In this document: positions 1 through 43,024 of the stretch, piece by piece
Position numbering within the stretch: the first letter of the stretch is position 1
Layout: the number at the start of each line of letters is the position of its first letter
Assembly: GCA_947589105.1 (NCBI GenBank)
Contig: CANQBL010000007.1
Location: 1 to 43,024 of the forward strand
Direction of reading: 5' to 3'
From: an uncultured Bacilli bacterium
GTDB lineage: Bacteria > Bacillota_I > Bacilli_A > RF39 > UBA660
DNA length: 43,024 nucleotides
Notes under the pieces: generated by a model
The model's database searches: none
What the model saw: the letters and a program-made list of their open reading frames with translations, nothing else
Told to the model about the DNA's origin: nothing
Program-made: the position numbers and the translations under genes

Positions 1-4
1 TATA

Positions 5-817
5 ATGAATATAATAAAAGTAATACAATATGTTTTTCTAGGAATAATTCAAGGTTTTACAGAACCAATACCAATTTCCTCAAGTGGACATCTTTTAATT
101 TTAAAAAATTTATTTAACTTTAATATGTTAAATGATATTAATTTTGAAATAGTTGTTAACTTTGGTTCTTTTTTAGCAATTATATTTTTGTTTAGAAAAG
201 AAATTATAAAAATAATAACTGATTTTTTTGAATTTATAAAAACTAAAAATGAATCTTATAAAGAAAATTATAAGTATGCTTGGCTAATTGTTGTTGGAAC
301 AATACCTGCAGGAGTATTTGGTATAATTTTAAAAGATAAAATAGATTTAATATCAAATAATGTAAAATTAGTAGGAATTGCTCTTTTAATAACATCATGT
401 GCACTATTCTTAATAAAAGATACAAAAGGAAAAAAAGAAAAAAAAGAAATAACCTTTTTTGATGCATTAGTAATTGGGCTATTTCAAGTAGTAGCTTTGT
501 TCCCAGGAATATCAAGAAGTGGTGCTACAGTAGTAGGTGCTATGACAAGGGATTTTAAAAGACAAGTAGCAGTAGATTATTCTTTTATGTTATATTTACC
601 TATTAGTCTAGCAACCATGATACTAGGGATAAAAGATTTAATTAATACTCCTAACTTTTCTAGTATGTTATTACCTTATACATTAGGTATGATAGCTAGT
701 ATGATAGTTACCTACTTTAGTGCCAAATGGTTTATAAACATAATGAAAAAAGGAAAACTTGGTTACTTTTCTATTTATTGCTTAATTGTTGGATTACTTG
801 TAATAATTTTTTTATAA
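5..817 (+). CDS. uppP: Undecaprenyl-diphosphatase (UppP/BacA family)
   Basis: Motifs GFTEPIPISSSGHL and PGISRSGATVVGAMTRDFKR; multi-TM protein. Confidence 0.93.
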   Translation: MNIIKVIQYVFLGIIQGFTEPIPISSSGHLLILKNLFNFNMLNDINFEIVVNFGSFLAIIFLFRKEIIKIITDFFEFIKTKNESYKENYKYAWLIVVGTIPAGVFGIILKDKIDLISNNVKLVGIALLITSCALFLIKDTKGKKEKKEITFFDALVIGLFQVVALFPGISRSGATVVGAMTRDFKRQVAVDYSFMLYLPISLATMILGIKDLINTPNFSSMLLPYTLGMIASMIVTYFSAKWFINIMKKGKLGYFSIYCLIVGLLVIIFL

Positions 818-844
818 AAAGAAGATTCATTTGAATCTTCTTTT
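817..844. terminator. Rho-independent terminator after uppP
   Basis: Inverted repeat AGAAGATTCA/TGAATCTTCT followed by TTTT, with A-run on the other side. Confidence 0.8.
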
Positions 845-945
845 CATATCAATAAACCTATTAACATTATAATTAATAAAACAACCACACAAATAACTAT
901 CTTTGTTATAACACTCTTTTTTTCTTTATCATTTAAACTATTCAT
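844..945 (-). CDS. Small single-TM membrane protein (33 aa)
   Basis: ATG at 945, TGA at 844-846; MNSLNDKEKKSVITKIVICVVVLLIIMLIGLLI; strong upstream RBS TGGAGGGTACT; below ORF-track length cutoff. Confidence 0.6.
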   Translation of the reverse strand: MNSLNDKEKKSVITKIVICVVVLLIIMLIGLLI

Positions 946-998
946 AGTACCCTCCATATTATGTTTTTATTTTATCATTATTTTTTTAAAACTTCAAC

Positions 999-1937
999 TT
1001 AAAGATGTAAAAGAAAATTTTCTAAACCAATCGTTTTATCTATCTTACCACTTTTTATTTCAAAGTCTAAATTGTGTAATTTTTTTAAAACATCAGATAA
1101 TTCATATATTAGATAATCTGCTTCTAAAGCAATTTTAACTCGATAAGGGTGAACCTTTAAAATATCAGCTATTTCACTGATTGTTTTTCCTCTAGAATTT
1201 AATAATTTTACTTGGTATGTTAATAAAAATTGATTAGCTAAAAGAGCGATAATTTTTATTGGTTCCTCTCCTATAATTATTAAATCATTATAACATTTAT
1301 ATACTTTATTATAATCTTTTTTCATTATTCCATCAGTTAATTCAAAAATATTATCCTTAAAACCTTTAGAGCAAATATCTTTAATATCTTGCATTAAAAT
1401 ATCTTTATCATTTTCTTTATATATAATCATTTTTTTAATTTCACTAATTAAAATATCAACGTTTTTACCTATATAATCAACAAAATAATTAGCTGTTTTA
1501 AAATCTATTTTATAACCACTTTCTTTAAATTCATTAATAACAAAATCTGGTAAATTTTTATCATCTATTTTACTTTTATTAATAACTTTTGCATTTTGTT
1601 TTAGTAATTTTACTATTTTTTTTCTTTCATCTAACTTATCACTAATTACCGTAAAAATAACAATATTATTATGACTAGAATCATTAATGTAATTAGATAA
1701 ATAATCTAAATCATGGTTTATGTTTACTTGATTTGTTGTTAAAAATAAAGCATTTTCGCCTATTAAAACTTTTTTATCATCAAATATGGATATACAAGAT
1801 GCATCATCTAATAACTCATCTATTTTACTTATAGATAAATCATAATTAATTACATCTTTAATAGTACCTGTTATTTTTTCTATCTCTCTTTTAATCAATC
1901 CATAATCATTACCATATATTAAATATAAATTATTCAT
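999..1937 (-). CDS. holA: DNA polymerase III subunit delta
   Basis: MNNLYLIYGNDYGLIKREIEK start, HolA-like architecture, position upstream of small ribosomal genes; start likely at MNNLY (1937). Confidence 0.8.
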   Translation of the reverse strand: MNNLYLIYGNDYGLIKREIEKITGTIKDVINYDLSISKIDELLDDASCISIFDDKKVLIGENALFLTTNQVNINHDLDYLSNYINDSSHNNIVIFTVISDKLDERKKIVKLLKQNAKVINKSKIDDKNLPDFVINEFKESGYKIDFKTANYFVDYIGKNVDILISEIKKMIIYKENDKDILMQDIKDICSKGFKDNIFELTDGIMKKDYNKVYKCYNDLIIIGEEPIKIIALLANQFLLTYQVKLLNSRGKTISEIADILKVHPYRVKIALEADYLIYELSDVLKKLHNLDFEIKSGKIDKTIGLENFLLHL

Positions 1938-1962
1938 TAATACCACCAAAATAATTATACAA

Positions 1963-1989
1963 TAAAAAAAGAAACTAAGCTAGTTTCTC
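1963..1989 (-). terminator. Terminator overlapping rplT stop codon
   Basis: Minus strand AGAAACTA-GCT-TAGTTTCT followed by T7; the TAG stop of rplT is inside the stem. Confidence 0.75.
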
Positions 1990-2532
1990 TAATAATTCTG
2001 CCTTTTTCATTGAAGTATACCCTTCAATATTCTTTTCTTTTGCTAATTTTTTTAATTCTGCTACGGTTAATTTTGATATATCTTCTTTTTTAGTAGTACT
2101 TTTCTTAGCTGGAGCTTCTTTTACTTCTTTTTTATCAGATTGTTTAACTGAAGCCTTGGCTTCTTTAGGCATTTTTCCTTCTAATGCATCTTTTGCAATT
2201 ATTACTAAATCAGTAAATGCTTTTGGTGAATCAATTGCAATTTCTGCAAGCATCTTACGGTTAACAGTTACACCAGCCTTTGCAAGCCCATTAATGAATC
2301 TTGAATAACTGATTTCGTTTTCACGACATGCAGCATTAATTCTAACAATCCATAACTTTCTAAAATTACGCTTGGTTTGTCTTCTATCTCTATATGCATA
2401 CATATATGAATGCATTACTTGTTCTTTTGCAGTTTTAAATAAGCGATGTTTACTTCCGAAATATCCCTTAGCTTCTTTTAATACTTTCTTACGACGTGCT
2501 TTAGTTGTAGCACCATTTTTTACTCTTGCCAT
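1975..2532 (-). CDS. rplT: 50S ribosomal protein L20 with C-terminal Rho-N/SAP-like extension
   Basis: [42 protein letters not shown]...[21 protein letters not shown]; extra ~65 aa tail ending [31 protein letters not shown]. Confidence 0.96.
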
Positions 2533-2559
2533 TTTTTATTCCTCCTTATTTACTTAAAA

Positions 2560-2763
2560 TTATAAAGTATCAATTATTCTCTTTAATCTATTTTTATCTG
2601 CTCCACTTAAATTAGACTTAGATCTTTTATTTCTATTATAAGCAGCATTTTTTGAACCAGTATTATGTCTTGAACCAGGATGACCAATCGTAATGGTTCC
2701 ACTTTGTCTAACATTTAATACCTTTTTAGTACCTTTATGAGTTTTTTGTGTTTTCTTTGCCAT
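2560..2763 (-). CDS. rpmI: 50S ribosomal protein L35
   Basis: Basic 67-aa protein between infC and rplT; HKGTKKVLNVRQSGTITIGHPGSRHNTGSKN. Confidence 0.9.
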   Translation of the reverse strand: MAKKTQKTHKGTKKVLNVRQSGTITIGHPGSRHNTGSKNAAYNRNKRSKSNLSGADKNRLKRIIDTL

Positions 2764-2787
2764 TTTTTATTCCTCCTATATTAAATT

Positions 2788-3315
2788 TTACTTATTTTTT
2801 ACTGGGTTAATCATAGCCAACATATTTCTTCCATCAAGTACTGGAGCATTTTCTAATACTCCCACATCACTTAATGCGTCAGCAAATTTTAGCAAAACTT
2901 CCTTGCCCTTATCAGTAAACTGCATTTCACGGCCTCTAAAACGGATAGTTAACTTAATTTTATGACCCTTTTCTAAATATTTTTTTGCATTATTTAATTT
3001 CGTATTAAAGTCATGCACATCAATGTTTGGTGACAAACGATATTCTTTTGTTTCTGCATTATTTTCCTTTTGTTTTTTTTGGGACTCTTTTAGTTTCTTT
3101 TTCTTTTCATACTTAAACTTATTATAGTCCATTAACTTACATACTGGATTTTCTGCTTTATCATTGATTAAAACCAAATCAAATCCAGCATAAGATGCAA
3201 GTGTTAATGCCTCATCCTTTGATTTAATACCTAATTGTTCACCATTTGGTCCAATTACAAGCATTTGTTTTGCTCTTATTTGCTCATTAATTGGCATATC
3301 TTTTTCCTTTGCTAT
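2788..3315 (-). CDS. infC: Translation initiation factor IF-3 (probable ATA start at 3313-3315; ORF track ATG at 3297)
   Basis: INEQIRAKQMLVIGPNGEQLGIKSKDEAL...DHDFNTKL-like IF-3 sequence; GGAGG lies 9 nt upstream of in-frame ATA-GCA-AAG-GAA-AAA-GAT-ATG. Confidence 0.93.
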   Translation of the reverse strand: MAKEKDMPINEQIRAKQMLVIGPNGEQLGIKSKDEALTLASYAGFDLVLINDKAENPVCKLMDYNKFKYEKKKKLKESQKKQKENNAETKEYRLSPNIDVHDFNTKLNNAKKYLEKGHKIKLTIRFRGREMQFTDKGKEVLLKFADALSDVGVLENAPVLDGRNMLAMINPVKNK

Positions 3316-3331
3316 ATTAAAGCACCTCCAT

Positions 3332-3363
3332 AAAAAAAGTGAATACGAGATTAGTATTCACCT
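3332..3363 (-). promoter_or_regulatory. Leader terminator/attenuator hairpin immediately upstream of infC
   Basis: Minus strand GTGAATAC-TAATCTC-GTATTCAC then T7, directly before GGAGG of infC. Confidence 0.7.
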
Positions 3364-3533
3364 TAAAAAACGCTTAAATATATGTTAATTCTAAAGCTGG
3401 CGTTTAACCCATTACTATTTGTAATCGGGTGAGATAAATACAATCTTCTTTCCTTCATATCAAAATTACTCAAATAGTATACAACATATTTTATGATTTG
3501 TAAAGCTTTTTATAACAATATATAACTACCCAA

Positions 3534-4154
3534 CTATCTTAACTTATTAATTTGCTTATTATAATTATCAGAATTAGTTACAAAAGAGCCTGATACAACC
3601 ATATCACATCCAGCATACTTACATAGTTCTATAGTCTTATCGTTTACCCCTCCATCAATGCTAATCATAAGATCACTAGGAGCTATTTTCTTAATACTTT
3701 TTATTTTCTCTACTACATCCTCTTTAAAACTTTGCCCACCTAAACCAGGAGTTACACTCATGAATAAAACTAAATCTATATCATTTAGATACTTAGTAAG
3801 TTTTGAAATATCTGTTTCAGGATTAATTGCTAATCCAACTTTAATACCAAGTGACTTAACGTAATCAATAAGTTCATAATCCTTAATAATTTCAACGTGG
3901 AAAGTTAAATATTCTGGCATTAATTGTGCATACTTTTTTACCGTATCGTAATCATCTACCATTAAATGTACATCTAAAGGTTTAGTACTAACTAACTTAA
4001 CATCCTTTAATACCTCAATCGGAAATTTTTTGTCAAAAACAAATTTTCCATCCATTACATCAATATGCAAAAAATCCGCGGTAGACTCATTTACCTTTTT
4101 AACAGCATTTATAAGCCTATCATAAACACTTAATACTGATACTGATACTTTCAT
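3534..4154 (-). CDS. rpe: Ribulose-phosphate 3-epimerase
   Basis: MKVSVSVLS..., LHIDVMDGKFV, SVTPGLGGQSFKED, SIDGGVN. Confidence 0.93.
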   Translation of the reverse strand: MKVSVSVLSVYDRLINAVKKVNESTADFLHIDVMDGKFVFDKKFPIEVLKDVKLVSTKPLDVHLMVDDYDTVKKYAQLMPEYLTFHVEIIKDYELIDYVKSLGIKVGLAINPETDISKLTKYLNDIDLVLFMSVTPGLGGQSFKEDVVEKIKSIKKIAPSDLMISIDGGVNDKTIELCKYAGCDMVVSGSFVTNSDNYNKQINKLR

Positions 4155-4157
4155 ACT

Positions 4158-5000
4158 TTACCTCTTATTAATATTTATCTCATCAATAAATTTCACGTAA
4201 TTTTCATATCGTGATTTTAATATTTTTCCTTCTTCTACAAGTTCTTTTACATAACATCCATCTTCTTTTACATGAATACAATCTTGATATTTACATTTAT
4301 CTTCATTTTCATAAAACTCAATAAAATTATCTTTAATATCTTTTTTATCCATTCCAATAAAATCAAGGGATGAAAAACCAGGAGTATCTGCGACTAAACC
4401 ACCTTCTATATCAAGTAATTCAACATGCCTAGTGGTATGTCTTCCCCTTCCCAAAGCCTTTGATATTTCTCCAGTTGGAAGATTTAATTCAGTTTTTAAC
4501 TTATTTAACAAAGAAGATTTACCCACTCCTGTTTGACCTGTTAGAACACTTAATTTTTCCTTCATAATCTTTTTAATGTTCAACAATTCATTATTTATAT
4601 ATACTTCATATCCTATTTTTTTATAATAATTAATAATATAATCTATTTTTTTTGTATCTTTTAATAAATCATACTTTGTAAAACAAATAACTGGTTTAAT
4701 ATTATTATACTCTATTACAACTAGCATCTTATCAAGTAAATTACTTGAAAAATCAGGCTGTTTACAACTTACTAATATTATTGCCTGATCTACGTTTGTA
4801 ATAGGAGGTCTTATTAGTTCGTTTTTTCTTGGAAGAATTTTAGTTATGACGTTATTATCAGTATCAACTTCTACCATATCTCCAACCAAAGGAGTTATCT
4901 TAAGATATTTAAACTTACCAATACAAGAGCACTCATATAACTTATCTTTTATTTCAACAGTCCATTTATTACTTATTAATTTTATTACTCTACCAACCAT
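4158..5000 (-). CDS. rsgA: Ribosome small subunit-dependent GTPase A
   Basis: TGQTGVGKSSLLN, circularly permuted GTPase, DTPGFSSLDF, C-terminal Cys/His zinc motif CKYQDCIHVKEDGC. Confidence 0.95.
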   Translation of the reverse strand: MVGRVIKLISNKWTVEIKDKLYECSCIGKFKYLKITPLVGDMVEVDTDNNVITKILPRKNELIRPPITNVDQAIILVSCKQPDFSSNLLDKMLVVIEYNNIKPVICFTKYDLLKDTKKIDYIINYYKKIGYEVYINNELLNIKKIMKEKLSVLTGQTGVGKSSLLNKLKTELNLPTGEISKALGRGRHTTRHVELLDIEGGLVADTPGFSSLDFIGMDKKDIKDNFIEFYENEDKCKYQDCIHVKEDGCYVKELVEEGKILKSRYENYVKFIDEININKR

Positions 5001-6760
5001 TATTCACCATCATTTTCATTATTTTCACTTTGTTGTGTAGTTGGAGCTTTAGTAGTAGTTGTTGTGGGTTGTTCTTTTGATACAACAATTTTAAATGTAA
5101 CATTTTCAAATATTTCTTCACCTGCTTTTGGAGATTGAGCAAGAACCACATTCGCTGGAACCTCATTTGTTTCTTTATAAGTAACTTTAAGAGTAAGTCC
5201 ATATTTTTCACAAAACTCAGTTGCTCTTTCTAAAGTCCAAGCATCGGTTACCATATCTGGATAAGTAGATAGTATTTTAGGAATATATAAAGTTATATTT
5301 TGTCCTGAGGTAACCTTTTCTCCTTTTTTAATACTTTGTTCAATTATAAGTTGTTCTTTCCCTTCATACTTAACAGCTTCCGTAACCTCTTTTTCCTCAA
5401 TTTCTACTTTTATTCCTTCTAATTCAAGTTTAGCTTTTACTTCATAAACATTTTGTCCAACATAATCTTCAATCAAGATTTTTTTAGAACCAGAAGAATA
5501 ATAAATTGTTATCGTACTTCCTTTTTTAACATATCTATTTTTACTAGGTTCTGTTTCAATTACTAAGTTTGCATCTATTTCATCACTTGATTTTTTCCTA
5601 GAACTAATTTTAAACCCAGCTTTTTTTATCATTTCTTCTGCCTTAGATATTTCCATTCCATATATATCAGGCACTCTTATTTCCTCTGATTCTGTTAGCT
5701 TTGGTAAAAGTATTATAATAAACATCATCAAACAAGCAAAACCACCAATTATGCAACTAATAATAATCATTTTCTTTTTATTAGATTTTTCTATTTTATC
5801 TTCTTCTGTTATCTGTTTTGCCACCGGCTTTTCTTCATTAACCTCTTTTTTTTCTTCTTTTAATACATTTATGGTTTTAGTATCTGAAAAATCAGTTTCA
5901 GGATATTTAAATGTTATTTTTTCTTCATCTTGTCTTTCAGCATCTAAAGAAGTTTTTATATCTTCCGCCATTTGTCTTACGTCACGATATCTATTCTTAG
6001 GATTTTTAGCTGAAGCTTTTAGTATTATATTCTCAATTGATTGAGGCACGACAGGATTAAGTTCTCTTACGCTAGGCAAAGGTTCCTTCATATGTTTTAA
6101 AGCAATCTCAACCGCGCTATCTCCTTTAAATGGCATTTTACCAGTTAACATTTCAAACATAAGTATTCCAAGGGAATATATATCACTTCTTATTGTAGAA
6201 CCTTTACCACTAGCTTGTTCTGGAGGTAAATAATGAACACTTCCCATAACAGAATTAGTTTGTGTTAATTCCACACTATTAAGGGCCATTGCTATGCCAA
6301 AATCCGTTATTTTAACTAAACCACTTTCCTTAATCATTATATTTTGAGGTTTAATATCCCTATGGATTATATATGAATCATGAGCACTAGCAAGAGCATC
6401 TAATAGCTGAAGCATGATGTCTATTGTTTCTGGTAAAGTCAAAACTCCCCTTTTCTTTATTAATTGTTTTAATGTTTTACCCTCGATATACTCCATTACT
6501 ATATAAAAATTACCATCATCTTCTCCAACGTCGTATATTTCAACTATATTAGGATGAGATAAAGAAGATGCTGATAAAGCCTCTCTTTGAAATCTTCTAA
6601 CGAATTTTTCATCACCGGATAAATCTCCTCTTAATACTTTAACTGCAACTTTTCTATCTAATATAGTATCTGTAGCTAAATAAACATTAGCCATTCCACC
6701 TTCACCAATTAATTTTTCTATTTCATAGCGATCATTTATTTTTTGTCCTGTTATAATCAC
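5000..6760 (-). CDS. prkC: PASTA-domain Ser/Thr protein kinase (PrkC type)
   Basis: GEGGMANVYLATD, HRDIKPQNIM, DFGIA; TM segment followed by PASTA repeats. Confidence 0.95.
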   Translation of the reverse strand: MIITGQKINDRYEIEKLIGEGGMANVYLATDTILDRKVAVKVLRGDLSGDEKFVRRFQREALSASSLSHPNIVEIYDVGEDDGNFYIVMEYIEGKTLKQLIKKRGVLTLPETIDIMLQLLDALASAHDSYIIHRDIKPQNIMIKESGLVKITDFGIAMALNSVELTQTNSVMGSVHYLPPEQASGKGSTIRSDIYSLGILMFEMLTGKMPFKGDSAVEIALKHMKEPLPSVRELNPVVPQSIENIILKASAKNPKNRYRDVRQMAEDIKTSLDAERQDEEKITFKYPETDFSDTKTINVLKEEKKEVNEEKPVAKQITEEDKIEKSNKKKMIIISCIIGGFACLMMFIIILLPKLTESEEIRVPDIYGMEISKAEEMIKKAGFKISSRKKSSDEIDANLVIETEPSKNRYVKKGSTITIYYSSGSKKILIEDYVGQNVYEVKAKLELEGIKVEIEEKEVTEAVKYEGKEQLIIEQSIKKGEKVTSGQNITLYIPKILSTYPDMVTDAWTLERATEFCEKYGLTLKVTYKETNEVPANVVLAQSPKAGEEIFENVTFKIVVSKEQPTTTTTKAPTTQQSENNENDGE

Positions 6761-7500
6761 CTAACCTCACCACTTTCTTTTTCCAAATACGCGATGGATA
6801 CATTATCAGTACCACCCCTTAAATTACTCTTTCTTATTAATTTAACTATTTTTTCCTCCGTAGTTAACTCACTATTTAAAACTTTTTCTATTTGATCTTT
6901 AGTAAGCATATTAGTAAGTCCATCACTACATAAAAGAATTGCATCACATTCAGTATCAACATCAAAAATATCAACATCTATTGGATTATTTGCACCAAGA
7001 GCCCTCATTAAAACGTTCTTTCTAGGATGATTTTCAGCTTCTTCAGGGGTAAGTTCACCAGTTTCAACTAGTAAATTAACAAGGGTATGATCCTTGGTAA
7101 CTTTATACAAAACCTTCTTTTTCATTACAAATCCAGAAGAATCTCCAACGTTTGCAAATAATATATAATTTTCAGTTATTACTGACAAAACAAGGGTTGT
7201 TCCCATTCCTTTACTTTCAGGAAATTCATCCGTGTATTTAAAAATCGACTCGTTAAGATCACTTACATTTTTTCTTATCCAATTTACTGCTTCTTGTTTT
7301 TCTCCAATAGATTCCAAGGTTTTAAATTTATCGGTAAGACCATTAACAACTATGGATGAAGCTATTTCTCCAGCCTTATGACCACCCATACCATCAGCAA
7401 CCACCATTAAGTATTCTCCAGTTAAATTTTTTACAATCATTACGGAATCTTCGTTATGAGTTCTAACTTTTCCTGTATCTGTTATATAATATGATTTCAT
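6757..7500 (-). CDS. prpC: PP2C-family protein phosphatase (PrpC/Stp)
   Basis: TDTGKVRTHNEDSV, VADGMGGHKAGEIAS, GDSSGF, CSDGLTNM, GGTDNVS. Confidence 0.94.
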   Translation of the reverse strand: MKSYYITDTGKVRTHNEDSVMIVKNLTGEYLMVVADGMGGHKAGEIASSIVVNGLTDKFKTLESIGEKQEAVNWIRKNVSDLNESIFKYTDEFPESKGMGTTLVLSVITENYILFANVGDSSGFVMKKKVLYKVTKDHTLVNLLVETGELTPEEAENHPRKNVLMRALGANNPIDVDIFDVDTECDAILLCSDGLTNMLTKDQIEKVLNSELTTEEKIVKLIRKSNLRGGTDNVSIAYLEKESGEVR

Positions 7501-7509
7501 ACCCTTCGC

Positions 7510-8535
7510 TCACTTTCTGGTAATTTGTTGGCTTCTTAATTGTCCACACGCTGCAGACACTTTAGAACCAAACTCTCGCCTTATTGTTACGTTTATGCTA
7601 TTCTTTTTTAATATATCATAAAATTTGTTAATTGTCACTTTTTTACTAGGTTTATACTTTATGTTACTTGTTTCATTATATGGAATTAAATTAACATAAC
7701 AATTTATACCCTTTAATAATTTAACTAATTCTTTAGCACAATCTTCACTATCATTAACCCCATTTAATAAAATATATTCAAAAGTAATTCTTCTATTTGT
7801 TACTTTTATATATTCTTTAACACTAGAAATTATTTCTTCTATATTATAAACCTTATTAATTGGCATTATATTACTTCTTATTTCATTATTTGGTGCATGC
7901 AAACTTATTGCTAAATTTACACCCGTTTTTTCTTCCATAAATTTTTTTATTTTAGGAACTATACCACAAGTAGATATAGTAATATGCCTTATTCCAATAT
8001 TTATTCCCTTTGGATCATTTATTATTTTAATAAAACGCATTACATTATCATAATTGTCAAAAGGTTCTCCGATTCCCATTAAAACAACATGACTTATTCG
8101 ATCTTTTATATCTTCTTCTACTTTAAGTACTTGTTCTACAAGTTCAAACGCATAAAGATTTCTAGCTTTTTTTAACCTTCCACTTTCGCAAAAAGAGCAA
8201 CCCATATTACAGCCAACCTGACTAGAAACACATATGCTATTACCATAATCATGTTTCATTAATACTGCTTCAATTATATTGCCATCATAAAGTTCAAATA
8301 AGTATTTTTTTACATCAACATCTTCTTGTTTTTTTATTAATTTTAGTTCATCTATTTTAAAATTTTCACTTAAAAATTTTGTCAATGTTTTTTTTAAGTT
8401 TGTCATTTTTTCAAACGATTTAACTCTTTTAACATAAAGCCACTGAAAAACCTGACTAGCTCTATATTTAGTTTCTCCTATCTCTTCAAAATAGTTTATT
8501 AAATCTACTAAAGGATAATCGTAAATACTTTTCAT
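7510..8535 (-). CDS. rlmN: 23S rRNA (adenine2503-C2)-methyltransferase
   Basis: Radical SAM motif CNMGCSFCESG; GEPFDNYDNV; FGSKVSAACGQLR. Confidence 0.95.
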   Translation of the reverse strand: MKSIYDYPLVDLINYFEEIGETKYRASQVFQWLYVKRVKSFEKMTNLKKTLTKFLSENFKIDELKLIKKQEDVDVKKYLFELYDGNIIEAVLMKHDYGNSICVSSQVGCNMGCSFCESGRLKKARNLYAFELVEQVLKVEEDIKDRISHVVLMGIGEPFDNYDNVMRFIKIINDPKGINIGIRHITISTCGIVPKIKKFMEEKTGVNLAISLHAPNNEIRSNIMPINKVYNIEEIISSVKEYIKVTNRRITFEYILLNGVNDSEDCAKELVKLLKGINCYVNLIPYNETSNIKYKPSKKVTINKFYDILKKNSINVTIRREFGSKVSAACGQLRSQQITRK

Positions 8536-8703
8536 AAAAATCTCCTTAACTAATAATAATTATACCAAATATATAGATAAAGGTTAATAAAATTATGGCA
8601 AATATAATTTAATAACCAATCTAATTATAACAACCTTTACATTATTTGATATAAAAAGAATATTTTAAATTAAATTAGAAATAATATTAATGGAGGTAAT
8701 AAA

Positions 8704-8871
8704 ATGGATGAGAATAATAAATCTATAAAGTGTGATGTTTCATCTTGTAAATATAATGATAATACAGATAAATATTGTACGTTAAATGAAATTAAAGTAA
8801 GTTGTACATGCGATAATTGTAACGCACATAAAAAAGAAACAATTTGTGATAGTTTTAAAGAAAGAAAATAA
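8704..8871 (+). CDS. Cysteine-rich small protein, DUF1540-like (55 aa)
   Basis: MDENNKSIKCDVSSCKYNDNTDKYCTLNEIKVSCTCDNCNAHKKETICDSFKERK; RBS ATGGAGGT; below ORF-track cutoff. Confidence 0.75.
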   Translation: MDENNKSIKCDVSSCKYNDNTDKYCTLNEIKVSCTCDNCNAHKKETICDSFKERK

Positions 8872-8884
8872 TCTATAAAAACAA

Positions 8885-8913
8885 AAACATGCTAACCAAA
8901 TAGCATGTTTTTA
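8885..8913. terminator. Bidirectional terminator between DUF1540-like gene and fmt
   Basis: AAAACATGCTA...TAGCATGTTTTT inverted repeat. Confidence 0.75.
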
Positions 8914-8934
8914 AATATTTAATAAAAAAGAAAA

Positions 8935-9870
8935 TTACATAAACACCTTTTCAATATAATCTTCTTTTTCTATTCCGTTTATAAAATCTTTAACACTGGT
9001 TTTTTTCTTACCAGGTAATTGTAACTCTATAATTAAAATACTACCATCTTTTGTTACTACTTCCATACCATTCTTATCTAAATTTACTATTGTACCTGGT
9101 TTTTTGTTATATTTTTTTTCTCCTATTTTACAAGACCATAGTTTAATATTTTTATCTTCCAACATAGCATAAGCTCCAGGCCAAGAATTAAGTCCTCTAA
9201 TTCTATTAAATACTTCTCTTGAAGTTTTATTAAAATCAACATGTTCATCATTTCTTGACACATTATAAGCGTAAGTAGCAAGATCATTATTTTGCTTTTC
9301 TCTTTTATTAGTACCATTAATAATGGTTGGCAAAGTTTTTAGTAAAAGAGGTACAGATACTTCTTGCAATTTGTCATGTAAACTTTCAGCAGTATCTGTA
9401 TCTTCTATTTTAACTTCAACTTTTGATATCATATCCCCAGTATCCATGCCCTTATCCATATACATAATGGTTATACCCGTTTTATCATACCCATCTATGA
9501 TTGCTTTATGAATAGGAGCTCCTCCCCTTAACTTTGGAAGTAAAGATGCATGAACGTTAATACATCCATACTTTGGGTTATTTAAAATGATTTCTGGAAT
9601 AATTTGACCATATGCACAAGTGACTATTATATCAGGATTTAAATCTATTATCTTTTTATATTCATCTTTTATTTTAACTGGTTGTAAAACTATTAAACCA
9701 TATTCTAAAGCTCTCATTTTTACTGGAGAATAAATAATTTCCTTTTTTCTACCCACTTTTTTATCTGGTTGGGTTACTACCGCAAGCACATTATATTCTT
9801 TTACAAGAGCATCAAGTATGGGAACACAAAACGAAGGTGTTCCCATAAATATTACATTTACGTTTTTCAT
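8935..9870 (-). CDS. fmt: Methionyl-tRNA formyltransferase
   Basis: FMGTPSFCVPIL, VVTQPDKKVGRKK, NVHASLLPKLRGGAPIHKAIIDG. Confidence 0.95.
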   Translation of the reverse strand: MKNVNVIFMGTPSFCVPILDALVKEYNVLAVVTQPDKKVGRKKEIIYSPVKMRALEYGLIVLQPVKIKDEYKKIIDLNPDIIVTCAYGQIIPEIILNNPKYGCINVHASLLPKLRGGAPIHKAIIDGYDKTGITIMYMDKGMDTGDMISKVEVKIEDTDTAESLHDKLQEVSVPLLLKTLPTIINGTNKREKQNNDLATYAYNVSRNDEHVDFNKTSREVFNRIRGLNSWPGAYAMLEDKNIKLWSCKIGEKKYNKKPGTIVNLDKNGMEVVTKDGSILIIELQLPGKKKTSVKDFINGIEKEDYIEKVFM

Positions 9871-9883
9871 TATAAATCCCTTC

Positions 9884-10924
9884 CTAGAAAAGTCTTAAAA
9901 CATCCTTTATAGTTATGTATATCATAAGAGCAAATAATAAATATAAACCAATACTATTTATAATTGCATCAACTTTTGCATTAATTTTTTTACCAGTTAT
10001 TTTCTCAATTATTATAACTACTGCTCTATAACCATCAAAAGCTGGAAAAGGAAGTAAATTAATAAATCCTACGTTTATTGATAAATAAGCAAGTAAATAA
10101 AGTAAGCCTGAAAGTCCTGCTTTACTTTGTGAACCAACGATTGTATAAATTCCAACTGGCCCAGATAATGAATTTAATCCTACTTTACCAGTTATAAGTG
10201 ATTTTATCGTAACAATCATAGAATTAAAAATTGAACCAAATTTACTAAAAGCATAATTAAAGGCATTTTTAATTCCATAATACCTAGTATTATAAAGACT
10301 TATTCCATACGAATATGAAATATTACCTTCTTCATCAGTTAATTTTGTAGGTTTAATTTTTATTTCCTTTTGACCTTCACTAGTTTTAACCGTAAAAATT
10401 TGTTCCTTTTCGTTATTAGCTAAAGTAAGCTTTAAAGTTACGTCATCCCATGTTTTTATTTTTTCTTTGTTTATCTTAATTATTTCATTACCAACTTCTA
10501 GCCCTGCCTTTTCTCCTGCCGAACCTTTTGTTACCGTACCAATTATAGGTTTAGTTGTATACGAACCATAAATAAGAGCAATAATAAACAAAACCACAAA
10601 GCCTAAAATAAAGTTATTTATTACACCAGCTAAAACTATAATTAATTTTTTATACCATGGCTTATTATACATTTTTCTATCTTTAGGTACAGATTTATCA
10701 TCATCAACTTCCTCACCAGCCATAGCAACATAACCACCAATTGGTATAAGTCTTAAACAATATGAGGTTTCATCATTTTTTCTTTTAAAAGAAAAAAGCT
10801 TAGGGCCAAAACCAATGGAAAACTCATAACAATAAACCCCTGATTTTTTAGCCCAGAAAAAATGACCTAGTTCGTGTATAAAAACAATTATTCCAAGCAT
10901 CAAAATAAAATATATTAGTGTCAT
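9884..10924 (-). CDS. rseP: RIP metalloprotease RseP/RasP (site-2 protease)
   Basis: HELGHFFWAKKSG, PDZ domain, NLLPFPAFDGYRA. Confidence 0.93.
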   Translation of the reverse strand: MTLIYFILMLGIIVFIHELGHFFWAKKSGVYCYEFSIGFGPKLFSFKRKNDETSYCLRLIPIGGYVAMAGEEVDDDKSVPKDRKMYNKPWYKKLIIVLAGVINNFILGFVVLFIIALIYGSYTTKPIIGTVTKGSAGEKAGLEVGNEIIKINKEKIKTWDDVTLKLTLANNEKEQIFTVKTSEGQKEIKIKPTKLTDEEGNISYSYGISLYNTRYYGIKNAFNYAFSKFGSIFNSMIVTIKSLITGKVGLNSLSGPVGIYTIVGSQSKAGLSGLLYLLAYLSINVGFINLLPFPAFDGYRAVVIIIEKITGKKINAKVDAIINSIGLYLLFALMIYITIKDVLRLF

Positions 10925-10935
10925 TTTTTAACCTC

Positions 10936-11709
10936 CTAGATTATTCCTGCTAATAAAATATATCCAATAACAACAAAAATAATACTATCTAGTCTATCTA
11001 ACACTCCACCATGACCCGGCATTATGTTAGAAAAATCTTTAATGTTATGATTTCTTTTTACCGCACTAAAAAACAAATCGCCTAATTGTCCTAAACAAGA
11101 CAAGAAAAGGGTTATAACTAAAAGACCTAAAACATTAACCGTACCATCTACAAAAATAAAGTAAAAAACTGCGGCGCAAAGAGTACCAAAGATACCACCA
11201 ATTATGCTACCCTCCCAAGTTTTATTTGGAGAAATTTTAGGAGCTAATTTATGTTTTCCAATTAATGTACCTCCTAAATGAGCATAAGTATCTGTTAATG
11301 TAGTAATTAAAAATAAGTAAATAAACTTCATTAAACTATCTTCCCTTATTTCTGTAAATTGATGAAATATAGTTCCGATTAGAATTGTCATACCAATAAG
11401 TTTAAATGCATCATCAGCGTTATATTTTTTATTATCATTACAATATATAACTGCTAGCATTGGTAATAATATTGTTAAAAAATAATACGAAGTACGATTT
11501 TTATCCATAAAAGTAAGTAGTATAACTAAAGCATATAAAATTAAATCTACATAATTTGGTCTTTTTTCCACTCCCGGTAATCCTAAAAATTCTTTCATTG
11601 CTAATACAGCCAAAATAGTAGCAGCTATTTTAAACCATGTTCCTCCTAAATAAATAAGTGGAATGAATATAATTAGAGCTACTGCTGCACTAATTACTCT
11701 TTTTTTCAT
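10936..11709 (-). CDS. cdsA: Phosphatidate cytidylyltransferase
   Basis: KISPNKTWEGSIIGG and SCLGQLGDLFFSAVKRNHNIKDFSNIMPGHGGVLDRLDS. Confidence 0.95.
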   Translation of the reverse strand: MKKRVISAAVALIIFIPLIYLGGTWFKIAATILAVLAMKEFLGLPGVEKRPNYVDLILYALVILLTFMDKNRTSYYFLTILLPMLAVIYCNDNKKYNADDAFKLIGMTILIGTIFHQFTEIREDSLMKFIYLFLITTLTDTYAHLGGTLIGKHKLAPKISPNKTWEGSIIGGIFGTLCAAVFYFIFVDGTVNVLGLLVITLFLSCLGQLGDLFFSAVKRNHNIKDFSNIMPGHGGVLDRLDSIIFVVIGYILLAGII

Positions 11710-11866
11710 ATAATCACATCCTTTATCCTATTTTTATTATAATACAATTGATATTTTTTAACAATGATATTATTAATTTAATGTGTAATTTAATTAATTA
11801 AATTATAGTACTTTACAAATAACATTTCTAATTTATTAGTTATTATCAAAATAACAATTCAAACAA

Positions 11867-11887
11867 AAAGAAGCTTATAAAGCTTCT
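11867..11887 (-). terminator. Terminator abutting khpA stop codon
   Basis: GAAGCTT-TATA-AAGCTTC with T-run on minus strand. Confidence 0.7.
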
Positions 11888-12135
11888 TAATATGAATCTA
11901 TGTTAATATTTACTCTTTTATTATTGTTTATATAAGAACTTGCTTGAACAATGGTTCTTATAGCTTTTGCTAAATTTCCGTTTTTGCCAATTACTTTACC
12001 CATTTCTTCACTAGGAACCATAACCTGAATAATTATTTCATCAGAGTTTTCACTAGGAAATTCCTTTACACTAATGCTATCAGGATCACTTACTAATCCT
12101 TTTACTATTAATTCTGTTAATTCAACTAATTTCAT
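11887..12135 (-). CDS. khpA: KH-domain RNA-binding protein KhpA
   Basis: VMVPSEEMGKVIGKNGNLAKAIRTIVQA; adjacent to rpsP. Confidence 0.9.
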   Translation of the reverse strand: MKLVELTELIVKGLVSDPDSISVKEFPSENSDEIIIQVMVPSEEMGKVIGKNGNLAKAIRTIVQASSYINNNKRVNINIDSY

Positions 12136-12137
12136 AA

Positions 12138-12410
12138 TTACTTACCTTGTTTTTCATTAGCAAATTTAGTCATTATTCCAGCTTTAGAAAAAATATTTTT
12201 AACCGTATCAGTAGGAGTTGCACCATTTTTTAACCATTTCATTGCTACTTCTTCATCTATTTTAGTTTCTGCTGGAGTAACTAAAGGATTATATGTTCCA
12301 ATAGTTTCTATAAAACGACCATCTCTTGGGCTTCTTGAATCAGCTGCAACAATACGATAAAAAGGTCTTTTTTTAGCTCCCATTCTTTTTAATCTTAATT
12401 TAACTGCCAT
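12138..12410 (-). CDS. rpsP: 30S ribosomal protein S16
   Basis: [42 protein letters not shown]; start set to MAVKL. Confidence 0.96.
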
Positions 12411-12509
12411 ATTTAAATCCTCCTTCATTACAAAATAATTTTAACATACTAAAGTTTAACTGTCAACTATTTTTGTTAACAAATGATTTTCTTGTATTTA
12501 AAAAGGATT

Positions 12510-13028
12510 CTAAATAAAATCCTCTTTAACTTCTTCTTCAATTGCTTTTTCTACTACTTCTTCATCATCTTCAATTGTATCCCATGGTTCTTCTTCCTCT
12601 TCAATTGCTATTTTAACCTTTTCGTCATTAACAACTTCTATACCTAATTCTTTTTCAATATCAAATTCTATTACATCATCTTTTACATTTACATTACTAC
12701 AGCTAGGTTGTTTAAGAGCCCTAACAATTATGTCACTTCCAGAAAGCGAAGTTCCAGTTTTTGTTTTAACATTAACGGTTTCACTATATGATATATTTTT
12801 ACTAGCAACAGCAGTTTTTTTATCATCATCATATGAATACCATATATTAATATCGAAATTTCCATCAATAACTACTTTATCACCACTTACAGCACCTTTA
12901 AATTGATGATTAATTACCCAACAACCTAATATTGTATTAGCATTATTTTCTGCTAATAGATTATAACTATTTTTAAAGTATTTCTTACCTTTTCCAATAA
13001 CTGCTTTAGTAACTATTTCTTTAAACAT
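12510..13028 (-). CDS. cotE: Outer spore coat protein CotE-like
   Basis: EIVTKAVIGKGKKYFKNSYNL...ILGCWVINHQFKG...GNFDINIWYSYDDDKKTAVAS...PSC; acidic C-terminus, as in Bacillus CotE. Confidence 0.85.
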   Translation of the reverse strand: MFKEIVTKAVIGKGKKYFKNSYNLLAENNANTILGCWVINHQFKGAVSGDKVVIDGNFDINIWYSYDDDKKTAVASKNISYSETVNVKTKTGTSLSGSDIIVRALKQPSCSNVNVKDDVIEFDIEKELGIEVVNDEKVKIAIEEEEEPWDTIEDDEEVVEKAIEEEVKEDFI

Positions 13029-13065
13029 TAGAATCCCCTCCTCGTTTTAATCTATGCTAATTAAC

Positions 13066-13092
13066 TAAAAAAAGTGCTAATTTTAGCACTTT
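13066..13092 (-). terminator. Terminator after YtxH-like gene
   Basis: AAGTGCTAAAATTAGCACTTTTTTT on minus strand. Confidence 0.75.
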
Positions 13093-13507
13093 ATTTTTCA
13101 GATTCTAATTTTTTTAATACTTTTTTTGTAACATCAATTGCTTTTTGTTTTAATGCTTCAGCAGCTTCTTGAGCAACTGGTGTTGCTTTTTTCTTAGTAT
13201 AAGCTACTAACTCTTCTACGTTTTCTTTTAAATCAGAGGCTTTTTTCTTTGCTATTTTTAAAGCCTTTTCCTTATCTAAATCCTTAAGTTCATTCATTAT
13301 GTCATTTACTTTTTCTTCAATTTTATTTCTAACTTCTTCTACATCAATTTCTTTTGCCTTTAAAATCAAATCATTTGCTTTTTCCCCTAATTCTTTTCTA
13401 GTTTCTTTTCCTGACTTAGGAGCAAATAAAAATCCTATAGCAGCCCCTATTGCAGCTCCTAAAACAAATTTTCCAGAATTTTTCTTTTTAACTTCTTTCT
13501 TATTCAT
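13091..13507 (-). CDS. YtxH-domain protein
   Basis: FVLGAAIGAAIGFLFAPKSGKETRKEL then coiled coil. Confidence 0.85.
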   Translation of the reverse strand: MNKKEVKKKNSGKFVLGAAIGAAIGFLFAPKSGKETRKELGEKANDLILKAKEIDVEEVRNKIEEKVNDIMNELKDLDKEKALKIAKKKASDLKENVEELVAYTKKKATPVAQEAAEALKQKAIDVTKKVLKKLESEK

Positions 13508-13814
13508 TAACTTCTTCCTCCTTTTGTTTTTCATCCTCAATTTTTCTTTTTCTTTTCTTAAAAATACCTTTTATAAATAATATTATTGAATCAGATATAA
13601 CCTCAGTTAGGGCCGATAATTTATCAGTTACGGAATCAACAATGTTAAATATTGCGTTTAATGATTTTACTTTATCATCTACATCATCAACGATTCTTTC
13701 AACCCTAGTCATAGTTTTAATTACTTTAATACATATTATGATAAGTAAAACAATTAAGATACATAATAATATATAAATCAAAATAGGTAAATATTCATTC
13801 AAAAAGGCTTGCAT
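13500..13814 (-). CDS. DUF948-like (YtxG) membrane protein
   Basis: N-terminal TM followed by heptad region DVDDKVKSLNAIFNIVDSVTDKLSALTEV; adjacent to YtxH. Confidence 0.7.
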   Translation of the reverse strand: MQAFLNEYLPILIYILLCILIVLLIIICIKVIKTMTRVERIVDDVDDKVKSLNAIFNIVDSVTDKLSALTEVISDSIILFIKGIFKKRKRKIEDEKQKEEEVNE

Positions 13815-14722
13815 TATTCTTCACTTTCCTCCTTTTGATACATAGAATCAATTAAGTTAAACAAATCTTGTTCCTTTGTATCATCGTCATCATCGTCATC
13901 TACATCACTAGAAAATTCTTTTTCCTTTATTACCTCTTTTTTAAAATCCTTTGTTCTTTCCTTATCAACGTCTATTTCTTTGAAATTTACATTAGGTAAA
14001 ATCATATCATCATCGTCTTTAGTTTCCTCACTAATAACAACAGGTTTTTCTACATTTACTTTTTTTGCCTTATCCTTTTCTCTTGAAAGTTCCATTTCTT
14101 CTTTTTCCATGTCTCTTTCAGCTTCTTCTATCGTTTTTTTACTTAAACGTTTCATGGTATCTTCTAATTTTCTATCCAAAGAACCATAAGCCTTTTTTCT
14201 AACATCATCAAATGTTATTTCATCATCATACTTATTCTTTTCATTTTTTTTAGTATTAGGTTTAATTTTATTTCCCTCTTCATCTAACAAACCATATATA
14301 GGAGATATTATAGGACTAGGTTTAAATCTTTTAGTCTCTTCTTTTCGTTTACTTCCTTGGTATAATAACGGTTTTATTTCTTCCTTAGCTGGTTTAATAA
14401 CAGGCTCTGGTTTTTTGGTGGCAACCATAAAATCATCATCATCAAACTCTGGAAATTTAAACTCTTTTTCATTTTTATGTGTTCTTGACTTTATTTCAGT
14501 AATTTCCGAATCTTTAGCATCTGATACATCTTCAAAGTATAATTCTTCTATTTCTTGAGTATTTGATAATTCCTCTTGTTTTTTTATTTCAACGTCCTTT
14601 TTATTTTCTCTTTTGAAGGAAAGTTTAGGAGTTTTCTTAACTTCGCTTTCTTCATCTTCCTCATCGAATAAGAAACTCTTCATTTTATTTAACTTGCTTT
14701 TTAATCCCATAAAAACATTCAC
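13814..14722 (-). CDS. Highly charged hypothetical protein (302 aa)
   Basis: Intact ORF in operon-like spacing; acidic/lysine-rich low complexity. Confidence 0.6.
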   Translation of the reverse strand: MNVFMGLKSKLNKMKSFLFDEEDEESEVKKTPKLSFKRENKKDVEIKKQEELSNTQEIEELYFEDVSDAKDSEITEIKSRTHKNEKEFKFPEFDDDDFMVATKKPEPVIKPAKEEIKPLLYQGSKRKEETKRFKPSPIISPIYGLLDEEGNKIKPNTKKNEKNKYDDEITFDDVRKKAYGSLDRKLEDTMKRLSKKTIEEAERDMEKEEMELSREKDKAKKVNVEKPVVISEETKDDDDMILPNVNFKEIDVDKERTKDFKKEVIKEKEFSSDVDDDDDDDTKEQDLFNLIDSMYQKEESEE

Positions 14723-14734
14723 ACCTTTCTCTTA

Positions 14735-15442
14735 CTAAGCTCCTGAAGTTTGATTATCTTTGTCGCTACTTGTAGTCGTTTCTTCTTTTTCTTCTACGAT
14801 AATTTCTTCTTCTTTAGTTTCTTGTTTACTTGCATCATATTTATCAAATTCCTTAACATGTTGAAGAAAATTACCCTTTTTTTCCTTATTATCAAAAAGC
14901 CTATATACTTCCTCCTTAGAATCAAAATTTCCTGATTCATACATCTTTTTTAATAAAGAATCATTAAAATTAATACTAGATAAAATATAACTAATATCCA
15001 TAATAGTATCTTTTAAGTCAGATTCTTTTACGTACGTTTCTATTTTAGCATAATTATACTCCATTTGAACATATAATTTATCATCCTTTTTTTTGATAGT
15101 TATACTACCTTCTTTTCCGTTATTATCTATTCTTTTAGAAAAGTAAGCGTTATTATCAATTTTATAATCAGATTTAGTTTTATAATAATAACTTACAACA
15201 TCAACATATAAGTAGTACTTATTATCTTTCTTTTTTAAAATATCATTATATTCTTTAGAATCTATTCTAACCACACCATAAGGAGCATAATACTTATAAC
15301 CTTTTCCAACTATATTATAAGTTTTTATATCTAAAGATATAATTTTATCCATTAATTGTTCATAATTATAATTATCTACCCTAGTTACTACGCAACCAGA
15401 TAATAAAATTAAAACGGAAAGTATTAATAAGATTTTTTTCAT
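14735..15442 (-). CDS. Putative lipoprotein (235 aa)
   Basis: MKKILLILSVLILLSGCVV lipobox. Confidence 0.75.
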   Translation of the reverse strand: MKKILLILSVLILLSGCVVTRVDNYNYEQLMDKIISLDIKTYNIVGKGYKYYAPYGVVRIDSKEYNDILKKKDNKYYLYVDVVSYYYKTKSDYKIDNNAYFSKRIDNNGKEGSITIKKKDDKLYVQMEYNYAKIETYVKESDLKDTIMDISYILSSINFNDSLLKKMYESGNFDSKEEVYRLFDNKEKKGNFLQHVKEFDKYDASKQETKEEEIIVEEKEETTTSSDKDNQTSGA

Positions 15443-15553
15443 CTAATCTTCACCTACTTTAAGAATATTATAACAAAAAAAGGCAAAAAGTAAAACCTTT
15501 TGATGTTAATCATTATATAAATATTTTTTAGATAAAACTTCTTCTTTAATAAT

Positions 15554-16198
15554 TTAATTATTTTTGTAAGCTTCTAACCTACAAATTTTAATACCCTCTT
15601 CATTAAATTTTTTTTCATATTCAGTTGCAACGTTTCCTTCTATCATATTATTGTATAAATCAAGGGTAACATTTTTTAAAGTATAACCATATAAACTTAG
15701 TGATTCTATAGAAAAAGCAAAGAAATCAATATTATCAGTTTTCTGTATTATTACCTTTTTATCTTTAAATAAACTATCGTATCTACTTAAAAACTCATGA
15801 CTAGTAAGTCTTCTTTTAGTATGTCTTTTTTTAGGCCATGGATCAGAAAAATTAAGATATATTGCATCTATTTCTTTTTCAAAAGCTTCGTTAATATAAT
15901 TAGCATCCATTCTAATTAATTTTAAATTAGGAATATTTTTATTTTCTAACTTTTGAACCGCTCTTACTAAAACACTATCAAACATTTCTATCCCAATATA
16001 ATTAACTTTTGAATTTTTAATTGCCATACCTATTATAAAATCACCTTTTCCCATACCTATTTCAATTTGTATAGGATTACTATTTTTAAATTCTTCGCTC
16101 CATTTTCCTTTTTTATCTTTAAAATCTTTAACTACATATTTAGATACATTTATAATCTTTGAAGCATTTTTAACATTTTTAAGTCTCAAATTAATCAC
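15554..16198 (-). CDS. trmB: tRNA (guanine-N7-)-methyltransferase
   Basis: PIQIEIGMGKGDFIIGMA, FSDPWPKKRHTKRRLTSHEFL. Confidence 0.95.
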   Translation of the reverse strand: MINLRLKNVKNASKIINVSKYVVKDFKDKKGKWSEEFKNSNPIQIEIGMGKGDFIIGMAIKNSKVNYIGIEMFDSVLVRAVQKLENKNIPNLKLIRMDANYINEAFEKEIDAIYLNFSDPWPKKRHTKRRLTSHEFLSRYDSLFKDKKVIIQKTDNIDFFAFSIESLSLYGYTLKNVTLDLYNNMIEGNVATEYEKKFNEEGIKICRLEAYKNN

Positions 16199-16271
16199 CT
16201 ATATAATTATACACCAAAACAGATAAGAAACATATAATTAAATGAAAGCTTTTTATTAGGAGGAAAAGAAT

Positions 16272-16586
16272 ATGAAAAGTGATAGAAATAACTTAGGCTC
16301 CCAAATGATGCCTTTTAATCCAATGATGGGTATGCCAACTAACATGATGATGTTTCCAAATTACATGAACGATAACTATTCTAATTTGGATAATAGAGTA
16401 AGTACTTTAGAAAAAAAGGTAAAAGTTTTAGAAAATAGAGTATCAAGATTAGAAAATCCTTATCAAAACACTAATACTCAAAATTATCAAACTACACAAC
16501 CAAACATGCAAGGTCAAAATAGTGGCATTCCATACCAAACAACCCAAAATAACACCGGATATAATGGTGAAATGTACATGATGTAA
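16272..16586 (+). CDS. Met/Asn/Gln-rich coiled-coil protein (possible spore-surface protein)
   Basis: RBS TAGGAGGAAAAGAAT; MPFNPMMGMPTNMMMFPNYM then LDNRVSTLEKKVKVLENRVSRLEN. Confidence 0.6.
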   Translation: MKSDRNNLGSQMMPFNPMMGMPTNMMMFPNYMNDNYSNLDNRVSTLEKKVKVLENRVSRLENPYQNTNTQNYQTTQPNMQGQNSGIPYQTTQNNTGYNGEMYMM

Positions 16587-16612
16587 AAAAAGCCTACCTT
16601 AGTAGACTTTTT

Positions 16613-17407
16613 TTAATTTAGATGAGTACCTAAGTTCAAAGATGAACTTAATTTTTTATATTCATTTATTAATTCATCTGGAATATATCTTTGAAGTATA
16701 TCTGGATTATTTTGAAATTCATTTATTAAATAAGTTTTTAAACTATCATTTATATTAACTTTATTAATCTCATTAATAATCAAGCTTATAACATCATTTA
16801 AATCGTTTTCTTTATTTAGAGCTATATCGTTTTGTTTATAAATCCAATCACTAGCAACTTTATTAGCATAAATGCCAATTATAGCCTCTGGAACACTTGA
16901 AATCATATTTAATTCCTTTTTCATTTCATTTAAAAACTGACTTGGACTTTTTTCTGAAACATAGGCTCTTGTACCATTTTTTGAACTAAAAACAAGAAGA
17001 TTATTTTCATAAAAATATTTAGATAGAATTTCTTTTGCAAACCAAATTACTTCATTTTTATCTTTAGGATTAAAACTATCACTATAATAAGAAAGGGTTT
17101 TCTGCATAACTTCATTAAAAGATTGTATATTTGATTTCAAATAATTTGATACTATAGCTTCTGCTGCGGTATAAAAAAGTTTATCATAAACTAGAAAATT
17201 ATCTCCCTTATATACCATATTTCTTATTTCTTTATCAATTATAGAACGTCCTTTTTGTTTTGCATACTTATGGGTATTAGTATCTCCATCTTTACAAAAA
17301 TAAGCTTCTGATAATAACCACCTTGTATAACCTATTAATTCTTGTTTCTTATTTAAAGAATAATTATCCAAATCTTTTTTTATAGTTTCTGATAAATTAT
17401 TTAGCAT
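16613..17407 (-). CDS. Hypothetical protein (264 aa)
   Basis: Intact ORF; no recognised motif. Confidence 0.6.
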   Translation of the reverse strand: MLNNLSETIKKDLDNYSLNKKQELIGYTRWLLSEAYFCKDGDTNTHKYAKQKGRSIIDKEIRNMVYKGDNFLVYDKLFYTAAEAIVSNYLKSNIQSFNEVMQKTLSYYSDSFNPKDKNEVIWFAKEILSKYFYENNLLVFSSKNGTRAYVSEKSPSQFLNEMKKELNMISSVPEAIIGIYANKVASDWIYKQNDIALNKENDLNDVISLIINEINKVNINDSLKTYLINEFQNNPDILQRYIPDELINEYKKLSSSLNLGTHLN

Positions 17408-17463
17408 TATTTTTCCACCTCTTATTATAAGAATAACATATATATAATTTTATTTCAATTAAC

Positions 17464-19074
17464 CTATTTTTTAAATAATTTATCTCCAAATATTTCGTTA
17501 AATACTCCGTTTTTAATAGTTATTAAAAAGTATATAATCGCACCAATAAATCCGTATAAAACTATTGTAATAATTGCACCAAACCTACTTGTTAAATTAA
17601 ACAAAATAAAGCTTTTAATTATCAATAAAACTACTATCATTATCATAAGAGGATAAATAAATTTAAACATTTTCTTAAAAAACGACTTAATATCTAATTT
17701 AATTGTCTTATTTATTACAACAAGATTAGTAACAAATGATACGCTAAGTCCAATTAAAGTTGCACTTATTGAACCATAAAAAGGATATAAACCAATTTTA
17801 CTTGCTAAAGACATAAGTGGTATTTGAAAAACAAGTTTAACTAATATACCTGTAATTATACTTAAAAACACATTTTTAAACTTATTAAGAGATTGAGTAA
17901 TGGATATTGAAGTAGTAAAAATACACCTAAATAACGAAACAAAAATTGAAAAGCAAAATACTTTAGGTCCCCAATTACTTGCACCATAAAAAGCATAAAA
18001 AACGGGTTCTGCTAAAATACTAAGCCCAAAAGCCATTGGCATTGTAACATATAATAGCATTAAAAATGACTGATTAATCTTTCTTTTAACATCATTTTTA
18101 TCACCTTTGACAAAACTTGCAGTTATGTTTGGGACAAGACTAGTCATAAGTCCAGTTGAAATTGCAAGAACAACACTGTTTAATTTGTTTCCTGTAGTAT
18201 TAATTACTCCCAGTACACTTTCTGCATCCTTAGTTTTAAAACCCAAATTAGTAAGAGCATTAATCATAGTTGTCATGTCAATATAATCATATACAGAAAG
18301 TGCAAGTCCAAATGATATAAACGGAACTGAATAAATAAGGAGTTTTTTTATAATATCTTTATTGGTAATTTTACTTTCTTCATCTTTTTTCTTTGATGTT
18401 GTAACTAGTACCTTTTTATTTTTCTTAATTTTTATAAGTAAATAAATAAGAGCGATAAAAGCTCCTATAGTAGCTCCAAAAACCGCAACTCCAATAGCAT
18501 TAGTAACTCCTAAATTAAATACTTTAATACATAAATAACTACCAATTAAAATAACAAAAATTCTAACTAACTGCTCTATTACCTGGCTTATCGAAGATGG
18601 TGCTATTATTTTATGACCTTGTAAATAACCTTTTGTTACACTCAAATAAGGAACGACTAATATAGCAGTTGAAATAATTCTAATAACAAACGTTATGCTC
18701 TCCTTAGAATTTCCACCCGTATTATCTCCCATTATCTGATTAGCAATAAACGGCGCTCCAAAAAACATTATTAAAAATAATACTATACCAAGACTAATAA
18801 GTAACAATTTACCTAATTTATAAGCTCTTTCTTTCGTATTATTATATCCTAAAGTATTATACTCACTTATTAATTTACTCATTGCAGGTGGTATCCCAAC
18901 GGTTGATAATGCTAAAAACAAATTATAAATGGTATACGCATAACCATATAACGCAATGTTAGATTCACCAATTATTGCATAAAACGGTATTACATACACT
19001 ATACCTAAAAACTTAGTAAGTACAATTCCTATTGTTGCAATTAAAGCTCCATTTACAAAACTATCCTTTTTCAT
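17464..19074 (-). CDS. MATE/MurJ-like polysaccharide flippase, SpoVB type
   Basis: Multi-TM; FVNGALIATIGIVLTKFLGIVYVIPFYAIIG and GYLQGHKIIAPSSISQVIEQLVRI. Confidence 0.8.
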   Translation of the reverse strand: MKKDSFVNGALIATIGIVLTKFLGIVYVIPFYAIIGESNIALYGYAYTIYNLFLALSTVGIPPAMSKLISEYNTLGYNNTKERAYKLGKLLLISLGIVLFLIMFFGAPFIANQIMGDNTGGNSKESITFVIRIISTAILVVPYLSVTKGYLQGHKIIAPSSISQVIEQLVRIFVILIGSYLCIKVFNLGVTNAIGVAVFGATIGAFIALIYLLIKIKKNKKVLVTTSKKKDEESKITNKDIIKKLLIYSVPFISFGLALSVYDYIDMTTMINALTNLGFKTKDAESVLGVINTTGNKLNSVVLAISTGLMTSLVPNITASFVKGDKNDVKRKINQSFLMLLYVTMPMAFGLSILAEPVFYAFYGASNWGPKVFCFSIFVSLFRCIFTTSISITQSLNKFKNVFLSIITGILVKLVFQIPLMSLASKIGLYPFYGSISATLIGLSVSFVTNLVVINKTIKLDIKSFFKKMFKFIYPLMIMIVVLLIIKSFILFNLTSRFGAIITIVLYGFIGAIIYFLITIKNGVFNEIFGDKLFKK

Positions 19075-19079
19075 CTACA

Positions 19080-19253
19080 TCAATTCCTATCTATATATAT
19101 AACCATTGCAGAAAAACAATAAATTTGTTCCTCTCCGTTTATCGCAATTGAAACCTGATACTTAATATCAATTATTTCCTTATCAAAAATAAAATCATTA
19201 ATACTTTCTTCAAGATCTTTTTCATGGTCGCAATCAAACACTTTAACTTTCAT
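19080..19253 (-). CDS. Cse60-like sporulation protein (57 aa)
   Basis: MKVKVFDCDHEKDLEESINDFIFDKEIIDIKYQVSIAINGEEQIYCFSAMVIYIDRN; below ORF-track cutoff. Confidence 0.7.
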   Translation of the reverse strand: MKVKVFDCDHEKDLEESINDFIFDKEIIDIKYQVSIAINGEEQIYCFSAMVIYIDRN

Positions 19254-19328
19254 ATTATCACCTACGATAATAATATAAAATTAAAAATAATTAAATTGTC
19301 TTCTTTTATCATTATACCAAATTATTTT

Positions 19329-19652
19329 TCATTTTAAAACTTTAATATAACCTAAAATGCCTTGCTTTATATCTTTTTTTATATAATCATCAAATCTTTT
19401 ATAAAAACTATAAACAAAATCTATATCTTTTTTTCTTGCAATCTCAAAAGATTCTTTATCGCATAAACCCCTTACATCATACACTTCATCATTTATCAAA
19501 CAAGCACAATGATCATTATTTTTTTGTAAAACCATTTTACAATCTGGATAAATTAATTTTAATATTTCATAATATTCTAAACAATACCCATTTGAAAACA
19601 GGCTATATATATCACAATTAAAATAATTACTTAAAAATTCATTAATTTTCAT
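19329..19652 (-). CDS. Hypothetical protein (HxC...YDxxG motif)
   Basis: Intact ORF; NDHCACLINDEVYDVRGLCD; start likely MKINEF. Confidence 0.5.
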   Translation of the reverse strand: MKINEFLSNYFNCDIYSLFSNGYCLEYYEILKLIYPDCKMVLQKNNDHCACLINDEVYDVRGLCDKESFEIARKKDIDFVYSFYKRFDDYIKKDIKQGILGYIKVLK

Positions 19653-19675
19653 AATTGTTAAAAGAACGCTCAAAA

Positions 19676-19712
19676 AAAATCACCATAGTATTCTATGGAG
19701 ATTTTTTAACAG
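19676..19712. terminator. Terminator
   Basis: AAAAAAATCaCCATAG-TATT-CTATGGaGATTTTTT. Confidence 0.7.
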
Positions 19713-19724
19713 AGTTACAAATAG

Positions 19725-20552
19725 CTATTTTTTAACTATACTTTTACTAGCAAACTTAGAAAAATCTATATTTAACAAGGATATAAGTTGTTTCCTATTA
19801 AAATTTTTAAGTGATGTACATGCTAAAGTCTCAAATAGTCCTTCATAAAAATCATTAAATAACTCTTTTTGTTTTTCAATAAAAGGATAATACATATCAT
19901 CTAATTCATTAATTAAATCTACAATAGCAATATCATAAGGAGTATAGTCGTAATTATATATTCTAACATCTAAAGGTTTATATCCAGCAAAATTATCAAT
20001 ATTTTCATTTATACTTTCAACAAAAATTGGTCTTCTAAAATAGTAAATTTTTCCATTTTCATTAACTACTTTATTTTCCTTGTAATTATTTAAAAAAATT
20101 AATTTATTATTTATATATTTTATTTTTTGTTTATTTTTATAACCAGAAATTATAAAAGCATTTCTTTGGGTATTAAATAAACATTTAGAAATTAATTTAT
20201 TATTTTTGTATAAATACATTTTATTTTCAATTACCATATCATCATATTTTTCTCCCTTTTGGGTTTGAAATAAACCATTTAATTTATCAGTTGAATTATT
20301 TTTTTCAATAGAGTAATTATAACCCAAAGAGTTACCATCATAAAAACTATTAGCATAAAGATGAGAATTTTCCAAAAAAGCATTAATAGTTATTTTGCCA
20401 TCACAATAAAAAGCTTCTCCAACAGGATCTAACATTTTGTTATATATTATGATTTTTTCACCCTTATAAAACGATTTTTCTTTTAGATTAAAAACTGAAA
20501 GTTCAAATAAAGACAAAAATTGATAAAAATTGATAGTAAAAAGTTTTTTCAT
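19725..20552 (-). CDS. Hypothetical protein (about 275 aa)
   Basis: Intact ORF; likely start MKKLFTINFYQF (GGGTGA upstream). Confidence 0.55.
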   Translation of the reverse strand: MKKLFTINFYQFLSLFELSVFNLKEKSFYKGEKIIIYNKMLDPVGEAFYCDGKITINAFLENSHLYANSFYDGNSLGYNYSIEKNNSTDKLNGLFQTQKGEKYDDMVIENKMYLYKNNKLISKCLFNTQRNAFIISGYKNKQKIKYINNKLIFLNNYKENKVVNENGKIYYFRRPIFVESINENIDNFAGYKPLDVRIYNYDYTPYDIAIVDLINELDDMYYPFIEKQKELFNDFYEGLFETLACTSLKNFNRKQLISLLNIDFSKFASKSIVKK

Positions 20553-20662
20553 AAAATCACCCTTTTGAGTTACTATTATAAATTTAACTTTAATAAAAAG
20601 CAAGAAAATTTAAATATTTTCTTACTTAATCATAATCACCCTTTAATTATAATCCTTAAATT

Positions 20663-22636
20663 TTATTTACTTTTGCTTTTTCTATATTGTTCAACGTTTT
20701 CTGGAGTTATTTTAAATCCTTTCATATGTATCGTATATGTTAATGGCTCTGGAATAATTAAACCTTCAGCACTTGTTAAGCTGCTTAAATCTAAATATCC
20801 ACCTACCCTTTGTGGTAACACTAATCCTTCGGCACTTGTTAAGCTATTTAAATATAAATAGCCGCCTATATTTTGTGGTAATTTTAATCCTTCGGCACTT
20901 GTTAAGCTGCTTAAATACAAATATCCACCTACGCTTTGTGGCAATATCAATCCTTCGGCACTTGTTAAGCTGCTTAAATATAAAGAGCCTCCTATGCTTT
21001 GCGGTAATTTTATGCCTTTGGCACTTGTTAAGCTATTTAAATCTAAATATCCACTTACCCTTTGTGGTAATACTAATCCTTCGGCACTGGTTAAGTAGCT
21101 TAAATCTAAATCTCCGCCTACTCTTTGTGGTAATACTAATCCTTCGGCATTAGTTAAGCTACCTAAAAATAAAGAGTCACCTATGCTTTGCGGTAACACT
21201 AATCCTTTGGCACTTGTTAAGCTATTTAAATCTAAATCTCCGCTTATACTTTGTGGTAATTTTAATCCTTCGGCACTAGTTAAACCGCTTAAATATAAAG
21301 AACCACCTATATTTTGTGGTAATTTTAATCCTTCGGCATTAGTTAAGTGGCTTAAATCTAAATCACCGTAATAATAAATAGTATCTTCATTTATTTCTTC
21401 TTTATTTAATGCTATTTGTCTTTCTTCACAATTAAAAATATTTGACAAATCTTTTCTTTTATTATTTCTTTCATTTTTAATTTCTTTAATTCTTGGGTCT
21501 TTTCTATATCCAAACCCATATATTTTATCATTTATCTCATATAAAAACGTTAATTCCTCTTTTGTTAATTCTTCTTTATTTTTATGCTTTTTATATATTT
21601 TCGTTAACTTTTTCATATCGTTAACTTTTTTATAATATTCTTCTTTATCTGGGAAATCTTTAATCTTTTCTTCTACTACCTCTTCCATTTCAGATTCGAT
21701 GTTTTGATTTTCTGCTACTCCTCTTATTTCACCTATTTTATTTCCTTCCATTCTTATCGCAATTCTTGGTACTTTATACTCATCTTTTTCATCTAAAGTG
21801 TAATATACATAAAAATCCCCATTGGATAATTGATTTTTTGCAGTATCTTCTCCTGCCGTACACCACCCTGTATTATATCCTTGTAATGAGTTTACCAAAG
21901 GCATATGATTACTTCCCCTATTATACTTTACCCATTTACCTATGTTTCTTTTTATTATATTTTTATTATTACTTAGTACCTTTGTTAATATATAAGTATA
22001 TATTTTGGGAAATGAGCCTACCCTTACCAATCCTTCTAAATCTTTATCATCTATTTCTTCTTTGTTCATTGCTTTTATTATCATATCTATTGATTTAGAT
22101 AATGCTTCTCTATTTAAATCACAAAATGGACTTACAGTATGTTCACTTCTTTTATAGAATACTTGTTTTTCTTTATCATATTTTCCTATTTTTAGCATCC
22201 CTTGAAAAGCCCAGTATTTTGCCCAAAACGGATATACCTTTGCATCGTCACTTAAAAAATAATCCAACCAATTATCAATACTTTTCTTTTGGTTTTCTAT
22301 TACTTCTTTTTCTAGTTCTTTTTTCATTTCATCAGTTATTTCAACATGTCCAAATCCTCTTTCAAGAGCTAATTCTTTTTGTTTTTCATAATAACTTTGT
22401 GGTATGTTTTCTTTTTTTATAACATATTTTTCATAATAACACTTTTTTAAATATTCTATATGTTTTGATTTTTCTTTTACTTTATTATGAATATCTTCTA
22501 ACTTTTCCAAATAATTTTTAATATTATTAAACTTATCATATTCATTTCCTTTTCCATGATGAAGAACCTGCTTATCTTTATATAAGTCTTTATATAATCT
22601 ATCTATTAATCTTATATAATCTTTTTGTTTATTCAT
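20663..22636 (-). CDS. Repeat protein: N-terminal domain with GWCTAG motif (PcfJ-like?) plus ten 21-aa leucine-rich units
   Basis: Translation shows SLQGYNTGWCTAGEDTAKNQLSNGDFYVYYT...PRIAIRMEGNKIGEIRG and ten copies of GxLxLSSLTSAEGLxLPQxIG. Confidence 0.85.
   Translation of the reverse strand: MNKQKDYIRLIDRLYKDLYKDKQVLHHGKGNEYDKFNNIKNYLEKLEDIHNKVKEKSKHIEYLKKCYYEKYVIKKENIPQSYYEKQKELALERGFGHVEITDEMKKELEKEVIENQKKSIDNWLDYFLSDDAKVYPFWAKYWAFQGMLKIGKYDKEKQVFYKRSEHTVSPFCDLNREALSKSIDMIIKAMNKEEIDDKDLEGLVRVGSFPKIYTYILTKVLSNNKNIIKRNIGKWVKYNRGSNHMPLVNSLQGYNTGWCTAGEDTAKNQLSNGDFYVYYTLDEKDEYKVPRIAIRMEGNKIGEIRGVAENQNIESEMEEVVEEKIKDFPDKEEYYKKVNDMKKLTKIYKKHKNKEELTKEELTFLYEINDKIYGFGYRKDPRIKEIKNERNNKRKDLSNIFNCEERQIALNKEEINEDTIYYYGDLDLSHLTNAEGLKLPQNIGGSLYLSGLTSAEGLKLPQSISGDLDLNSLTSAKGLVLPQSIGDSLFLGSLTNAEGLVLPQRVGGDLDLSYLTSAEGLVLPQRVSGYLDLNSLTSAKGIKLPQSIGGSLYLSSLTSAEGLILPQSVGGYLYLSSLTSAEGLKLPQNIGGYLYLNSLTSAEGLVLPQRVGGYLDLSSLTSAEGLIIPEPLTYTIHMKGFKITPENVEQYRKSKSK
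20739..21368 (-). repeat. Ten in-frame 63-bp tandem repeats
   Basis: Recurring CCTTCGGCACTTGTTAAGCT...AAATATAAA...CCTAT...TTTGTGGTAAT every 63 bp; 21-aa units. Confidence 0.95.
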
Positions 22637-22717
22637 ATAACATACCATCCTTATTTAGATTATAACATTTTTTATTTATTATTGTAAATTAAAGATAAAT
22701 CTCATTAAAATAACAAT

Positions 22718-22750
22718 ATAAAAAAGTGTCTTATTAAGACACCCTTTTTA
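22718..22750. terminator. Terminator between parC and repeat gene
   Basis: AAAAAGTGTCTTATTAAGACACCCTTTTT inverted repeat. Confidence 0.75.
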
Positions 22751-22769
22751 TTAAAAGTATAATTTTTTT

Positions 22770-25313
22770 CTAATCAAAATTATCTAAAAAATCATCTATT
22801 GTCATGAATTTATCATCTATTTCTTTTAATGATACTTCTTTTTTTAATTTAGATTCTTCTTTAGTAACTGGTTTAGATATTTCTTTAACTATGTTTACAT
22901 CATCTTTAGTTAAATTAGCAACCTCATAAACATTATCTATTTTTTTCTTGGTAATTGAAGAACCTATTGAATACCTATCCATTATTGGTATTTCAGTAAA
23001 CTTAATTTCTTTAGTATCATTACCCGATAATAGAATTATACTATGTTTAGTATCACCAATGAAAGCTTTTATTATTTCTTGTGGATTACTTTTTACTTCC
23101 TTAAGTAAAAGTAATCCTCTTTTAGCTCGTGATGTTTTTTCAAATTCAGATAATTTAATTCTTTTTGAAAGACCTTTGTTTGTTACTATGGTAACATATT
23201 CACTTTTTTGATCAAATACTAATCCACTTACTACTTCATCATCTTTTAAGTTTATAGCTTTAACTCCTGATGTTTTAAGTCCTATACTTGGTATTTCAGA
23301 TGTATCATACCAAAGTCCATACCCTTTTTTAGTTGCAATAAATATTTCGTTATAAGGCTCAATGGTAACATCAACAACCTCATCATTATCTTTTAGTTTT
23401 ATAAACATAATAGGTTTTGAGTATCTTTGTACCACAAAATCGGAAAGTATAGTCTTTTTTGTCATACCATTTTTAGTAAATGTAATTACTTGTCTTTGAT
23501 CAAATTTAGATACGTTTAATGCTTTTACTATTTTTTCATCTTGCGCAATAGAAATTATGTTACTTATGTGCTTACCAAGTTCTTTCCACTTAAGTTCAGG
23601 CAAGTCATGAACTGGTACGTATAAATAATTACCCTTATTAGTAAATAATAAAAGTGTATCAAGGGTATTTTGTTCAAATAACCCAATTACATAGTCATTT
23701 TCTTTAACTAAGGTATCTTCGTCTTCTTTAGCAGCGTAAGACTTTTTGGATACTCTTTTTACGTAACCCTCATTTGTTACAACAACGATAACATCTTCTT
23801 TAGGTATCATGGCTGTTAAATCTATTTTTATTTCTGTTATTTCGTTTTTAATACTAGTTTTTCTAGGTGTTGCAAACTCTTTTTTTACTTTTCTTAACTC
23901 GTCTTTCATTACCCTTTTAAGTTCTGATGAATCAGATAAAATAAGTTCGTATTCTTTTATTGCATCTTGTAAGTTTTTCATCTCGTTTTCAACGTCAGTT
24001 ATGTCTGTGTTTGTTAGACGATATAATTGTAACATCACGATTGCCGTTGCTTGCTTTTCGGTAAACGAAAACTCTTTTACTAAGTTTTCTATTGCGTCCG
24101 ATTTATTTTTAGATGCTCTTATTACCTTAATTACCTCATCTAAAATACTAATAGCCTTAATTAGACCTTCTAAGATATGATACCTTTCTTTAGCATGCTC
24201 TAAATCAAACTTAGTTCTTCTTATTAAAACTTCTTTTTTATGCTCGATAAAAGCATCTATTATTCCTAGTATACCAACTTGCCTTGGCCTTCTTTGAACT
24301 ATTGCAATCATATTAAGACTATAAGATATTTGCATGTCCGTATTCTTAAGCAAATAATTGGTAATTAACTCTACGTTAACGTCTTTTTTAAGTTCAATAA
24401 CAATTCTAAGTTCTCCACGAGATGTTTCATCCCTTACTTCCAAAATACCATCTACTTTTTTATCGATTCTAATATCATTCATCTTTTTAACAAGACTTGC
24501 TTTGTTAACTTCATATGGTATTTCGGTAATAACAATCATTTGTTTATTTTTTTCTTTAATAACTTCATACTTAGACTTAACAATTATTTTACCCCTACCG
24601 GTTTCATAAGCATTTTTTATTTCGTTAGAACCTTCTATTACTCCTCCGGTTGGAAAATCAGGACCAGGCATAACTTCCAGGATGGAATCAAGTCTGCAAT
24701 TTGGTGAATCTATCCTTTTTATTGTAGCGTCAATTACCTCACCTAAGTTATGGGTTGGAATGTTCGTTGCGTAACCTGCTGATATACCAGTTGAACCATT
24801 TACTAAAAGGTTTGGAAAACCTGCTGGTAAAACCACTGGTTCTTTTAACGTATCATCATAGTTAGGAGCCATTTCAACGGTGTCTTTAGTAATATCTTCT
24901 AATAGAACGTTACTTATTTTAGATAATCTTGCCTCAGTATAACGCATTGCTGCTGGTCCATCACCATCTATTGAACCATTATTACCATGCATGTCTACGT
25001 AAGGAGTTTCCATCTTCCAATCCTGACTCATTCTTACCATTGCATCATATATTGATGAATCTCCATGAGGGTGGTAATTACCCATTATTTCTCCTACCGA
25101 TTTAGCACTTTTACGGTACTTTTTATCATAGGTGTTACCACTTTTATACATACCATATAATATTCTTCTTTGAACTGGTTTTAAACCATCTCTTACATCA
25201 GGTAAAGCACGGTCTAAAATAATTGTTTTACAATACCTACCAAAGCGTTCACCCATTATTTCTTCAAGTGAATATTCTTCTATTCTTTGTAATACATCTT
25301 TCACAAGTAGCAC
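22770..25313 (-). CDS. parC: DNA topoisomerase IV subunit A
   Basis: RFGRYCKTIILDRALPDVRDGLKPVQRRILYGM; HPHGDSSIYDAMVRMSQDW; no canonical GyrA box (QRRGGKG). Confidence 0.88.
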   Translation of the reverse strand: MLLVKDVLQRIEEYSLEEIMGERFGRYCKTIILDRALPDVRDGLKPVQRRILYGMYKSGNTYDKKYRKSAKSVGEIMGNYHPHGDSSIYDAMVRMSQDWKMETPYVDMHGNNGSIDGDGPAAMRYTEARLSKISNVLLEDITKDTVEMAPNYDDTLKEPVVLPAGFPNLLVNGSTGISAGYATNIPTHNLGEVIDATIKRIDSPNCRLDSILEVMPGPDFPTGGVIEGSNEIKNAYETGRGKIIVKSKYEVIKEKNKQMIVITEIPYEVNKASLVKKMNDIRIDKKVDGILEVRDETSRGELRIVIELKKDVNVELITNYLLKNTDMQISYSLNMIAIVQRRPRQVGILGIIDAFIEHKKEVLIRRTKFDLEHAKERYHILEGLIKAISILDEVIKVIRASKNKSDAIENLVKEFSFTEKQATAIVMLQLYRLTNTDITDVENEMKNLQDAIKEYELILSDSSELKRVMKDELRKVKKEFATPRKTSIKNEITEIKIDLTAMIPKEDVIVVVTNEGYVKRVSKKSYAAKEDEDTLVKENDYVIGLFEQNTLDTLLLFTNKGNYLYVPVHDLPELKWKELGKHISNIISIAQDEKIVKALNVSKFDQRQVITFTKNGMTKKTILSDFVVQRYSKPIMFIKLKDNDEVVDVTIEPYNEIFIATKKGYGLWYDTSEIPSIGLKTSGVKAINLKDDEVVSGLVFDQKSEYVTIVTNKGLSKRIKLSEFEKTSRAKRGLLLLKEVKSNPQEIIKAFIGDTKHSIILLSGNDTKEIKFTEIPIMDRYSIGSSITKKKIDNVYEVANLTKDDVNIVKEISKPVTKEESKLKKEVSLKEIDDKFMTIDDFLDNFD

Positions 25314-25317
25314 CTTC

Positions 25318-27228
25318 TTACTTTAACATTTCATAATTATCTTCCAAAGAAAAATCTACGTTTTCTTCTATCCATTCTTTTCTAGGCTCTACGTTATCAC
25401 CCATTAAAATCGATACTCTTTTTTCTGCTAAAAAAGCATCCGTTATTTTAACTTTTATTAAACTTCTCTTTTCTGGATCCATGGTGGTTTCCCATAACTG
25501 GGTTGCATCCATTTCTCCTAATCCTTTATATCTTTGTAAATCTTCTATTTTGCGTTCATTAGTTATCTGCTTTAATTCATCATCAGAATAAGCATACACT
25601 TCATCTTTTTTACCAAAACTTACTTTATATAAAGGTGGGTTTGCAATATATAATTTACCAGCTTCAATTAAAGGCCTCATGTACCGATAAAAGAAGGTTA
25701 CTAAAAGGACTTGGATATGACAGCCATCATCATCAGCATCGGTCATTATAATGATTTTATCATAGTTACAATCTTCAATGTGAAAATCAGGACCCACTCC
25801 TGCTCCTATGGTATATATTAAAGTGTTAATCTCGGCGTTTTTGTAAGCCTCATCAACACTACATCTTTCAGTATTTAAAACCTTACCACGAAGAGGTAAT
25901 ATTGCTTGATAACTTCTTTCTCTTCCGGTTTTTGCACTACCTCCTGCTGAGTCTCCCTCAACTATAAATAACTCGTTTTTCTTTGGATCTTTTTTGGTAG
26001 CAGGAGCAAGTTTATCTGATATATTCTTTTCTTTTGCGTTTTTAGTTTTACCTTTTCTTGCTTCTTCCCTTGCTTTTCTTGCAGCTTCCCTTGCAGCTTT
26101 TCCTTTTAAAGCCTTATTTATAATATCGGTTGCAATAGCTTTGTTTTCTTCTAAGAAATACTGAATTTTTTCATATACGATTTGTTCAACCACCGTCTTT
26201 GCAAGAGGCGTACCAAGTTTACCTTTAGTTTGACCTTCAAATTGTAATAGGTCTTCTGGTACTTTTAAAGATAGAATAACAGTTAAACCTTCCCTTACGT
26301 CTGAACCCTCGAAATTCTTATCCTTAGCTTTTAGGTATCCATTATTTTTAGCATAATCATTAAAAGCCTTAGTTAATGCACTTTTAAGTCCTACTTCGTG
26401 GGATCCCCCATCACTTGTTTTTACGTTATTAACAAATGATACAACGTTTTCATTATATGAATCGGTATACTGAAAAGCACATTCTACTTCTATTTTATTT
26501 TTAACGCCTTCAAAACCAACCACGTTATGAATCGTTTTTTTGCCTTCGTTTAGATAAGTTACAAATTCTTCAAGTCCCTTTTCGTAGTGGTAAGAAGCTT
26601 CTTTTTCATCTTCTTCATCAATTACATCAATGGTAAGACCTTTAATTAAAAAAGCTGATTCTTGCATTCTTTCACATATCGTCGTAAAAGAAAAAGTAGT
26701 CGCTGAAAAAATACTATCATCCGGCATAAATCTTACCGTTGTACCAGTTCTATTAGTTGTTCCTACCTTTTTTAAAGGTTCATCTAAGTGTCCACCATCT
26801 TTAAATGATATTTCATACTTACCACCATCACGATTAATACTTACCCTCATCCATTTAGATAGTGCGTTAACAACTGATGCTCCAACTCCGTGTAAACCTC
26901 CAGATACTTTGTATCCACCTTCCTGGAACTTACCTCCAGCATGTAAAACAGTATAAATAACCTCAGGAGTTGATTTACCTGATTCATGAAGACCTACTGG
27001 TACACCACGACCTTCATCTGAAACTGATACAGAACCATCCTTATGAATGGTTACCTTCAAATGGTTTCCATAGCCATTAATAGCTTCATCAATACCATTA
27101 TCAACTATTTCCCAAACTAAATGATGTAAACCTCTTTTGTCAGTTGATCCTATGTACATACCAGGTCTTTTTCTTACCGCTTCCAAACCTTCTAATATTT
27201 TAATTGATGACTCATCATATTTTGGCAT
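25318..27228 (-). CDS. parE: DNA topoisomerase IV subunit B
   Basis: LEGLEAVRKRPGMYIGSTDKRGLHHLVWEIVDN; SGGLHGVGASVVNALS; PLRGKVLNTE; TDADDDGCHIQ; ParE-like wording and adjacent parC. Confidence 0.88.
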   Translation of the reverse strand: MPKYDESSIKILEGLEAVRKRPGMYIGSTDKRGLHHLVWEIVDNGIDEAINGYGNHLKVTIHKDGSVSVSDEGRGVPVGLHESGKSTPEVIYTVLHAGGKFQEGGYKVSGGLHGVGASVVNALSKWMRVSINRDGGKYEISFKDGGHLDEPLKKVGTTNRTGTTVRFMPDDSIFSATTFSFTTICERMQESAFLIKGLTIDVIDEEDEKEASYHYEKGLEEFVTYLNEGKKTIHNVVGFEGVKNKIEVECAFQYTDSYNENVVSFVNNVKTSDGGSHEVGLKSALTKAFNDYAKNNGYLKAKDKNFEGSDVREGLTVILSLKVPEDLLQFEGQTKGKLGTPLAKTVVEQIVYEKIQYFLEENKAIATDIINKALKGKAAREAARKAREEARKGKTKNAKEKNISDKLAPATKKDPKKNELFIVEGDSAGGSAKTGRERSYQAILPLRGKVLNTERCSVDEAYKNAEINTLIYTIGAGVGPDFHIEDCNYDKIIIMTDADDDGCHIQVLLVTFFYRYMRPLIEAGKLYIANPPLYKVSFGKKDEVYAYSDDELKQITNERKIEDLQRYKGLGEMDATQLWETTMDPEKRSLIKVKITDAFLAEKRVSILMGDNVEPRKEWIEENVDFSLEDNYEMLK

Positions 27229-27336
27229 TTAAATCAGCTCCTTATTATTTTCTAACCTATATAGCATTATAACATAAGAATACAAGAAAGTGCAAAATTC
27301 TTGACACTTTTTTACGTATACTTAAAATTAGTCAAC

Positions 27337-28269
27337 TTATTGATTTACTTTATTTAACTTATAAGTTGTTATAAAAATATCTAAATCACTTACGTACTCT
27401 AACATTAATTTGTTATTTTTTCTTGATATTATTATTCCAATTGTATTATTATGATTATACTCTTTTATGGTTTTATCTATTAATTTCATATAGTTAAGTG
27501 TTTGACCAATATCCTTTGAACTAACCTCACAAGTTTTTAATTCTATTACTATAAATCTGTTTAGTTTATAATTAAATAATAGCAAATCAACGTAATAATT
27601 CTTGCTATTATAAGTTATTTTATATTCATTAGCTACAAACGCAAAACCGGTTCCTAATTGTAAAAATACAAGTTCTAATTCTTTTAAAATATATTTTTTT
27701 AATGCTCTTTCGTTTAAGTTTTCATCTTCATATACATCTATTATTATTGGATCAAGAAGCATATCATTTATTGTTAATACGTTATTAGACATGTTATTAG
27801 TTACTAATTTTATATTCTTTTTATCCGCGTATTTTAATCTATTAAACGAATCTTTTTTTATTTCGTTTATTAAACCTCTTACTGACAAATTATTTTCTAT
27901 ACATCTATTTATGTAATAATTTCTTTCATTTTCATCATCAAACTTTAACAAATACTTATAATGGGACCATGTTAAATTTAATTGGCTACACACCGTGTAG
28001 CTTTTTTTAAATAATACGTAAAATTTCCTCATGTTTTTTAAATTTGCTGAAGAATACCCCTTTCCATATTTCAAAACAAATTTTTTAGACCATTTTTTTA
28101 TTAAACCATCTCCATATTTAGCTCTTTTTTCACCACCTTGAGCTTTTATAAGTAACTTTCCTATTTCATAATAAGTATTTATTATTTCTTTATTATTTTG
28201 TAAGTATCTTACTTTATCATTTATTTCTTTATCTTCTATTAAGCTTTTTATTTTTAAATAATAGTCCAT
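27337..28269 (-). CDS. YhcG/DUF1016-family PDDEXK nuclease-domain protein
   Basis: N-terminal YYEIGKLLIKAQGGEKRAKYGDGLIKKWSKKF...GYSSANLKNMRKFY; C-terminal YYVDLLLFNYKLNRFIVIELKTCE. Confidence 0.85.
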   Translation of the reverse strand: MDYYLKIKSLIEDKEINDKVRYLQNNKEIINTYYEIGKLLIKAQGGEKRAKYGDGLIKKWSKKFVLKYGKGYSSANLKNMRKFYVLFKKSYTVCSQLNLTWSHYKYLLKFDDENERNYYINRCIENNLSVRGLINEIKKDSFNRLKYADKKNIKLVTNNMSNNVLTINDMLLDPIIIDVYEDENLNERALKKYILKELELVFLQLGTGFAFVANEYKITYNSKNYYVDLLLFNYKLNRFIVIELKTCEVSSKDIGQTLNYMKLIDKTIKEYNHNNTIGIIISRKNNKLMLEYVSDLDIFITTYKLNKVNQ

Positions 28270-28328
28270 ATAATAATTCCTTTCTTTTAGTTAGCTATTA
28301 TATAAACCTTATTTAAAATAAATGTCGA

Positions 28329-28366
28329 AATAAAAAAGCAATGAACTATTGCACCTTGTTCATTGC
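28329..28366 (-). terminator. Terminator overlapping 3' end of yneF-like gene
   Basis: Minus strand AGCAATGAAC-AAGGTGCAATA-GTTCATTGCTTTTTT; stop codon lies in the loop. Confidence 0.7.
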
Positions 28367-28555
28367 TTTCATCATTTGATTAATTTGTTTTTGACTTGGG
28401 GTTCTTCCCATTTGTTGCATCATAATTTTTATCATTTTTTCGTTTATTGGTGGATTTTCTTTCAAATACTTTTTCATGAAAGCTCTAGCTAAAAGAAAAC
28501 CTAAAACTAATCCTATTATAAGTCCAATTACACACCATAAAATATTTTCCCACAT
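28346..28555 (-). CDS. YneF family (UPF0154) membrane protein
   Basis: N-terminal [42 protein letters not shown]. Confidence 0.92.
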
Positions 28556-28601
28556 ATTATTTACCTTCCTTTCTTATACAATTTTACTATGTTTTAAACT
28601 T

Positions 28602-29024
28602 TTATACAAGTTTTTTTGTCAATACGTTACTAAGCCAAAAATAGTCTTTGTTAAGAAAGTCACAAACAAATACGCTTTCTTCTTTTTCAATAATTTTAAA
28701 AAAAGCCGTTATATTTTTATTTGTTTTAACCTTTATATAAGTGTTATACACTGTTAATTTTGTTTTCTCAACCCCATTATCTAATATATGCTTATTTAAA
28801 GTTTTTTTATAATTTTCATCATAAGCATACTCCCTATATATATTACTATTAATCCGTGTTTTACTAAAAGGAACCGCCATCTGTTCAAATAATCTATAAG
28901 ATATTATAAAATCATTTTGACTAGACAATGATATTTGTTCAAGCATTTTATATAAATAATATGTTTTATTGTAGTATAATTTAGAAAATGAATCATTAAT
29001 CTTAAATAAATAATATACCCTCAT
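28602..29024 (-). CDS. sirA: Sporulation inhibitor of replication SirA-like (YneE)
   Basis: YYLFKINDSFSKLYYNKTYYLYKMLEQ and C-terminal FLNKDYFWLSNVLTKKLV resemble SirA ends; immediately upstream of yneF as in B. subtilis. Confidence 0.7.
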   Translation of the reverse strand: MRVYYLFKINDSFSKLYYNKTYYLYKMLEQISLSSQNDFIISYRLFEQMAVPFSKTRINSNIYREYAYDENYKKTLNKHILDNGVEKTKLTVYNTYIKVKTNKNITAFFKIIEKEESVFVCDFLNKDYFWLSNVLTKKLV

Positions 29025-29138
29025 AATAAAAACACCTCTTTTATAGAATATTACTTATTTAATAAAAAAGATGTCGAACAATGACTTATTAATAATTTTT
29101 TTTATTTAAACTATTATTTTAAAAAGTTTTAATAAACA

Positions 29139-29282
29139 TCAAGCATTTAATACAAAATTTCTTTCATTTGATACTTGTTTTACTTCACTTTGTTTATCAT
29201 AACTAATTATCCAAATAACATTAACTAGTGTTAAAATTAAATAAATTAAAGCGACTCCTTTATAGTTTTTTAAAAAGTTCAT
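29139..29282 (-). CDS. Small membrane protein divergent from lexA (47 aa; YneA-position candidate)
   Basis: ATG 29280-29282, TGA 29139-29141; MNFLKNYKGVALIYLILTLVNVIWIISYDKQSEVKQVSNERNFVLNA; RBS AAGGGAGTGATTATA; promoter TTGACA-17-TATAAT. Confidence 0.65.
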   Translation of the reverse strand: MNFLKNYKGVALIYLILTLVNVIWIISYDKQSEVKQVSNERNFVLNA

Positions 29283-29317
29283 TATAATCACTCCCTTATT
29301 TGTCTTTTCTTGTCTAA

Positions 29318-29395
29318 ATTATACTACGAACAAATGTATGTGTCAATACAAAATAAGAACATTTGTTTGACAATGTAAAGTATTTATGCTATTAT
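29318..29395. promoter_or_regulatory. Divergent SOS-type promoter region: two LexA-box-like sites and two sigma-A promoters
   Basis: CGAACAAATGTATG (29327-29340) and AGAACATTTGTTTG (29356-29369); minus promoter TTGACA (29346-29341)/TATAAT (29323-29318), plus promoter TTGACA (29367-29372)/TATTAT (29390-29395), both 17-bp spacers. Confidence 0.75.
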
Positions 29396-29420
29396 ATAAA
29401 TGTAATAAAAAGGAGGCTTT

Positions 29421-30032
29421 ATGGAAAAGTTAACAAACCGCCAAAAAGACGTATTAGATTACATAAAAAGTTACGTTGCAACCCATGGTTACCCACCTGC
29501 AGTAAGAGAAATTGGAAGTGCTTTAGGACTTAACTCCCCTGCAACTATACAATCACACATAATTGCATTAGAAACCAAGGGTTACATAAAAAAAACAAAT
29601 TCAAAGTATCGTTCACTTGAAATTGTAGGTCCAAATGAATATTTAAATGAAGATGTTGTAGAAGTACCTTTATTAGGTAAGATTACCGCAGGCTCTCCAA
29701 TTGAAGCAATCGAAACCCCAAATGAGTTTTTTAGTTTACCAGCTTATTTAATTCCAAGTAAAGAGGAAGTATTTACCTTAAAAGTAAGTGGTGATAGTAT
29801 GATTAATGCGGGTATATTTGACGGAGACATAGTAATAGTTCAAAGACAAAATATTGCTAAAAATGGTGATATTGTAGTTGCTATGACGATGGAAAATGAA
29901 GTTACGTTAAAAACCTTTTATAAGGAATCTAATTATATTAGGTTACAACCTCAAAACGATACAATGAAACCAATTATATTACCTAACTGTACAATACTTG
30001 GAAAAGCAATTGGTTTATATAGAAAATTTTAA
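29421..30032 (+). CDS. lexA: LexA repressor
   Basis: LTNRQKDVLDYIKSYVATHGYPPAVREIGSALGLNSPATIQSHI; VPLLGKITAGSPI; SGDSMINAGIFDGDIVIV; catalytic K in ENEVTLKTF. Confidence 0.97.
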   Translation: MEKLTNRQKDVLDYIKSYVATHGYPPAVREIGSALGLNSPATIQSHIIALETKGYIKKTNSKYRSLEIVGPNEYLNEDVVEVPLLGKITAGSPIEAIETPNEFFSLPAYLIPSKEEVFTLKVSGDSMINAGIFDGDIVIVQRQNIAKNGDIVVAMTMENEVTLKTFYKESNYIRLQPQNDTMKPIILPNCTILGKAIGLYRKF

Positions 30033-30063
30033 AAAAAGGGAAACTAAGGTTTCCCTTTTTAGT
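30031..30063. terminator. Terminator after lexA
   Basis: AAAAAAAGGGAAACTAAGGTTTCCCTTTTT. Confidence 0.85.
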
Positions 30064-30291
30064 TTCCCAATCTATATAAAAACGCTTTATCATGCATCAG
30101 CGTTCTACAATAATATATGGTTAACAAAAAATTTTGTTAACCTTATTTTGCCTAAATATAAATTTAATATTTTAAGCATACATATAAATATTATTATCAA
30201 TACTAATAAAACTATTCATAAAATTATTTGTAAATTTAAATTTTTTAAAACATAATAAAATATACTTTTATCTATTTTATTATTTTCATTT

Positions 30292-32283
30292 TTAAGGACT
30301 ACAAGTATTTATCTTTAACTTATTATTTTTAATTTTAACCGTAATACTCCCATTTTTATCTGTTCTATATATTTTAGAAGAAGATAAATTATCTATAGTT
30401 TGTTTATTTGGTAAATTATATCGGTTATTTTTTCCAACACTTATTATTGAATATTTTAAATTAATATTATCAATAAAAGCTTTACCACTACTTGTCTTAC
30501 TTCCATGATGACCCACTTTTAATACATCTATATTATTCAAGTTGTATTTTTTTAATAAATCTTTTTCTACTTTTATAGAAGCATCTGCCATAAAAAGAAA
30601 TTTATAATTATTAAGTTCCATATATATTACATTTGAATTATCATTTTCATTATCATAAATTTCATGATTTAAAAAGTATAGTTTATTACCATCAATATTT
30701 AATTGTTTAATACAACTATAATAAGGTATTTTCTTATTTGCTAAAACATAGATTAAATCTTGTTCAAGTTCGTTAAATTCACCACAATTAAAAATTACTT
30801 CCTTAACCTTAAAATCATTAAATAAATTAATACCTTCTCCCATATGATCAAAATCTCCATGAGTTATAATAAGAGATTGAATTTGATTTATTCCCCTAGA
30901 ATTAAGATAAGGTATAGTTTTATTTTTAACTATACTATTTTCGTTTTTATAAATTCCTCCCGTATCTATTAATAAAGCTTTTCCTCGTGGTAGTATTAAA
31001 ATATTACTATCTCCCTGCCCAACATCTAAAAATATAACTTCGGGTTTATTAATAAAAAAACTTGAATTAATATTTATTAATAAAATAATGAAAAAAAATG
31101 TAATATATTTTTTATTAACTTTAACGGATAAAAACAAAAATATATAATAAATCAAGATAATTATTAAATTTGGTTTTGATATTATAAAAGTTAATAATTT
31201 AAAATTATTAAGATGTAATACTATATATTCTAATATATTTATTAATTGATAATACAATGTATCAAATATTGGTAAAACAAAAGTAATTAATGATAAAGGA
31301 AAATATAAAAAAGTTATAAGAGGAACAAAAATTACATTATATATTATCGATAAAAAATTTATTTTGAAAAAATGAAAAGCTAAAATAGGAACTGATGATA
31401 AAAAACATATTATAGACATAATTAATGTTTTTAATAAATAACTTTTAAGTTTAAATAAGTTGCTAGATAATATTATAAAAAAAGTAATGATAATTGAAAA
31501 AGAAAAACCTATACTATATATTAAAAAAGGATTAATTATAATAAGTAATAATGCAGTAATAATCACTAATATTTCATTTTTAAAACCAAATTTAAATTTT
31601 TTATTTAAATTAGATAAACCAAAAAACATAACACACCTTAAAAGAGATTCACAAAAGTTAGTTAAAAAAAGAAAAAATAAAAGAAAGAAAATTATTACTA
31701 TGTTTTTATATTTGCTCTTTTTAAAAATTCTATTCAAAATTAAAAGAAAAAAACTAATATGCATTCCAGAAATAGCAAAAAGATGTACAATTCCAATATC
31801 ACTATAACCTTGTTTTACATCTTTATCTAAATTGGATGTATCACCCAAAATAAAAGTGCTTAAATATTCATGAGATTTGTATAATGATATTTTTTTTATA
31901 ATTAAATTTTTTATTGTATAAAATACATTTGTGTTTTTTTTAATGAGAGTAACTTTTGCATTATTACTTATCATTTTTATTCCTTTTGATAGTAAGTATT
32001 TTCGGTAATTAAATAAATTAGGAACCGTGTTATCACTAGGACATGTAAATTTTCCTTTTACCCTAATTTTATCTCCTAAGTTAAAATTAGTTTTTTTATA
32101 CAAAATTAATTTATATTTTCTATTTACATCAATTTCTTCTTTATCCTTTATTCTTTTTATATTAGTTATAGTTCCATCTATGGTTTTATTTTCTTTAAGG
32201 CAATAATTACTATTATAAAATAGTACTATAAAAACTCTAATAATTGCTAAAATAATTATTATAAATAGTATTTTCTTATTCAT
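30292..32283 (-). CDS. comEC: ComEC/Rec2 competence DNA channel with metallo-beta-lactamase domain
   Basis: GIVHLFAISGMHISFFL; FLDVGQGDSNILILPRGKALLIDTGG; ITHGDFDHMGEG; KVGHHGSKTSS. Confidence 0.94.
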   Translation of the reverse strand: MNKKILFIIIILAIIRVFIVLFYNSNYCLKENKTIDGTITNIKRIKDKEEIDVNRKYKLILYKKTNFNLGDKIRVKGKFTCPSDNTVPNLFNYRKYLLSKGIKMISNNAKVTLIKKNTNVFYTIKNLIIKKISLYKSHEYLSTFILGDTSNLDKDVKQGYSDIGIVHLFAISGMHISFFLLILNRIFKKSKYKNIVIIFFLLFFLFLTNFCESLLRCVMFFGLSNLNKKFKFGFKNEILVIITALLLIIINPFLIYSIGFSFSIIITFFIILSSNLFKLKSYLLKTLIMSIICFLSSVPILAFHFFKINFLSIIYNVIFVPLITFLYFPLSLITFVLPIFDTLYYQLINILEYIVLHLNNFKLLTFIISKPNLIIILIYYIFLFLSVKVNKKYITFFFIILLININSSFFINKPEVIFLDVGQGDSNILILPRGKALLIDTGGIYKNENSIVKNKTIPYLNSRGINQIQSLIITHGDFDHMGEGINLFNDFKVKEVIFNCGEFNELEQDLIYVLANKKIPYYSCIKQLNIDGNKLYFLNHEIYDNENDNSNVIYMELNNYKFLFMADASIKVEKDLLKKYNLNNIDVLKVGHHGSKTSSGKAFIDNINLKYSIISVGKNNRYNLPNKQTIDNLSSSKIYRTDKNGSITVKIKNNKLKINTCSP

Positions 32284-32963
32284 TATAAAACAATATAATC
32301 TTTTATTTTTTCAAAAACAGAATCTCCAATACCCGAAACTTTTTTTATATCCTCTATTAAATTAAAATTTCCATTTGTTTGTCTATAACTTATAATTGCA
32401 TCAGCTTTAGCTTCTCCTATAGATGGTAATGTCATTAATTCTTCTTTAGTAGCAGTATTAATTGATAATTTCCCTGTTATTTTCTCGGTTTTATTTTCGG
32501 TAGAATTATTAGAATTTTTTATACAAGCATCATTTTTAACATCAGGACACTCACATTCAAACGAAGCACATGTTATTTGATTATTATTTTCTTTATTCTT
32601 CTTATAATTATATATTTCATCTTTTGTATAAACTATTATATACATTTCATCAGTTATTTTTTTACTTAAATTAAGATTTATTGTATCAGCATTATCCTTT
32701 AATCCTCCTGCCAAATTAATAACATCTATTACCCTTTTATTACTATCTAATTCATAAACTCCAGGCGCATTAACCGCCCCTTTTATATCAACAAAAAATG
32801 TTTTAGAGTTTATTTTTTCTTCTTTAACTATAGATAATTTTTTAACACTAGAAGTTGATACCTTGTTCTTTTTTTCATAACAAAAACAATTAATAAATAA
32901 AATAACTAAAATTATTAAAATACAAACTATATATTTCCAATATTTCTTTATAAAATAATTCAT
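32283..32963 (-). CDS. comEA: ComEA family helix-hairpin-helix DNA-binding protein
   Basis: N-terminal TM, SLBB-like VDIKGAVNAPGVYELDSNKRVIDVINLAGGL, C-terminal LSINTATKEELMTLPSIGEAKADAIISYR. Confidence 0.93.
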   Translation of the reverse strand: MNYFIKKYWKYIVCILIILVILFINCFCYEKKNKVSTSSVKKLSIVKEEKINSKTFFVDIKGAVNAPGVYELDSNKRVIDVINLAGGLKDNADTINLNLSKKITDEMYIIVYTKDEIYNYKKNKENNNQITCASFECECPDVKNDACIKNSNNSTENKTEKITGKLSINTATKEELMTLPSIGEAKADAIISYRQTNGNFNLIEDIKKVSGIGDSVFEKIKDYIVL

Positions 32964-33087
32964 TTTTTTATCTCCTTTCACTTTAATTATTAAACGTTTA
33001 TAATAAAAACACGCGAAAAAAAAGATAAAAAATAAAAATATTTTATCTTTAATACCCCCAAGTTATTTAAATTTTATATTTTTTTAT

Positions 33088-34230
33088 TTATCTAACCAAA
33101 TGTTTTTGTTCAAAAATTTTATTTTCAACCGCCACTCTCTGAACCAATCCTAAACATATAAGTAAATTTATCATAAATGATCCACCATAAGAATAAAACG
33201 GAAGAGGAACCCCAGTAAGTGGTATTATGCCTAATACTCCTCCTAAATTAATCATAACATGAAGTGATATTAAAGTAGCAACCCCGTAACATATTATTGT
33301 TCCTTGCAAATTATAAGATTTTTTACCTATTAAAATTATTCGCCATATTATTACAAAATAAGATAAAATTATTAAAACACCTGCTATTAAACCCATTTCT
33401 TCTATTATTATAGCAAATATAAAATCAGTGTGAGCTTCTGGTAAATACAAATACTTTTGCTTACTATTACCATAGCCACTTCCTAAAATGCCACCACTAT
33501 TTATCGCAATATATCCATTACATACTTGATAACCAGTTTTTTCCCGATATCTGGTACAAGGGTCTTTATAATTAAATCTACTAACTTGACTACTAGTTAA
33601 ACCTTTACCTGTTACCACCATTACAAGAGCTAAAATAAGTACCGAAATTATAGTAAATGTTGCCATAATAAACTTCAATTTATTATCATAAGGAATAACT
33701 AAAAAAATAACCGCTGTTATGCCAACTAATACCATCATGGTTCCAAAGTCTGGTTGTTCAAATATTAAAAATATAAATATAAATGGAACCACGAAAGGTA
33801 AAACTTTCATAGAATTACTAATATATTTAATTTTCAACATCTTTTCAAAAATGAGTGCAAAAAACAATATCAGAACAGTTTTTGCAAACTCACTTGGTTG
33901 AATACCAAAACCGCCAATAAAAAGCCAACCACTTATTCCGTTCATAACCTTCTCATTTACAAGAACATATATTAAAGCCCCAGTAACTATTAAAATTGCA
34001 AAATATATTAATATACGCCAAGTTTTTATATAATTTTTAATTATTATCCAAGCACAAAAAAGACCTGCTGCTATAAATAAAATTTGCCTTTTAAAATAAA
34101 AATAACTATCAGCTTTAGACATATAGGCTTTTAATGATGAAGCACTACCAACCATCATAAGTCCAAAGACTAAACAAATGAGTGTTAATATTAATAAAGG
34201 CTTATCAATTTTATTAAAAACTTTTCTCAT
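33088..34230 (-). CDS. FtsW/RodA/SpoVE family peptidoglycan glycosyltransferase
   Basis: GIQPSEFAKTVLILFFA; PEAHTDFIFAIIIEEMGL; PLTGVPLPFYSYGGS; start likely MRKVFNK. Confidence 0.92.
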   Translation of the reverse strand: MRKVFNKIDKPLLILTLICLVFGLMMVGSASSLKAYMSKADSYFYFKRQILFIAAGLFCAWIIIKNYIKTWRILIYFAILIVTGALIYVLVNEKVMNGISGWLFIGGFGIQPSEFAKTVLILFFALIFEKMLKIKYISNSMKVLPFVVPFIFIFLIFEQPDFGTMMVLVGITAVIFLVIPYDNKLKFIMATFTIISVLILALVMVVTGKGLTSSQVSRFNYKDPCTRYREKTGYQVCNGYIAINSGGILGSGYGNSKQKYLYLPEAHTDFIFAIIIEEMGLIAGVLIILSYFVIIWRIILIGKKSYNLQGTIICYGVATLISLHVMINLGGVLGIIPLTGVPLPFYSYGGSFMINLLICLGLVQRVAVENKIFEQKHLVR

Positions 34231-34354
34231 GTTATCACCTATCATAAATATAATAACACATTTTTTTATTTTTTTATATATAGGTATTTTGTATAACACT
34301 TTATTTACATTTAGAGTAAACTATAATAGATAATATCAAAGGAGGGATATTAAT

Positions 34355-34540
34355 ATGTATTACTATGGTTACCAAGGTGGCTACGGATATAACTCTCCAT
34401 GCTGCGGTGGCGCTTATGCTTATCCTTACTATGGAGGAAATCAAAATCAAGGTGGCACAGGTTATGGAGCAGCTATTATCTTAGTACTATTCATCTTATT
34501 AGTTATAGTTATAGGAGCTAGATGGCTAGGAAATAACTAG
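34355..34540 (+). CDS. YjcZ-like sporulation-associated small protein
   Basis: Gly/Tyr-rich N-terminus then hydrophobic tail GYGAAIILVLFILLVIVIGARWLG; RBS AAAGGAGGGAT. Confidence 0.75.
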   Translation: MYYYGYQGGYGYNSPCCGGAYAYPYYGGNQNQGGTGYGAAIILVLFILLVIVIGARWLGNN

Positions 34541-34595
34541 GAAAGTTTTACTTTCCTTTTTTTTATGATATAATTATTTTGGTTAGAGGTGAAGT

Positions 34596-35144
34596 ATGTT
34601 TAAAAAATTAAAAATACTAGACGAAAAGGACAAACGGTTAAGAACCATTAGTAAAGATGTTATTTTCCCTTTATCTGAAGAAGAAAAAGATACGATAAAA
34701 AACGCAATGAAAAACTTAAAATATAGTCAAATCGATAAATATGCTAAAAAATATAATTTAAGAGCTGGTTGGGGATTATCTGCGATACAAATTGGTATTG
34801 CTAAAAGGTGGTTTGTTATAGTTGAAGAGCAAGATGATGGTAGTTTTAAAGAATACTTTTTTGCAAACCCAAGAATAATAAGTAACAGTACCGAAAAAAT
34901 TTATGTTGAACAAGGAGAAGGCTGTTTAAGCGTAAATCGTGAGGTAATTGGTATAATTCCTAGATATGCTAGAGTAACTATAGAAGCAATGGATATAAAC
35001 GGAAATAAATTTGAAATGAGATTAAGAGAAGACCTTGCTGTATGCGTTCAACATGAAATGGATCACTTACAAGGAATTTTATTTATCGATAGAATAGATA
35101 AAAAAAATCCATTTAAAGATTCTGAAAAATATAGATCAATATAA
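34596..35144 (+). CDS. def: Peptide deformylase
   Basis: GWGLSAIQIG, QGEGCLSV, CVQHEMDHLQGILFIDRI. Confidence 0.93.
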   Translation: MFKKLKILDEKDKRLRTISKDVIFPLSEEEKDTIKNAMKNLKYSQIDKYAKKYNLRAGWGLSAIQIGIAKRWFVIVEEQDDGSFKEYFFANPRIISNSTEKIYVEQGEGCLSVNREVIGIIPRYARVTIEAMDINGNKFEMRLREDLAVCVQHEMDHLQGILFIDRIDKKNPFKDSEKYRSI

Positions 35145-35145
35145 A

Positions 35146-35222
35146 AGAGAAACTTTGATATAAAACCTGTTTCTTCAAAAAATAGAAACGAAGTTCATAC
35201 CAATTTTAGTTTCTCTTTTTTT
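35146..35222 (+). terminator. Compound hairpin terminator after def
   Basis: AGAGAAACT...GTTTCT...AGAAAC...AGTTTCTCT followed by T7. Confidence 0.65.
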
Positions 35223-35324
35223 AATTTATTTTAACATCAAAAAAGCTTTAAAAAAATCATCTAAAGTAAGTTTGTCTTAAAATTATTAACGAGTTAATAC
35301 ATTTATATTTACTTTTGTATAATT

Positions 35325-38282
35325 TTACCCCTGTTCATTTTTTATATCTTCTAATTTAACACTAACTAATTTTGAAACTCCTGGTTCTTGCATTGTAACA
35401 CCATACAAAACATCAGCATATTCCATAGTTTTCTTTTTATGAGTAATTACAATAAATTGTGTTTTACCTTTAAATTCTGCTAAAAACTTTCCAAAATTAT
35501 CAACGTTTACTTCATCTAAAGCAGCTTCTACCTCATCTAAAATACAAAAAGGTACAGGCCTTGTTTCTAAAATTGCGAATAAAAGTGATATTGCCGTTAA
35601 GGTTTTTTCACCTCCGGATAATAAAGATATATGTTGAAGAGTTTTACCAGGTGGTAAAGCCTTTATATCAATTCCAGTTGATAATATGTTAGATGGATCA
35701 GTAAGTTTAAGCTCAGCATTTCCCCCAGAAAATAATTTTTTAAATACAAGTTTAAATCTTGTTTTTATTTGTTCGAATGACTCTAAAAACTTTTCTTTCA
35801 TTATATCATCTAACTCTTTTATTATTTCTAGTATAGTATCTTCTGCTTTTACTAAATCTTCTTTTTGTCTAGTTAAAAAATCATATCTTTGACAAACTCT
35901 ATCATATTCTTCGATAGCACCTATGTTTACATCCCCTAATTTTTTAATTTCTAATTTACACTTATCAACAATTTTTCTAGCTTCCTCAGCATCAATTTCA
36001 AGAAAATAATTAGCCTTAGCTTTTTCAAAAGTCATAGCATAATCCTCGGTTAGAGTATTAAGTAAATTATCTAATTTTACATCTTCTCGATTAACTTTTA
36101 TTTCCAAATCTTTTAATTGTTGTTGTTTATTATAAAATTCTTGATTATTAATTTTATTTTCTTTTTCTAAACTAAAAATTGAATCTTTATAATCTTCTAT
36201 TTCACTTTTTACCTCTTCTATTTTAGTTAGAATATTATTTTTTTCCTTTTCTTTTTCGTAGTATTCTCCTACTATTTTTTCTTCTTCTAAACTTAACGTA
36301 CCTTTAATTAAACCATTTATATTACTAGCTTCTTCTTCTAACTTTGTTAATTCTTCTTCATAAAGTTTATATCTTTCTTTTTCATATCTTAAAGAAATTT
36401 CTAAATTTGTCTTTTCTTTATTAAAATTTTCTTTTTCTTCCATTAATTCTTTATATTTATTATCACTTACATTTATTTGTTCTTCTAAAATGGCTCTTTT
36501 ATTTTCTAGGTTTTTAAGTAATTTAACATTATCTTCTAATTCATGCTTTTGAGTTATTAAGTTGGTCTGATTTTTTATAATACCTCCAGTTAATGACCCA
36601 CCAACATGTATTAATTCGCCATCTAATGTAACTATTTTATATTTATAATTTATTTTTCTTGCAATATCTTCTGCTGCGTCTATATCAGTTACTACAACCG
36701 TTGTTCCTAATTGATTTTTTATTACGTTATTATATAAGCTTTCAAACTTAACTAAATCTGATGCAACACCTACAAAATCTTCTTCATCTCTTAATATTTT
36801 ATATGTAGCACTATCTACTTCCCTTGCCTTAATAATATTAAGAGGAAAAAAAGTAGCTCTTCCAAATTTGTTAAATTTTAAATACTTAATACATTCTTTT
36901 GCTGTAAATTCATCATCAGTTACGATGTAATTAGCAGCTTGTCCTAAAGCAGTTGCTACCGCAACTGAATGTTCTTTTTCTGTTTCAATTAAGTTTCCAA
37001 TCACTCCTTGAACACCAGATAGTTTAGGATTATCCAAGATACTTTTAATAGCATACGGTAATCCTGTATTATTTTCAAGTTGGTTTCTTAATATTTCTAT
37101 TTTATATTTAGTTTCGTTTTCCAACCTGTTTTGTTCAGTTAATTTTTTTTCATTATCATCATGTAATTTTCTTGCTTCTAAAAACTCTTCTTCTTTAGCA
37201 TTTAATTTTAAAGTACAAGCATTTATTTTTTTATTTAATATATCAAGCGTATTTTTAACCTCAAAAATCTCATTTTCTTTTTTTAAAATATTCTCTTTTA
37301 TATTAACTATATTATCATGTACTTTAGCATCAGTTGCATTATATTTTTGCCTTTCTATAATTAAATCTTTTTTTCCTAAAAGGCTTTGTGATTCTTCTAC
37401 TATTTTTGTTAATTTGTTTTGTAAAACATATAACTCTTCTTCTTTTTTTGTGTTTTTAAGTTTTAACTGTTCTATTTTAGTTAAATCTACGTTACTATCT
37501 TTTTCAAGTTTAATTATCTCATTACTTAATTTTGAAATTAATAATTTATTACTTTGATAATCAGCATTTAAATTATCTACTTCATTAACTATTAATGAAA
37601 CTTCTATTTCATCTAATTTTTTCTTATTTTCTAAATATTTTTTAGCATCAAGGCTTTGCTTTTTTAAAGGTTCTAAATTAGTTTCTAATTCCAAAATAAC
37701 ATCATTAACACGATTCATATTATCGTGAGTTCTATCTAATTTTCTAAGAGCCTCATCTTTTCTTTTTTTATACTTTAAAGTTCCTGCAGCTGCTTCAAAA
37801 ACTATTCTTCTTTCTTCTGGTTTGTTAGATAAAATAGATGCAATATCACCTTGCGAAATAATATTAAAAGATTCTTTTGAAATTCCGGTATCAACAAATA
37901 AATCCTGTATATCCTTAAGTCTTACTTTTTCATTATTTAAATAATACTCATTTTCACCAGTTTTATAAATACTTCTTTTTACACTAACCTCAGTATAATC
38001 AATTGGTAAATATTTATCGGTATTATCAAAAATAAGAGTAACACTAGCACTCGAAGCTGGTTTTCTTGATTTACTTCCAGAAAATATTACATCGCTCATA
38101 GCGCCTTCACCACGTAGCTGTTTAACTGATTGTTCTCCTAATACCCAACGAACAGCATCAACAATGTTACTCTTACCACTACCATTAGGACCTACTACAC
38201 CTGATATTCCAGATGTTAAATCAAGTTTTATTTTTTCCGCAAAAGACTTAAAACCAGCGGCTCTAATCTCCTTTAAAAACAT
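35325..38282 (-). CDS. smc: Chromosome segregation protein SMC (short-arm form, 985 aa)
   Basis: GPNGSGKSNIVDAVRWVLGEQS; hinge GVQGVIGNLIE...; LLSGGEKTLTAISLLFAI; CILDEVEAALDE. Confidence 0.96.
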   Translation of the reverse strand: MFLKEIRAAGFKSFAEKIKLDLTSGISGVVGPNGSGKSNIVDAVRWVLGEQSVKQLRGEGAMSDVIFSGSKSRKPASSASVTLIFDNTDKYLPIDYTEVSVKRSIYKTGENEYYLNNEKVRLKDIQDLFVDTGISKESFNIISQGDIASILSNKPEERRIVFEAAAGTLKYKKRKDEALRKLDRTHDNMNRVNDVILELETNLEPLKKQSLDAKKYLENKKKLDEIEVSLIVNEVDNLNADYQSNKLLISKLSNEIIKLEKDSNVDLTKIEQLKLKNTKKEEELYVLQNKLTKIVEESQSLLGKKDLIIERQKYNATDAKVHDNIVNIKENILKKENEIFEVKNTLDILNKKINACTLKLNAKEEEFLEARKLHDDNEKKLTEQNRLENETKYKIEILRNQLENNTGLPYAIKSILDNPKLSGVQGVIGNLIETEKEHSVAVATALGQAANYIVTDDEFTAKECIKYLKFNKFGRATFFPLNIIKAREVDSATYKILRDEEDFVGVASDLVKFESLYNNVIKNQLGTTVVVTDIDAAEDIARKINYKYKIVTLDGELIHVGGSLTGGIIKNQTNLITQKHELEDNVKLLKNLENKRAILEEQINVSDNKYKELMEEKENFNKEKTNLEISLRYEKERYKLYEEELTKLEEEASNINGLIKGTLSLEEEKIVGEYYEKEKEKNNILTKIEEVKSEIEDYKDSIFSLEKENKINNQEFYNKQQQLKDLEIKVNREDVKLDNLLNTLTEDYAMTFEKAKANYFLEIDAEEARKIVDKCKLEIKKLGDVNIGAIEEYDRVCQRYDFLTRQKEDLVKAEDTILEIIKELDDIMKEKFLESFEQIKTRFKLVFKKLFSGGNAELKLTDPSNILSTGIDIKALPPGKTLQHISLLSGGEKTLTAISLLFAILETRPVPFCILDEVEAALDEVNVDNFGKFLAEFKGKTQFIVITHKKKTMEYADVLYGVTMQEPGVSKLVSVKLEDIKNEQG

Positions 38283-38293
38283 AAAATCACTTC

Positions 38294-38962
38294 CTAACTA
38301 ATTTTCGCTTGCTTATCAAGTGCATGTTTAGCAGCTTCTTGTTCTGCTTCTTTTTTAGATTTTGCTTTCCCTGTGGCAAGTACTATGCCATCTACTATAA
38401 CATTTACCGTAAACGTTCTATCATGAGATGGTCCTTCTTCTTTTATAACCTCATAATTTACTGACTTTTTAGTAGTTTGAACCATTTCTTGTAACTCTGA
38501 TTTATAATCCATAAAAAAGGTTTCAGGCTTTTCTTTTATAAAAGGTATTACTACATCATAAACTATTTCCCTAGCCTTTTTATAACCTTGATCTAAATAC
38601 ACGGCTCCTAAAAAAGATTCAAACATATCTGAAAGAGTTGCTTTTCGGTATTTTCCACCTGATAACTCCTCCCCTTTTCCAACCTTAACATATTTCGGAA
38701 AATCAAGTAATAAAGCATATTCATATAAAGCGTTTTCACACACATACATTGATCTTATCTTAGTCATCTTTCCTTCTTCATAATCGGTTTCATTATAAAG
38801 ATAATCACTCATTATTAAATCTAAAACCTTATCACCTAAAAACTCTAATCTTTGGTAATTTTCTGTTAGTCCATGTTCATTACAATATGATGAATGTGAA
38901 AAAGCTGTATCATAAATATGTATATTATTTGTCTTAATATTAAATTTATCAAGTAATTTCAT
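38294..38962 (-). CDS. rnc: Ribonuclease III
   Basis: YQRLEFLGDKVLDLI; ESFLGAVYLDQG; C-terminal dsRBD. Confidence 0.95.
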   Translation of the reverse strand: MKLLDKFNIKTNNIHIYDTAFSHSSYCNEHGLTENYQRLEFLGDKVLDLIMSDYLYNETDYEEGKMTKIRSMYVCENALYEYALLLDFPKYVKVGKGEELSGGKYRKATLSDMFESFLGAVYLDQGYKKAREIVYDVVIPFIKEKPETFFMDYKSELQEMVQTTKKSVNYEVIKEEGPSHDRTFTVNVIVDGIVLATGKAKSKKEAEQEAAKHALDKQAKIS

Positions 38963-39094
38963 AATTATCACCTCTTAAATTATAACAAAAAAACTAGATT
39001 TAATCTATAACAAAAACAATTATAATATATGGTATTTTTATTTCCTATAAAATTATATATCACAAGCATGTTTTCAAATATACTATAAAATTGA

Positions 39095-39131
39095 GTTAAA
39101 TAAAAAAGTTTTGAAAAAAATCAAAACCTTT
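39095..39131 (-). terminator. Terminator after dnaE
   Basis: AAGTTTTGAAAAAAATCAAAACCTTTT inverted repeat with A/T flanks. Confidence 0.65.
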
Positions 39132-42004
39132 TAATTACATTTTTCCAAACTTTTTAATACAATTTGTAATTTAGAAAATCTTTTTTCTACCTTACCTTTT
39201 ACTTTATATACACCCGGTATAAAAATATTAAAATAAGAATTATAAACCATAGGAAACATAACTACTTCTACACTACCAAAAGAATCACTAGCAGTTATAA
39301 ACATCATTTTTTCATTTTTCTTTGTATTTATATCTTTTTTTCTTTCAAAGTATAAAACAATATCTATATTTTTATCAAAATAATAATTTAATTTATCAGT
39401 TGTAATACTATCCTCAAATATATATTTACTAGTAGGATGATTACTTATGTAAAAACCATAAAGATTTTCTTCTTGTTTAGTTAATTCTTCTAAGGTATAT
39501 TCTTCATAATTTTTTAGTTCTGGTTTTATAACTAAATTTTCATCTAAATCAGAGCAAAGCTCTGCATAATTTAAAGCTTCATCTAGGTTTTCTATTAATG
39601 TCTTTTTAGTATAACCAAAAAAATCTAAAGCTCCAGAAAGAATTATGTTTCTAATAACATCTATTCCTACTTTGTGGGTTCTTCTTACAAAATCAAAATA
39701 CGAAACAAAACTTCCGTTTTCTTCTCTTTCTTTTATTATTTGCCGACAAGTTAAAGAACCAACACCCTTTATCATAGAAAGAGGATAATAAAGTTTTCCA
39801 TTACTTATTTCATAATTACAAGAAGCATTATTAATAGTTGGTTTTACAAGTTCTACACCCAACTTTTTACATTCGTTTAAAACTGTTTTTGTTTTAGATG
39901 AAACACCTATATAATTATTTAATAATTCGCACATAAACTCTAATGGATAGTGAGTTTTTAAATAAGCAATTTTATAACCAATAATAGCATAACAAACAGA
40001 ATGAGCTTTGTTAAAACCGTAATTAGCAAACTTAAGAATAAGATCATAAACTTCTAAAGCGGTTTTATAATCATAACCTCTTTTTATGCTTGAATTTATA
40101 AAATTCTCTTTTTGTTGTAATAAAACATCTTCCTTTTTCTTACTCATAGCACGTCTTAATACGTCTGCCTGAGCATAAGAAAATCCCGCCATTTTACTTG
40201 CTATTTGCATAATTTGCTCTTGATATACAATAATACCATAAGTAGGCTCTAATATTTCTTTTAAATCATCATGAATATACGTTATCTTTTCCTTTTTATG
40301 GCGTCTTAAAATATAGCTTTGAATATTTTGCATAGGACCAGGTCTATACAAAGCTACTGCAACAATTAAATCATCTATTTTTTCAGGTTTTAATTCCATT
40401 ATAAACTTTCTCATTCCAGATGATTCAAATTGAAATACACCTTCTACATCTGCTTTTGAAAACAATTCAAAAGTTTCTTTATCATCAAGAGGAATATCAT
40501 TAAAATTTTGTTTTTTTATTCTTTTTAAAACTTTATCTACTATGGTCAAGTTTTTAAGACTCAAAAAGTCCATTTTTAAAAGTCCTAAATTTTCTATATA
40601 ATCCATAGTGTACCCACAAAGATATGTATTATCAGAATTACGAGTTAACGGAACATAATTATATAAATCTTTATTTGATATAATAATACCTGCCGCATGA
40701 ACCGAAGTATGTCTTTTAAGTCCTTCTAAATGAAGAGCTACTTCGTACATTTTTTTTAATACATCATCTTCGTTTACCATTCTTTTTACAATTGTATTAG
40801 AAAGTTGTTCTTGCAAATTTTTTTTGTCATCAAAGTTTTTTAAAAAATTATCAACTTTAAAATTCGTAACATCAAATATTCTAGCTAAATCTCTTATTAT
40901 CTGTTTTGCAAGCAAATTAGAAAAAGTTATTATGTAACAAACCTTAGATAAGCCATATTTTTTAACTACGTAATCAATAACTAATCCTCTTTTATCAGCA
41001 TCAAAATCTATATCGATATCAGGCATGGTTATTCTTTCTGGATTTAAAAACCTTTCAAATAACAAATTATACTTAATAGGATCCACATCAGTTATTCCAA
41101 GCGAGTATGAAACTAAACTTGATGCCGCAGAACCTCTTCCTGGACCTACTAAAATGCCGTTTTTCTTAGCAAACTTCACATAATCCCAAACAACTAAAAA
41201 ATAATTAGAAAATCCCATTTTCTTTATTATGTCAAGTTCATATTTAAGCCTTTTTGCATATTCAGCTGGAACGTTTTCATTAAGTCTTTTCTTTAATCCA
41301 TATATACTTAAATTAGTTAGGTATTTTTCTTCATCAAAATCTTTATCCTCGTTATAAACCGGTAACAAATCCGTTCTTTTTGGAATCGTTACATCACACA
41401 AATTAGAAAAATATACAGTATCTTTTTTTATTTCAGCTTCAACCTCATAATCAAGAGTAACATCAGAAGTTTCTTTATACTCTTCATCTTTTATTTTATA
41501 TAAATAAGGTAAATATTTTTCATCTTCTTTTGATAAAGTTAATACCTTTTTTATATAAACTTTATTGCCTTTTATTTTATTTGCTTCAGAAATATTAGAA
41601 TAACCAGTAAAATAACTATCTAAATGATTAATAAAATCAGTAGCTTGTGATATATAATCAAAAGGAATTACAACTAACAAATTATCTAGATATTTATATA
41701 ATGTTTCTTCTTTTAATTTTCCTTCATTTTTTATTGTATCAATTTTACATAAAGCTTGATAACCTTTATAATTTTTAGCATATAATAAAATCGGAAAAGA
41801 TATTTTTATTTCTAAACCAATTATAGGCTTAATATTATTACTTTTACACTTATTATAAAATTCTATTGCACCAAAAAGATTATCATCACATATCGCGCAC
41901 GATGAAATGTTAAAAGAAACTAACTTGTGTACTAAATCATCAATTTTTACTAAACTTTTAAGAATAGAATAATCAGTTTTTATCCAAAGTGGAACATAAT
42001 TCAT
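39131..42004 (-). CDS. dnaE: DNA polymerase III alpha subunit (DnaE)
   Basis: GILVGPGRGSAASSLVSYSLGITDVDPI; MPDIDIDFD; GVFQFESSGMRKF; YGFNKAHSVCYA; C-terminal OB-fold. Confidence 0.95.
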   Translation of the reverse strand: MNYVPLWIKTDYSILKSLVKIDDLVHKLVSFNISSCAICDDNLFGAIEFYNKCKSNNIKPIIGLEIKISFPILLYAKNYKGYQALCKIDTIKNEGKLKEETLYKYLDNLLVVIPFDYISQATDFINHLDSYFTGYSNISEANKIKGNKVYIKKVLTLSKEDEKYLPYLYKIKDEEYKETSDVTLDYEVEAEIKKDTVYFSNLCDVTIPKRTDLLPVYNEDKDFDEEKYLTNLSIYGLKKRLNENVPAEYAKRLKYELDIIKKMGFSNYFLVVWDYVKFAKKNGILVGPGRGSAASSLVSYSLGITDVDPIKYNLLFERFLNPERITMPDIDIDFDADKRGLVIDYVVKKYGLSKVCYIITFSNLLAKQIIRDLARIFDVTNFKVDNFLKNFDDKKNLQEQLSNTIVKRMVNEDDVLKKMYEVALHLEGLKRHTSVHAAGIIISNKDLYNYVPLTRNSDNTYLCGYTMDYIENLGLLKMDFLSLKNLTIVDKVLKRIKKQNFNDIPLDDKETFELFSKADVEGVFQFESSGMRKFIMELKPEKIDDLIVAVALYRPGPMQNIQSYILRRHKKEKITYIHDDLKEILEPTYGIIVYQEQIMQIASKMAGFSYAQADVLRRAMSKKKEDVLLQQKENFINSSIKRGYDYKTALEVYDLILKFANYGFNKAHSVCYAIIGYKIAYLKTHYPLEFMCELLNNYIGVSSKTKTVLNECKKLGVELVKPTINNASCNYEISNGKLYYPLSMIKGVGSLTCRQIIKEREENGSFVSYFDFVRRTHKVGIDVIRNIILSGALDFFGYTKKTLIENLDEALNYAELCSDLDENLVIKPELKNYEEYTLEELTKQEENLYGFYISNHPTSKYIFEDSITTDKLNYYFDKNIDIVLYFERKKDINTKKNEKMMFITASDSFGSVEVVMFPMVYNSYFNIFIPGVYKVKGKVEKRFSKLQIVLKSLEKCN

Positions 42005-42129
42005 AATAATAACCTTTCTTTCTAATTACATTTTACTACAAAAGTAAAATTTTTCATATTTTAATTTGACTATTTACTTAGAATATGGTAAAGTTATTAA
42101 GCAAACACGTATTTAAGGAGGAATTAAAT

Positions 42130-42297
42130 ATGGCTAAAAAAGTATCTACAAGAAAAGGACTACATGGAAATAGTCGTTCACATGCTTTAAACGCAACTAA
42201 AAAAGTACAAAAAGTAAATATGCAAAAAGTAACAGTAGATGGAAAAACTGTTATAATGAGTGCTAGAGAAGCTAAAAAAACTAAAAAAGTAGCATAA
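42130..42297 (+). CDS. rpmB: 50S ribosomal protein L28
   Basis: MAKKVSTRKGLHGNSRSHALNATKKVQKVNMQKV; RBS AAGGAGG upstream of 42130. Confidence 0.85.
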   Translation: MAKKVSTRKGLHGNSRSHALNATKKVQKVNMQKVTVDGKTVIMSAREAKKTKKVA

Positions 42298-42298
42298 T

Positions 42299-42331
42299 AA
42301 AAACACTTAAAGATTTTAAGTGTTTTTTTAT
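42299..42331. terminator. Terminator after rpmB
   Basis: AAAACACTTAAAGATTTTAAGTGTTTTTTT. Confidence 0.8.
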
Positions 42332-42333
42332 TT

Positions 42334-42762
42334 TTAATTTAAACGGTACATATATCCATCAAAATAATATCCTTCACCATTATTATTACTATATTCATCC
42401 TGACTTTTTGAAGAAAAAGAATCACTTTTACAAATTGCTTGATTATCATCTATGTTTCCATTTTCTCCCGTTTTAGGATTTGTAACATCCTTTTCTAAAT
42501 AATCTTTATCAATAAGATCTTTAACTTTAACACATTCTTTATCTATGCCATCAGTTTCCGTTTCTATATATATGCCATCAGTTTCCGTTTCTATATAAGC
42601 ACTAGCTATATCAACAATTTCTTTTGCGGCGATATATTTAGCTTTAGCTCTAGAATCATTTATATTCTTTATTACGCTTGATGTTGCAATAACAAGTATT
42701 ATAGAAAGCACTACTATTACCGCTAATAACTCGATTAAAGTAAATCCATTTTTTCTTTCCAT
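42334..42762 (-). CDS. Type IV pilin-like / prepilin N-terminal methylation protein
   Basis: MERKNGFTLIELLAVIVVLSIILVIATSSV prepilin motif; start at MERKNG. Confidence 0.88.
   Translation of the reverse strand: MERKNGFTLIELLAVIVVLSIILVIATSSVIKNINDSRAKAKYIAAKEIVDIASAYIETETDGIYIETETDGIDKECVKVKDLIDKDYLEKDVTNPKTGENGNIDDNQAICKSDSFSSKSQDEYSNNNGEGYYFDGYMYRLN
42544..42597. repeat. 27-bp direct tandem duplication inside pilin gene
   Basis: TATGCCATCAGTTTCCGTTTCTATATA repeated exactly twice; duplicates 9 aa (IYIETETDG). Confidence 0.95.
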
Positions 42763-42974
42763 ATTATCACCTATCATCATAATATCATTATGATGATTCT
42801 TAGTCAATTTTATACTTACTAAAAAAAGAAACTTTTACGTTTCTTTACTTTTTAAGCTATATAATTTTTAGTAGGCATCTAAAAAATAGTTACATACATT
42901 ATAGCTTAAAATTCATTTAAATTACAATTATAGTAAAAATTTCGTTAACTAATTTCATTTTAAACTACTAAATC

Positions 42975-43024
42975 TTATTTACTTTTGCTTTTTCTATATT
43001 GTTCAACGTTTTCTGGAGTTATTT
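42975..43024 (-). CDS. 3' end of a paralog of the 20663..22636 repeat protein (truncated by window edge)
   Basis: 50 bp identical to 20663-20712, encoding ...ITPENVEQYRKSKSK-stop. Confidence 0.85.
   Translation of the reverse strand, partial: ITPENVEQYRKSKSK

Follow-up and report, generated by a model that had tools for sequence, protein, structure and literature searches.

In the 43,024-nucleotide stretch of DNA analysed here (the window), a gene for a 47-aa peptide with a single transmembrane (TM) helix lies divergent from lexA. We consider it probable that the two form a LexA-repressed divergent pair, in which the peptide serves as a membrane inhibitor of septation that likely acts on FtsW and is possibly cleared by CtpA. 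The window is contig C7 of an AT-rich draft genome of about 1.03-1.04 Mb (30 contigs, 92.5% complete); a literature search combining RF39 with LexA retrieved no paper. The features on which the analysis is based are listed in Table 1.

Table 1. Features of the lexA-peptide region and a candidate target in the window
Feature	Position	Strand	Basis or remark
YneF (UPF0154)	28346..28555	-	profile match
SirA-family gene, yneE position	28602..29024	-	PF10747, E 1.5e-12
47-aa single-TM peptide MNFLKNYKGVALIYLILTLVNVIWIISYDKQSEVKQVSNERNFVLNA, helix 3-30, ~18-aa tail	29139..29282	-	ORF, conservation, dN/dS, AF2
Ribosome-binding site GGGAG, peptide gene	29291..29295	-	8 nt upstream of ATG
-10 TATAAT, peptide promoter	29318..29323	-	promoter scan
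LexA-type box 1 CGAACAAATGTATG, in peptide promoter spacer	29327..29340	.	box here in 60/60 peptide-bearing main-set loci, 0/5 peptide-less
-35 TTGACA, peptide promoter	29341..29346	-	promoter scan
LexA-type box 2 AGAACATTTGTTTG, overlapping lexA -35 (predicted autoregulation)	29356..29369	.	box and promoter positions
-35 TTGACA, lexA promoter	29367..29372	+	promoter scan
-10 TATTAT, lexA promoter (TG-extended)	29390..29395	+	promoter scan
lexA (203 aa; HTH plus S24 domain)	29421..30032	+	TIGR00498, 235 bits
SEDS protein, candidate target; FtsW best among FtsW/RodA models	33088..34299	-	model comparison

The peptide gene and its neighbourhood

By its domains and profile match the product of the plus-strand gene is a genuine LexA. 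Its sequence contains ITAGSP, GDSM and TLKTF, which we take to be the Ala-Gly cleavage site, the serine and the lysine of LexA self-cleavage, respectively. The ORF facing it encodes 47 aa from an ATG; an in-frame GTG further upstream lies over the ribosome-binding site and is an unlikely start. Judged by its codons, this ORF is a real gene under purifying selection: the median dN/dS over pairs within the genus was 0.27, and variability at codon positions 1, 2 and 3 was 0.195, 0.114 and 0.325. AlphaFold2 returned one confident helix (residues 3-30) followed by a low-confidence tail.

The order of genes in the window is lexA / peptide - sirA - yneF, and that in genus relatives is lexA / peptide - tkt - sirA - yneF; in Bacillus it is lexA / yneA - (yneB, ynzC) - tkt - sirA - yneF. 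The gene order thus agrees with that around yneA, represented by sirA and yneF in the window, by tkt, sirA and yneF in the genus loci, and by ynzC-tkt in the outgroup family f11, where the order is lexA / a different 57-aa membrane peptide - ynzC - tkt. At three f11 loci (L159, L215 and L218) this hydrophobic peptide is divergent from lexA, with three LexA-type boxes, and is followed by ynzC (tkt also in L159). Transketolase was not detected in the window genome (G000), though tkt adjoins the peptide gene in genus relatives with enough flanking sequence; the peptide has been kept there despite this. The gene beyond the peptide varies (tkt, polA or rpsB, and sirA in the window), while the peptide remains beside lexA. 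In one set of genera (L025, L099, L103-L111, L162, L164) polA takes the place of tkt. The SirA-family gene (PF10747), whose Bacillus counterpart is a sporulation inhibitor of replication, has not been lost from these small genomes and is also retained elsewhere in the family, in other genera. Two further observations concern the wider window: a YhcG-type PDDEXK nuclease (DUF1016) gene lies at 27337-28269, between yneF and a parE/gyrB-like gene, and the C-terminal part of a 661-aa protein encoded at 20663-22648 is a series of leucine-rich-like repeats that are almost identical to one another (LTSAEGLxLPQxxGGxLxL).

A peptide ORF of 47-51 aa with a ribosome-binding site was present in all 17 genus genomes having enough upstream DNA. 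Across the family, a single-TM ORF of 28-57 aa divergent from lexA was found in 33 of 45 testable genera (13/18 in a first sample and 20/27 in a second, evenly drawn one), and the other 12 have no such peptide beside lexA. A profile search in genomes without a lexA-side copy gave no convincing copy, the best hit (E 4e-4) lying inside a long frame. The sequences are strongly divergent, often at 10-20% identity, and the TM segment differs greatly from one genus to another. The peptides have one hydrophobic TM helix with basic residues at the N-terminus; this basic start is common to the subfamilies, as is a tyrosine in the middle of the helix, and two of the three have R-x-x-x-L after the helix. 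Profile-profile comparison linked subfamilies at E 1.3e-5 and 5e-6, versus 0.01-0.05 for a YneF TM control, with A1-A3 alone at E 0.0025, and so lends weak support to a common origin. The smallest member (L204, genus g40) is a 28-aa ORF beside lexA, MVELYYLFLNKYIMGMVIFLAFVAYFGA, a bare helix with no tail; its gene has two boxes and a ribosome-binding site.

A C-terminal motif, hydrophobic-x-hydrophobic-Asn/Ser, occurs in 42 of 60 peptides compared to 8.2 +/- 2.6 in shuffled tails, a count inflated by the relatedness of the sequences and hence not a clean probability. Neither a LysM domain nor the YneA model (NCBIfam NF010723) matched the window peptide or any of 60 relatives, and the tail is too short to form a LysM. 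Run across 296 genomes, the YneA model for the most part picked up LysM repeats and so gave no useful information. No credible match to a known family came from PDB, PHROGs or the family libraries. These data uphold the preliminary description, which had seen in the peptide a TM helix without LysM in the yneA position. The peptide is conserved in relatives at the level of both genus and family; a lack of such conservation had been named in that description as grounds for refutation.

Promoters and LexA-type boxes in the intergenic gap

The two genes are separated by 138 bp (29283-29420), the gap length given in the preliminary description. The peptide promoter, TTGACA-N17-TATAAT, matches the sigma-70-type consensus at 12 of 12 positions, and box 1 is contained entirely in its 17-bp spacer (29324-29340); the lexA promoter matches at 11 of 12, and box 2 overlaps its -35 hexamer. 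Both placements had been proposed from a first reading, and the coordinates agree with them.

Each box differs by one mismatch from CGAACNNNNGTTYG. Only about 15 such sites occur in the 1.03-Mb genome, and as many were found with reversed-pattern controls; a single one-mismatch site is consequently not significant, and lists of boxes were not taken as evidence by themselves. A pair of sites 29 bp apart in the lexA promoter gap, both retained by the relatives in the genus and coinciding with two consensus promoters, goes far beyond what chance would produce.

That this motif is the SOS box of the lineage is indicated by recA, upstream of which CGAACAWWYGTTTG was found in the same place in 17/17 genus genomes (15 exact, two with one mismatch); in the window genome this is the sole exact site. 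Each of two paralogous Bro-N/DinD-like genes (L035:1-293, contig C1; L047:1548-2405, contig C12) is preceded by a LexA-type box with one mismatch, about 34 bp from its likely start codon; the two are candidates for additional SOS genes. A further palindrome with one mismatch, CAAACAATCGTTTG, lies about 35 bp upstream of recG (L045:1501-1514, contig C12). It is this independent set of recA, the two Bro-N/DinD-like genes and recG that makes the motif credible as an SOS box.

In the main set of 65 loci, a second box accompanies the peptide (Fisher p 1.2e-7, a value inflated by the relatedness of the sequences), and is expected by chance in about 7% per locus. The five peptide-less loci have retained just the lexA-side box, or have none that could be recognised. 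The palindrome occupied the spacer of the top-scoring peptide-strand promoter in 52 of 60 loci. In some genera the half-site has drifted from GAAC to AAAC, and in genera g52 and g56 of the second sample the peptide is present with a second box so degenerate that it fails the one-mismatch test. Taken together, the layout of boxes and promoters strongly supports the prediction that the peptide is very probably regulated by LexA.

Proposed function and alternative explanations

In the undamaged cell, a LexA dimer on box 1 would fill the spacer of the consensus promoter and keep the peptide off, and LexA on box 2 would repress lexA itself. Upon DNA damage, RecA filaments would promote LexA self-cleavage and the peptide would be made from its strong promoter. 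It would then enter the membrane with its basic N-terminus inside and its short polar tail outside; the hint at this topology is the positive-inside trend, with 2.85 K/R ahead of the TM helix and 1.57 among the 10 residues that follow it. The helix is envisaged to bind the septal wall-synthesis complex, most likely FtsW (with PBP2/FtsL), and thereby to delay septation. Once LexA returns, the peptide would be cleared; CtpA, a membrane protease of family S41, may do this by recognising the conserved motif at the C-terminus. The window genome encodes FtsZ, FtsL, a PBP2-type protein and an FtsW-like SEDS protein, the last of these by a gene in the window itself. It also encodes a CtpA-like S41 protease of the membrane, and peptidase S41 was matched in 18/18 genus genomes (weakly in G009). 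The window genome has just one Lon-type protein, a frame of 790 aa, and hence no YlbL equivalent is evident.

With these septation genes and the CtpA-like protease present, the precedents of YneA, SosA and SidA make a septation inhibitor the most likely reading of the peptide's position and architecture. The chief rival is a depolarising peptide similar to TisB or DinQ, a LexA-controlled toxin that lowers membrane potential after damage and slows growth with no action on the divisome. In size and single TM helix the peptide resembles E. coli DinQ (27 aa, LexA-controlled, depolarising; PMC3567139), one member is TM-only at 28 aa, and two of 17 members showed a weak PHROG similarity to host-killing peptides (E 0.09). 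DinQ and TisB, however, have antisense RNA partners, and Rfam, which covers known RNAs, gave only sub-threshold hits and none above the gathering score at this region; a divisome ligand would also better explain why the position is always that of yneA and why the tail, with the motif at its C-terminus, is conserved. We therefore regard a toxin as unlikely.

A different role for the peptide as a small membrane protein under LexA control, for example in regulating another membrane protein or a protease or in connecting the SOS response with envelope stress, would be compatible with a TM sequence so variable between genera, and the function proposed here is itself deduced. It too appears improbable, since the characterised lexA-adjacent single-TM SOS genes (YneA, ChiZ, DivS and SosA) are division inhibitors (reviewed in PMC6851548). 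As for a conserved leader or a spurious ORF upstream of lexA, the shortness of the frame and its lack of a database family would fit, but the low dN/dS, the least variable second codon position, the conserved TM helix and ribosome-binding site and the retention in 33 genera make a non-gene extremely improbable; on the codon evidence we reject the spurious ORF.

The main caution against the division-inhibitor reading comes from B. subtilis, where the TM part of YneA alone localises and does not block division (PMC13396833); a peptide with a short tail must consequently act differently. We suggest, tentatively and as a possibility short of a probability, that the peptides represent naturally occurring FtsW inhibitors of a TM-only type. 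They would constitute a family-wide SOS checkpoint of gut Bacilli with reduced genomes, in which septal wall synthesis is blocked by a helix of 28-57 aa whose outer domain is minimal or missing. If true, contact between the TM helix and FtsW can inhibit even where there is no peptidoglycan-binding domain of the sort required by B. subtilis YneA. The dozens of divergent natural sequences at one conserved genome position would form a panel for defining the minimal helix that stops FtsW-PBP2, and would bear on the question of whether LysM was acquired by YneA or lost in this lineage. More broadly, the lexA-linked membrane checkpoint layout of Bacillus, Listeria, Staphylococcus and actinobacteria appears to persist in uncultured gut Bacilli with ~1-Mb genomes, in a form that is very small and has no detectable known domain.

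Comparison with known systems

YneA resembles the peptide in being divergent from lexA in the same neighbourhood (tkt, sirA, yneF), with a LexA box in its promoter and a single TM helix. It binds FtsW TM7 through that helix and needs its LysM for inhibition (PMC13396833), a domain absent here, as is any match to the YneA model; it is digested directly by CtpA (PMC6051672). Models place SosA and SidA on FtsW as well (PMC13396833). Caulobacter SidA (29 aa) is a very small SOS-induced single-TM peptide that interacts with FtsW (PMC4211646). The present peptide is likewise very small with a single TM helix, and SOS induction and contact with FtsW are predicted for it; SidA belongs to another phylum and genomic setting. 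DinQ and TisB are likewise short TM peptides under LexA control, but they are type I toxins that depolarise the membrane, are paired with an antisense RNA and have no linkage to lexA.

A better precedent than YneA is SosA of S. aureus (77 aa, divergent from lexA, controlled by CtpA; PMC6851548), as it also has no LysM. The two share the position opposite lexA, LexA control (here a LexA-type box), a single TM helix, a conserved extreme C-terminus and a CtpA-family protease in the genome; they differ in length (77 aa versus 28-57 aa here) and in bacterial family, and the likeness drawn here is one of layout. By this analogy the peptide most likely works as SosA does; it does not belong to the LysM-bearing YneA family. 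Its kind is thus already known from SosA; what is new is the small size, the family-wide spread and a sequence with no family link to YneA.
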